Assembly: GCA_963681505.1 (NCBI GenBank)
Contig: OY811982.1
Location: 2,209,156 to 2,273,155 of the forward strand
From: Eunapius fragilis
Taxonomy: Eukaryota > Porifera > Demospongiae > Spongillida > Spongillidae
Length of the DNA: 64,000 bases
Reading direction: 5' to 3'
Positions 1 through 64,000 of the stretch are shown here, piece by piece. Position 1 is the first letter of the stretch; each line of letters starts with the position of its first letter. The notes below the pieces were generated by a model. The model saw only the letters and a list, made by a program, of their open reading frames with translations. It made no database searches and was not told where the DNA came from. The position numbers were made by a program, and so were the translations under genes.

Positions 1-141
1 GTGTAAAGCTGAGTGACTCCAACATAACTAAATCTGCAAGGGAGCTGTGTAATTGTATCTTACATCAATCTGAGAATTTTTGAGCCAAATGTTTTGTTTT
101 GTATTTTTAATGTTGTTTGAGTTCTGGTGCATAATAATTGA

Positions 142-707
142 TCAAATGTCTTTAATAATTATAAGAATTAGTAGAATGTATGATGTCGCCCGCGCCCTCT
201 TCTTCTTCGGGGCCGTCCTCCTCCCTGGCCTCCCCGCCATGCTTGTTCTGGCCAGGGGGGCAGCACTGGTGGTGGTGGTGGTGGGGGCAGCACTGGTGGT
301 GGTGGTGGGGGGCAGCACTGGTGGTGGTGGTGGGGGCAGCACTGGTGGAGGTGGTGGTGGGGGCAGCACTGGTGGTGGTGGTGGGGGCAGCACTGGTGGT
401 GGTGGTGGGGGCAGCACTGGTGGTGGTGGGGGGGGGGGGGGGGGGCAGCACTGGTTGTGGTGGTGGGGGCAGCACTGGTGGTGGTGGTGGGGGCAGCACT
501 GGTGGTGGTGGGGGGGGGGGGGCAGCACTGGTTGTGGTGGTGGGGGCAGCACTGGTGGTGGTGGTGGGAGCAGCACTGGTGGTGCCGGCGGGAGCGCAGG
601 CGGGGGCAGCACTGCTTCAGGAGGTGGTGGGGTGAAGGGGAGTGGAGTCGGAGGATGAATGTAGTCATCCTCTTCCTCCTCCGACCCCTCGTTGGTGAAA
701 AAAACAT
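142..707 (-). pseudogene. Proline-rich ORF fragment of the Helitron-like family (copy D)
   Basis: Read on the minus strand from about 707, after a possible splice acceptor, this encodes a start related to FFTNEGSEEEE and HPPTPLPFTP, followed by a very long Pro/Val/Leu tract and a basic tail ending near 142. The same opening occurs at 14079-14150 inside the Helitron-like element at 8697-14734, so I read this as a second copy of that element's ORF. The middle is expanded by a G/T-rich minisatellite (about 255-610) that stays open in several frames, so much of the apparent protein may be repeat expansion. No catalytic domain is visible and function is unknown. The element's own ends are not seen here; the window starts inside or beside it. 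Confidence 0.45.
255..610. repeat. G/T-rich minisatellite, about 24-bp units
   Basis: Units of the type GGGGGCAGCACTGGTGGTGG with variable numbers of GGT and G runs, about 14 copies. It lies inside the proline-rich ORF and encodes its Pro/Leu tract on the minus strand. Confidence 0.9.
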
Positions 708-960
708 CTGAGGTCTTCAGCTGCCATCTACATGTACGTGTGACACACTAAGCTATAGTTATAGGTATTGATTTGAGAGTAATGGATTGAAAACGGGTCA
801 ATGAATCTAATTTCCTACCGCGTTTCGCCGGAAGTGAATCGTGTGCTTCAAATCCCACGGCACATGTACGTTTTATTGCTGTACTCCAGCAGGTTCTCGT
901 GTCTTTTTGTTATAAAGAACTTCTTAACCCCCACGTGACCTCAGAAACTTTGTACTAAAA

Positions 961-1119
961 ATGGCGGAAGCAGGCAGTTCTCGAGTTAGGTGTGCGTCTT
1001 TTGTAAAGGTTGACGGAAAAGATTGGGAGGTAGGGCAAAGCATATGCGTGCGAGGTACAAAAAAATCAGTGACATTCGTACCTCGCGCGCTTAAACAATA
1101 TTCCCTGTGCTGGCAATGA
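961..1119 (+). CDS. Short ORF or first exon, hypothetical (52 aa)
   Basis: An ATG in good context (aaaATGGCGG) opens 52 codons starting MAEAGSSRVRCASFVKVDGK and ending at a TGA. A GTAC donor-like site follows codon 31, so this could be the first coding exon of a gene whose remainder is not visible. The composition looks protein-like, but no family is recognised and the region is followed by MITEs. The rest of 720-1350 shows nothing else supportable. Confidence 0.25.
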   Translation: MAEAGSSRVRCASFVKVDGKDWEVGQSICVRGTKKSVTFVPRALKQYSLCWQ

Positions 1120-1353
1120 TTTCGGTTAAAAACCCGGCAGCTACATTGATAGTGGCGGATCCAGCGAGGGGGAGGGTCCGACATGAAAAATTAATGCCGT
1201 GTCGAACTAAGGGTATGGGGAGAGATGTAGCATGCGCATACTAGTATGCGGCATAATTATAGATTACAGGCGCTGTGCTAAATATTATAGGCGTTCTTCT
1301 CTTCAACTCTCCAAACATATAATTATAAGCTTACCAACTATGAAGCCGCCTTA

Positions 1354-1586
1354 GGGGGCGGGGCGTCTCCAAACTATTTTGGAAAAGTTAACGTCATTTT
1401 GACGTTTCATTTTAACCCCCCCCCCCCCCCCCCCTCCCCTCATAACGTCATTGATATCGAAGGTTGTGGGAGTCCGGCCGCCATTTTTTTGTCATTACAT
1501 CACGAGCCTGAACCCCCCACCACCCCCCCCCCCCCCCCCAACGTCAAAATGACGTTAATTTTCCAAAATAGTTTGGAGACGCCCCC
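1354..1586. mobile_element. PIF/Harbinger-type MITE with TTA target duplication
   Basis: Inverted ends read GGGGGC..GCGTCTCCAAAC and continue through CCAAACTATTTTGGAAAA into an AACGTCATTTTGACGTT motif on both sides. Direct TTA flanks (1351-1353 and 1587-1589) match the 3-bp TWA target duplication known for PIF/Harbinger elements. The 233-bp interior contains two poly-C runs and no ORF, so it is non-autonomous. Confidence 0.8.
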
Positions 1587-1595
1587 TTATCCAAA

Positions 1596-2146
1596 CAATA
1601 GACCCTTCCTTTAACGGCAATTATTCTTAATCGCGTCACTTCCGGAGTTCTTCCTGCGCGCGAACACTACTGGTACGTAGGACTGTACTAGGCTGTTGAC
1701 ATATTTAAACCTTCTTGTCTAGAATTTTCGACCGATCAAGCCTCTATAACAACAGTACTCACAGAGGCAGACATCCCGGTGCATTCAAGATGGGCTTCCA
1801 CTGTTCCCTTCAGGAATGACATATACATCCGCACTTAATCCAACTGGATACAGATAAAGGGGATCGCTTTGTCCATTCAAAGGAAAGTGACGGCTGCACA
1901 CGCGATGGTAAGCTTTAATATCTTCTCTACAAGGCGAAGCGATCGAATCCAACGTGCCCTCCTTTTTTCGACTGGACTACGGTGCATAGATACACTCTTG
2001 TCCAACTTACGAGTCATTTTACACACGACACATACGTCTCCAGTCATGATTCTACACAGGAAGAACTCCGGAAGTGACGCGTTAAGAATAATTGCATTCC
2101 TTAAGAATAATTGCATTCCTTACGCCGTTAAAGGAAGGGTCTATTG
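1596..2146. mobile_element. MITE-like element with about 60-bp inverted ends
   Basis: The left end CAATAGACCCTTCCTTTAAC and about 55 following bases recur inverted at 2046-2146; the right end carries an additional internal tandem duplication of TTAAGAATAATTGCATTCC. No target duplication is evident. The interior has no convincing coding sequence. It abuts the preceding MITE by only seven bases beyond that MITE's target duplication. Confidence 0.7.
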
Positions 2147-2216
2147 ATTCCGCAGATAGATAAGTTTATAATGATTTATTATACTGTAGTTTTGCAATGG
2201 CCATGCTTAGTTTGAT

Positions 2217-2327
2217 CATAGGCGGGGTGCCCAAATCATATTAAATCATATTCACAATTAATTTTCACCATATATGGCACTAAAAAATCGTGAATATGAT
2301 TTGGGCACCCCTCTGGATCCGCCTATG
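2217..2327. mobile_element. Small MITE with CATAGGCGG ends
   Basis: A 111-bp element with inverted ends CATAGGCGG..GGGTGCCCAAATCATATT. TTGAT flanks both sides (2212-2216 and 2328-2332), a possible short target duplication. No coding content. Confidence 0.7.
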
Positions 2328-2399
2328 TTGATTACAAGGAATTGTAATGGCTGCTGAAAAGGTTGCAGTGTCACCTATAACCTAAGGGGAGTAACTGGT

Positions 2400-3470
2400 T
2401 GTACGCAAGGGAAGAATACGGGTCCTCTGACGTGTACATACAAAAAACAATTCATGATTCCATTATGTATGCAAAGTCGATCTCCTCAGTACACAGATGT
2501 ATTAATCTGCATGTGTGTTGTGTGTAACGCTGGCATGTGCTATAGAGTTTTCTAGGTAAGTGAGGATCTGTGGAAAGAAAAAGCTAAAATAAAAAAACAT
2601 CTGTGAAGGGCCATAGCTATACATGTAGGTTAGGTGGAGCACATTACTTGTGAGGATGTGGGAGAAAGGGAGAAGAATTCAATAATTGAAGGGGCACACA
2701 AAAAGCAAAGCAATGCTGGATATGCTGTTGAATTTTTCCAGGATGTAAAAATTACTTTGGGTCAAATAGCTCATCAATAATGACACACATGTACGTAGTC
2801 CCTGTTAGTTATGTAAGGATGGGCCATGTAGTCGTTAGCAATCTCCTTAAAAATAGAGAAAAGACATACAGACATCGCAGTGTTCTAATAATCCAACCCT
2901 GCTGACGGCTAGCTTAATTCCCAGCTCGTTGTGTGGCAGAGAACACTACTGGTCCTCCTAATACATTAACGGAGGATCGGTACATGGTTGGCGGTCTTGC
3001 ACAGAGTGCCAAAATTACAATGTTGTGCAGGATGTCCACAAATGAGTGCAGTGCATTTCCTAATGCATTCATTTGTGGATACCCTGTATATGAGCGGTCC
3101 ATACACACTGGCAGTACGCATATGCACAAATGAACGCAATACTTTTAAATGATAACTGGTCACATTGATTCATGGGCAATGACATTCTCGTGAACTGAAC
3201 AGCACATATTTTTAGCATCGTGTAGTCTGGGTATTGAAGGTGTCCGATTTATCCCTCACTTTAACCCCATCATCCCTGGCGCCTGGTGCTGGAAATGGTA
3301 TGATCAGATAGGCCGCCCCCAGCACTTACTGAGGGGAGGGGCCAAGTACATGAAGGATACAAAAAAAGGTCAGGGGACCATATATTCGACTTTTCAATTG
3401 TTAGACTCTTGTTAATCACCACACAGGTGAGTGGTAGTAGCTATTGGCACATCTCATTGTTCATGTTACT
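2400..3470. repeat. Diverged segmental duplication, copy 1 (copy 2 at 61250-62190)
   Basis: Several blocks match the window's right part in the same order and orientation: TATGCAAAGTCGATCTCCTC (2468 and 61281), TGGCATGTGCTATAGAGTTT (about 2530 and 61347), CATACATGTAGG-type blocks, GTGAACTGAACAG (3191 and 61910) and CTTACTGAGGGGAGGGGCCAAG (3325 and 62017, with a small insertion). Between blocks the copies differ by indels, including a 31-bp minisatellite found only in copy 2. A hairpin lies at about 3036-3078. No gene is recognised. Confidence 0.75.
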
Positions 3471-3479
3471 ACCTATCAG

Positions 3480-3820
3480 AGCATACACGTGTATATATGA
3501 TATGTGCTGACACCATACGGTTTGTGGTATAATAAAATTTAAAAATTAAAAAAAAACCCAGACACTACATGTATGGGTATTGTGTTCCTTATACACCAGA
3601 GGCAACACATGATCATTATGCTAGCTTTGTAACATTGACCTGTTTTTCACTCAGTGCCGGCCATTTTATGTTAGCTACGCCCCTTGTCTTATGCCACACC
3701 CTAGATACTCTATTTACAACATGCAGGCCATGCACATACAACATGTCACCTGTAGGCCATAAAAGACGTATATGACAGCTAAAACACCAAGTGGTGCTGC
3801 CTATTTGTACATGTATATGC
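3480..3820. other. No supportable gene
   Basis: AT-rich DNA with poly-A near 3535-3556 and no coding evidence. Short ORFs overlap on both strands with no recognisable family. Confidence 0.5.
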
Positions 3821-3823
3821 ATC

Positions 3824-4690
3824 CTATTCAACTATACCCACACCCCTGGTCCCCAGTACGTTTTGATTCCCCTGGTCCATATCGGGTCTCTCTTTGGCCT
3901 TCTGACTGAGGCAGATGGTGGCTATGTCAAACAGGCCTATCCCGATGTCCTCTGGCCACCTGGCCCTGTGGTCACCCTCATGGAGGATCCTCCCCCTGTT
4001 CCCTTCTGTGTCATCAAAGAGGTCCTCCAACCTCACCATCTGTTGGTGAGGGAGATGGTGTGTGGGGAAAGGTGGTAAGGGAGATAGTGTGTGGGAGGAG
4101 GTGGTGAGGGTGTGGGAAAGAAGGCAAATACACATGGAGTAAAAGATTTCTTATAACAACTAGCTTTGACATTCTGTGTGTTAAAAACGATACCACTGAT
4201 ATTCCATTAGATGTTTTTCAATAAATACAGTGTATATGCAAAACAATAGAGATACACATCAGATAGAACAATCATCAATCATGAGACTACCCAACATGCT
4301 TCCTGTGTGTGTGTGTGTGTGCATATGCGTGTGCTCTTGGACACGTGTACCCACTTCACCATTGTATTCATGATATGCAACATTTACTAACCACACCCAT
4401 ACACCACACCCCTCCCCCCTTTACCAGGGTCCGTTGCTTGAGGGTGTGGTCATCGGTGGCCAGTCCCGTGAACAGTTCCAATAGGACCACATCAAAGCTG
4501 TACACGTCCGTCTTTGTGGTCATCTTCCTGTTCCTAAGGAACTCTGGGGTCATGTAGGCCAGCGTTCCCATGACAACATTGAACTGGGTACTGTAGGAGC
4601 TCCTCTGGTTGGGCTTGGCCTGTAGCTGTCTGGCCAGACCAAAGTCAGACAGCTTAGGGACACAGTGGTCATCCAAGAGGATGTTGGTGC
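3824..4690 (-). CDS. IRAK/Pelle-like kinase, C-terminal lobe, two exons (partial)
   Basis: The first exon (about 4425-4690) encodes STNILLDDHCVPKLSDFGLA, the catalytic-loop end and DFG motif, then GTLAYMTPEFLRN (activation segment/APE equivalent) and TDVYSFDVVLLELFTG. A GT-AG intron follows and the second exon (about 3824-4039) continues in phase with WPEDIGIGLFDIATICL and KERPDM, the subdomain XI region typical of IRAK/Pelle and plant receptor-like kinases. Such kinases relay Toll/IL-1-type signals in the cytoplasm. The ATP-binding lobe and HRD motif are not found upstream up to 5300, and the usual Gly in YSFGVVLLE is Asp. It may be a decayed copy, or its 5' exons lie in diverged sequence I cannot read. 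Family assignment is fairly sure, functionality is not. Confidence 0.6.
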
Positions 4691-4699
4691 TGGGGGGGA

Positions 4700-6240
4700 G
4701 GGAGAGGGAGTTAAGGGGGCGTGGTTTGGATGCAAGGGAACTTGGGGATTCACAAAAATGAGACCATGAGGGGTTGACTGTGTGTGTATGTGTGTGCAGT
4801 ATGTATATGTACAGTGAGTACATGTATGTGTTATATGGCCAAATGGAAGTGGGAGGTGGTTTAGGACATAATACCCAACATACAAGGCCGGCCGACGTGC
4901 TTGTTCCCATTTGGGTGCTGACGAAACCTGCAGCCTTTGACATAACTGTCGAATCACCGCCTACTCCAATTACTCTACATGAAGCGAGTGTGACAAGTGG
5001 GTCAACAGCTCAGGTGGCTGAAAACAGGAAACATGCCAGCAATGGTGCTCGGAGCTTGGGTGCCTTTGGTAATCGAGGTTTATGGTTGTTGGGGACCTGA
5101 AGCACAGACCACCTTTTCTCAACTTGCTGCACGTCTTGCAATTAGATCAAATTGTTGCAAGTCCCAGGCTACTTCTGCTCTCTATGGCAGGTTACACCTG
5201 GTATGAATGCCAGAGCCTTGTTGTCCCTTTCGTTGGCAACTGGGTGTTAGTCTCCTCACCTTCTCCATTCACGTGGTGTATAGTAACTTTGTAGCTTAGA
5301 TGATCTGTAATAACAAAAATAATAATGTACATGTTCATAGCATGTAAATCAGGTGGGTGTTTTATGTTTTCATTAAAATCAAACCCATCAAAAAAAAATC
5401 CCTAATAACACTAACCCTAGTGATAAAGGATGCAGGCCGTAAAACAACTTATAAAAATAGATAATAGAGATAGTATTAAATTGAATTAGGACTTCATCAT
5501 TTCCAAGCGGATAGTCGACACGCATGTGTGGCAAGAAACAACATCCTTGCTTTCGTGAGTGAAGAAATCTCATATTAGAATGTGGCTTGAATTCTAAAGT
5601 TTGTATGTGCTGTGTTCAGTAGCCACCACACTTCTTGAAACTAACAACAGTTAGACCAACAGTTCTGTTGAACTATACTATATCATACATTGTGACGCTG
5701 TTGTTGTATATGCATGGCTCCAGAAGAATGGAGGGCAGTGATTAAGAGAAACACCTCCTGTAGAATGTGGTTAACGTCACTGGTTCACCTTGATAGTATG
5801 TGCTGTGTTCAGTATCCACCACATTTCCTGATGTTCCCAACCAGCCATGTTCTAATTCCAATGTGGATATTTGGAAATGAATGGAGTTAACTGTTCTTCC
5901 AAGAGCCAGTACAGGAGGTGTTTCTCTTAGTCACTGCCCTACACAGCACCACAACGTAATATAGTTCACCATAACTGTTAGTCTATGATCTCCAGTCCCT
6001 CCTGTTACTAGATATGCAAACTTGCCCACCTGATAATCCTGTACTTACAAAAGCAGTAGTCATTAGTTATGCAAAACATGTGTGTTCAGCAAAGTAAATA
6101 CTTTCACCATGTACAATAACGTATCAGAATAACAGTTTGCTTCCTCATAATAAGATGTGCTGCAATATTCTTAGTTTGAAGAATGCTATTCCCAGAGGCT
6201 ATATCCTTAGTCCATATGGTCACTTTAACCATGATGAGAT
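4700..6240. other. Intergenic DNA without a recognised gene
   Basis: Contains short GT-rich stretches (about 4306-4322 just downstream, 4780-4800) and a foldback at 5732-5940. ORFs on both strands at 4774-5294 match no family I know. Confidence 0.5.
5732..5940. mobile_element. Foldback element, about 30-bp inverted ends
   Basis: AGGGCAGTGATTAAGAGAAA..CACCTCCTGTA at the left recurs inverted at the right with one mismatch. The interior is 150 bp with no ORF. No clear target duplication. Confidence 0.6.
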
Positions 6241-6249
6241 CTGGGGTAC

Positions 6250-6420
6250 CAGATCTGGGGGTACGATGGGTGGTGGTAAGATGACCATGGTAGTAAGATG
6301 ACCATGATTCATGGGTGGTGGTAAGATTACCATGACTCATGGCTGGAGGTAAGATGACCATGACTTATGGGTGGTAGTAAGATGACCATGACTCATGGGT
6401 GGAGGTAAGGAGACCTTGTC
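6250..6420. repeat. Minisatellite, about 32-bp units
   Basis: Five or so degenerate copies of GGTGGTAAGATGACCATGAC plus TCATGG. Not coding. From 6430 to 7385 I see no feature. Confidence 0.75.
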
Positions 6421-7648
6421 TGAAAGGGGCAGGATATTTGTGTGGTTTTATATAATGAGGATACCACTATTCTAAAAATCAAACAGTAATGCATTTGTGT
6501 GCAAAAATAAGAGGCTTTGTTTACTATGTGAGTGTGTGGCTATGTGTGTTTGTGCATATATATACATGCATGTATTAGGTCATTGCTCTCGTTTAATCCA
6601 CTGTATGATACCATTTTCAGTCTGTGGTTGGTATGTGCTGAGCAGTACTGCAGGTTGCAAACGGAGTAGGCATGCAGGTCCAATACCAACTGTTAAGGAC
6701 TCGTGTGTAATGAGAGATAGCGAACATATGATATAGGTTCTGGTTATTATAATCTTAGGCCAGGCACACAAGGGGTGATTCCTGCATTTTGCTCATATTT
6801 TAATAAATTACTGGGGGGAAACCAGGAATTGCTAGCAATATCGTTGGGGATATCACTTCCTGTGTGTGTCAGCTATGCCTAAGTGGGATGTGGAAAAACA
6901 GACCATTAGTCCCAGACAGGAACAATAGCAGAGGCAGGTATTAGCATGTTATGAAGGCAGATGTGTGTGCACATCCTTATATGGCACTCCCATGTATTAG
7001 GACCAACAGACATGTTCACCAAGGCATTCAATGCATAGCTGTTTCTCATGCACATTGTGTCTTCCCATACTCACAGCAATAATGACATCAAGTGCACACC
7101 TTGTCACTCCCAATCCATGCACATCAGGAGTTAAGATCCTGTGAGAGTATGATAAGGAATGGACCTGGGGAGGAGTATTTAGGTCTGGGGAGGAGGTCCT
7201 GAACTGTTACTTAGAGAAGCTCCATCCTTCAACCACAGAACCTGCTATGGTGACCTGTGGATGTGTGATTGGCTCACACAGCCATGAGGTTACCACCAAT
7301 ACCTTTGGGCACATGGGTGAGGAGTGGGTTATCTATGGCTGTGGTAGCCAGTGCATCATAACCTCTGGGGACGAGACTACACTTACCGTATAATACCGCT
7401 TGTAACGACCCCCCCCCCCTACGCCCCTTACGTGAGACCCTTAACTTTTAAATAAAAAATGGCATGTTTTTGAAACGAGCGTATCTCCAAAACCCATCAC
7501 GCTACCACATACTTTTTTCAAACTCGGATTGTGGTGCCATTTCTTTCTTGTAATATCTTACCGTTAGGGATTGCCCGGACATGCTTCACTTCTGGCTCGG
7601 TCCCCGCGTAGTTTGGGACGTCATGTATTTCCTACCGCTCGTCTCTAA

Positions 7649-7906
7649 TGCACCTATCATTGTTACGTGAGACACCCCCCCCCCCCCCCCCCCCCCCCCG
7701 CCCCCTGGGGCGAAGTCTGGATTAGGACGCGTGAAATCATTACTGGCCACACATTTGACCATAGTCGGGCAAGCGTTTGACCTTTTATCAGACCACGTAG
7801 TATAGAAACCCCCAACCAGGGGCAGTTTGCTTTAATAAAGGTCAAATCCCTCCCAATGCCCCAGGGGGGAGGGGGGGGGGGGTCTCACGTAACAATGATA
7901 GGCGCA
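7649..7906. mobile_element. PIF/Harbinger-type MITE nested in the left arm, TAA target duplication
   Basis: Ends TGC(A/G)CCTATCATTGTTACGTGAGAC are inverted copies, flanked by TAA at 7646-7648 and 7907-7909. The other arm of the host element (around 15055) is uninterrupted here, reading TCTCTAAACGCGGAG, which is the pre-insertion site. The interior has a long poly-C run and no transposase. Confidence 0.9.
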
Positions 7907-8050
7907 TAAACGCGGAGAATCGGTGCATACTTAGTCACAACACCTTTCAACACAAATACGGCGTCTTTATTACTTTAGCCTGTTGGTTTGAGGAGGTAAA
8001 CACCAATGATTGTGACCATCCACATCGCTCCGCCATTTGTTATTTCAGTT

Positions 8051-8405
8051 ATGGACGTAGATTCGGTTCCGAACCATATCTATACAGCATGGGATACGAA
8101 TGCGGAACGCATGCACCCCAATTTAGTAACCCTTAATATCATTAGGTAAGCCTTAATTTGATTAACCTCGCGCAGACATATAGACGCTCGCGGTGCATGT
8201 CATAAAGTAACCTACATATATATACCCGGTTACATGTCCTGCGTGTAAATTGTTCGTTGCATTCGCTGTATTAAATACGAGTTCTCTGCAAAGTCGTAAA
8301 TCGTACACCGCCAAATACAAGCTCCAAGTCATCAAATGGTACCATGCAAATGGAAGCAATGCTCATGCTGCTGCAAAGCATTTTGACATAACGCGATCAG
8401 TATAC
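8051..8405 (+). pseudogene. Transposase 5' exons (left arm), pogo/CENP-B-like
   Basis: Exon one starts at ATG 8051 and reads MDVDSVPNHIYTAWDTNAER before a GTAAGC donor at 8146. A second coding block at 8301-8405 reads AKYKLQVIKWYHANGSNAHA then AKHFDIT, the K-Y-K-x-x-V-I pattern of the Psq/CENP-B N-terminal helix-turn-helix that binds transposon ends in pogo and Tigger transposases. The reading frame closes soon after, at the palindrome centre, and no DDE domain follows. The right arm holds the same two blocks inverted. The assignment rests on the motif pattern only. Confidence 0.6.
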
Positions 8406-8699
8406 TGATTGGATGGTTAATTGGCTAAGAAGGTTTAATGTTCATTAATAGGGTGCATTTTTGCAGCAGATCCTTCTTAGCCAACCATCCAATCAGTATA
8501 CTGATCGCGTTATGTCAAAATGCTTTGCAGCAGCATGAGCATTGCTTCCATTTGCATGGTACCATTTGATGACTTGGAGCTCGTATTTGACGGCCGGTGT
8601 ACGATTTATGACTTTGCAGAGAACTCGTATTTAATGCAGCGAATGCAACGAACAATTAACACGCGAGACATGTAACCGGCATTAATGACGGGTATATCT

Positions 8700-8719
8700 G
8701 AACCTGCGGCAGCAGGTTC
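8700..8719 (+). repeat. 5' terminal hairpin of Helitron-like copy C
   Basis: GAACCTGC-GGCA-GCAGGTTC forms an 8-bp stem with a 4-base loop, followed by AATATAGGATTGA. Copies A and B have a different stem sequence (GGAACTAC-GATA-GTAGTTCC) in the same position, followed by TATATAGGAATTGA. Confidence 0.8.
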
Positions 8720-8935
8720 AATATAGGATTGATTGAGGGTTGATGAATGTCATTAATAAAACTTCACTAGCGTCTGGAGGGACAACGGAGAAACGGATCG
8801 CTTATCTCTTTGTCGCGGCGGAATGAGAGCACAACGATCTACAGTTCTACGTTTGTTCCGTGTCATAAAACGGTGTGGTTATAGAGAAACAAACAATTTC
8901 CTGTTTCTCGTGCCCAGTCCTAAAATAATTCTCCA

Positions 8936-8957
8936 TCGTCGTCGTCGTCGTCGTCGT

Positions 8958-8988
<31 letters not shown>

Positions 8989-8989
8989 G
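8936..8989. repeat. (GTC)n(TTC)n microsatellite
   Basis: GTC repeats followed by TTC repeats; shorter GTC/TTC runs occur at the same relative place in copy B (about 34828-34850). Confidence 0.9.
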
Positions 8990-9176
8990 GAAGGTATAAC
9001 TCGAGCTACGAACGGTTTTGGAGGACGGGAATAGTACCAATCGCTTCGAAATTTACCGGCACGTTATCCTTACATGTCATATAGACATACATATATCAAG
9101 TTCTATTTATTAATAATTTTAGGCAGTTATAAATACTCTAACCTGCACTAACTTTATTTGGTGTTCCACTTTGGCT

Positions 9177-12100
9177 ACACAGCCAGAAGTATACAGCCTG
9201 GTTCAGATCTGGTGGGGTGCTACAGCCTGTTCCAGGGCTGCGTAACAATTTGAAACGGCCCTGTTGGTATATCACATTCTGAGCCAGGACTGTACATTAC
9301 CTCAGGTCCAGACTGCAGCTTCAGTCCGATTACCTCCTGGTAACAGTACGTTTACAACCTGGCACCAGTCTGGTATGCTCCTGAAAACAGTCTGAGACAG
9401 TCCTGCTGCCGCGTGCATATATGTCAGCGCTTGATTCTAGCAACGGTTTTAGCGCTTTACAACCAGCGGACGGATATTGTATGCATGCATGCGCAGCGCT
9501 CGAAATAGAATGACACCGGTACCGTGCACCTCACCTCACTACCTACCTTGACCCTTGCCAGGTATATGTTACTACACAATTAAGCATTATGTTTTTGTCT
9601 CAAATCATTTTAATGGATTTCCTGGATAAATATATATGAAAGCAGCGCAGCATGAGTGGCAAACTTCAGTGTTAAAACTAATATAACGGTCAAATTAAAA
9701 TTACGTAATGTGACCTTCCGGCCAAATATAAATTAGAGTTTTGAAAGTTCTGACGTGCGCGGCAATCACTTTGGAACTCGCATATTCGATAGTGTACTGA
9801 CTGAAATTCACCGTGGATGTCTTGAAGTATGTTTTAGCAGTGCATTTCCATGAATTCATCGCTGTGACCCGTTTTTCTAAATTACTAATTTGTAGTACGA
9901 AATGTGTCTTTCACGCGCGCTCTCGTTTTGACTACCTAGTAAGCAGTTGGACTACAAAAAAGTGCTTCGTAATGTTTTTCAACCTTTTACCTATTCTTTT
10001 TGTGTAGAATTACACCGTCTATTGTGCGTTTTGGTTTGTTATGATATGTAGTGTTCTAGCGATTCTAATAGTAGCCCACCCGATGAATGAATGATTACTT
10101 GGGTTTGTATAGGCTTTGTTTGTTATATTAGAGGTGCTTGTGTGATCCCTGTCCATACTGCCACATCTCCTGGACAGAGCCCTGACTGTCTCCTCCCCAG
10201 GTCCTTGTGCGTACTTCCACATCTCCTGGCCAGTGCCCTGACTGTCTCCCCCCCAGGTCCCTGTGCGTACTGCCACCTCTCAATCCACGTGCTTCAGAGC
10301 TTTTGAACCATCTTGGCAGTTCTGCCAACCCGTATTGCTGCTTGTATGAGGTATGATATTCGACTAACTTTGAATGTGTCATTACATGTATTTTGTTGCA
10401 GTCTGATAAGTGGGTCACACCACATGTTGTGTGTGAAGCGAGAACACTGGAGAGATGCCTGCAGCAGATTGCTGATATACGCTCACAGCCCACTCAGGAG
10501 AGGCGCAATGCCATGCAAACAGCATTAGGTTTACGAGCTGTGGATAATCCGATGTTAGTCATTAATGTGGATATGTACAGGTATGTGTGAGTGAGATGAC
10601 AGCATTTATGTGAAACACCGTACATCCATGTAGGAGCATGCCACTTGAAATGCTCCACACATTGGTACTTGGCTCTATCAAGTACTTGCTTAAAATCTGG
10701 ATGCCAACTCTCTCTAAAGTGCAGAAGAAAGAGGTTCTTGCAAGGGTCAAAGCGTTCTCTACCTCAGGGTTTAAAGTGCGAATGTATGGAAATGTTTACT
10801 ATTATTACCAGTCATTTGTTGGGAGAGACTTCAAGGCCTGGGCTCAAATGGCTGTGTTCATTTTAAGCCCGTACCTAGACGATGCTCAAAAGAAAGTTAT
10901 ATTGAGCATTTCCAAGGTACAGTACCATGTGTTATGCTTCCTTCATGTACCAACATTGTGTATATATCTAGGTGTTCTGTATTGCTTACTGCAATTACTT
11001 TACTGAGGAGCTAAGCACGGAATGGGAAGGGGTATGTGAAGAATTTGTGCTAACTGCAAAGCACTACCTCCCAGAATTATTGATGAAGCCAAAGGTACAT
11101 CTCCTCCTTCATTTGGTGAGCTGCAGGCAGGACTTCTGACCCAGTTCAGCATTTAGTGCAGAAAGGTAACGTGTTTTTCGTGATGTACTGTAGTTTACAT
11201 GTAATCCTTTTTGACAGATGTGAATCCTTTAATGCAAGTGTCAGGGCTCAGAATATCAATAGCAATCGACTTGCACCTAGTCGTGACATTAGTCGTCATT
11301 TTGCGGTCCAGCAACACATTCGCCACATATGTTACATCGGCTGTACTCAGGAGGCTGTTAGGTAGGTTGGCTGTTTGTCCTTTCACACCAAATAATCATT
11401 TTTTATTCTTTTTGTTCTTTTTATGGTAGGTGTGGGAAAGGTTTGCAAAGCCTGTATTCCTCTCCAGTTGTTCAGCACAACTTTAATAACATCACTTTGA
11501 GAGACTTAAATAGTGAACGGAGACTTTATTAGCGGGGTGCATTGCGAAAGGTAAATCATGTGTCTAATGTGAATTCAGTATTCGTTTATATGTATGCATG
11601 TCATTGTTGCAGCGTGTTGGAAGGTCATCAGTAGTGCTGAAGAATCTTAAGCTAGACACTGTTGGACTACCATATGCTACGATTGAAGACCTCAGCTCCA
11701 ATGATCCCTCCACCGTTGTGCAGCTTTTCCTCTGCACTGCAGATGACGATGTGTCTCCTCATAAAGGGATCATATCACAAGATGGTGGGTGAGCTTGTCA
11801 GTCGGGAGATTTTATAGAACTAAGCTTCTTGTCAGGTATGAGGCACAATACACGCAGAAGTGTACTAATTTGTTACAATTGCAGGCCAAATATGCCATCT
11901 TTTTAGTGGCATGCCAACTCAGCTCAGGCAGAAGGTTCTGTTTAGTTCAAGGTTGTGATACCTTGTGCGCTTCCAGTGGACAACAGATCCTTAATTCATA
12001 TGACTGCCTTCTAATAACTGTTACACAAGAACACTTTTTACTGTGGACTGTTGTTCTATTCGGCGAGCTGTCTGTTGTACATGAATGTTTGGAAAGCTGC

Positions 12101-12489
12101 AAGTTTGTGCAGGAGGAGAGCACAAGGAGGGTGGAACGCCAGAGAACTAGTGAAGCCGTTTTAGCATGATTGGAACAACATGTTGTACTGTATACTGTGT
12201 TTGATATTGTTTTGTGGTCACGTATATGTTGTTGAAATAATACAATGTAGCTAGTATATTACTGGCGCTGCGTGGATTTTTTAATGAGATAACAGCCCGA
12301 TTATTGCCTGGTACCATGGCTGTACGCGACTGATACCAGGGCTGATTACCTCTGGTAAGAACAGTCCGAGACAGGAAGTTGCTCTATCTGCCCTGATCCA
12401 GGCGTTTGTACCAGGCATAGCCCATGTATGGTACCAACCTGACTAAATATTGGTACCAGGCTGGTACAGGAAAATATTTCTGGCTGTGT
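9177..12489 (+). mobile_element. DNA transposon K, nested in the Helitron-like element
   Basis: Inverted ends ACACAGCCAGAA(G/A)TAT, with many subterminal copies of CAGCCTGGTAC/CCAG-type motifs in both orientations (9190-9410 and 12295-12475), a common pattern for transposase-binding sites. The sequence on either side (..CCACTTTGGCT and AGTGAAGTTCTTTTT..) is continuous in the paralogous copy B near 35085-35145, which proves insertion. TA is on both sides if the element is taken as 9178-12488; the target duplication is therefore probably short. It carries a multi-exon transposase-like gene. Superfamily is not settled. Confidence 0.8.
10401..12168 (+). CDS. Transposase-like protein, multi-exon (element K)
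   Basis: Exons separated by short GT-AG introns are readable. About 10401-10580 starts SDKWVTPHVVCEARTLERCL. About 10634-10917 reads MPLEMLHTLVLGSIKYLLK then SFVGRDFKAWAQMAVFIL. About 10973-11090 reads VFCIAYCNYFTEELSTEWEG and KPKVHLLLHL. About 11219-11361 reads CESFNASVRAQNINSNRLAP then SRDISRHF. Further blocks reach a stop at 12168. The sequence P-x-E-x-L-H..LG..KY, VGR-x-F and ESFN..R..N...NR-APSRDI resembles, from memory, a transposase-like family common in mushroom-forming fungi and some invertebrates. I cannot name the catalytic residues. The 5' part before 10400 (including a 62-bp tandem repeat at about 10150-10280) is unclear. It probably catalyses mobility of element K; some frames look interrupted near 11100 and 11530. 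Confidence 0.55.
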
Positions 12490-12513
12490 AATAGTGAAGT
12501 TCTTTTTCTAAAA

Positions 12514-13100
12514 ATGCAAAAGAAGAGATCTAAGCAACGAGCGGAATACCTCCAAAAGCAATACGAGAACAAAGCTAAAGCCCCAGCGCTCTACAAGGCC
12601 AATCCCCCCCCAAAAGAAGGCCTCTGTACGCGACAACTGCAAGGCCGATCCAGAAAAGAAGGCCTCTGTACGCGACAGCTACAAGGCCGATCCCGAAATG
12701 AAGAAGGCCTCTGTACGCGACAGCTACAAGGCCGATATTGAATCTAAGCGATCTGCTAAAAGGTGGCGATACGAAGAACCTCGAGGAGAACCGTGCTGCT
12801 CAAAGGCGGCGATATGAAGAACCTCGAGGAGAACCGTGCTGCTCAAAGGCGGTGATATGAAGAACCTCGAGGAGAACCGTGCTGCTAAAACTAAAGGCGG
12901 CGATATGAAGAGGACCTTGAGGAGAACCGTGCTGCTAAAAGGCGGCGGTATGAAGAGGACCTCGAGGGAAATCACGCTGCTAAAAGGGAGAAATATCAGC
13001 TACCATTAAGCATCTGAAAGGAGTCGGTATTGGAATGATCCCGCTGCCCGATTGGCTAAATGTGCTGCCGAGAGGACGCGGTACCGCAGGGGTCACAGAA
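12514..13100 (+). pseudogene. Lys/Arg-rich repeat ORF of the Helitron-like element
   Basis: It starts MQKKRSKQRAEYLQKQYENK, matching MPSRQQKRRAKRREEYLQ in copy B (35149 onward). Tandem 45-bp-type repeats follow (about 12590-12990) that encode variants of SYKADPEKK and AAKRRRYEEDLE blocks, but in changing frames, so the copy is degenerate. Basic repeats of this sort occur, as I recall, near the N-terminus of Helitron-encoded proteins in some invertebrates; this is not verified. Element K interrupts the leader just upstream of the ATG. No helicase motif follows. Confidence 0.5.
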
Positions 13101-13170
13101 CTACCACTACCACCCAAAGGTATTTTATGGCATGTTGTATTAACATTAAAAAGCTGTGCATGCAACATTT

Positions 13171-13265
13171 GTACAGCATAGTCGGGCGGCCCTACTACCG
13201 CGTTTGGTCGGGTTTGTCATGCACCCTACTACCTGTAGGTAGTAGGGCCCGCCCGACTATGTACA
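13171..13265. repeat. Hairpin with GTAC..ATAGTCGGGCGG arms
   Basis: ATAGTCGGGCGGCCCTACTA at the left recurs inverted at the right (TAGTAGGGCCCGCCCGACTAT), with an inner palindrome CCTACTACCTGTAGGTAGTAGG. From here to 14078 no gene is seen. Confidence 0.7.
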
Positions 13266-14078
13266 CCACGGATCTGCACAAAACCATTCACTCCACATGC
13301 ATGGTGGCTCAACTGTGTGTGTACAGTAGTGTCTATTGTTTTAATCTGATAAAGCTTCCTTATCTGAAGTCTAGCCATGTACTGTGAATGTTGCAACTGT
13401 ATGAATATAGTTACAGTTGCAAGGGCTGAGAACTAAATAGCTGCAACTATATCCTTTTCCCATATAGCTACTCCTTGTATGAACCCAAATCTCATGCACC
13501 AATGGAGTATAATGGTGGTCTTGAAAAAGCTACTCCTAGGGGTAGTGATCTGCCTGTGCAGCAGTAAGTAAGATAAGCCACCATTAGGTACTTCTAGCAG
13601 CACACTCACATTTATAAAAACAAACCTTCTGCCCACACTCATAAAGCTGCAGACCCTGTCCACAGATATTACCTCACATGAGAACATATCCTTATCAATC
13701 GATCTACATGCTGCCATGTACTGCCATGTAGTTCACTTCCTTAGTTCCCACACTACCCATCTATACAACTTAAGTGCATGTAGGCTACACCTCCATGTTT
13801 AGATGGGACTGGATCAAATTTGACCAATAGAATTTTAGCACAACTGACACGTATACACCCCTTCCCTCCCTGTCATTAATATGATGGAATTGGACTCACA
13901 GTCTGCACACGTGTTAAGGCTTTGCAGGTATAAAAGCCACTCATCCGCTGAATAGTGCACTTAGCAAAAAGAGGTAAAATTTTAATAATACTCTATGTGC
14001 ATGTGTAAAGGCTTTGCACTTTGCTTTAAAAAATAAAGAAGTAAAAATTTAATCATACTCTCTGTTACGTATATGTAG

Positions 14079-14366
14079 ATGGCTGACGACCTTTGCGGGT
14101 TTTTCACCAACGAGGGGTCGGAGGAGGAAGAGTGCATTCATCCTCCAACTCCTCTCCCCTTCACCCCATCACCTCCAGAAGCCCCGCTTCTGCCACCACC
14201 GCCAGCAGCACTGCCCACACCACTACCAGCAGCTACTCCCGCCGGCACCACCAGCGCTGCCCCCACCGGCGCTCCTGCCTGCACCATCAGCCCTGCCCCC
14301 ACCATCAGCCCTGCCCCCACCACCAGCAGTACTATTAAAGTTATTTGTTCTTGCATTAAGAGATAA
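14079..14366 (+). CDS. Acidic/proline-rich ORF of the Helitron-like element (95 aa)
   Basis: It opens MADDLCGFFTNEGSEEEE right after a TATGTAG acceptor-like site, then HPPTPLPFTPSPPE and Pro/Ala/Thr-rich repeats (ISPAPT three times), and ends ICSCIKR. It ends about 75 bases before the element's 3' palindrome. The fragment at 142-707 shares the opening, so the ORF is a recurrent part of the family rather than chance. No enzymatic motif is visible; it could be a low-complexity accessory protein or the last exon of a larger gene. Confidence is high that it is a family component and low that it is translated as drawn. Confidence 0.45.
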   Translation: MADDLCGFFTNEGSEEEECIHPPTPLPFTPSPPEAPLLPPPPAALPTPLPAATPAGTTSAAPTGAPACTISPAPTISPAPTTSSTIKVICSCIKR

Positions 14367-14440
14367 AGGGGATCATCCATCCTCTTCCTACATTTGATTA
14401 TTGACTATGATACTGCTATGACAGGGTGAAAAAAAACTTA

Positions 14441-14734
14441 TGAAACAAGTAAATAAAAACATTCTCTAACGAGAGAGTTGTTGGTATATAGGATTGACCA
14501 ATGGTGGTGTAAAAAGCATGGAAACAAGAGTGACAGAAATATTATTGGAAAATTGAAATAGGCCTATATTTAGCACACAATACAACACACATGCCTGAAT
14601 AATGGGCTAAATATAGGCCTATTTCAATTTTCCAATAATATTTCTGTCACTCTTGTTTCCATGCTTTTTACACCACCATTGGTCAATCCTATATACCAAC
14701 AACTCTCTCGTTAGAGAATGTTTTTATTTACTTG
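14441..14734. repeat. 3' palindrome of Helitron-like copy C
   Basis: About 140-bp near-perfect inverted arms beginning ACAAGTAAATAAAAACATTC and containing CTAAATATAGGCCTATTT near the centre. Homologous palindromes close copies A (about 34222-34531) and B (about 35414-35690); a half-copy lies at 46332-46456. Transcripts would form a very long hairpin. Confidence 0.9.
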
Positions 14735-14815
14735 TATATGTAGGTTACTTTATGACATGCACCGCGAGCGTCTATACGTCTGCGAACAGATCGAGGTTAA
14801 TCAAATAAGGCTTAC

Positions 14816-14910
14816 CCAATGATATTAAGGGTTGCTAAATAGGGGTGCATGGGTTCCGCATTCGTATCCCATGCTGTATAGATATAGTTTGGAACCGAAT
14901 CTACGTCCAT
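14816..14910 (-). pseudogene. Transposase first exon (right arm copy)
   Basis: The inverted copy of the exon at 8051-8145 begins MDVDSVPNYIYTAWDTNAEP and ends at a GTAAGC donor. It keeps an open frame with a few substitutions, so the two arms have diverged since the inversion. Its partner helix-turn-helix block is at about 8490-8600 on the minus strand, separated from it by the Helitron-like insertion. Confidence 0.6.
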
Positions 14911-15321
14911 AACTGAAATAACAAATGGCGGAGCGATGTGGATGTCACAGTCGTTGGAATGGTGTTTACCTCCTCAAACCAACAGGTTAAAGTAATAGAG
15001 ACTCCGTTTTTGTGTTGAAAGGTGTTGTGGCTAAGTATACACCGATTCTCCGCGTTTAGAGACGAGCGGTTGGAAATACATGACCGTCCCAAACTACGCT
15101 AGCTGTGGGACCGAGCCAGAAGTGAAGCATGTCCGGGCAATCCCAAACGGTAATATATTACAAGAAAGAAATGGCACCACAATTTGAGTTTGAAAAAGGT
15201 ATGTGGTAGCGTGATTGGTTTTGGAGATACGCTCGTTTCGCCATTTTTTTAAGGGTCTCACGTAAGGGGCGTAGAGGGGGGGGGGGGGGGGGGGGGGGTC
15301 GTTACAAGCGGTATTATACGG

Positions 15322-16470
15322 TAGTATTCTTCGAATGAGGTCAATTAAAGTAGCCAGTAGCCTTACTTCTTTCAATCCTGAAGAATTTTATAATCGATAA
15401 GGCCGCTTTCGTTTTTATAACTTGTTTAATTATTCTAAAGGGTAAAGATATTGGGGGGGGGGGGGGCCCACCCATGCCTATGAGTAACCAGAACATCAAT
15501 CACCTCAAATTCGACATCACCAGTTGCCTCTTGAAAAGAACTACAGTTTACACATCAAACCACTGCCGTAAATACATGGATGCGCATCAAATAGAATAAC
15601 AAACAGACGTACCATTATTAGTAACCATTTGGTTATGACCGGTATTGTAGCAAAAGTGGCCAGATAAGGCCTACTGTTAGCGACACCTCGTTCGTAGAAT
15701 GATGTAGAGCTGTATACTGATATTCTTTTATCCATTTTTTCCCTGCACCTAGCTGTATTATACCGCCATATCAGCCAGCCCGACCACCATCTAATACAAT
15801 AATGTTTTTCTCATACACATATGATTTCTTTGCACAAGATCGCTGCGCTGCGTCATCTTTCGTTGCGCTGCGCGTGACCGACTTTTGGCACTAATCACAT
15901 CCCATGCATAGATTTTAGCTTTTGGCACTACACATGATGTTAAACGCTCTATACAGAACCATTGTTTTTCTGTGACAATACATTCATAGTGATACACACG
16001 AGTGTACACACACGCACAAATCAAACGTATGGGATGTCCACGGCCCATGATAGTTATTCCTACCACGACATTGCAATGCTGTGAAGCGTTAGTTGGGCGC
16101 AGCCCAACCTGCGCGTATTGGCGGAAGGTCGGGTATCAAGCCTATACCAAGAGTTGTACTCATCTGATAGTGCTTGTGGCATAGCCCACAAGCACTATCA
16201 GATGGCTACAACTCATGGCGAAGGTCGGGCAACCCCTAACTGGTAAAAAGTTGTAGAAATTGCAAATCAGATGTACCATATAGGTCTGAATATTTTATCA
16301 CGTGAGACCATTCATAGCTCTCTGGACAAAGCTTTGTAAACGTCTCTGTGATTTGTTTGCCTTCTCCAGTACGTGGTGCAAACTACTATCGGTGTCTTGA
16401 AGAATAGGGTAAGTTATTGTATGATGTGAACTTGTAATGCATGCTGAATAACTAAATTTCACCAGTCACA
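15322..16470. other. Non-coding DNA with a G tract and a hairpin
   Basis: A G run at about 15452-15466 and a perfect hairpin at 16151-16214 (GAGTTGTA..CATCTGATAGTGCTTGTGG arms). The hairpin is bracketed by direct copies of GGCG(G)AAGGTCGGG. No gene is supported. Confidence 0.6.
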
Positions 16471-16474
16471 TCGT

Positions 16475-17035
16475 GAATCTGTTTGATGCACACTTGGCAA
16501 CTTCTTTTTGACGCACACTGGGCATACTGGTGGACCCTATATATAATGCACAGCCCTGGTGGATATTATGTTCCTATTTGATGTACACCCTGCATTCTTC
16601 TATTTGATGTACACTTGGCATACTGGTCAACCCTGCATGATGCTCAACATACTGGACATACTCAGAGCTGCCAAGTTCTCAACCTCAAAATGTGTGAGAC
16701 GCGCCATATGCGGCAATATAAAATGCATGTTTTTCAATATCTGACATAGGAAAAATGCACGTGTCTCACGCCTAATGCGTGAGACTTGGCAGCTATGTAT
16801 ATTGGGAAGTAACATGTTCCTATTTGATGCACACCTAGCATACTGGTTGCTTGCTTGCTCCCTTTTTAATGCACAACTGGCATACTTCTATTTGATGCAC
16901 ACCTGGCTAACTTCTATTTGATGCACACCTGGCATACTTCTATTTGATGCACATCTGTATACTTATATTTGATGTACACCTGGCATGCCCACCACTGGTG
17001 GCTAACAAGACCCTAATTGATGTTCACTTGTCATG
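16475..17035. repeat. Degenerate tandem repeat TTTGATGCACACCTGGCATA
   Basis: About 15 irregular copies of ATTTGATG(C/T)ACACCTGGCATACTT. One interval (about 16660-16800) is unrelated and carries a GTGTGAGACGCG/CGTGTCTCACG inverted pair. Related single units occur inverted at about 28860-28960. Confidence 0.75.
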
Positions 17036-17039
17036 CTGG

Positions 17040-17940
17040 TTTCTAACTGACGCTATTGGATGCACATCTTGAATACAGCTTGCTAACATGATCAAATGTT
17101 CAACGTTCTTCACCAGAACAAACCGGTAAGTTGGAGCTGCTATCAACAAGGTATCTAGAAAGAAGCTTGCATATGGAAACTGCACTGAAGGCAATGGACG
17201 ATGTCCAGCATCTATGGAACCAACACTACTACAGGTAATCAGACGCAGTATGTTCAAAAGTTTATGTATTATTCCAACATTGACAGTGTCAATAAAAGAG
17301 AGATTTCCTGATAGTTACAAAAACAAACTATGAGCTTAATTAATAACCCTTGAAGTGAGGAAGGCACCTTTTTGTGCCCGTGAGCAGAATAATGTTATTG
17401 CCTCGCACAATTGTAACGCAACAATGCAGTTTCATCGATTGCAACTGCCACGCAGAGCATATTATTGCACATTTACTAAATATTACTTTATTGATATGGC
17501 TTGTCATAGAGCTAGAAGAATTTGTCAACAGGTCTGTGGTATTTCTTTGTAACTGTGTGTGGTGCACCACATGTGCATTCAGGGTTTCAATGGCATCTAT
17601 ACATGTTCATGTTTCTCAGAAAAACTTTACCAGTGCAATTACTGCTGCTTTTGAAGTGGCTGATGTATTCTATATTAAGGACGTGCGCCAGAAGTGAGAA
17701 TCATTACAAGCATTCAGGATCAATAATTTGTGCATTTGAAAAAATGCGAAGCAGTTTATGTATGTTGTCTGCTTCTATTCTGATCATTTGATCATCACAT
17801 TATCTGATATTAATACCGGTGCCAAATTTTTTTGGTTCTTTTTTTTTTTTACAGCAAAACTCTAATAATAGTTGCATGCATGCATTCACGATAATGCTGT
17901 CGATCTAGACAAATTCACTACATACGAGTCAGCTCCAGCA
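17040..17940. other. No supportable gene
   Basis: AT-rich DNA. ORFs of 60-107 codons overlap in several frames and match no family. A poly-T run lies at 17839-17852. Confidence 0.4.
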
Positions 17941-17955
17941 TTGTACATTTAGCGT

Positions 17956-19008
17956 TCAGAACGGAGTGTACTGCTGCACAATAGAGTATCCATTGCAGCA
18001 GATGGAGAAATGAGAGGCGCCGACATTGGAGGACGATAAATGATTGTTTTGAAAACGGAAAAGTAGCTGCCAGAAGCAGCCTCCGTTTCCTCTAGTGACA
18101 GATGACGTTCCACCGATCGCATCGATGAAAAATCCGAGCTGAGGTCCAAAATTAGTTGCACTAAACTTGAAGGCGGATGGGTTTTTGCCATCTATGCCCA
18201 CCGCTTGTTCCATGACGTCGAGGACCGTGCTGCCCGAAGGTACAGCGATAGTGAATGGAAAGTTAGAAGGACGAGTGGCTCCATGTGCGGGAGGGCAGGC
18301 TGTTGTATTTGAGTACGTTACTTGGTACTGGACTGTCACGAAGACGTCATTAGGGAGGCAGGAGGTGCACATCTAATGGAAACAAGCAGGAAAAGTGGGC
18401 AATATGGGTTGTGTGCGCATGCGTTTATTTAAAAAAAAAAGCATAATTGTTGCATTTACGAACAACCGTTTTGATTGCTATCATGCAGGTAGGAATTTCT
18501 TACACTGAGCACTTACAATACGAAAAGTAAAACAATGAAATTGTATAAGCAATATGGCATTGTCGTAAAGGACATACACTTATTGAGACGATGCAAATGA
18601 CGTGTTTCACGCGTTCACAGTTAGATACCTTGTATCGCACGTTTGACACATCATTGGTATGAGACTAACTCGAAACACAAGCGCCATCACTACACGCACT
18701 CGATTCGCCATGCATGCAGGAATATCATGCACGAACAAATAATACATGCAACAAGTGATCATGAATCGTAAGTATATGTGATGCGTCACGCATGTGCATG
18801 CATGTAGGGCTGTATGAGAACTGTTGAGAGCTAGTGGACCGTTGATGCATGCTACACGCTCTCAGATGTATCGTACATCGCAAATAGCGAATTGCCTTAC
18901 CCAAGCATGTACAATACCGTTCTAGCAAAGATTATTTGTCGGCTTTACCTGTTGCGCCATGGTGGCCTGAATCACGCAGAATAACGCTACGGCTGCTTGG
19001 ATCGTCAT
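17956..19008 (-). CDS. Small secreted protein with DUF4430/transcobalamin-C-like domain (158 aa)
   Basis: Exon 1 (18949-19008) encodes MTIQAAVALFCVIQATMAQQ, a classic signal peptide, and ends at a GTAAAG donor. The intron runs to a TTAG acceptor at 18373. Exon 2 (17956-18372) continues in phase with MCTSCLPNDVFVTVQYQVTY and reaches a stop after VQQYTPF. The body has VPSGSTVLDVMEQA, FGPQLGFFIDAI, CFWQLLF and SNVGASHFSICCNGYSIV. This order (stem-loop strand, G-x-T-V-L-D, G-F-F-I-x-x-I-x-G, aromatic W, and G-x-S-x-x-x-I-x-x-x-G) fits DUF4430, the C-terminal fold of cobalamin carriers, also found alone in small secreted proteins of invertebrates. Six or more Cys suit an extracellular protein. Ligand is unknown. 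It looks intact and is not within a transposon. Confidence 0.7.
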
Positions 19009-19417
19009 TTTTCTATGCAAACGTATCATGTACGCATCAACCGGTAGTGCTTTCTGCTTTTATCGTATTATCATCGATTTCCTGCCTCAATACAACACTG
19101 AGCAGAATTATGTATCACTCGATTCATGCTAGGTGTTTCAATCCAAATAAGGCTATAAAGAAATGATAATTGGACGTGTTGTTTCCGTTTCTGGACACCA
19201 TATGTAATACTTGTTGTAAATGATCAAGGTGCCTGAATTACGCTTAATTTCTCTGCTAGTCTCAACACTTCCTGATTGCAGGGAAATAGACTTTTAATGC
19301 TAATCAGATTTTCCTTAGAAGGTGCGTAAACAAAATTTTAGTGGTGAGGGCTAGGGGGAAGTCCCGCACGTTCGCTAATTCAACTCCCTTCAACTATCCA
19401 CGCGCAGTGGCGTAGCG

Positions 19418-19449
<32 letters not shown>

Positions 19450-19642
19450 GGGGGGACATATGTCCCCGGGCGCAGGGGTTTAGGGGGCGCCAAAATAGGC
19501 AATTTGCACAGATAGTTATCGCGTTACGCGAACGGACCCGCGGGGCGCGCGGGCACATCTTGAGTCTTGTTAACAAACATCTGCACTCGATCTGCACGCA
19601 AACTTTTAAATTCATTTCTAATCACCGACATTGACGATACGG

Positions 19643-22600
19643 TGTCACGTAAAATTGGGGATCCCATGAAATTAGGGACCCCCGTCCCCAATTTTCCGGA
19701 AAATTGGGGACCCCGTCCCCAATTTTTCGGGAAATTGGGGACCCCCCCGTCCCTATATTTCTGGAAATTTGGGGATCCCTTAGTGAAACTAGGGACCCCC
19801 TGTCAACATCATTCCTACGCACTAACTCGCCTTATGGATGCGAGCGTATACCACAATCTCACGATAACACCAATTTCTCCATTTTATATAAAGTTGCTTT
19901 AGCTGGTGCTTTTTCAGGTGATGTATGCTCAATACAGCATAGATGAGTCGATAGAGACAAGCGAGATTGCTGCTTAATACACAGCTCGATTATAATATTA
20001 TGATAGAGCCAGACAGACCAATTTTTTATTAGTTATTATGTCATGAATTCAAGCTCGTAATCGAATATGTAAAACCCAATTGTATCATCTTGAGGATCTG
20101 AACTATCCCATGCATCTTCTGAAGCACAAGCATATAAAATGTGATGCACAATACACTAATAGTATGCACGAAATTGAAATTGCATGCACCTATAAACAGT
20201 TTCTGCAGAGCCATGAATAGTTGGGCTTTTTCCAGTTTTTCCTGGATATTGAACGGTCACATTTCAAGTGAAACCATTCCTTACAATTGCGACATTGAAT
20301 CATATTTTCCTCTTGTGTTGTTCTGCAATAACAGTAAACAGGAATGCCTTCTTCAGCCATCGTGAGTCCGTTTATTCTGTGTGTGCTTGGAAATCGGGTT
20401 ATAATGCCTGTCTCAAGGCAGTGCATCAAATGTGGTCTCATTTCAGCACAGTTATACTTCATTTGAGAAACATCATCACCATGACACACACTCGTAGCAT
20501 ATGCAATAGCATACAGACCACAATCATATGTATTTTCCTGCTTATCTACATCAATAAATTCAACATTAATTACCTTGTCATTGGCAAATAGTAAAGCACA
20601 AATTTGATCTTTACAAAAGCTTGACAAAGTGGAATACATACTGTCAAATATGTTAATGTAGGATGACTGCAACCCAATGGTTGAAACTGTTAGCCAGTGA
20701 TCTTGTCCGTTGTGCAAGATCTGAACAAATTGTTTGCGCATTATGTCATATGTTAAAGTGTATCCCAATGTGGTGTTCTGAAGCCCTGCTAAACCAAACT
20801 GCTTACGAAGCAATGATTGAGCAGCATTAACAATCTTATCATCCAACCATCCAGTAGATGACAATATATCCTTTTGTGTTTTGTTCAGTTTTATACCATC
20901 TACTTCTAACCACAAGCTATCATACCATCTCTTCTTTAGTTCATCAGAAGATGCATCAAATACATGTCCTTCTGGAAGTTCATCAGTAGGTGCATCCAGT
21001 TCATGTTCGTTTGAAAGTTCAGTAGGTGTATGAAATACATGTTCTTCTTGAGGTAACTTCTTTAGTATACCTATAATCAATGAAGTAATGATATGTAGAA
21101 ACAAATCATTTAGTATTATAACATTGACATACCTTGCAGAGTGAACTTCTGCTTTCTTGTTGCAAAGACCCAACTACAGAATTCATCTAACTCCAATGGA
21201 GACGTCAGAAAAAATGTTTTCCCTATGATGTGAATTGCTTTCATCTCTTTCATAATTGATCTGCTCCAATATTTAAGAATATCAACTGCCTCAACAATAC
21301 AGTGCTCAAATGATTCACCATTCTTTTTAAATAACTTAAAATCATCATAAAGGTCATCATCAACAATGATGAAATCGCCATCATAAACTTCTCTTAGCGG
21401 TTCTTTACCTGAGAAGGTCCGATACTGTGTCCACAGATACACCATGAGGTCTTTGCTTAGTGCAAATTCATTGCCTTGCAAATCCAGAGATTCTGGCTGA
21501 TAAAAAGATATACACTTGTAATTAAAAAAAACACATCAAACATATGCACACTTACATCAAAGTAATCATCTTCCTCTGTGCTGTACAAAAGTTCTGATGC
21601 TCCAGTTCTCCATAGGCGCATAAGGTTTGGTGAATGGAGCTGTTTAAAAAGTTCTTCCTGATTAAACTCTTCATGTTCTCCTTTTGCTTTATCATCACTA
21701 GAACCTTCTATGTCTTTGCTGCAAGTGTACATCTTCAATCTATTGATATTTACCTTTTTCTTTAAAATTTTATCATGTGCATTTCTGAGCTCGTAAACCC
21801 CTTTTCCCACATGTCTATTAATGAAATATGGACCAGTGTAACGGTCGTCCATTTTCCCCCCTTGCGTTGTTTCTGACATGAATTTTCCATTAAAACCATT
21901 GTATTAACAGACAGTATAGTAGACTGATGTTTCCTGTCATACACCTTCTTCTGTTCCCTCTGAGACTCTGAAATATTCAAGCTTGTTTTATCAAACAGTT
22001 TACCTCTACTTTCCAACAGCACCTGGATAACTTCTTGAACTTCATTCTCAGAGTTTAAAGAACATAAGTTTTGAGGTGGTATCACTTCACTATCAATGGG
22101 TAAACGCATCTCCTTTTGAAACAACATGTAATATGGGGATCGTTTAATTGTTTCTTGACGAGAGCATCTGTATCCCATTAGTACTGTTTCTAACTTCAAA
22201 TCCCAGTTGCTTTTGTCATCATCTGTCAATTTGCATAGGTTTCTCAACAATGTTTGATTAAATCGTTCTGTGAGTCCATTGGTCTGAGTACATAGTGCAA
22301 TAAGTTACAAACATTGACCCATATACATATAGCAGCTTGCTTCATTAGTACATTCGGGGCACAACATAGTACAGTACAAAATTTGCACTATTCAGTATAA
22401 TGTGCAAGTTTCAAAACTTATTGCATTATAGGAATGTGTATAGTAATGACGAATTAATGACACTAACTACTTAATTAATCTTCCTCTGATTCCCAAGGAC
22501 ACTCTTACACTTTACAAACCCAATGTGCAATTTTACATTAAAAACGAAATGAATACCTGAGGATGATAAGCACTAGTAATCCTATGCTGAGTCTTGGTAA

Positions 22601-23609
22601 TCAGGTACAGCTCTTTCATCAATTCATTAACAAACTCTCTCCCTTGGTCCGTTATCACAATTTCAGGTGCTCCAAATCGACAAATCGTCTGAAAATACAA
22701 TGAAACATAATAAGGAACCTAATTTGCCTATCTAGAAACTCACAGAATACATAAATCTAGCAACTCCATATGCTGATTTGTCAGGAAGCGCCATTGCTTC
22801 AGCCCACTTTGAAAAATAGTCCGTCAACGTAATAATGTACTTATTACCACGTGGTGTTACTGACAATGGCCCAATAAGGTCCATTCCAACTTGGCACCAT
22901 ATCTGAGCCTTAACGGGAATGGGATGGAGTTCTGTTGTAGACGTTTTTAACTTCTTATTCATCCTCTGACAGCGATCACAAGCAGTCACCTAACGAGCAA
23001 AATGCGGTGATAAATCGTGCGTCGATATAGCAGCGATAGAATTAATATTACTTGCTGTTTTACATCCATGAAAAGGCCAGGCCAATAGTATTTTGCAGCT
23101 ATTGTGTCATAAGTTCTATTCACACCAAAATGACCATCCTCGTGGGTAATCGATACGATTCTTCGCCGTTGCTCCCTATCCTCCACAACTAGCCGCGTCC
23201 TCGGGCTGCCACCATGATCAGTTTTGTCTAGTGTTCACGCACGAGAAGTAAAGTATTTACAAGACTTTACAAGTATATACGTTCTCACCTCGACCAATGT
23301 AGTAAAGGTCAGAACCCTTTGTTTCGAAAAACTTGGCTCTCTTTCGTAAAGCCAACTTATCTGCCTTGCAGAAGCCAGATGGGTACTTGCTGTCTAAAAG
23401 GTAGGTAAAGATTTCCCTGTAGCTGAAACGACCGTCTTTCATATCCATCGCGTTGCTCTCCAAGAGGTGACAAAAAATGAACGTGCTTCATGCACATGCG
23501 CACTGTGATTTATAAAGGGATCCCTAATTTAACGCTGGGGTCCCCAATTTTCCGGGAAATGGGGGACGAGGGGTCCCCAATTTTATGGGATCCCCAATTT
23601 TACGTGACA
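19643..23609 (-). mobile_element. Ginger-type DNA transposon nested in the hAT element
   Basis: Inverted ends begin TGTCACGTAAAATTGGGGAT and stay similar for about 75 bp, with further internal copies of GGGGACCCC/CCCCAATTTT motifs. ACGG on both sides (19639-19642, 23610-23613) is a 4-bp target duplication. A TGT start, 4-bp duplication and an LTR-type integrase with a protease and PHD finger are the published features of the Ginger1 group. Length is 3967 bp, full for a Ginger. The coding region is largely open, with about one apparent interruption. Confidence 0.9.
20190..23463 (-). CDS. Ginger transposase: integrase, GPY/F module, Ulp1-like protease, PHD finger
   Basis: Several exons joined by short introns. 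The first (from 23463) starts MESNAMDMKDGRFSYREIFT. The next carries THEDGHFGVNRTYD, half of an H2C2 zinc motif completed by CDRCQ after an intron. The core holds the three acidic residues as MDLIGPL, VITDQGREF and GLTERFNQTL on separate exons (22743-22988, 22557-22688, and from 22283). A GPYFINRHVGKGVYELRN module follows. After an acidic linker, the last exon (20190-21060) has a cysteine protease of the Ulp1/SENP fold with HWLTV, NIFDSM and ENTYDCGLYA (H, D, C), then a C-terminal PHD finger (CYCR, CRNC, WFHLKC, CRNC). The integrase would cut and join the ends; the protease may act on SUMO-like conjugates. Gene order and inverted ends show an element gene, not a host gene. Confidence 0.8.
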
Positions 23610-24139
23610 ACGGTACTGATCCAATCATCACCTCCATAATCTGTTGAATAAACAGTTACAACTTCAGGGTTATCGCTCGCTGCCATTGTGAGCCTGTTAT
23701 GCACAGGCTCACAATGGAGTGAGCGGTTAGCCATTATCGTACAGACAGGTACACATAGCGCCAGTCATATATAGCGCGAGGGTAGTTTTGCGGGGCGGAT
23801 ACTTCCCCAATGTAAACGATTGAATGTACGTGCGAAGGCATAGGTTGCTTGCGGAAGCAAATGCAGTGTATGCGAAAGTATCATGTTTTTGTGGCTTAAA
23901 AAGTACTAAAGTTGCAAAGCGGCTGGGGCTCCGCCCCAGACCCTTTGGGTGAACTTTCCATACCCCCTTTGCTGGGCCCGGCATATCCCTCTCCGCCCTT
24001 GCAGCTGCCTACCAACCCTCGCTGCAAAATCCTAGATCCATCCCAGCCTTTATTTGTAGGGGGGGGGGGGGGGGGGGGGGCGCCATTATTGCATTATGTC
24101 ACCGGGCGCTCAACCCCCACACTACGCCACTGTCCACGC

Positions 24140-25225
24140 GCGATAACTATTCACACAAAACAACCGAATGCGTCATCCACGATACATTTATAGCTGTTTT
24201 GCTTTCAATGGCAAGAGCAAACATGCAGTGTAGTGTAATGAACCTATACGCACACACCAATAATCAATCACCACACGAGAGTGTCAGAATGGACGAGTTG
24301 CGCGTAAGGTACAAAGAATTTAATCATCCTTAATTACATCCGGACTGCTACAGTTTGAACGGAGCTCAACGTGTATACCGCCATCCTTGGGAAACCTTGA
24401 GGAATAAACAGCTGCTATGCCTGGCAAATGGTGCCGAGCACTGTGCAAAAAACCTAGTATACGCTAGCGTATATTTTTGCGTATATTTCGCGTATACCAT
24501 CAATATACCAAGGGTAGTGTATATTTCGAATATCCACCTGGTATATTTCAAGAATCCCTAGGTGACAATTATTCATTGTGCGTATTCTCGAAATATCACG
24601 TATACGCACACCGCAATGAATTATGCAACGCATTCAAATCTAAATAACTTACATTGAATAATTTGAACCGCAGTATGCCTGCTATGTGAATTCGAACGTA
24701 GAGCATTATGGACGTTTACCACTTGAACTATAAGCGTCGGTACGTATGATATTAATGATGCATGGCATGGCTTAACAGGTGGGTAAGATAAGTGAGGAGG
24801 ACAGGAATGGGGGTGTGTATGCCAGGGTTATGTGTTATCGCATGCGTCACTGTTGACCAGTGGGTACTTTAGGCAACACTAGCTAAGTTAACGAATGCGT
24901 AATTGTATGCTGTATACCAGTGGGTCAATGTGTCTACAGGATGGTAGGAAGCATGGGAGGCCATGTTTGACCGGGAGCAATCTTTGTAACCAGGTAGCCC
25001 AGCAGGGTGGTGAATTGGCCGCCCATGCAACCATATAATTGCAGCTCATCATTTATATCAGCCATTGTTTTAAAGTGTGTGAGGGAGCAGGAGAATGGTC
25101 AAGATTCCCAGTGAGAAGGACCTAGAGTTGCAGAGGTTAGCTGATATGGTTCCTGACAAATAGGCCAACAGTATGATCACCACTGAAATAGCAGTGAAAT
25201 AGCAGTGACACCTTGTGGTCTTGGC
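24140..25225. other. No host gene; one TATACGC-rich element
   Basis: Apart from the element at 24438-24612, I see no gene. A short ORF at 25094 is too small to judge. Confidence 0.5.
24438..24612. mobile_element. Short element dense in GCGTATA/TATACGC motifs, CACTGTGCAAAAA end
   Basis: It begins CACTGTGCAAAAAACCTAGT and then has repeated GCGTATATTT, CGAAATATAC and TATACGC motifs in both orientations. A related copy lies inverted at about 30190-30355. Paired motifs could be transposase-binding sites. Not coding. Confidence 0.55.
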
Positions 25226-25229
25226 ACTT

Positions 25230-25470
25230 GCACTGTGTAAAAAGGGTTGTTATACTCGCCTGTATAACATTGTTATACAAGTAGTTATACAGCATTTGTT
25301 ATACACATTGCATATAATTGTGTATAACTGTGTATAATGGTAGTATGTACTAATTAAAAAACCGCAGTGTAAAAAGGGTTGTTATACTCGCCTGTATATC
25401 CGCCTGTATATCATTGTTATACAAGTAACTGTTATACACATTGTGTATAACTGTATACATGTGATGCTAA
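25230..25470. repeat. Two copies of a GTTATAC/GTATAAC-rich unit
   Basis: GTGTAAAAAGGGTTGTTATA plus CTCGCCTGTATA occurs at 25236 and 25370, each followed by GTTATAC and GTATAAC motifs. The start GCACTGTGTAAAAA resembles the CACTGTGCAAAAA end of the preceding element. Confidence 0.6.
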
Positions 25471-25979
25471 TTTTATACCGCATCATAGCGAGGGCGTAAT
25501 TCGTTGTTAATTGAGCTATTGGCCATTAATAATGGGCCATTAAATTTAAATTTAAAAAGAAAGATGGCTATACGTGTTCCGAAGTGTCAAATAAAGAAAT
25601 CGCGGAAGGAAAGCGTATATCTGGTTGGTCGGAGTTCTGGCTAAAATGTATGTATACACATACTAGCTTAGTTTATGAATTACGCACATTTGAATTTGAT
25701 TCGTCTACCGGTACTTGTATACAGTTTCAGTGATGATATGTGTGAAGCCAAAAAGCCCCAAGTTGTGTAGACGTCGCGTTGGATGGAGTGACCACTGAAA
25801 GGTAAGCCAATGTAGTTTTGTAATATTTCTGGGTTGTACCATGTATATAAATAATTTATGGTTGTCATACATACTATTATAATCAATTTTTAAAAGTCAC
25901 CTTTTGAAATGGGCTGATTGTAACTGTGGCAACCAGCTCAGTATACACGCCCAGGGTCAGGCAGGCTACATGCTGCATA

Positions 25980-26160
25980 TGTGTGTGATTGTGTGTGTGT
26001 TGTGTGTGTGTGTGTGTGTATACATGTGTATGTAATAGTAACATGTATGATATGTGTGTGCATTTGGTACATGTGTGTGCGTGTGTGTTTGTTGTGTGCA
26101 TGTATGCGCATACATGTGTATGTGAGCATGTATATGTGTACACGTTCAACGTGTGTATAT
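25980..26160. repeat. GT-rich low-complexity region
   Basis: Irregular (GT)n with interspersed CATGTAT. No coding evidence; the ORFs are low complexity on both strands. 25480-25980 holds nothing recognisable. Confidence 0.85.
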
Positions 26161-26332
26161 TCACTGATTCAATGTTCCTGTTACATTGGTCATGATGTAA
26201 TCTGTGCATCAAGCATGCAGGATTGGTGCTCTGGGTACATTGCATGTATATGTGTGTTCTGAGTTATTGGTGAGACAAGCGTATGCCGTTTGACAGTCTG
26301 ATGCACATGAACAATGGCCTCCTTGATAATAA

Positions 26333-27895
26333 TGTGCTCACCTCATGCTGTCATGTGCTCACCTCATGCTGTCATCATGTGCTCTCCTCATGCTGTCATC
26401 ATGTGCTCACCTCATACTGTCATGTGCTCACCTCATGCTGTCGTCATGTGCTCACCTCATGCTGTCATGTGCTCACCTCATGCTGACATCATGTGCTCAC
26501 CTCATGCTGTCATCATGTGCTAACCTCATGCTGTCATGTGCTCACCTCATACTGTCATTATGTGCTAACCTCATGCTGTCATGTGCTCACCTCATACTGT
26601 CATCATGTGCTCACCTCATGCTGTCATCATGTGCTATCCTCATGCTGTCATCATGTGCTAACCTCATGCTGCCATCATGTGCTCACCTCATGCTGTCATG
26701 ATCTCACCGCATACTGTCATCATGTGCTAACCTCATGCTGTCATGTGCTCACCTCGTACTGTCATCATGTGCTCACCTCATGCTGTCATCATGTGCTATC
26801 CTCATGCTGTCATCATGTGCTAACCTCATGCTGCCATCATGTGCTCACCTCATGCTGACATGTGCTACCCTCATGTTGTCATCATGTGCTAACCTCATGC
26901 TGTCATGTGCTCACCTCATACTGTCATCATGTGCTCACCTCATGCTGTCATGTGCTCACCTCATGCTGTCATCATGTGCTAACCTCATGCTGTCATCATG
27001 TGCTCACCTCATGTTGTTATCATGTGCTCACCTCATGCTGTCATCATGTGCTAACCTCATGCTGTCATCATGTGCTCACCTCATGTTGTCATCATGTGCT
27101 AACCTCATGCTGTCATCATGTGCTAACCTCATGCTGTCATCATGTGCTCACCTCATGCTGTCATGTGCTCACCTCATGCTGTCATCATGTGCTAACCTCA
27201 TGCTGTCATCATGTGCTCACCTCATGTTGTTATCATGTGCTCACCTCATGCTGACATGTGCTACCCTCATGTTGTCATCATGTGCTAACCTCATGCTGTC
27301 ATCATGTGCTAACCTCATGCTGTCATGTGCTCACCTCATGCTGTCATGTGCTCACCTCATGCTGTCGTCATGTGCTCACCTCATGTTGTTATCATGTGCT
27401 CACCTCATGCTGTCATGTGCTCACCTCATGCTGTCATCATGTGCTCACCTCATGTTGTTATCATGTGCTAACCTCATGCTGTCATGTGCTCACCTCATAC
27501 TGTCATCATGTGCTAACCTCATGCTGTCATCATGTGCTAACCTCATGCTGTCATGTGCTCACCTCATACTGTCATCATGTGCTAACCTCATGCTGTCATC
27601 ATGTGCTAACCTCATGCTGTCATGTGCTCACCTCATGCTGTCATGTGCTCACCTCATGCTGTCATCATGTGCTAACCTCATGCTGTCATCATGTGCTCAC
27701 CTCATGCTGTCATGTGCTCACCTCATGCTGTCATCATGTGCTCACCTCATGTTGTTATCATGTGCTAACCTCATGCTGTCATGTGCTCACCTCATACTGT
27801 CATCATGTGCTAACCTCATGCTGTCATGTGCTCACCTCATACTGTCATGTGCTCACCTCATACTGTCATGTGTTCACCTCATACTGTCATCAGGT
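26333..27895. repeat. Minisatellite array with 21- and 24-bp units
   Basis: About 68 copies of CATGTGCTCACCTCATGCTG+T, either with an extra CAT (24 bp) or without (21 bp). GCTCACC alternates with GCTAACC, and a few units have TACTG, TTGTT or GACAT. Because 21 and 24 are multiples of three, plus-strand frames stay open for up to 388 codons (LMLSSCAH/LMLSSCAN units). I treat this as a by-product of the unit length, not a gene. Confidence 0.95.
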
Positions 27896-27899
27896 GCCT

Positions 27900-30185
27900 G
27901 ATGAAGATGGTTTGGTATTTAATGCTAGCATTCCTACTTACCCTAATCACCTAATAATGTCTACTAAACCACATCACATGATCTTAACACTCACCTTGCA
28001 TGCACACACATGCGCACACACATACACACATACACACATACACACACATACACATACTTGAAGAAGTTGCCAAGGGGTAATACACTCACACAGTTGGTGG
28101 GATGGCTGCTTTGCCACACCCCATGATGAGGCTACCATGATGCATGTAGCCACAGTCTTGATAACTGGGGCACTCCTGCCAAAGGGGAGGGTTGGTGGAC
28201 TAACTGTGGGCTGTTAGCACTGAAGTTTGATTGCTTTGGTGTCACTCTGAAGTTTTTATAGTTCACTGTGTGATGTTTAGTCAGTGCCAAATAGACCCAG
28301 GCAGCAATATGTTTTGGTGCCTAGCTGTGTAGGGCTTTCATTGTTCTGTGACCATTCTTACATGTAGTGGTTGTATTGAAGGACCTTTTGGGAGGATATT
28401 GGCATGTGTGCAGCTACATACATAGGGTACGCATGTGTGTGTATCTGTCTGCATGTCACTAGGAGAAGAAAGCACAATTCTGTCAAGATGTGTGTATGCA
28501 TGTGTCTGCATTTTATACCAGTATGTGCATGTGCATCCACATATGTTTACAATTGTCTGTACGTGCTTATATCTGTGTGAGTAGGTGAAGATGCTTAGAA
28601 TGTGGTTTGAAAGAGGCGAATGTGATTTTGGAGCATTCAGAATGAAAATGTTTAGCTAGAGGCTTGGCGCTTGGAGGTGGCACCAGTATTACTGCCATTT
28701 AGTAGCTGAGTGCACTAAGAATCTATCCTTCTCAATAGTCTTCATCCAAATTGTATGTATGGTATGTTTGCATGGTGTGATATCTTTAAATGATATATTT
28801 TCACTCTGATAGGATCAAGCCTTACATCAATTGAATGAATCAAATAAAGTGGCAGTCCCTGGTGTGCATCTAATAGAGTCATGTTCGTAGGTGTGCATCA
28901 AATAGAATCATGTTAGTGGCCAGACCAGGTATTGTAATACAGTCTTGTGTACATCAAATAAGTCATTTCTAAGTTGCTTTTGAAACCCCACTCTGAGCAG
29001 AACAAATACAGTGTGTACGAGGCTTCTTGTCAAATGAATGTAACGCGCATGCGTAGACTCTTCAAAGCCGCATGCATATATGGCGTCATCGTCGGGAAAT
29101 CTACTGCAACTATAACCGTACGTTCCTATCATCCAGAAGAAATATCTTAGGTGGGTCTTCAAGTAAATTGAGGGACTAGTGGCTAATTCCCAAGTCTCTC
29201 CTCTAACAGGTCCCCGAGAAACGATGAAGTCATGTCGTCACAGCAGAACCTACATGTACATGTATATCGATACTAGTACGATGATGACGAAGAAGACCGC
29301 GCCAAACCCTAGGTCCTAGGCAGCATGGCGATGCTGTTTGCACGGTCCGTTACACTACTGCAGGAGGTTGCGAAACTACAGATCCAAAACTGTCTCAAAG
29401 CGATGCTGTAAGACCAACTCGAGGGAAAAGGACATCACTTTCTGTACAGGTACAGTAACGTTATATCGGCTTTTTTTTTTCCTACTGAGGAGAATCCAGC
29501 TGGAAGTCTCGAAGCGTAAGCAGTGATCATCATCACCTTTTTTTTCTCGATCAAATTTAGAGACGTCATAAAAACTAGCAAAGGCAGAGCGGGTAAGAGA
29601 TTGCGTTTTCATTCACACTTGCTGTTTATCAGTGTCTGTTGTCAGAATTGACAAATTATACGAAGAGCGGAGATAGAGAAGTAGCGGATTGCTTTGGAGT
29701 ATAAGGTAATGGCTTCGTTTGTTTTAACCCTGTATATTCCCTGCAGCTAGACAAGGAAACTTCAGATTCAGCTGAGCTTGTCAAGCAATCCCGCCGTCAG
29801 TGTAGGCCTCTGTTTGCATTTGTATCGTATGGATGCTCTATTTTGCTGTAGCTATATGGACTATGGTGACAGTACAGGGAAGCAGTTTGAAGCCTACGCT
29901 CAACTACTGCCGCGCGTTTCGTTAGAAGAGGTTGCAATGGATTTCTGAGCAACTCGTGGCAACGGCGGGTTGGAGGGCCACTACTGGAGTATCTCCTTCC
30001 TGGATGGCTGGAGAGCTTGAACGTTGTCTATTGATTGTATTGCTTTATTTAATATTGATAATAATTTTAATACTAATCAAGCCAGTATACAACGAACATA
30101 ATCGGGTGGCGTACCCAATACAGTATACGGTCAACGTAGGTACAGTGTAGTATCCGGAGACATTAGTTAGAGAATCCTCCATAGC
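27900..30185. other. Mostly empty; CA microsatellite and possible short exon
   Basis: A CACACATA repeat lies at about 28002-28055. GTGTGCATCAAATAGA-type units lie at 28860-28960. At 29325 an ATG (cagcATGGCGATG) opens 28 codons (MAMLFARSVTLLQEVAKLQI..) with no recognisable continuation. Nothing else is supported. Confidence 0.4.
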
Positions 30186-30189
30186 GCAC

Positions 30190-30355
30190 GTGATACATTT
30201 GAGGATACTCGAAATATACGCAGTGCGAAATTGGTTCTATACGCAAAATATACCAGTGGGATATTTCGCGTATACGCACGCGTATATTCGTGCGTATACT
30301 CGAAATATACGCAAAATATACAATAGCGTATATCCTATTTTTTGCACAGTGGAGT
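30190..30355. mobile_element. Second TATACGC-rich element, inverted copy
   Basis: The right end, read on the minus strand, is CCACTGTGCAAAAAATAGGA, matching the start of the copy at 24438. The interior has CGAAATATACGC and GCGTATAC motifs in both orientations. Confidence 0.55.
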
Positions 30356-30568
30356 GTGTGACGACAGCAAGTCCGGCGATCCAAATGCCTCCTTTCACAG
30401 ATTCCCTACAAACCTAGAAAGGCGGCTATCTATCTAGCTTACCGTGTTTAACTTACAGCCATTTAAAGGATATAAAGCCTCACCATCGTTTTTGCTCCAT
30501 CAGACATTTTCCAAATAGGGAAGCGAATAACAACCCCGAAACTACCCTCGGGGAAAAGGTTATCCTCG

Positions 30569-30589
30569 CCCCCCCCCCCCCCTCCCCCC

Positions 30590-30623
<34 letters not shown>
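30569..30623. repeat. Poly-C tract
   Basis: About 55 bases of C with two CT interruptions. The flanking 30400-31220 shows no gene I can support. Confidence 0.95.
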
Positions 30624-30625
<2 letters not shown>

Positions 30626-31239
30626 GAGAAAGAGGGCTAAAAACCGAGAGGCCAATAAGTAGCTAATTCGACTATAGATTCTCTATTGTCAACGTCAGTA
30701 ACATCGGCACCATCAAGCATGCAGCAATTCTATGACAACATCCACCTTTAAACAACCTCCACTTTCTGTAGCTGATGTCGGAGAACAACTAGTGAGCGAC
30801 TATCAAGTGCATGAGTTGCCCAACAATGTTGACGATGCCTCACAGTCTGGCACATTACCCATCGATGGGTTCAATCTAGCTCCCTTTAGACTGAATCATT
30901 AGTGAATGCTCCAGAGTAACTCCCCGTCTAGAAACTCAAAATACTTCCAGAAACGAATATGCGCCTACAAAGATTACATTTAGGATCGAACACGATGATT
31001 GCCTAGTTAGAGCATAGATATTGAGTCTAACTGGGTTCATATTTTTTTGGCCTTCTACAACTTCCTTGGTCCAGTTGTTATTGATCTTCAGTACTGAGAG
31101 TCAAAGGAGGGCGCTCCTGTACGGAATTGAAAAACGAAAAATAGATCCAGAAAATCAACTGTTTATGGGTTTGGTGAAGCTAAGGCAAATATCATGACTA
31201 AACGTCACCGTTCCTTGGGCTGACAGCTTTAAGACATAG

Positions 31240-31770
31240 AGACTAGCAGTCCGGACGTGACGTCACGTTCAATCAAATGTTTAATCAACATTCCATCGCT
31301 TACGCGCAACTGGTCCCGCAAAGTAGGATTTCGTGATCGATTCCTATCTAGCCACAATTGTAAGGTCTGAACCCATGGTAAGTTTAGACAATGCCAACGG
31401 CATGACTTCTCTCTCTTTACATCACCCAAGATCTCTACTTTTGGATAATCCTTCCATATGACTAGATACTCAAAAATTTCGCCCAGTAAATAAAATAGCA
31501 TGCACTACATACATACGGGTTAAATCATTACAATAGTCACGTGATAATCATACTACATCCCCCCTCCTAGAATTGGAGGGGAGGTCTTGTAGAGAGGTGT
31601 CATTATAGGGCTTCTGGGTTGTGCCTGTGGTAAAGGCCGGCTCTGTCTCATCAGGTTCAGAACATTGGTCCTCAGATGAGACCTCCACAGAATCCTTGAC
31701 TGGATGAATTTCTGTGAGGGTGGTTCATTCTCAAGTCTCATAGTACAGGTCGAAAACATGTAGTTACTAA
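31240..31770 (-). mobile_element. Possible LTR-retrotransposon 3'-end fossil
   Basis: On the minus strand an acidic, Ser/Thr-rich stretch is followed by a purine-rich tract and then TGTAGTATGATTATCACGTG, the arrangement seen where an internal region meets a 3' LTR. The second LTR is not in the window, the family cannot be named, and it is broken. Weak call. Confidence 0.3.
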
Positions 31771-31832
31771 TAATTCCATGAAGTATTTGTATTGCGCGGG
31801 CATGTTATAGAGGTTGCGTAGTAACCGTATGC

Positions 31833-32174
31833 TTGTGAATCAACGAATATTCCCGTATATCCTTTCATAGACATGTATGGGATTCTTTAATTCCAAGCAC
31901 ACCAGATTTTTCTCAGCATTTGCCATGAGGGATTGTTAGTACCGGCACTACATTTGCCATGATTTTTAGCTGTATTTTTCCTATTTAAGACGTCGTTTTA
32001 CCATACACTTCTACCAGGAAAAATACAGAGACCCCACTAAAAATCATGGCAAATGTAGTGTACTACTACTAACAATCCCTCATGGCAAATGCTTAGAAAA
32101 ATCTGGTGTGCTTGGTATTAAAGAATCCCATACATGTTATGAAAAGATATACGGGAATATTCGTTGATTCACAA
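31833..32174. mobile_element. Foldback MITE, about 150-bp arms
   Basis: The arms start TTGTGAATCAACGAATATTC and match inverted with small indels, separated by about 30 bases. No clear target duplication and no ORF. Confidence 0.8.
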
Positions 32175-32310
32175 TCCGCGATTCTGACTATTGTCCGCTC
32201 ATTTCTGGATATGTGGAGTGTTCTTTGTCTGCAGCACAGTTCTCAGTGGAGGTTTCCTTGACAGCGTATATCAGAACATGATGTGGGGGAAGAACATGAC
32301 ATAGTAGGAA

Positions 32311-32316
<6 letters not shown>

Positions 32317-32359
<43 letters not shown>

Positions 32360-32360
32360 C
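32317..32360. repeat. (GT)n microsatellite
   Basis: About 20 GT repeats. The region 32365-33120 has no gene. Confidence 0.95.
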
Positions 32361-33127
32361 GTGTGTGATGTTTAAGGATGTAGCTTGGCTGCCATTGAGA
32401 CATATGATGCATGGGGGTCAGGAGGCTGTGAAGTGTCTTGCCCAGTTGCAATCAAAGCTTTGCTATTACCCCCCTCTAAGCAAAAATGTCATTCAATTTG
32501 CTTGACCTTTACAGCACTGGCCCGGTTAGGACAGTTGCCTCAGCCATCCTTTGTAGGATTGAGCCCCAGTAATAGTCCTACATAACTGTGTTATGGGTAT
32601 TGCGTTTTGTATAAGACGAAATATGACTGAATAATAATAATCAACAATCTACAGTCGTCTCAGCCTCACCCTCATGAGGCAGAATGCCAGGGCAATTTTG
32701 GCCAGATGTGTCTCACCAAACACTTGCTGTGACTTTTAGTTATTTATAGTGCTTATGTTTTAAATTAATGTATTCTATACAACTCATTAATGAATATTAA
32801 TATTTAAAAAAAAATCAATGATAATAAAGTCAAGCCAAGATATTTAAGACCATACAACCTCTTCCCAATTAGTGAAATTTGTCTTTCACGTTGAAGAATG
32901 GCACCAAATCTTATCCTTCTCATTCCTAATAACATAGTTACCATGGCCGAGATGCAGGGGATATCTATTCAACACTTACAGAGGGTTTCCAAGTAGGGCA
33001 CTAAGGAATGCATTCACAGCAACAGCAAGGAAGGAGTTACACTGGGTGATCCATTGTATATGTTTTCTGTGCAGTAGCTGTTTGTCCATTGATGAGGTAT
33101 CTTGCTTCTAGACCAAACTTTCAACAG

Positions 33128-33480
33128 TGATGGTATGCAGATGACTCAGCTAGTGCTGGAAAGCTATCACAAATTCATTTGTGGCTTAATCATCCAGGTA
33201 GGACCAGCATACAGCCAGGTACTTTGTAGAACCAAATAAAAATTAGTGGCCCCACAACATGAGGACATTGTTAAAGACTGCTTCAAGGACATGAGAATTG
33301 TAGCCTTTCTAGGAGGTGCAATTGGTACTCAGGAGTATCACGCGAACTTTATGAAACAGAAGGCTAACCGCTGTCACCAAAGTATCAAAGAGGTTGTATA
33401 TAGAGATATAAGGCATCACAGGTATGGACATATGTCATTGGTTTAAGAGGCTCAAGAGTGAAGTGGAGAAGTGGACTGGG
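33128..33480 (+). pseudogene. LINE reverse-transcriptase fragment (YADD motif)
   Basis: GGTATGCAGATGACTCAGCT encodes WYADDSAS, the reverse-transcriptase active site in the form used by some non-LTR elements. Downstream, FLGGAIGTQEYHANFMKQKA fits the R-F-L-G-G..G..E thumb region that follows in the same elements, though the two pieces are in different frames and stops intervene. It is a dead fragment. It may belong to the same family as the endonuclease fragment at 35700-36540. Confidence 0.55.
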
Positions 33481-33606
33481 GTTTGATGATGGGGCACCTC
33501 CCTACTCTATCGTATAGAGAATTTTCTTTATCATAAGATATGCATGTGTTATTTTTATGTATGTATTACGAGACAAAAAAGTATGGATATACATACATGT
33601 AATACA

Positions 33607-34531
33607 TCAGGAACTACGATAGTAGTTCCTATATAGGAATTGACCCGGGTCGTGAATATCATTTTAAAAACGCAACCAGCGTACAACTCGCGTACCAAGA
33701 AACGGATAGTTTAGCTCTTTGTTCCTATCGAACCAGAAGGCAAAGACGGTCATTTGAATGTTTTGTTCCAGTCTTAAAACTGTTTGCTTCAAGAAAACAA
33801 AAAAGCACGTGTTTTACCACGTCCCCAGGCCAATTCTTATCCGTCGTCGTCTAATTCTTCAAGTACAACTTGGGATACGAATGGTTTTAAAGAGCGCAAA
33901 TTATACCAATCGCTTTAGAATCTCCTGGAAGGACATCTTCAGGTATCAGATATATGAATAAAGCATAAAACTGATATACGTAATCATTACGTAATGCGTA
34001 GTGTAAAATAGAAGCGTTCCCATGGCGACATTTACGTATATTTAGAATTGAAACAAAAGAGGAAGCTAAACAACAAAACGACGAGTTAGAATTCTTCTTA
34101 CAGTGATCTCAAACAAAAGCGGGCGTCTGCTCGTGACGGTAATTGAAGCGGGGGGGGGGGGGGCACTTGCCATATTAAGAATCGATAAAAAATGATAATT
34201 AAAAAATAGAGGAAACAATAAAGAAAAACATTCTCTAACGAGAAAGTTGGTAGGATATAGGAATTGGATATAGGAATTGGAGGCAATGGTGGTGTAAAAA
34301 GGAAGGGAACAAGGTTTTGAGAAAATGGTAATGAGACAAAAATCCTATATTTAGCACGCGTAAATGTAACAGAACCAAAAGATGTGCTAAACATAGGATT
34401 TTTGTCTCATTACCCTTTTCTCAAAACCTTGTTCCCTTCCTTTTTACACCACCATTGCCTCCAATTCCTATATCCAATTCCTACATGTATATCCTACCAA
34501 CTTTCTCGTTAGAGAATGTTTTTCTTACTTG
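33607..34531 (+). mobile_element. Helitron-like element, short copy A
   Basis: It starts TCAGGAACTAC with the 5' hairpin GGAACTAC-GATA-GTAGTTCC and ends CTTG, inserted between A and T. It keeps the leader region and a truncated basic ORF start, a G tract (34150-34164) and then the terminal palindrome. It is internally deleted relative to copy C. Confidence 0.8.
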
Positions 34532-34594
34532 TATAGATAGAACTTAAAAATATCCTATTCAAGGCACATGCACACACATAATAGCACATACAAA

Positions 34595-35690
34595 TTAGGA
34601 ACTACGATAGTAGTTCCTATATAGGAATTGACCCGGGTCGTGAAATCATTAAAAACGCGACCCGCGTATAACTCGCGTACCAAGAAACGGATAGTGTAGC
34701 TCTTTGTTGCTATCGAACCAGAAGGCAAAGACGGTCATTTAAAAGTTTTATTCCGGTCTTCGAACTGTTTGCTTTAAGAGAACAAAAAAGTTCGTGTTTT
34801 ACCTCGTCTCCAGGCCAATTCTTCTCGTCGTCGTCGTCTTCTTCTTCTCGGGTGAGTATAACTCCGGATAGGAATGGCTTTAAAGAGCGCTAATTATACC
34901 AATCGCTTTAGAATCTCCTGGAAGGACATCTTCAAGTATCGGATATATGAATAAAGCTTAAAACTGACATACGTAATCATTACGTAATGTGGAGTGTTAA
35001 ATTGAAGTGTTTCCATGGCAATATTACGTATATTTAGAATTGTGCAGCGTTATAAACAGCATTTGATTGCAGTTTTGTTCACCACTTTGGCTAGCGAAGT
35101 TGATTTCTTTCGAAACCAGGCCACTTTTGGCTAGCGAAGTTTTTTAAAAATGCCTTCACGTCAACAAAAGAGGAGAGCTAAACGACGAGAGGAATACCTC
35201 CAAAATCGAGACGGTCGACGAGTTAGAGTCCTCCCGCTTCGGTACAAACCTGACCCTTCAAAAGCGGGCGTCTGCTCGTGACGGTAGAAGGGGGGGGGGG
35301 GGGGGGGGTGAACTGCATAAGTGCAATTAAAGAGGCTACGTCATAACTATAACTTGTGAGCACTTGCCAGTATTCGCAGAAATCATCGACACTAAAATTA
35401 AAAATAGAGGAAACAAGTAAAGAAAAACATTCTCTATAACGAGAAAGTTGGTGGGACATAGGAATTTGAGGCAATGGTGGTGTAAAAAGGAAGAGAACAA
35501 GGTTTTGGGAAAAGAAAAATGAGATAAAAATCCTATATTTAGCACTTTTTTTGGTTCTGTTACATTTACACGTGCTAGATATAGGATTTTGTCTCATTTT
35601 TCTTTTCCCAAACCCTTGTTCTCTTCCTTTTTACACCACCATTGCTATATCCCACCAACTTTCTCGTTAGAGAATGTTTTTCTTTACTTG
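34595..35690 (+). mobile_element. Helitron-like element, short copy B
   Basis: It starts TTAGGAACTAC and ends CTTG, between A and T, 63 bp after copy A in the same orientation. The ATG at 35149 opens MPSRQQKRRAKRREEYLQ, the same start as the basic ORF in copy C. A G tract (35291-35309) and the 3' palindrome (35414-35690) follow. The uninterrupted leader at 35085-35145 shows where element K entered copy C. Confidence 0.85.
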
Positions 35691-35699
35691 TTCTACTCA

Positions 35700-36540
35700 T
35701 AAGCTGATGTTGGTAGTCCAGCCCCATCATCTATGTGTATAGCACTCCTCCATTTCACTCTGCTTCCTCTTATACACAGATTTGTGGCTCTTAGTATAGC
35801 AAATGCCAACCTCACCCTTACCCATCCAGTCACTTCACTTAGTGGTTTTTCCCACTTCAATGCTATTTTTGTTGCTAAAAGTTTCATGACAGTTAGCTTC
35901 ACGAGCAAGGACACCATCAATTGAGGTGACAAAAGGAGTGAAAGAAGCATGTCTAGCCTCAACAGCATCTAGGTATTTATTTTTCGTCTCATTTTCAGCT
36001 GATAGCAGAACAGAATCAACAGTGTGGCTAGTATATGACTGGGTGTCAGTGTCCATGACATGAATATCAAATAATGCCTCAGTCTGGGCAGCCCACAAAC
36101 CTCTCACACCAAGATCACCTACCAAGGCAGGAAGACCTCTCACAGGATCAGCATCTCTCACAATTGGTTCTCTTATCACATCCCTAAATGCAATGGATGC
36201 AAGGTCACCCAAAGCTTCTCTCACCTCATTGTGCCGTTGGATGATCAAACCACCTTTTCTGCAGTCCAAAGCATGCTGAAGGGTAAACTCTCCACCACAT
36301 CCATCACAGACAGCAGGCAACTTTGATAGTGGTTGGTGATATCTAATAGCCAAAGCACTGATCACGAAATTCTGATGATGAGAGGTTAAAGTGGTAGTGC
36401 ATGGGATACTGGAATTACTGTCAGCCAGGTGGATGTCTTGCCCTTTACTGCTCTTTGGATTGCTCGCTTCTTCCCTTCACTCAGAGATGCCAGTATTGAG
36501 GTTAGCTTATCTTCTTAAAATCCTTTAATCTCAAGAGTCA
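35700..36540 (-). pseudogene. LINE 3' fragment with R2-type (restriction-like) endonuclease domain
   Basis: An open stretch at 35835-36365 contains CDGCGGEFTLQHALDC, a C-x2-C-x8-H-x3-C zinc motif, then RHNEVREALGD and VGDLGVRG..LFDIHVMDTD, which fits the CCHC, R-H-N and split Asp layout of restriction-like endonucleases in R2/CRE-type LINEs. Upstream remnants (EFRDALAIRY-like, AIQRAVKGK) are in other frames. The reverse transcriptase is missing, as expected for a 5'-truncated LINE copy. From 36550 to 37770 no gene is recognised. Confidence 0.55.
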
Positions 36541-37771
36541 TCTCTTTCTTTGCCTGTGTCATCTGTTGCAAGTGATCATATATCCCTTGCCCTTTATTGC
36601 TGTAACAATTACATCGATTCTGTGTATGTATTACTATTTTGTAATTATATTATAGTATTGAAAAATAAAATAAACTGTATCAGTGCTTTGTGCCTGGTAA
36701 CCCCCAAGTTGAGGCACTGGTTAACATAAAGGACATAACTTAAAGTAATTGTACCAGAATCCATTTTTGAATCAGGAGCTCAAGATTAGAAGAGGATATA
36801 CAAACAAGCGGTTGAGGAATGTAGGGGTGCCCTTACACTTTTAGTCGCCGAAGTAGATGGATGTATACATCGTGGTTTCGTCCCTAAATCCAATATATGC
36901 AGCTGCAAGTAATTGCTACGATAACATATCTGGCTGGGGATGAGACAATACCCTGAGCACTTCCTTAAGATAAAAAGCTACGTGTGATGCATCTAAGTGG
37001 CAGAAACCTTATGATAAAATGTGTGGCTACATCAGAGAGTGAGGCTTCCATTTGCCATTGTCTGAGCATCTGAGGGGTTCCAGGGAGAAGTGGAGGAGTG
37101 GCCTGGGGTTTTGAGGGCAGAGCTCCTCTTTATGGGATCATGAAATGAAACGTGCACACAGTTCTGAGTTATTTGTTTTGGGTTTGTGTTGTTTTGTATG
37201 GTATTTCAACAATGCATCCACAGCTGTGACATAGCGGCCTGGGTACATGTCAAGGTCATGATCAGCACTAAAAATCAACGATTGGTTGAACACCTACATG
37301 CAAATATTCTGTATCAGGATGTGAGTCAGTGTTCAATCAAATTTGATTCACCAATCTTTCACCCCCACCTCGGATAATACCTTCCTGGCCTAGGCTTCTT
37401 GTATTTCAGTCTTGCGTTTTTGCCCAGCTGGTTTCTTGTTGATACATATCCTTTGTGCATGGTTTAACTGCATTATCTTTTTTCTATTTTGCCTGATGTC
37501 TATCACACCCTGTTTATATTCAGCAGTGATTCTGCCTGGTGAGTCACGTTCTTTAGGTTCAATATACTGTATATTGAACCTGTTCCGATATTTGTTGTAC
37601 CAGACCCCAAACTTGTGTAAGTTTCATCACTTTAAAAATGTTACATAGCATTATACATAATGTGATAATGCTAGCCTGTGTACGAGACTAGTTAAATAAA
37701 TACTGGTGAGTTTTATCATCACTACAATACAATAATGTAGAGCCAAGAAATAAGTCTTGAATAAATGTTCC

Positions 37772-38183
37772 TCAGTTTTCATTCTTCACCACTCCACCAT
37801 GTGGTACAGTTGGAACCATGTACTCCTGTGCTTCCTCAATGACCACACCCATCAGTGTGTATTCATCAGGAACAGGATGCTGAATGTAGCAAAACAATGA
37901 TAGAAACATAAGAACTGAATAGAAACAGTACTACTCATCTTGTTATACCTTGACATATAAATTTACTTGCATGATGTATTATCAAGCGTGCATATGATAT
38001 GTGTATTTGTATGACTTACACTATTATTGGAAATTTGAATGCTCTTTGAATACTTTTTATACCACTTACTAATAGTTGCAGCTTGCTGTTGCCACTTACC
38101 TGCTTGATCTCACCTTCCATAGAAATGAGGTTGTATGCATCACAAGGGAAAGTTTCAATTCTATCCACTTCTGTATAATGCCT
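37772..38183 (-). CDS. Candidate C-terminal tail exons of the receptor tyrosine kinase
   Basis: Exon one, about 38100-38183, reads HYTEVDRIETFPCDAYNLIS and ends at a GTAAGT donor. Exon two (37772-37879) follows a CAG acceptor, is in frame, and reads HPVPDEYTLMGVVIEEAQEY then MVPTVPHGGVVKNEN and a stop. Tyr in YTLM and EYMVP contexts suits SH2-docking tails. The first of these exons resembles part of the exon at 39784-40044 ([13 protein letters not shown]), so the locus may have two alternative or duplicated tails. Linkage to the kinase gene is inferred from proximity, strand and resemblance; it could also be a leftover of a duplicated neighbouring kinase gene. Confidence 0.5.
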
Positions 38184-38239
38184 CTCAGTAATAATAGGAG
38201 TAGATCATATCTGAGGAGCAATACATGGTGAGGAGATTT

Positions 38240-39780
38240 AATTCATATAGTGGGCATATCATGACACTAGTCCTGTTGCAGTTTGCATATTGTTCAGATG
38301 GGAATAGGGAATTTATTATGAAGTTTTCTACCAGCATAAAATTAATTATAAAATGCTATTTTGCGTCAATTTCCCAATTTCGAAATTGTATTAATGTAAC
38401 AGTACTGGTTTTCAAAACTGTCCTCCAATTGGACCCAACTTCATTGCTTCAGCGTACTGCTACGCATCAAAATGGTCAACGCGACACGATATTTAACTAA
38501 GAGTACAATTTCAAATCTTATGCATTCAAGGTCTATTTGGTGAATGACGCGATAAGATATGACTAAGAGTCTTTCTATCCAAATTCAAATCTTACGCACA
38601 AAGGGTCATTTGTCGTTCATCACTTTGGTGTGTGTGTCTCCGGATGCCATCATTGCTTGGTCGTGGTTGCTCCGGATGTGCCATCAAATTCCCATCTCTA
38701 TCCATAAAGGGTCTAATACATGATTTAAGTGCATAGGTACAGCCAGAGTGCCAGTCTTTCTCAGTGATGTCTTTATTGGGTTAAAATGGCATTGTCATTA
38801 AACTTTCTGAACAATGCTAATATTGACCCTAGCTGATGTACACCACACAGTACTATGCTTGGGGTTACCTTCAAAAGACATAACGCCAGTTGGCCTGGAT
38901 GGCTAACTTCATGGCGCACAACACCAAGGCCTCGTCCCATACCTCGCAGGGGTCGATCGTTCTACTCTACTCCGGATCGTCTTCCTCTAGTAAGTCCTTT
39001 CAGGTAGACGTAGTAATCGTAGCTAGGAGACGCATGGGATTGTGCTTGAGTGTTATCACTCGTCATTAGCGTTATAGATATATCGTCAAACCATCGTCGT
39101 CCGAATCTCACCCAAACCTCATTAATGCATCCGCGACGGTAGCGTATGTGTGGGTATGTACGATCAGCTAGTTGTGTGTTGTATCTCTGTACCCCAAATC
39201 TTGGTTCAAACTCAGAGTTAACCAAGACTCCCCCCTCCAAGACTCACCCACGACAGGCACCGAGATGCCAACATAACACAAACCATAGCCTAGTCTGTTT
39301 ATGTGACGTTTGCTGCAAGCCATCAGAGTTTCCTGAGGCTGAAACAGGAAGCCATTCATTGTTTACGAGTACTTCTAGATCATGACCACACACAAAGAGA
39401 AGGTGTCTGGTTGCTTGATACATTTCTTCAAAAACATTCTTTGCATAATGATCACATGGATGTTTTTTCCCCATCTCAGTCTGTTCTTTGCCTTTCACTG
39501 CTGTAATTTTATTTCTCCATCTTTTGTGATGCACATAAATATTACTGTTTAGTTGCAATACGTATTAATATAATGACTCACTCAGTCTGTTCTGTTGTAA
39601 ATTTTGCCTTTTAACTCCCTGTAATTTTACTCCATTACCCTATTTATTACAGTTTGTACCAAGTATTAATGACCTTTTATGTTGGACTCTTAATTGTTTC
39701 CTTTAACAAACATCAATCTCTTGCAGTCATAGCCCATGCTTTTAGTGCTGAATAATACACAAAATATAGGCATATTAGAT
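38240..39780. other. Intronic or intergenic; two weak ORFs
   Basis: Minus-strand ORFs at 38962-39240 (begins MEGGVLVNSEFEPRFGVQRY) and 39244-39558 (contains HPCDHYAKNVFEEMYQATRH) look moderately protein-like but match no family I know. No other feature is seen. Confidence 0.3.
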
Positions 39781-39783
39781 ATA

Positions 39784-40629
39784 CTATAAACCAATATTAT
39801 TGGTGGAGGGCAACACACCAATACAATTTACCCCAGACCCCTGGGAACGTGTCTCATTCCATGCAGCCTTCAGTACATTCAAACGTAGGGTCCTAAGACT
39901 TTCTAGTATATGTTCTTCAATACTCATATGTGCTTGCTTTCCATAGACAATTGAAGAGTGAAGTGTGTATGCTTCACAGGCAACAGTTTCAATTCTCTGT
40001 TCTTCCAGGTCATCATGCCTATCAGTTTCCACATGATCAAATGCCTATGGATGAATAAGTAATTGGAAGCATACCTATGTATTACAAGTAATAAAAACAT
40101 TCTCTATATAATGAATACGTACAAAGCGCCACAGAAAGAAATACATGGAGAAAATATAACAGCAATAGCATGTACATAACACAAGAGGTTACATTGCCTC
40201 ACTGTACAGGTAGAAAACATCAATAGGTTTCCTTGGTGAGTCAAACAAATGATACTGTTCCAAGCCCTTTTAGTAATGTCACTAAAAATTAACATTACTA
40301 AGATATTCCAACTGTTCTAACAATCTATCTATCCAGCCTATCAGAGCACAACAGAGTGGTGGAACCATCCAGTGCCTGAAAGTACCAAAGGCTTCTTTTT
40401 ACCTGTACTGGTTGTGTAATCTCATCCTGTGCAGGTGGTAGTTTGGGTGTGTCAGCAACAGATATGTCAAGATATTCTTCCATTGTTTGTAGAACCTTTG
40501 AGATGGTAGAGCCAATCTTGGTGAATGATGGTCTATCCTCAGGGTCAGATTCCCAACACTTCAACATCAGTGTGTACCTGAAACGGCACAACCACAACTC
40601 ATGAGTATCAAAGGTGAAGTGTTTGCGCG

Positions 40630-40664
<35 letters not shown>

Positions 40665-42933
40665 TGTGTGTGCGTGTACCAACATAGTATCAGAACAAGC
40701 AGCATTTTCAGGCTTCTCCAGTCTCCTTCCTCTCCCTAGAAACTTTGGTAGCTCACTTGGGTCCACACCAGGGTAGGGGATTTTGCCACATGTGAATATC
40801 TCCCAGCATGTCACACCAAATGACCACTGAAGGAATAATACCATACATGGGTGATGCCTACAATGGTTTGACAACTGTTGCTCACTACATCAGTCTTCTC
40901 ATTGAAGACTCCATCATGAATGCTCTCTGGGGCCAGCCATTTGAATGGTAGTCTCACCCCAGAGGATCCCTTGTCCAGTCTGAAGTACCCTGTCCTGTAC
41001 ACATCTTCTGACAGACCAAAGTCTCCCACTTTAAGTACACCATCTCCATCAATCCTGTACAAACCTCCATTACCACTATTAACATCACACATCATCACTC
41101 CCTCACATGCAGTTTCTTGCTGCTAGGTCTCTGTGTACAAACTTCTTCTCAGCAAGGTATTCCATCCCCTGTGCTATCTCATAACACAAGAACTTCTGGG
41201 ATGTGTGGAGCTGTATAGATACCAATGATATGGAAGTCTTTGGGACATGGAAAAAGAGACAATCTCACTTTTTCATCATCTGCCCCTTCAGAGATGATAA
41301 GGGAAGATCTGTTGTTCTTGAGGTATGAGAGAAGAGTTCCATTAGCCATGAAGGGCATCACCATGGAGGGAGTGTGATTGGTATCAAAGGACACTCCTAT
41401 CAGGGTCATCACATGGGGGTGGTGAAAGTCTTGCATCTTCAGAATTTCACCCATCATACTGGAGAGGTCATTCATTGTGAAGAGACCTAAGGGGGCACTT
41501 CATCTGATGAAAGAAGCATTACCCCCAAAGACCTCACCTTTCAAGGTCTTGACAGCCACCAGTTGAGGTTCAGCCAGTGTTTTCACCTTCAGGAGATGTG
41601 CTCTGTACACCACTCCAAATTCACCTTTTACATAGCATATGGCATGATGTGGGGAAGAACATCACATTAAGAACAGTGTGGGGAAGGAATGTCACATGAA
41701 AGAGAGGGCAGGTTGAGTTACCTTCTCCAATGGTATTCAGAACATGGATCTGATCACTGGAGATGATGGTCCCTGTGTACTGACTCAGGAAATCTGTAGC
41801 AGCATGACCACTAACTGCTGGTGATGGGTCTCCTTATGAATAAGTGTATGAAGATACTTTATAATTATATCAGTACATGCTAGTTACATAGTGTAACTAT
41901 ATCTTCTAAACTTTTATTATTTCCTTCATTGGTAATGGCTAGCAAGCAGCAATTCAATGTGCAAGTCGTCAGTGGTATTGTTAAAATACATGTATGTAAA
42001 GGAATAGCACTACTCCCTGAACTATAAGTATGTATTACATACGGGAACAATATACAGTGTATGGCAAACTAGTTGCTGGGTTAGGCAGCCGCCTTTGATG
42101 TTCCTGTCACATCATTGCTTAATTGAGCTACATTTTTTTGGATCAGGAGTGATGGCTGATGCAGCTACCACAGCCACCAAAAATCAGGAGTGTGATTCAA
42201 AATGAGCCGATCTAGACCGGGCTTGCAAGCCATATGGGAGATGGTAGAACTGTTAAGCAGACTAAACCTAAGCTTCGTGAGGGCAAGTAACCATTCGCTC
42301 AAGTGGCATTTAAACATAGACCATTGTTGGATATCATTGTGCATTGGGTATGAATTCTTACATCACAAGTTTGTATATTATATCAATTCATATTTAACAA
42401 AGGAACATCATACCATAAATACATTCAACTGAACATCCTTCTGGAAACATATTCTCTGGCATTTCCTCCACCTTATGCCCCCGATTTTTCTCCTTAACAC
42501 AGCTTAGTGTACTACCACACGCAAAGGACAATTGGATAGTTTGAGTGTGTTCAGACAGCTTGTCATACTTACCCATTACAAAATAATACACTCACACCTT
42601 GGGAGATAAAATACATACACATACACACACCACATACACACAAACACACACATGCATGCACACACATTGGGTACTACAACCACCTCCATTGTGCTCCTCA
42701 GCCAGTGTCTTCATCTGCATCAGCAGAACATCCACCTGACTCCTCATCGCAGATTCCCTTCTACAAGCCACCAAAATGATGGCCACGATGAGGAGGATGA
42801 GGCTGACTCCTCCCCCTGCCACACCCCATGCCACAGCTGTGACTGGGAACTGTGTGATACCTGGACTTGTCACAAATGTGATACTACCAGGTGTATAGTA
42901 CAGGGACCTGCCCACTGATATCATTACCTGAGG

Positions 42934-42984
<51 letters not shown>

Positions 42985-45819
42985 CACACATAACCGCACA
43001 CAGGAGGGTTAAAAGGACATTCTGTTGCAATGCCATACGAGGTCATACTATGCCATTAGTAGAAATTTCTCTCTTCCTAGAGGAACCAGTGGACACTGCA
43101 GAGAGGTTTTGGGGAGGCTGACAGGATAGGACCTGGTGAGACATAAACAGTGGCATGGGTCTGAGTGCTAGGATATAAGGTCCCTCACGGTATCAGTAGT
43201 AGTTCCCAGGTCAATTGCACATCTCTTTCCTCCTACTGTCACCATGATCTCAGAGAGGACATCAACACTCATGATGTTCATACCCTGACATAAGGGGATC
43301 ACATGATCATCACTTCTATCACATCTATGGCTACCATGTCTCTTACATTGATTCTTATGATCTTAGCTGAAACAATCATCTGGGTGAGGTCATCTTTATT
43401 GATTGATGTGAAGACAGGATTTGGGACCACTCCAATCTTCAGAGGGTCTCCAACTGGTCCAGGAGCTCCATCCATCATAATGGTGTAGTTGATACCAGGG
43501 AACAGGTACACATCTGGTCCACTGAGGTCTGAACCCAGGGGTGGGGCATAACACTTGAGAGTGGTAAATGTCTGGTTACACTCCTGAGGTGTCTGGCACA
43601 CAGAGAACAGATAACACAATGGGAAATGTAAGCACATTGAAGATATACCTTCATCATTCCATTTGTTATCAACAGGAAGGTAACCTTCTGGGTAACATTG
43701 AGGTATGCTCCAGTGAAGGTCAGAATGATACCTCCACTGAGGAAGATTGAACATCAAGCAACGGTATAACCATAGATATTAGACTGGAAGGGATTGGAAA
43801 CCGCGCACGTGCGCCATACATTTCAATAGAACGTAGCGGGGACACTCCTGGCAGTTGCTAATTGGTTAGTCTGGCACCTCGCCCCTCAAAAGTTTTTTGG
43901 TCAAGTACGCAAGAGGCAAATAAGAAGAGTAGTCAAAGGTAGCGCACGAACTGTGGATCACAACGAAGTAATTATTTTTTAAATACTCCATTCCTAAGAG
44001 AAGATATTAGACTTAAAGCGCTCCATGTCTAGAATCAAACTCACCGGTACTACGCCCGAACAAAGCGACGTAAAGGTACGGCGTTACGATAGGCAGATTG
44101 AGCACTGTGTTTTACGTACCACAGTATAGTTTTTGTGACATGAATGCGTCGTACTCGATATAAAAATTAAAAAAACTTACTTTTGACTAGGTGTGATACT
44201 CACCGGTATAGCGACCGTAGCTTTGTCGTAAAAATTCTGAAAACCTGATTACCAGATAGCCAGATGAAAACCATGTGCCAACGGATAGTTAGTTTGCCGT
44301 CTGTACGTTCTCTACGACCAAAAAAAAAAATCTAAAAGCTAAGCCTTTATTTCGCGCGCAATTTTTGCCCTAGAGATAATAATGTATGGATTATTAATGA
44401 GGTCGATTGCACCCTGAAAATCATCTGAATATGAAATAAAACAACCTACAAAACCATGAACTTTATGAAAAGTGTTCCCTTTACCACAATCCACGGATAC
44501 GTTCTTTTACGCTCGCTCCTGCGCAAACTTGGTACCGCCATTTTATCTGTAAAGGCCTGGGGACTTAATCTGCCAGGACTGTACTTGTTGATTGGTGTTA
44601 ATTGGTCTGGTTTCCAATCTCTTCCAGTCTAATATCTATGGTATAACCATGTTCATCTGGTTAGAACTTACGCTGGTATGGTCCTAACAGGAGACACTGA
44701 AGTGTAATTAGGGTTGTTTGTGTATTCAAAGGTGACTCCAGTGTTGGAGGTCACTACACTGTCAATGTAGGCTGTTACCAAACCAACACCTGTCACATTC
44801 TGTGCAGATGATGTGCATATGACCTGTGTGAATGATGACTGTCTGTGGAGGTGTACAACAGTGGTCATGGACACATCATGGTGGATGGAAACCTTCAACT
44901 CACAATATGACACACACAGCTCCATTCAGTAGTACTCCTTTCACTCCATTACCAACATTCAGGAACATTCCTCCAATCACAACATTAGTACCTCCTGACA
45001 TTGGTCCTGACTTTGGAAATACTGAAGAGATGGATGGCCTCACATATGTGTACTGCAGGTTGGATTGTGCTGTTACATTGGCACCAGATCTATTTATGAG
45101 TACACTGAATGTGACACTCTGTTGCATTCCTCCAGAGGTGTATGTTCCAGTGACACACACAACCTGTGTCCCTGGTATGTACCCATCTGACTGTACCATA
45201 CAGGACACTCCTCCCACAGTCACACTAACAATGTCCCCAACTGTCACTCCAAGGTTAGTGCCTGTGATAGTCAGTCTTGTCCCTCCTCCGAATGGACCAG
45301 AGGTTGGAGAGACAGACCTCAGCACAGGAGAGGGACATTGGTTTGATGTGTTGGAAAATGCTGAAGAGCAGGTTTCTGGTGCAACACAGCTGATACCATT
45401 ACACCATCCACAGTCATACCCAGTACCAATGTTGACAGCCAGGCAGGAGGTACACACAGGAGCAGAGAATGCAGAACAGTCATACAGTGTCACTGAAGAT
45501 GAGGGTGGAAAGATATGGTCAGAACTAAACACCCATGTCCTCACCTTGGATGACTCTAAGAGGATCAATTGGGTACATAACTGTACCACTGTTGGTCCAA
45601 ATAAGACTGATATTAGCTACCAAAGCAGTGGTTCCAACAGGAAGGGAGATCTGGGGAGAGAGGGCAGCCATCTTGATAGAGGAGATGACATCACCCCACT
45701 CCTCTCACCTGAGCTGCAGTATACATACACCTAATGGAGGTATTACTGATGTAGCTGGTAGGTAGAGAGATGGCTCCATTTGGGAGTGTAATATGACATG
45801 TGTATGAATATCCACTGGT
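39784..45819 (-). CDS. Receptor tyrosine kinase with PSI and IPT/TIG ectodomain (MET/plexin-like), 5' end not found
   Basis: About sixteen exons, most introns under 150 bp, splice in phase. Ectodomain: 45709-45819, 45545-45650, 44904-45492 (PSI-like Cys cluster CGWCNGISC, then IPT starts [17 protein letters not shown] and [17 protein letters not shown]), 44672-44842, 43649-43736, 43347-43592, 43189-43284. 42684-42927 has the membrane helix ([17 protein letters not shown]). Juxtamembrane about 42415-42530. Kinase: 41722-41832 and 41538-41624 ([19 protein letters not shown]), 41269-41486, 41107-41210 ([11 protein letters not shown]), 40886-41054 ([24 protein letters not shown]), 40684-40826 ([11 protein letters not shown]), 40403-40577 ([12 protein letters not shown]), tail 39784-40044. 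Catalytic Lys, HRD, DFG and APE are present, so an active kinase at the plasma membrane is likely. PSI+IPT+kinase is the MET/RON layout; a Sema domain is not seen, but the 5' end is missing. Ligand unknown. Confidence 0.85.
40633..40664. repeat. (GT)n microsatellite in a kinase-domain intron
   Basis: About 16 GT repeats between the exons at 40403-40577 and 40684-40826. Confidence 0.95.
42936..42983. repeat. (CA)n microsatellite next to the transmembrane exon
   Basis: About 24 CA repeats; on the gene strand the (GT)n ends seven bases before the CAG acceptor of the transmembrane exon, in place of a normal polypyrimidine tract. Confidence 0.95.
43770..44641. mobile_element. 872-bp transposon in an ectodomain intron, TATAA flanks
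   Basis: Inverted ends CCATAGATATTAGACTGGAA plus G(G/A)GATTGGAAACC. TATAA at 43765-43769 and 44642-44646 is a likely target duplication. It has no obvious transposase ORF. It sits in the intron between exons 44672-44842 and 43649-43736, which still join in phase. Confidence 0.8.
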
Positions 45820-45879
45820 CTGTAAGTGGAAGCAGTTATAATATGTAGTTACAGCCTGTCGTGTGCATGAGTCATTCAA

Positions 45880-46330
45880 CTACATATAGCATGTAGGTAG
45901 GATGAGAGAGAATGTTGATGATTCAAGACCACAGAGGTACTGATACCAAGGAAGAAATATTATATTGTTGCTTACAGACCTTACTCATAACAATTGGGCT
46001 CATTTATCACCAAGTGACAGACAGAGGTACTGATATCTGCGCAGAAGTCACGTTGCAACTTACATCCACGCCCAAGAGTGCACCGCCCCAACATCTGGGG
46101 CCTGCTAACTGTGCTCACATCTTTCATTAGGAAGCCATCAGTGAGACATACACTTTCTCCCACACATCATTTCCCATGTGAGACTACACCCACCACATAT
46201 ATATTATATGCTTTTGGCAACATATAAACATGTACCCACCCCTTCCCTCACTCACCATGTACACCTACAACAGACAAGGAATTGGTATGATGATGGTATA
46301 ATATGAAACTGAAAGATTAGTACATGATTA
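45880..46330. other. Region upstream of the visible kinase exons
   Basis: Further 5' exons (signal peptide, possibly Sema) are expected but I cannot recognise any. A minus-strand ORF at 45981-46163 is Cys-containing but unlike known domains. Confidence 0.3.
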
Positions 46331-46331
46331 A

Positions 46332-46456
46332 ACAAGTAAATAACATTCTATATGAGAAAGTTGGTGGGATATAGGATTTGAAGGCAATGGTGGTATATAA
46401 AAAGCAAGGAAACAAGGGTCTGTAATAGTTCATAGTCCTATATTTAGCACATATAG
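46332..46456 (+). mobile_element. Half of the Helitron-like 3' palindrome
   Basis: AACAAGTAAATAACATTCTA..GAGAAAGTTGGTGGGATATAGG to CCTATATTTAGCAC matches one arm of the palindromes at 14441, 34222 and 35414. The second arm is missing. Confidence 0.75.
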
Positions 46457-46649
46457 AGTAAATTCGCCTCAATTGGATCAGTACCGATAATGGATACTCT
46501 CACCAATTGCGTATTTTCATATGACCGCAAAGTTGCACGCATTTGGGCTGAAAAGGCTCGGGAAAGATTTGTTCCATTCGGGAAGCTAGTGTAACAAGCG
46601 TATCCCTTATGCAACCATGTATAGGCTTGTTCACGACCCGAAACGTATC

Positions 46650-47506
46650 GATCACATAGGCGTAGGAAGGGGGGGGGGGACTGAGGGGACTATAGCCCCC
46701 CCAAATTTAAATGTGTGGGGGCTAGGCCCCCCCACTTTTATTATTGAGTATGAAAATTAATTATTGCGGTATATGTACATGTGACACGTGCTTCATGGCG
46801 ACAAGGCGAAAGATAGTAACGGGCACGTAATAATAATATCAAGGCCGTAGACAAGGGAGGGCTTGGGGGGGGGGGGGGGGGGGGGGGGCTTGAGCCCCCC
46901 CCCAAATTTTCTTGAGAGAAAATATTAACCGTATCTTGTATAATTTGAATTAACTACTTACAGCTGTAATCATTGATAGCGGTCGATCGTGAGTAGAGTA
47001 TAGTCCACAGCATGGACTCTATCTCTGCAGAAAGTATCATCCGAACAATAGAAGACATTTTGGTGAGGTTATCCCTTTCAGTTCAGAATTGTCGTGGACA
47101 GTGGGCTAGTTCAATGGCAGGCTGTAAAACAGGTGTATCAACTACTATACTTCGAAAAGAGCATAGAGCTTTGTATACCCATTGCTATGGCCATGCTCTG
47201 AACTTAGCTGTTCAAGACGCAGTAAAGGCAAATGTAATCCTTCGTGATACATTAGACACTATCGAAGAAATGACAAAGCTGATCAAAAAATCTCCGCGGT
47301 GGCAAGTGATTTTTGAAAAGGTCAACATACTAAAATATATATAGCAATAGCATTCGTTGCTATACCGTATAGAGCCGGGTCAATTTCTGCATTTAATGCT
47401 AACAACAATTCAAATAAGGAAAAGGTTAAAGCGGCTGGGGCTTCGTGGGGGCGCTTACACTAACAGCGCTCCCCCAAACCCCCTATCTGAGGGCAGGAGG
47501 GGGCAC
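46650..47506 (+). mobile_element. hAT (ZMYM1-like) transposon remnant, cut by the gap
   Basis: ATAGGCGTAGGAAGGGGGG at 46658 and GGCCGTAGACAAGGG at 46843 with G tracts look like transposon ends, possibly of two nested copies. A transposase fragment follows (47012-47344), then GCGGCTGGGGCTTCG near 47432, similar to GCGGCTGGGGCTCCG in the hAT element at 23920. The sequence stops at the N run. Confidence 0.55.
47012..47344 (+). pseudogene. hAT transposase fragment (ZMYM1-like)
   Basis: 110 codons from ATG 47012. Key stretches are LSLSVQNCRGQWASSMAG, where the usual GQxYDGAxxMxG motif is shortened, then KEHRALYTHCYGHALNLAVQ and IEEMTKLIKKSPRWQVIFE. This order is characteristic of the RNaseH-like core of ZMYM1-type hAT transposases (first Asp region and H-C-x-x-H-x-L-N-L). 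The Asp that should lie in the shortened motif is missing, and the protein ends early, so the copy is inactive. It would have catalysed cut-and-paste transposition. Confidence 0.65.
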
Positions 47507-47706
47507 NNNNNNNNNNNNNNNNNNNNNNNNNNNNNNNNNNNNNNNNNNNNNNNNNNNNNNNNNNNNNNNNNNNNNNNNNNNNNNNNNNNNNNNNNNNNNN
47601 NNNNNNNNNNNNNNNNNNNNNNNNNNNNNNNNNNNNNNNNNNNNNNNNNNNNNNNNNNNNNNNNNNNNNNNNNNNNNNNNNNNNNNNNNNNNNNNNNNNN
47701 NNNNNN
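47507..47706. other. Assembly gap, 200 N
   Basis: Exactly 200 N. A round number suggests a scaffolding join of unknown true size. A transposon remnant lies on one side and a minisatellite array on the other. Confidence 1.
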
Positions 47707-48900
47707 CACTGTGTTGAGGTGTATACCCTGTCACTATGTACACTGTGTTGAGGTGTCTCTGTGTATACCGTATCACTATGTACACTGTGTTGAGGGTTCG
47801 TTATACCCTGTCACTATGTACACTGTGTTGAGTGTCTCTGTGTATACCATGTCACTATGTACACTGTGTGAGGTGTCTCTGTGTATACCGTATCACTATG
47901 TACACTGGTGTTGAGGTGTATACCCTGTCACTATGTACACATGTGTTGAGGTGTATACCCTGTCACTATGTACACTGTGTTGAGGTGTCTCTGTGTATAC
48001 CCTGTCACTATGTACACTGTGTTGAGGTGTATACCCTGTCACTATGTACACTGTGTTGAGGTGTATACCCTGTCACTATGTACACTGTGTTGAGGGTGTA
48101 TACCCTGTCACTATGTACACTGTGTTGAGGTGTATAACCTGTCACTATGTACACTGTGTTGAGGTATATACCCTGTCACTATGGTACACTGTGTTGAGGT
48201 GTCTCTGTGTATACCCTGTCACTATGTACACTGTGTTGAGGTGTCTCTGTGTATACCCTGTCACTATGTGCACTGTGTTGAGGTGTATACCCTGTCACTA
48301 TGTACACTGTGTTGAGGTGTCTCTGTGTATACCCTGTCACTATGTACACTGTGTTGAGGTGTATACCCTGTCACTATGTACACTGTGTTGAGGTGTATAC
48401 CCTGTCACTATGTACACTGTGTTGAGGTGTATACCCTGTCACTATGTACACTGTGTTGAGGTGTATACCCTGTCACTATGTACACTGTGTTGAGGTGTAT
48501 ACCCTGTCACTATGTACACTGTGTTGAGGTGTATACCCTGTCACTATGTACACTGTGTTGAGGTGTATACCCTGTCACTATGTACACTGTGTTGAGGTGT
48601 ATACCCTGTCACTATGTACACTGTGTTGAAGTGTCTCTGTGTATACCCTGTCACTATGTACACTGTGTTGAGGTGTATACCCTGTCACTATGTACACTGT
48701 GTTGAGGTGTATACCCTGTCACTATGTACACTGTGTTGAAGTGTCTCTGTGTATACCCTGTCACTATGTACACTGTGTTGAGGTGTCTCTGTGTATACCC
48801 TGTCACTATGTACACTGTGTTGAGGTGTCTCTGTATATACCCTGTCACTATGTACACTGTGTTGAGGTGTCTCTGTGTATACCCTGTCACTATGTACATC
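47707..48900 (+). repeat. 34/42-bp minisatellite, array 1 (plus orientation)
   Basis: About 33 copies of CACTGTGTTGAGGTGTATAC+CCTGTCACTATGTA (34 bp), some with an extra TCTCTGTG block (42 bp). It begins at the gap and decays into diverged units up to about 49145. The same unit, reverse complemented, forms the array at 53793-56258. Confidence 0.95.
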
Positions 48901-49149
48901 GTATGGACGTGTCTCTGTCTTGTACGCCTTCTCAGCTGTATTGTAGTGTCTGTGTGTACATACACTATATTGAGGTGTCTGTATACCCTGTCACCATGTA
49001 CTTCACCTTGTACCCCTGTCACCGTGTAAATTGTGTTGTGGTGTCTCTGTGTAAATTGTGTTGTGGTGTCTCTGTGTACACCCTGACAGATGTGTTGTAG
49101 TGTCTGTGTGTATCTATGCTGTGCTGAAGTGTTTATACATGTACCCTGT

Positions 49150-49750
49150 ACCATGTGCCCAGTTATATGGTGTCACTGGGGACTCGATGAGACTGACTTT
49201 TGCTACCAAACTTGTTCTGTTTAGATTGATATTAAATTCTTTGTAAATGAATACTATTATAAAACTTCCATGTGTTAAATCATGAAACCTTAGATAAACA
49301 AGCAAAGCTGCCCAGTTGAATGTCATTCTACTGGTTCCTAAACAGTAAATCATCTCGACCATTTCTTTCTTTTGTATTAACTACACATGAGGTGTAGTAT
49401 TCATACACATTGACTTTCATATCAACCTAAACAATAATTTGGTATATTCACTTGTGCAGACTGATATGCCCCCAAACGATGCGCCTATTGGCATAGGTAG
49501 GTTTGGTGTTTACCTATATAGGAATGTTCATCCTTGCGTGCATTTGTAGTTGTTATGTAGTCATATAGAAGTGAACCTTCAACATCGATATCATCTACCT
49601 GTTACAGTACTGAACGTCATTTTCACATCAACCAGACATCTAATGTATGTTGTTTTCTGAACTCATGTGACTCTTGCACTTCTGGATGCGCCTACTGCTC
49701 CAAAATGGAATCAATGGGATCTTGTTGAGCAGGAATTGACGATGAGTTAG
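49150..49750. other. No supportable gene
   Basis: AT-rich unique-looking DNA. No coding or repeat structure recognised. Confidence 0.5.
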
Positions 49751-49751
49751 G

Positions 49752-50300
49752 TACTTGAATCAGTTGACTGCACAGCCGGACTGGTGCACCTGATCATTGT
49801 GAGTTAGGTAGCTAATTGTGGTTAGTTAACCTATGATTCAGTTGATTGCACAGCCATTGCAAGTGGCCTGGTGCACCTGATCATTGTGAGTTAGGTAGCT
49901 AGTTGTGGTTAGTTAACCTATGATTCAGTTGATTGCACAGCCATTGCAAGTGGCCTGGTGCACCTGATCATTGTGAGTTAGGTAGCTAGTTGTGGTTAGT
50001 TAACCTATGATTCAGTTGATTGCACAGCCATTGCAAGTGGCCTGGTGCACCTGATCATTGTGAGTTAGGTAGCTAGTTGTGGTTAGTTAACCTATGATTC
50101 AGTTGATTGCACAGCCATTGCAAGTGGCCTGGTGCACCTGATCATTGTGAGTTAGGTAGCTAGTTGTGGTTAGTTAACCTATGATTCAGTTGATTGCACA
50201 GCCATTGCAAGTGGCCTGGTGCACCTGATCATTGTGACTTAGGTAGCTAGTTGTCCTATGATTCAGTTGTTTGCACAGCCATTGAAAGTTGACCTGATGC
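49752..50300. repeat. Tandem repeat with 87-bp unit
   Basis: About six copies of a unit containing GATTCAGTTGATTGCACAGC and GTTAGGTAGCTAGTTGTGGT. The central copies are nearly identical; the first and last are diverged. Period read from starts at 49835, 49922 and 50009. Confidence 0.95.
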
Positions 50301-50753
50301 ATCTGATGATGGGGTCATTTCAGTATCTATAGATTTGGGTGCATGTATAATGTTATTTAACATGATTTTGTGCATTGCGCTGTATTGATTTGTGAACGTG
50401 TATGAACCGTGTGTTGAAACAGTTCTGTTGAGAACTGGGCCACTAAGTTAGTGGCTTTTTTTACATTTACAGAAGTGGGCACCTTTCTCTGTTAAGAAAT
50501 TCTCAGGACAGCTGAGATGTTTGTCCCGGCTGTCCAGAGGTGACTCCAAAGTACTGCTGTTAATCTTGCCCTCTGCGGTCTAATTTGGAAGTGCTAGTCG
50601 CATGATATTAAAGCTTAATAATTGACTTCGCGAACATGAAAATCAATTTAGTGCAAACGTAGAAGTGACCAATGAATTTACTGAATACATGATAAGGGAT
50701 TACAAAGAATTTCTAAATGAGTCAACACTATATGTTTCCACATGTAGTCAGGG

Positions 50754-51838
50754 TTATACTTCTGAGGCACCTGGTCCCCCATGTCTTGGAGAAGGAATGT
50801 AGGGGGTCTGTTGGGTAGAGGGGGAGGAGATTGGATGAGTAGGGGCGTAGGGGATCAGATGAGTAGGGGCGTAGGGGATCTGTTGGGTAGGGGGGAACTG
50901 TTGGGTAGAGGGGTAGGAGATCGGATGTGTAGGGGGGTAGGAGATTGGATGAGTAGGGGGGTAGGGGATCTGTTGGGTAGAAGGGAACGAGATCGGATGA
51001 GTGGGGGGGTAGGGGATCTGTTGGGTAGAGGGGTAGGAGATTGGATGAGTAGGGGGGTAGGGGATCTGTTGGGTAGAGGGGTAGGGGATCGGATGAGTGG
51101 GGGGGTAGGGGATCTGTTGGGTAGAAGGGTAGGGGATCGGATGAGTAGAGGGGTAGGGGATCTGTTGGGTAGAGGGGTAGGGGATCGGATGAGTGGGGGG
51201 GTAGGGGATCTGTTGGGTAGAAGGGTAGAGGATCGGATGAGTAGAGGGGTAGGGGATCTGTTGGGTAGAGGGGTACAGCATCTGATAGTGGATCTGTTGG
51301 TCGGAGGAGTAGGTAATTTGATCATGATGGTTAAGAGGGTAGGGTTCTTGCCGGCGGCTTCTACCCCAACAATTATTAGCGCGACCCTGATATATAGTAC
51401 AAAGGAAAAAATTAGGCACTAGACAAATCATACGTAAGCTTTCTTACACGGTTGCGTCCTCTTCGCGGCGGAGACCGATCGCAAGAACGCTCGGTTGATT
51501 GTTGGCGACGAGTTCTCCGCCGGGGCGACGTTGATCTCGATCGGTCTTCTGTTGCAGTGGTAGTGGAACGACGGGGTGATCTCTGCCGGGATCTTGATCT
51601 ACGCTCTTGATCTGTAGTGGTAGCAGCCGGAAGAGCGCTATCCGCAGCACAGTTACTTGAAGATATAATACCAGCTGCAGCCGGAATGGCAGCCACAATC
51701 GCAGAGTCGTCGTTACAAACAGACGTCGACGGTTTCTCGCTATAATATAATCTTAGATTCAACAGTAATAGCTTTTGCCATGCATGCAATGTAAATGTAA
51801 CTATTTGCATGTATGAAAACTTACATAGTGTTCCCCAT
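50754..51838 (-). CDS. RS-rich protein with YPSTQQIPYPPTHPI repeats (312 aa, three exons)
   Basis: Exon 1 (51825-51838) is ATG plus 11 bases before GTAAG. Exon 2 (51448-51739) begins in phase (MGNTIEKPSTSVCNDDSAIV), is Ala/Ser-rich, then strongly Arg/Ser-rich (ERRSRSRQRSPRRS, RSRSTSPRRRTRRQQ, SPPRRGRNR) and ends at GTAAGA. Exon 3 (50754-51386) follows a TATATCAG acceptor in phase with GRANNCWGRSRRQEPYPL and then about eleven YPSTQQIPYPPTHPI-type 15-16-residue repeats, ending PRHGGPGASEV and a stop. All three junctions are GT-AG and phase-consistent, strong evidence of a real gene. RS domains usually mark nuclear, splicing-related proteins and the Tyr/Gln/Pro tail looks disordered, possibly condensate-forming; that is inference. 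No family recognised. The tail is encoded by a minisatellite and is probably length-polymorphic. Confidence 0.7.
50815..51295. repeat. Coding minisatellite, 45/48-bp units
   Basis: Units of GGTAGGGGATCTGTTGGGTA+GAGGGGTAGGGGATCGGATGAGT. It lies within exon 3 of the RS-rich gene. Lengths divisible by three keep the reading frame in every unit; the reverse frames are open too. Confidence 0.95.
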
Positions 51839-51839
51839 G

Positions 51840-52990
51840 CGTACGTAGCTAGTTAACTGCGCCGTGACAAGTAGTCGACCTAAATGTTCGTAACGACAGT
51901 GTATGGTCCAGAAATATATATTACGTAACATTTGTGGAGGAATTTAATTATGAGTGTGCATGCCCGCTAGAGTTTAGAAACATGCGATCGCTTAAGCGTT
52001 TAGAGTCAAACACCTACTAAGACGGTATATCAGCTCTTTGCTGGATCGAGAGAATAGCTTAAGAATCACCGCATGTCTGCAGGGCGTGCTTTGCAATTAT
52101 CTAACATTGACCAGAGTATAACAAGAAACTCTCTAACAGGAACAGACTGGCATGTTAAGATGTGTACAGGTGTTTGTCACGAACACATGACCAATCTATT
52201 ATTAACAAATTGTGTGGTTGGAAGCCACCCCCCCCCCCCAACCCCCCCACACCTCATGCCTTGCACCTCTTCATTACTAAGGTTTCCTCTCAGAAGACTA
52301 GCATGGAATTTTATAGCTGCTTTGACATCCAGGCATCTGTAAAGACTCTACATCAGTGAGGGCTTGTCACCTACAGTAGCTATCCCATTACCAGGCTCAA
52401 CTAAAAAACATGAATACCACGTGTGGGATTATCACATCAGTCCCCTAACTTATAATTGATAAAGGTGCGAAAAATTACACACCCTTCCCAAAAGAAGACA
52501 AATCAGAATTTCAGATACAAGTAATAAACATGACACATCTTAATTTATCCATGTCCAATTATACAACTGTACCACACTTCTATACCCACAGCTCCTGAAT
52601 GGCATCAGTTCTACAGTTTGGAGCATCAGTTGCCAGGCCTATCATCCCAGGTTCCAAGTGCTATGGTTGAAGTCAACTGAATAAGTGGTCATCATGCGCA
52701 ACATACTCTATGCACTGATACTAGCAAAGCAGTGCATACACAGGATTGCACAATCATGAATATTAACAATAAAGAGAAAATGCAATTCACAATTCACACA
52801 ACATTAAAGCCAAGGCATTCTGCAAGGGGATGCATGGAGGGGGGTGAGAGGTAAAGATTGTGAACAGATTCTACATAGGCTGGAATCGAGGGCTCAGCTG
52901 TCCCCTTTCATCTCACATGCCTACCATGCAGTACTCTTTTGACTATTGCCAACAGGTGTCTTTACCCTAGAGTTCACAGCAGAGAGGAAC
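51840..52990. other. Presumed upstream region of the RS-rich gene; otherwise empty
   Basis: A poly-C run lies at 52229-52238. No second gene or conserved promoter element can be named; 52300-52990 shows nothing recognisable. Confidence 0.4.
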
Positions 52991-52994
52991 CTTT

Positions 52995-53262
52995 TATTTC
53001 TGGACACCCATCAAAGTCCAGGTGTTTGGTGTATGTCGTGAGCCATTGTCCCGCCAAGTGTTCTTCCTCATAGACGAGGCCCAGCAAGCAGGCAAGGGTG
53101 CTGCAGTGGTGGTCAGTCTGGTGCATGCTTTCTTCCATCTGCATGGACTGGGAAAGAAGCGTGTGACACTTCAGGCTGACAATTGTGTGTTAAGTACCCT
53201 ATATATGTCACATCCAGGACATACAGTTGTACCATGTATCACTGCATGTAATTACATGTAAA
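52995..53262 (+). pseudogene. Transposase-like exon fragment (DUF7869-type)
   Basis: An open stretch reads YFWTPIKVQVFGVCREPLSR, then QVFFLIDEAQQAGKGAA and FFHLHGLGKKRVTLQADNC. The pattern V-x-F-x-I-D-E-A..GKG-A....F..HGLG...x-L-x-A-D-N-C is one I recall from DUF7869-type, transposon-borne proteins of cnidarians, sponges and fish, where the Asp residues are thought to be catalytic. It diverges after ADNC, so only one exon or a fragment remains. Family assignment is from memory. Confidence 0.45.
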
Positions 53263-53264
53263 GG

Positions 53265-53790
53265 TCATGAAAAAAAATCTCATCACCAGTTTAATGATCA
53301 GGACAGCAAAGTTTTCCTATAGTGTTACATCAACATGAACAATGCACACATGAAACACACTCATCACACACAGACCACAACACACATAACACACACCACA
53401 CATGTGCACATACATGTAAAATAAATACCCAAACACACTCTAATCCACACACAAACTTGCTTGCTGTGTAGAGGTGAACATAAAAGTTTAAATGTCCATT
53501 TCAAGTTGCTCATGTCCTTCCTACAAGTAGATATATGTGTGGGCTGGGTAAGGTCTACTTTAGTCCATCATGTGTTGGATGTAATCCATGTAATGTATGT
53601 ACGTAATGTTACACACACACACACAAAATACACACATGAACACAACACACATGCAAATTTTCAGTCTTGACCGTACATGTTTTTACACTGAGCAACACAG
53701 ACACACATGCACACACATACAGTTCTTGAGTGTAGAGGTGAACTTTTCGATCACATGTCCATTTCACGTTGATCATGCGCGTTCTACACC
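53265..53790. other. CA/GT-rich non-coding stretch
   Basis: Dispersed ACACAC/CACACATG motifs. No gene. Confidence 0.6.
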
Positions 53791-53792
53791 GC

Positions 53793-56258
53793 AACACAGT
53801 GTACATAGTAACAGGGTGTACACAGAGACACCTCAACAATGTGTACATGCATGTAGTGACAGGGTATACACCTCAACACAGTGTACATAGTGACAGGGTA
53901 TACACAGAGACACCTCAACACAGTGTACATAGTGACAGGGTATACACCTCAACACAGTGTACATAGTGACAGGGTATACACCTCAACACAGTGTACATAG
54001 TGACAGGGTATACACCTCAACACAGTGTACATAGTGACAGGGTGTACACCTCAACACAGTGCACATAGTGACAGGGTATACACAGAGACACCTCAACACA
54101 GTGTACATAGTGACAGGGTATACACAGAGACACCTCAACACAGTGTACATAGTGACAGGGTATACACCTCAACACAATGTACATAGTGACAGGGTATACA
54201 CAGAGACACAATGTACATAGTGACAGGGTATACACAGAGACACCTCAACACAGTGTACATAGTGACAGGGTATACACAGAGACACCTCAACACAGTGTAC
54301 ATAGTGACAGGGTATACACCTCAACACAGTGTACATAGTGACAGGGTATACACAGAGACACCTCAACACAGTGTACATAGTGACAGGGTATACACAGAGA
54401 CACCTCAACACAGTGTACATAGTGACAGGGTATACACAGAGACACCTCAACACAGTGTACATAGTGACAGGGTATACACAGAGACACCTCAACACAGTGT
54501 ACATAGTGACAGGGTGTACACCTCAACACAGTGTACATAGTGACAGGGTATACACAGAGACACCTCAACACAGTGTACATAGTGACAGGGTATACACAGA
54601 GACACCTCAACACAGTGTACATAGTGACAGGGTATACACAGAGACACCTCAACACAGTGTACATAGTGACAGGGTATACACAGAGACACCTCAACACAGT
54701 GTACATAGTGACAGGGTGTACACCTCAACACAGTGTACATAGTGACAGGGTATACACCTCAACACAGTGTACATAGTGACAGGGTATACACAGAGACACC
54801 TCAACACAGTGTACATAGTGACAGGGTATACACAGAGACACCTCAACACAGTGTACATAGTGACAGGGTATACACAGAGACACCTCAACACAGTGTACAT
54901 AGTGACAGGGTATACACCTCAACACAGTGTACATAGTGACAGGGTATACACCTCAACACAGTGTACATAGTGACAGGGTATACACAGAGACACCTCAACA
55001 CAGTGTACATAGTGACAGGGTATACACAGAGACACCTCAACACAGTGTACATAGTGACAGGGTATACACCTCAACACAGTGTACATAGTGACAGGGTATA
55101 CACAGAGACACCTCAACACAGTGTACATAGTGACAGGGTATACACAGAGACACCTCAACACAGTGTACATAGTGACAGGGTGTACACCTCAACACAGTGT
55201 ACATAGTGACAGGGTATACACCTCAACACAGTGTACATAGTGACAGGGTATACACAGAGACACCTCAACACAGTGTACATAGTGACAGGGTATACACAGA
55301 GACACCTCAACACAGTGTACATAGTGACAGGGTATACACAGAGACACCTCAACACAGTGTACATAGTGACAGGGTATACACCTCAACACAGTGTACATAG
55401 TGACAGGGTATACACCTCAACACAGTGTACATAGTGACAGGGTATACACAGAGACACCTCAACACAGTGTACATAGTGACAGGGTATACACAGAGACACC
55501 TCAACACAGTGTACATAGTGACAGGGTATACACAGAGACACCTCAACACAGTGTACATAGTGACAGGGTATACACCTCAACACAGTGTACATAGTGACAG
55601 GGTATACACCTCAACACAGTGTACATAGTGACAGGGTATACACAGAGACACCTCAACACAGTGTACATAGTGACAGGGTATACACAGAGACACCTCAACA
55701 CAGTGTACATAGTGACAGGGTATACACCTCAACACAGTGTACATAGTGACAGGGTATACACAGAGACACCTCAACACAGTGTACATAGTGATAGGGTATA
55801 CACAGAGACACCTCAACACAGTGTACATAGTGACAGGGTATACAGACACCTCAACACAGTGTACATAGTGACAGGGTGTACACAAAGACACCTCAACACA
55901 GTGTACATAGTGACAGGGTATACACAGAGACACCTCAACACAGTGTACATAGTGACAGGGTGTACACAGAGACACTTCAACACAGTGTACATAGTGACAG
56001 GGTATACACCTCAACACAGTGTACATAGTGACAGGGTATACACCTCAACACAGTGCACATAGTGACAGGGTATACACAGAGACACCTCAACACAGTGTAC
56101 ATAGTGACAGGGTATACACCTCAACACAGTGTACATAGTGACAGGGTATACACAGAGACACCTCAACACAGTGTACATAGTGACAGGGTGTACACAGAGA
56201 CACCTCAACACAGTGTACATAGTGACAGGGTATACACAGAGACACCTCAACACAGACA
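53793..56258 (-). repeat. 34/42-bp minisatellite, array 2 (minus orientation)
   Basis: About 63 copies of CAGTGTACATAGTGACAGGG+TATACACCTCAACA (34 bp, S) or with AGAGACAC inserted (42 bp, L). Units are nearly identical and arranged in blocks such as SSLLL (194 bp), for example starting near 55189 and 55383. Long open frames (MYTVLRCIPCHYVHCVEV and similar) are products of the repeat. Confidence 0.95.
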
Positions 56259-56460
56259 AAGCACCTTGCCATTCACCTAAACATTAAACCAAGTTTTATA
56301 CATCTACGTAAACAAACACTAAAAGTAGAAGTTTGGACCTTTGTGGCCTGGGTAGCCCCGTTGTTAGGGAGTTAAATCGAGAGATGATGAACAGAACTTG
56401 AACCTATTTTTTTAAACATCTGGTTACATATGTCTGGTGTTGCCATGTGCACTTAATACA

Positions 56461-56706
56461 TAAACACACACACACACATACACACACACACGCACATACA
56501 CACATACACACATACACACACACACTCATGCCATGACCCTACAGCAGGGCTGGCATGCCAAACATGAACCTGTTCAATGACACCAATTTTCCACTTGTAA
56601 GGTACAGAGGCATCAGCTATAAGCTGCCTCAGAAATCTAAATTCCATTTATAGTACTCCATCTCTTTTATACATTTGTATGTATGTATGTATGTGCTTTG
56701 TACGTG

Positions 56707-56742
<36 letters not shown>

Positions 56743-57010
56743 ATTGGTAGAACTCATGGGTAATGGTGTGAATACTATTACCACTCAATCCAATCCAAAC
56801 TTTACAGAGGCCCAGTCCAGCCACTATCAGTAGTGATAGGGTAGCAATGATATTCACTGCCAGACATGCAAGGCTTCCAACCCATACATGTAAGCCCTTT
56901 TCCAGAGTACTTATCAATCACACCACACAGGCTCACACACACATACACACATGTACACACACAATACATACAAAACACACATAGGCACACACACACACAC
57001 ACACAAGCAC
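56461..57010. repeat. Cluster of CA/GT microsatellites
   Basis: CACACATA repeats at 56461-56526, (GT)n at 56707-56741 and CACACATA/(CA)n at 56933-57005. No gene between them. Confidence 0.85.
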
Positions 57011-57019
57011 ATACACAAT

Positions 57020-59090
57020 CAATGACATCTGGAAATTCCATTAGCTACGTGTAAGGAGGTGAAGCAGATCAAGGCCAGTCTATAGCTGATGCCTCTGTCC
57101 ATAGAACTCAGCAACAAGTGGAAACACTCACCCTAGATCATAATAATTGGTGTCATACAACAGGCATATTTTCGATCTTTGTGGCCTGGGCAGCCATGCT
57201 GTGTATAGTGTTAGGGGTTTGGATAGGTGGTGGACAGGTCTAGAGCCATTAGCCTTACCAAAGGTTCTAGCAATACACTGAGGTGAGCTTAAGTGATGGA
57301 AATCGCTGAGCCTAATGTGGTTAGCAGGCTTATCATGATGGTGGGGGTAGTCAACCCCTATGGCATGAGATGAGTCCACACAGACATGGATGGGTCAAGA
57401 TGAAGGGCAATTAATGGAATCACAGAAAGCCAGCTCAGAAACTATCTCTCCATAGCATCGGAGATTCTTCTTAGCCTGGATACATGTCTTGTATATTGAA
57501 AACCTCAACGGCTAAGGGTGATGGTGCATGGTTGTGCACCTACCTAGCTGCTGGCGCTACTCAACCTGACAAGTTAGTACTTAGAATCATGGGACATGAG
57601 CATCTAGTGGAGGCCATGGGTACATCAGTGGAAACCAAACAGGAGCAGAAGAAGAAAAAAAAATCAAAATTGCATATGAGGTAATTAAGGACCAACAGGC
57701 TCTAATGGTGGAGGTACAAGTGTGAGTGTACCAAGCAGAATGGAGAGTGGGTGGTTTGCACTTGTGTATGTGTGTGTGTTTGTTTGTTTGTGTGAGTGGG
57801 TGTGTTTGTGCATGCATGCCTGTGTGCATAAGTGTGCATTCTTGTAGTGCAGGCTCACATCTAATGTGCTCATAGAAACAAGAGACAACAGGGAAATTAG
57901 ATAATAATTTTACAAAGCAGAGGCCAGTTCTGTGTATGTGTGTGTGTGTGCATGTGTGTGTGTGCATGTGTGTGTGTGTGCATGTGTGTGTGTGATGAAT
58001 GACTGCCAAAGCCATTTTAATGTGTACATATGCACATGTTTGTGATTGAAGCATGACTCCTGTGTGTGTGTACGTGAATGTGCGTACATGTGCATGTGGG
58101 TTTGTGTGCATGTGTGTGTGTGTGTGTGCATGTGCATGCATATGTTTAAAAGTGCAAAAGGCAACAAGAAAACCTGTTGGTAATTACAAGAGCAAGGAAA
58201 CACAAATTTACACAAACAATAAACATGTGACTGCAGTTGCAAGTGTATGCTAGTGCTTGTGTGTGGTGTGTATGTGTGTGCATGCATAAACGTGCACATT
58301 GATACACAAAACAATTTAGACAAAGGTACGGCTCCAATAGAGAAACATGTGATGAATAGGATGACAGCTAAAAACAATGTTTGTATGTAGGTCGACAATT
58401 AGGAAATAAAATAGATGTTGATATGTGAATGACTGACTGCCCATGGTGTGTGTGTACATGTGTGTGTGACATGTGTGCGAGTGTGCATGTGTGTGTATAA
58501 GTGCACATTGCAACACTAAATTCCCAGCTAAATATAAATTCTAGCCTGGAGTATCTTCTGGGAAAACCTCACTTTCATTCTACCCTGAGCCTAAATGTCT
58601 GGGAAAGCTTTGCCTCCATTTAACTCATTCCCTCACTTTCAGTCATACTCCATCTAACACACTGTCCCCAAAATATTGACACCTGGTATGGTTGCAGGTC
58701 ACACATGTATATACAAAGGATGGTAGAGGTGGGCCGCAATCACTCCAGCTAAATGCCAGCTGCGTTCCTTACCATGGCTGTACTTATAAATGTATTGGTA
58801 CAGGTGTTTTTGTTTATACATCAATGACAGGTAGCACCCTTTTGGTATCTACCCTGGCCTAACCACCTTACCTTGACCAGTGTCAAGGTGTGGGCTGACC
58901 AAATGGTAACCTTGGTTCCAGTCACACTCAGGGTAGGGGGACAGCACACCCACTGTCGCCTGACCCCTTTTGGGCAAACAATCAACTATGCCAAGCACAC
59001 CACCAATTGGAAACTAAGCATGAGGGAGCATTCTGACAGAATTAAATGACACCAATTCCTCTGATCTGAGGTTGTGTATGGATGTGAGTG
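57020..59090. other. Non-coding, GT-rich in part
   Basis: 57765-57840, 57930-57995, 58060-58140 and 58440-58500 are (GT)n/CATGTGTGTG-rich. No supportable coding sequence. Confidence 0.55.
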
Positions 59091-59098
59091 AGTGTGTG

Positions 59099-59099
<1 letters not shown>

Positions 59100-59139
<40 letters not shown>

Positions 59140-59140
59140 C
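59100..59140. repeat. (GT)n microsatellite
   Basis: About 20 GT repeats. Confidence 0.95.
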
Positions 59141-59144
59141 TTAT

Positions 59145-60370
59145 GGATTTTATTTTGTATTTTGTAGAACCAAATATAATTGGTTCACCAATGAAGATAA
59201 AAGAGGTTTTAGTAGGCCAATGAGAGTACTACATGTTGGTAAATACATGTAGCTACAAGGGGGTGCATGTTTGATATACATATCTGTGCGTGTGCAGAAG
59301 TCAAAAAGGAAGGGTGCGTTTCAGATTAAGCTAGCCCTAGGCACCGTGCACTTTCATGCTCTGCAGCGTTGTGCACGCATAAATGAAGCAGTTTGACCGA
59401 GCCAACACGCTCGATTTCTACGTGCATGCGCTACAGAGTACGTACCGTGTTGCGCAGGCTGATGGCAGCTGAATCCACGTATTACGAATCTTTAACTTCT
59501 GCTCAAAATGTTGAAGAAGCCAAGAAAGGGAACAGAACCAGACGTTTGCAAGAAGCGAAAACGCCGCGTATATTGTATAGATGGGCGGAGACATAGTTAT
59601 TGAACAGGAAGTAATTGCATATTCATGTCCTCCATGCACAGTCGTAATAGATAAATGGCGCGAAGCGACCGGGAAATATGCAATTACTTTGCACAGTTGT
59701 ATCCCCGCAACGGATAAAGAAAAAATTAACGAACAGAACAAATCAATAGGTACAGGATCCCTCTACGTACAAACCAAACTAGGAGTGAATTGAATTTTCC
59801 TGCCGAAAGATATGGCGGGTTTGAACCCCAAGGGGTATCGGACGTTGTAACACTGGCACGAAGCTAATGCAAGAGCCCATAATCGATTTTACCAGAGGGA
59901 AATGATGTAGTATGAAGTGTTGAAAATAGGAAGTCAATAGCATTTACGGTTCGGGAGATGTAGCGATTTCAAAGTGAGTCATTTTTATAACTTTATAAAT
60001 ATATTCGCGATAGGCAATTTTCGCGTGAACTGTCCCATATATATATATATACGTTAACCGTCTTTACTTATAACCTAACGCCGACTAAAGAGGTAAAATT
60101 GTACAGCTAGCTAGCACTGGTTATAGCAGGCCGGCATGATAAATACAGAGCCATGTACACGCACGCACACGTATAAATATGTGTGCGGTGCGCGCACGCA
60201 CACACTGTACGCACACGCACACAGGTACACACATGCACATATATAACACGATCATAACACATATAGTTAACTAGGTGTGCGATAATTTTGAATTTGCTCT
60301 GCGGTGTGCAGTGATCGCATGCATGGGGTGAGTTGTACGTGTCTAACTTCAGGTGTTTTGATTCGTACGC
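59145..60370. other. No supportable gene
   Basis: An ORF at 59393-59596 is basic and Ser/Thr-rich but not recognisable. GCGCGCACGCACAC-type sequence lies at about 60160-60230. Confidence 0.4.
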
Positions 60371-60373
60371 CTT

Positions 60374-60935
60374 TCTATACAGCTATTTGATAAATATAGG
60401 CAAATTATCGCGTCTTCTTCAGACCACGAAAAGGCCTATATGCAGACGCATGTAGTACCGCTGAATGGTAGATGAGCTAGGTCTGTCTGTCGTTCTATAC
60501 AGCTATTAGGCAAATTATCGCGTCTTCTTCAGGGCACGAAAAAGTCTTTAGCATGTAGTACCGAGACTTGTACTAGTCTGGCGTAGCCACACCCTCGCGT
60601 AGACACATAGGGTCTGGGGAAATGCCTATACCCGACTGGTTCTAATGAGCAATTATTGCGTTCTACGTCACGCTGCGTCACGTAATGAGGAATGCAGCGA
60701 AATGGGCTAAGATTGGCTTGTAAATTAGCAAACAACACTTACAAGCCAATCTTAGCCCATTTCGCTGCATTCCTCATTACGTGACGCAGCGTGACGTAGA
60801 ACGCAATAATTGCTCATTAGAACCAGTCGGGTATAGGCATTTCCCCAGACCCTACGTGTCTACGCGAGGGTGTGGCTACGCCAGACTAGACGTGTACTGA
60901 ATGGTAGATGATCTAGGTTAATAACGATCCCGCAT
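60374..60935. repeat. Tandem duplication of about 110 bp, second copy split by a MITE
   Basis: CTATACAGCTATT..AGGCAAATTATCGCGTCTTC to GCATGTAGTACCG and TGAATGGTAGATGA(G/T)CTAGGT occurs at 60377-60480 and again from 60496, where the MITE interrupts it. Confidence 0.8.
60574..60888. mobile_element. Palindromic MITE, probable 9-bp target duplication
   Basis: Near-perfect inverted arms from TAGTCTGGCGTAGCCACACC to the centre near 60728-60740. GACTTGTAC (60565-60573) and GACGTGTAC (60889-60897) flank it, 8 of 9 identical. A 9-bp duplication suggests a Mutator-like origin; no ORF. Confidence 0.8.
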
Positions 60936-61249
60936 ACACAGTCAAACCTCTCTCTCTCCTTCCTAAACATAAAAGCTTACCGGCCATCAAAATCAGAAGT
61001 ACCATTCCAGATCTAACTTGATGAACAATAAAAATAGATACTAACTGATCATGATTAGATAGTAACGATATTCATGCTGGTGAGGAAGGCTTTCAATTCC
61101 CACCACATGTTGGTACATGTTAATGCTGAAGGTCATCTATCCCAAGCTGATCTCAGTCCATTGGTACATGTGTGTACATGTACTAAATCTACTCCCTTTG
61201 ATGAACAGCGTAAGGTGATGGACATGCAGTACGTACACACGTATATACA

Positions 61250-62190
61250 TGACATAATCCTTGATTTCGTTATGAAAAATATGCAAAGTCGATCTCCTCA
61301 AGTACACAGACATGTATTAATCTCCATGTGTGTTGTGGGTAATGTTGGCATGTGCTATAGAGTTTTCCCTTCTTCACACAGGTGTTCTAGTTGAGTTAGG
61401 ACCTGTGGAAAGGAATAAATAGATCAGTGAAGGTCCACCATATCTATACATGTAGGTTAGGAGCACCATTACTGGGAGAAAGGGAGTTGCTACAGACTAT
61501 GCCTGAGATCAACGTACAGAACTTTTTAAAATTTAACTATTGAATACTATGGTATTGAGGGTATTATGAGGGTGTCCCAGGGTACTGAGGGTATTATGAG
61601 GGTGGTCCCAGGGTATTGAGGGTATTATGAGGGTGGTCCCAGGGTACTGAGGGTATTATGAGGGTGGTCCCAGGGTATAGAGGGTATTATGAGGGTGGTC
61701 CCAGGGTACTGAGGGTATTATGAGGGTGGTCCCAGGGTACTGAGGGTATTATGAGGGTGGTCCCAGGGTATTGAGGGTGTTATGAGGGTGGTCCCAGGGT
61801 ACTGAGGGTATTATGAGGGTGGTCCCATGGGGGTATTATGAGGGTGGTCCCAGGGTACTGAGGGTATTATGAGGGTGTCCCAGGGTATTGAGGGTATTAT
61901 GTGGATCTTGTGAACTGAACAGTACACCATCATGATTTGAGGTAATGAGGGGGTCTGATTTGTCCCTCACATTAACCCCATTGTCCTTGGTGCTGGAAAT
62001 CGGTTGTCTCAGCACTTACATGTACTGAGGGGAGGGGCCAAGTCTCTGAAGGGGAGGGGAGGAACAAGCTTACGAAGGGTACCAAAGGTGAGGAGATCGT
62101 TTTGCGATTATCCAATACATGTACATAGACTCTCATCGCTCAGTTAAGTAGTAGTAGCTATTCACACAGCCATGTGCATTGATCACAATG
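61250..62190. repeat. Diverged segmental duplication, copy 2
   Basis: Collinear with 2400-3470 (details there). This copy has acquired the 31-bp minisatellite at 61545-61905. Confidence 0.75.
61545..61905. repeat. Minisatellite, about 31-bp units
   Basis: About 11 copies of GGGTATTATGAGGGTGGTCC+CAGGGTACTGA with small indels. Confidence 0.95.
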
Positions 62191-62510
62191 TTAAGGTTAT
62201 TTTGGGGGGCAGGCAGGGGGCGCAAGATGGGAGGAGGGGGCAGGTGGTAGAGCTGTGTCTATCATGGTGATCAAAAAGGCTCAGCCATCACTGCAGACCC
62301 CAAGATTGCAGTAAGATAATGGACATTACAAACCACAGAGGCTTTGAAACAAGCATATTCATGTGTCATACTTTATGTTTGTGTGTGACACTTTACACTT
62401 ATGTGTAAAATCAAATTGATAAGGTTTTGACGACATAACCCCTCAGTGGTATGAGGAGAGATCTGGGCACCTTTGAGCTCCCCTCATACTACAAGTAGGC
62501 CCAAGTGGTG

Positions 62511-64000
62511 CTCCATATACATGTGTGTACAGTGGTGCTCCATATACATGTGTGTACAGTGGTGCTCCATATACATGTGTGTACAGTGGTGCTCCATATA
62601 CATGTGTGTACAGTGGTGCTCCATATACATGTGTGTACAGTGGTGCTCCATATACATGTGTGTACAGTGGTGCTCCGTATACATGTGTGTACAGTGGTGC
62701 TCCATATACATGTGTGTACAGTGGTGCTCCATATACATGTGTGTACAGTGGTGCTCCATATACATGTGTGTACAGTGGTGCTCCATATACATGTGTGTAC
62801 AGTGGTGCTCCACATACATGTGTGTACAGTGGTGCTCCATATACATGTGTGTACAGTGGTGTTCCATATACATGTGTGTACAGTGGTGCTCCATATACAT
62901 GTGTGTACAGTGGTGCTCCATATACATGTGTGTACAGTGGTGCTCCATATACATGTGTGTACAGTGGTGTTCCATATACATGTGTGTACAGTGGTGTTCC
63001 ATATACATGTGTGTACAGTGGTGCTCCATATACATGTGTGTACAGTGGTGCTCCATATACATGTGTGTACAGTGGTGCTCCGTATACATGTGTGTACAGT
63101 GGTACTCCATATACATGTGTGTACAGTGGTGCTCCATATACATGTGTGTACAGTGGTGCTCCATATACATGTGTGTACAGTGGTACTCCATATACATGTG
63201 TGTACAGTGGTGCTCCATATGTGTGTGTGTACAGTGGTGCTCCATATACGTGTGTGTACAGTGGTGCTCCATATACATGTGTGTACAGTGGTGCTCCATA
63301 TACATGTGTGTACAGTGGTGCTCCATATACATGTGTGTACAGTGGTGCTCCATATACATGTGTGTACAGTGGTGCTCCATATACATGTGTGTACAGTGGT
63401 GCTCCATATACATGTGTGTACAGTGGTGCTCCATATACATGTGTGTACAGTGGTGCTCCATATACATGTGTGTACAGTGGTGCTCCATATACATGTGTGT
63501 ACAGTGGTGCTCCACATACATGTGTGTACAGTGGTGCTCCGTATACATGTGTGTACAGTGGTGCTCCATATACATGTGTGTACAGTGGTGCTCCATATAC
63601 ATGTGTGTACAGTGGTGCTCCACATACATGTGTGTACAGTGGTGCTCCGTATACATGTGTGTACAGTGGTGCTCCATATACATGTGTGTACAGTGGTGCT
63701 CCACATACATGTGTGTACAGTGGTGCTCCATATACATGTGTGTACAGTGGTGCTCCGTATACATGTGTGTACAGTGGTGCTCCATATACATGTGTGTACA
63801 GTGGTGCTCCATATACATGTGTGTACAGTGGTGCTCCACATACATGTGTGTACAGTGGTGCTCCGTATACATGTGTGTACAGTGGTGCTCCATATACATG
63901 TGTGTACAGTGGTGCTCCATATACATGTGTGTACAGTGGTGCTCCATATACATGTGTGTACAGTGGTGCTCCATATACATGTGTGTACAGTGGTGCTCCA
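62511..64000. repeat. 27-bp minisatellite, continues past the window
   Basis: About 55 copies of CAGTGGTGCTCCATATACAT+GTGTGTA. Variants (CGTATAC, CACATAC, GTTCC, GTACTCC) recur in non-random order. Two minus-strand frames are open throughout (9-residue MYMEHHCTH and related units) because 27 is a multiple of three; I do not call a gene. 62190-62505 holds nothing else. Confidence 0.97.

Follow-up and report, generated by a model that had tools for sequence, protein, structure and literature searches.

The three related elements in the 64,000-nucleotide stretch of Eunapius fragilis DNA analyzed here (the window) are, with a probability of roughly 0.8, nonautonomous copies of a recently active, noncanonical Helitron lineage that has a layout nearest to Helitron2/Helentrons and moves by the mechanism proposed below. 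The same two ends enclose a RepHel gene in a relative, insertion takes place at A^T without duplication, and the loop of the long 3' palindrome occurs in both orientations in two families. Set against published descriptions, the lineage is best read as a new end variant of Helitron2-like elements. That it forms an undescribed subgroup, as the first-pass annotation suggested, is plausible from the same descriptive comparison.

Copies in the window

Three copies had been proposed at positions 8697 to 14734, 33607 to 34531, and 34595 to 35690, and reading the sequence bears this out, with A and T flanking each copy. They start with TCTGAAC, TCAGGAAC, and TTAGGAAC, end with CTTG in 3/3 cases, and have a TCTC..GAGA hairpin 16 to 17 bases upstream of the end, also as described. 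The general layout is T(C/T), a 9-bp stem with a 4-base loop, a subterminal inverted repeat of 11 to 13 bp, the body, and a palindrome, each arm of which measures about 130 bases. Copy 1 (plus strand; family 1, GGC type; both ends read) spans 6,038 bp, including a nested 3.3-kb element with terminal inverted repeats (TIRs). Its 5' hairpin (8699 to 8720, plus strand; 9-bp stem, loop GGCA) is followed by the subterminal inverted repeat ATATAGGATTGA (8721 to 8732, plus strand; 0/300 shuffles equally long), and the partner repeat lies at 14683 to 14694 on the minus strand (TCAATCCTATAT on the plus strand), 41 to 52 bases from the 3' end. The terminal palindrome (14446 to 14734, plus strand) consists of a left arm (14446 to 14577), a loop (14578 to 14602), and a right arm (14603 to 14734), with 131/132 positions matched and the last base paired. 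Within the right arm, 17 bases before the end, a small classical 3' hairpin, TCTCTCGTTAGAGA (14704 to 14717, plus strand), can be read directly. A proline-rich reading frame (14079 to 14366, plus strand) has a proline-rich counterpart at the corresponding place in the autonomous element L069. Further copies of the family are present in L009 to L038, and copy 1 is related to the autonomous L069/L071.

Copies 2 and 3 are short nonautonomous elements of family 2/3, both on the plus strand. Copy 2 has its 5' hairpin at 33609 to 33630 and its palindrome at 34216 to 34531; copy 3, which starts with TT, has them at 34597 to 34618 and 35414 to 35690, and its palindrome loop is inverted relative to that of copy 2. 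Copy 1 entered one arm of an inverted repeat, and the other arm (8147 to 8288, minus strand) provides a paralogous empty site that is 84% alike over 161 columns, with the A|T joint intact and, five bases away from the joint, 12 left-flank bases missing.

The TIR element inside copy 1 (9176 to 12490, plus strand) is a separate transposon, possibly of the KDZ type, with 17-bp TIRs (TACACAGCCAGAA..., 94% complementary). Four of its frames matched no significant Pfam family. We judged it to be nested because sequence crosses its joint in at least 20 other loci (69 to 87% identity), and we rejected it as the mover of copy 1. The first-pass annotation had regarded a linked DDE transposase as evidence against a Helitron; the TIR element, being nested, is not such evidence. 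Unrelated foldback palindromes are also present in the window.

Target site and copy number

The lineage to which the copies belong is large and young within the 219-Mb host genome. Among 1187 candidate places for the 300-bp end of copy 1, 40 were scored; at least 40 places, counting that of copy 1 itself, are 100% identical over 300 bases, and 845 5' ends are found at up to two mismatches. The exact 5' end of family 1 is preceded genome-wide by A in 705 of 726 cases and by another base in 21. The base after the exact 3' 22-mer is T 3400 times and another base 38 times, although true junctions may make up only about half of the 3400, as the left palindrome arm has an identical 22-mer followed by a T of the element itself. 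The 38 exceptions fall on 12 contigs, and three local clusters account for 11. When joined flanks were searched for in the retrieved DNA, 4/18 revealed a paralogous empty site: the match ran through the joint, A|T was intact, and nothing was duplicated. The claim of insertion at A^T without duplication thus extends to the whole genome (705/726 5' ends and four empty sites), and the target duplications that would have spoken against it are absent from all four empty sites.

Conserved end structures

Counting both strands, the window has 10,674 A|T sites, and at 3 of these a 5' hairpin with a perfect 9-bp stem and a 4-base loop begins two bases past A|T. These 3 are the three copies, and windows shuffled by single bases gave 3 in 1,025,907 sites. 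In the aligned stems, 72/72 cells are paired and 6/9 pairs have changed on both sides (slid controls, 25 to 49% paired). Subterminal inverted repeats of 11 to 13 bp are found in 7/8 elements, at positions 25 to 37 from the 5' end and 36 to 70 from the 3' end, and adjoin the 5' hairpin in 7/8. Copy 3 has kept just 6 bp of the repeat, a length matched by 144/300 shuffles. The small 3' hairpin was read in the window copies and in some of the autonomous ends and is not evident in L086.

DNA folding of positions 14420 to 14734 of copy 1, which include the palindrome, gave −154 kcal/mol, versus −25.7 ± 4.1 for 100 shuffles. Across nine palindromes, 97 to 100% of the aligned arm bases are matched, with 0 to 13 gap bases, while the families are 67 to 84% alike. 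Pairing reaches the last base in 8/9, the last 5 bases of copy 2 being unpaired. Two or more paired letters appear in 71/120 stem columns, and 8 cells are broken. All nine short copies whose 3' end was located by the last 24 bases have the palindrome. Paired changes between families thus keep all three structures intact: the 5' hairpin, the subterminal inverted repeat, and the palindrome at the 3' end. The left arm opens with A|CAAG (CTTG|T read outward) in 7/8 palindromes, copy 2 reading CAAT, and the flank GAAA is common to 8/8.

Loop inversion recurs between copies, a feature absent from the first-pass annotation. Among 786 anchored loop matches (540 plus 246, with at least one place counted twice), the two orientations stand at 430:110 in one family and 180:66 in the other (control patterns, 0). 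On contig C1, the flip:flop ratio is 11:9 in the GTC subfamily and 27:3 in the GGC subfamily. Transposition and chromosomal recombination would both fit these inversions, which do not tell the two apart.

Autonomous relatives

A full copy with Rep and helicase domains, of the kind that the first-pass annotation proposed looking for, is L069/L071 (C1:17969696-17979709; 10,014 bp), which shares both ends and has an open 1995-amino-acid RepHel frame between them. Together with duplication-free insertion at A^T, this gene supports the Helitron identity that had been claimed. The frame contains DUF6570, an HUH/Y2 Rep, a Pif1 helicase, and a weak C-terminal OTU match (Pfam PF14214, 89.7 bits; PIF1, 71.5 bits; OTU, 21.2 bits, below the Pfam cutoff of 23.3); an AP endonuclease is not among its Pfam matches. 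We take the motifs GAPHYHVLLW and HYVTGYVTK to be those of the HUH/Y2 Rep. In 10/10 RepHel loci of this class, the Rep match is preceded by a hairpin of the same layout, and a scan of 8 regions demanding A|T and a perfect stem gave a single hit per region. For 6/10 of these loci, a palindromic CTTG|T end was located. In the other 4, no 3' end was found by scans that sought palindromic CTTG ends, so that palindrome-free ends would escape them. In place of the 3' CTRR end of canonical Helitron1, CTTG stands in 3/3 window copies and in 6 autonomous ends, for some of which it was part of the search criterion.

A 1188-amino-acid stretch of L049 that includes the Rep of this lineage scores 26.7 bits to Helraiser, versus 907 bits for a Helraiser-like protein also encoded in this genome (a 1030-amino-acid stretch of L039). 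The whole 1995-amino-acid protein reaches 90.9 bits, best in the helicase. The 3' ends of a TCGAGAG family were not found in a region that holds long tandem repeats, the 3' end of L070 was looked for in L072 and not found, and the ends of a class-A Helraiser-like locus, chosen as a control for canonical ends, could not be delimited. The viral contig set yielded no relatives, and the genome contig set yielded two pattern matches, neither a relative.

Comparison with known Helitrons

Two of the three oddities listed in the first-pass annotation are less odd than supposed. Helitron2/Helentrons are already known to have 5' hairpins and similar repeats, and the hairpin is characteristic of Helitron2 (PMC3627910). 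Truncated Helraiser elements have been seen to end in CTTG, and the same paper cites such ends in maize Helitrons (PMC4778049). The palindrome of ~290 bp reaching the last base does remain unusual, and a search of titles and abstract openings found no report of Helitrons with such a terminal palindrome or with loop inversion.

Helitron2 (Bao & Jurka 2013, PMC3627910), compared here by its description, resembles this lineage in its 5'-terminal hairpin with compensatory changes, its 3' hairpin, its short inverted repeats near both ends, and a RepHel distant from Helitron1. Its ATIR, however, lies 0 to 2 bp from the 5' end as part of the hairpin and 20 to 30 bp from the 3' end, whereas here the repeat lies just inside the hairpin (25 to 37) and 36 to 70 from the 3' end. 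The Helitron2 target is TTTT^T/C (compiled in PMC5148889) rather than A^T, and the palindrome of ~290 bp and its invertible loop set this lineage further apart. Mite HINEs of Helentrons have similar subterminal inverted repeats, of 12 to 15 bp and ~38 to 60 bp from the 3' end, and proto-Helentron-Pi, with TT...CTAG ends, shares insertion at A^T (Thomas et al. 2014, PMC4067079). OTU frames are also reported there for Helentrons, some members of which have an OTU cysteine protease. Helentrons have a T^T target and a C-terminal AP endonuclease; this lineage has A^T, no AP endonuclease found, a subthreshold OTU match, and the giant palindrome. FoHeli1/2 of Fusarium begin with TCAG, have a hairpin at either end and asymmetric inverted repeats of 12 bp, all as points of likeness, but have an ATTTT end and another target, and no long palindrome is mentioned in the available text (PMC5148889).

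Discussion

We propose that Rep binds the subterminal repeats and that the 5' hairpin would expose the A^TC nick. As the helicase displaces the strand, the ~290-nucleotide 3' end would snap into a 130-bp hairpin, which may halt the helicase as the 19-nucleotide terminator hairpin of Helraiser does (PMC4778049), only far more firmly; by this analogy, the palindrome is best read as a strong terminator. Rep would then cut after CTTG, and the single strand would enter a new A^T, probably via a circle. Repeated passage of the palindrome through a hairpin or cruciform, or recombination between its arms, would account for the inverted loops and matched arms. Against this explanation stand the TT start and short repeat of copy 3, the unpaired last 5 bases of copy 2, the 21/726 5' ends without A, the 38 22-mers without T, the 4/10 loci for which the scans located no 3' end, the subthreshold OTU match, and the 90.9-bit whole-protein match to Helraiser.

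Other identities fit less well. A canonical Helitron1 family with eccentric ends would account for the A^T target, the small 3' hairpin, and the TC start (2/3 window copies), all shared with Helraiser (PMC4778049; PDB 7LCC). Helitron1 typically lacks a 5' hairpin, however, and this lineage has one along with subterminal repeats, a palindrome of ~290 instead of a hairpin of 19 nucleotides, and a very distant Rep; we rejected this very improbable identity on the 26.7 versus 907 bits. That the copies are foldback/MITE or DDE transposons instead of Helitrons can practically be discounted: the TIR element inside copy 1 and the unrelated foldback palindromes of the window might suggest it, but the former's joint is crossed by sequence in at least 20 other loci, the four empty sites have no target duplication, and RepHel lies between the same ends.

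The palindrome itself could be a frozen accident, in which one inverted 3' end inserted at an ancestral A^T and gene conversion between the arms alone keeps them alike, with no role in transposition. The A|CAAG start of the left arm in 7/8 palindromes, resembling an inverted 3' end at A^T, and the GAAA flank common to 8/8 agree with this. We nevertheless consider it unlikely: two families together give 786 anchored matches to the left arm and loop, and 9/9 short copies checked have a palindrome; a large palindrome would be costly, and its long retention without use is therefore improbable. Parvoviruses have a terminal palindrome that reaches the 3'-OH and exists in two loop orientations. In a corresponding rolling-hairpin variant, the 3'-OH of the excised strand, paired to its own left arm, would prime the second strand, and Rep would resolve the product at the mirrored CTTG^T that the left arm carries on the opposite strand, so that one arm is copied onto the other and the loop inverted. 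The paired terminal base (8/9), the outward CTTG|T (7/8), arms that remain matched despite family divergence, and loops inverted in 110/540 and 66/246 anchored matches (11:9 in the GTC subfamily on contig C1) all point this way. Yet the palindrome is at one end only, the GGC subfamily has a clear orientation bias (27:3), chromosomal recombination between the arms would give the same pattern, and Helraiser uses circles (PMC4778049); we consider the variant unlikely, slightly less probable than an accident. The lineage also differs from parvoviruses in that no capsid genes were seen and it transposes into A^T. The fuller claim, that a transposon evolved parvovirus-like end replication with a second strand self-primed from the 130-bp hairpin and Rep resolution at the mirrored CTTG^T, is a shade more doubtful still.

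If that claim were true, such replication would produce the matched arms and flip/flop loops, and a single enzyme would connect the rolling-circle and rolling-hairpin modes. To our knowledge, it is still an open question in the field how Helitrons recognize their 3' terminus and stop there, and how the single strand becomes double stranded. Programs that find Helitrons by their ends, if tuned to CTRR with a 16- to 20-nucleotide hairpin, would probably miss elements such as these. The family offers hundreds of copies, open transposase frames, and empty sites in one genome, and with its invertible loop and arms kept matched, the end structure records its own history, giving a rare handle on how Helitron ends are copied.

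Copies in the window and in the genome

The elements represented in the window by copies 1 to 3 belong to a Helitron lineage that carries RepHel between its ends, inserts at A^T without duplication, conserves its terminal structures and inverts the loop of its 3' palindrome. The first-pass annotation had described three Helitron-like copies lying between A and T and ending in CTTG, and direct reading of the ends found all three as described (copy 1, 8697-14734; copy 2, 33607-34531; copy 3, 34595-35690). A hairpin of perfect 9-bp stem and 4-base loop that begins two bases past the A|T boundary is present at 3 of the window's 10,674 A|T sites, namely, at these copies; base-shuffled windows have the same layout at 3 per 1,025,907 sites. 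In the whole genome (219 Mb in 24 contigs, including the window), there are 845 matches to the 5' end of copy 1 when up to 2 mismatches are allowed, and its 300-bp 3' end has 40 matches of 100% identity, counting copy 1 itself (40 of 1187 candidates scored). From these two counts we infer that the family is young and large.

Copy 1 contains a nested 3.3-kb transposon (9176-12490) bounded by 17-bp terminal inverted repeats. Four of its frames had no significant Pfam family; by their look they may be KDZ/Plavaka-like. Further long palindromes or foldback repeats, with arms of 150 to 181 bp, lie at 60573-60889, 31833-32174 and 8253-8652 and are by eye unlike the Helitron ends. Copy 1 lies in the sequence beside one arm of the structure at 8253-8652.

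Insertion between A and T

The base preceding the 5' end was A in the first 30 loci (30/30, contig C1) and, genome-wide, A in 705 cases versus another base in 21 (15 of them G). T follows the 3'-terminal 22-mer at 3400 places and another base at 38; since the left palindrome arm also holds this sequence with an invariant T, true junctions may make up about half of the 3400. The 22-mers not followed by T are spread over 12 contigs, and 11 of the 38 fall into three local clusters. These clusters (4, 4 and 3 22-mers, with C in place of T; C13:167720-298194, C22:141303-158109 and C8:9910531-9923339) are possibly duplicated arrays.

For 18 elements we also fused the left and right flanks and compared the resulting sequence with the extracted loci and the window. 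A match spanned the joint for four; the other 14 had no joint-spanning match in the extracted DNA. At the joint of the best match, A|T was unbroken and without duplication in all four empty sites: that of the autonomous L087, in locus L096 (99.4% over 160 bases); that of L030 (92% over 160), within a tandem array in which G replaces T in one of the three repeats displayed; that of L022 (87% over 134); and that of copy 1, in the window (84% over 161), where 12 flank bases are absent five bases off the joint.

Conserved terminal structures

All 72 cells of the aligned 5' stems (8 distinct sequences) are paired, with both sides changed in 6 of 9 pairs; sliding the partner by 1 to 3 columns left 25 to 49% of cells paired. 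In 10/10 sequences the first base of the hairpin loop is G and the last is A. Immediately inside the hairpin stands ATATAGGA.. or ATGTAGGA.., an inverted repeat of which lies 36 to 70 bases from the 3' end. The match between the two spans 11 to 13 bp in seven of eight elements, where it is the longest, or tied longest, within the element's own family; in copy 3 it is 6 bp, no better than chance. Doubled 5' ends, adjacent and head to head, were seen in locus L038 (1317-1716) and at C1:6301590+/6301627-.

Nine 3' palindromes have arms of 129 to 138 bases with 0 to 4 mismatches and 0 to 13 gap bases, and eight extend to the last base of the element (copy 2 leaves 5 bases). The arms are 67 to 84% alike between families and 90 to 99% alike among four family 1 members. 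Eight palindromes were aligned (L080 was omitted because it is nearly identical to L094), giving 120 stem columns: 71 with at least two different paired letters and 49 invariant, with 8 broken cells. The mid-arm motif GG(A/G)AACAAG is kept in all eight (variant GAGAACAAG in copy 3), and the outer edge of the left arm repeatedly reads GAAA|CAA(G).

Autonomous relatives

Searching the genome for Helitron_like_N gave 91 matches, which split by score into two classes; in the seven loci whose motifs were compared, these agree with the split. In the Helraiser-like class, the match of 1030 aa of L039 to the solved Helraiser protein (PDB 7LCC) scores 907 bits. In the palindrome-lineage class, a 1188-aa stretch of L049 including Rep scores 26.7 bits and the whole L069 protein 90.9 bits, the helicase matching best. 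The Helraiser-like proteins (L039 to L043) are encoded by open frames 634 to 1277 aa long; L041 and L042 have motifs in common with L039, and L040 and L043 are placed by PF14214 score only.

In a full autonomous element (L069/L071, C1:17969696-17979709), the ends of copy 1 flank an open 1995-aa frame with DUF6570, Helitron_like_N and PIF1 domains and a sub-threshold OTU match; endonuclease is absent from its Pfam matches. Further frames, with basic repeats upstream of RepHel and proline-rich downstream, had no Pfam match above the cutoff. A hairpin of this layout follows an A upstream of RepHel at all 10 palindrome-lineage loci examined (in 8 regions the script required A|T and found one place in each). 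The palindromic CTTG|T end was located for six; no 3' end was found for four by scripts that looked for palindromic CTTG ends, so that ends of other kinds would escape. All nine short copies whose 3' end was located by its last 24 bases have the palindrome. Four autonomous loci (L078, L082, L090 and L074) have the 5' end TCGAGAGTTAC and a long tandem-repeat array downstream of RepHel; their 3' ends were not found.

Loop inversion and a proposed mechanism

The loop of copy 2 is close to the reverse complement of that of the neighboring copy 3, and the left flanks and left ends of the two copies are equally oriented. Using patterns anchored outside the left arm, we counted 430 versus 110 matches in the two loop orientations for family 1 and 180 versus 66 for family 2/3, at least one palindrome (C5:8647262-8647559) being counted in both because it has the anchor on both sides; reversed control patterns gave 0 matches genome-wide. 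On contig C1, the ratio was 11:9 in the GTC subfamily and 27:3 in the GGC subfamily (Fisher P = 0.007), subfamily being assigned by position only, from the closest exact 5' end on the same strand, at most 12 kb away (15 of 65 palindromes unlinked; two linked to one and the same 5' end). Among the matches listed, individual arm variants (CATTCTC and CCTTCTC, for instance) are found with the loop in either orientation; inversion has therefore happened more than once, unless recombination swapped arms and loops. Three same-orientation matches at C14:5925238, 5925996 and 5926754, spaced exactly 758 bp, resemble head-to-tail tandem copies.

In Helraiser, a 19-nt 3' hairpin is described as the terminator and circles as intermediates (PMC4778049). 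Here, judging from the structures, the 5' hairpin would expose the nick site and the subterminal repeats would be bound by Rep; the displaced 3' end would fold into a 130-bp hairpin, stopping the helicase and placing the cut after CTTG. A palindrome passing through a hairpin or cruciform, or recombining, would give matched arms and inverted loops. A bolder reading is self-primed second-strand synthesis, resolved at the left arm's mirrored CTTG^T. Self-priming agrees with a 3' end that is exactly paired, but recombination between the arms in the chromosome accounts equally for the data, which do not separate the two.

Relation to known Helitrons

Several of these features have parallels. Helitron2 is defined by a 5' hairpin and asymmetric inverted repeats (PMC3627910). 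Mite HINEs, which derive from Helentrons, carry subterminal repeats about as far from the 3' end as those described here, and A^T is also the insertion site of a Phytophthora proto-Helentron (PMC4067079). CTTG ends are known from Helraiser truncations and maize (PMC4778049). In our literature search, with Repbase and HELIANO outside the comparison, we came across neither such a palindrome nor loop inversion in Helitrons. The lineage departs from at least one tested definition each of Helitron1, Helitron2 and Helentrons, and it combines A^T insertion, a hairpin separate from the repeat, a CTTG end, a palindrome of about 290 bp reaching the last base and an invertible loop.
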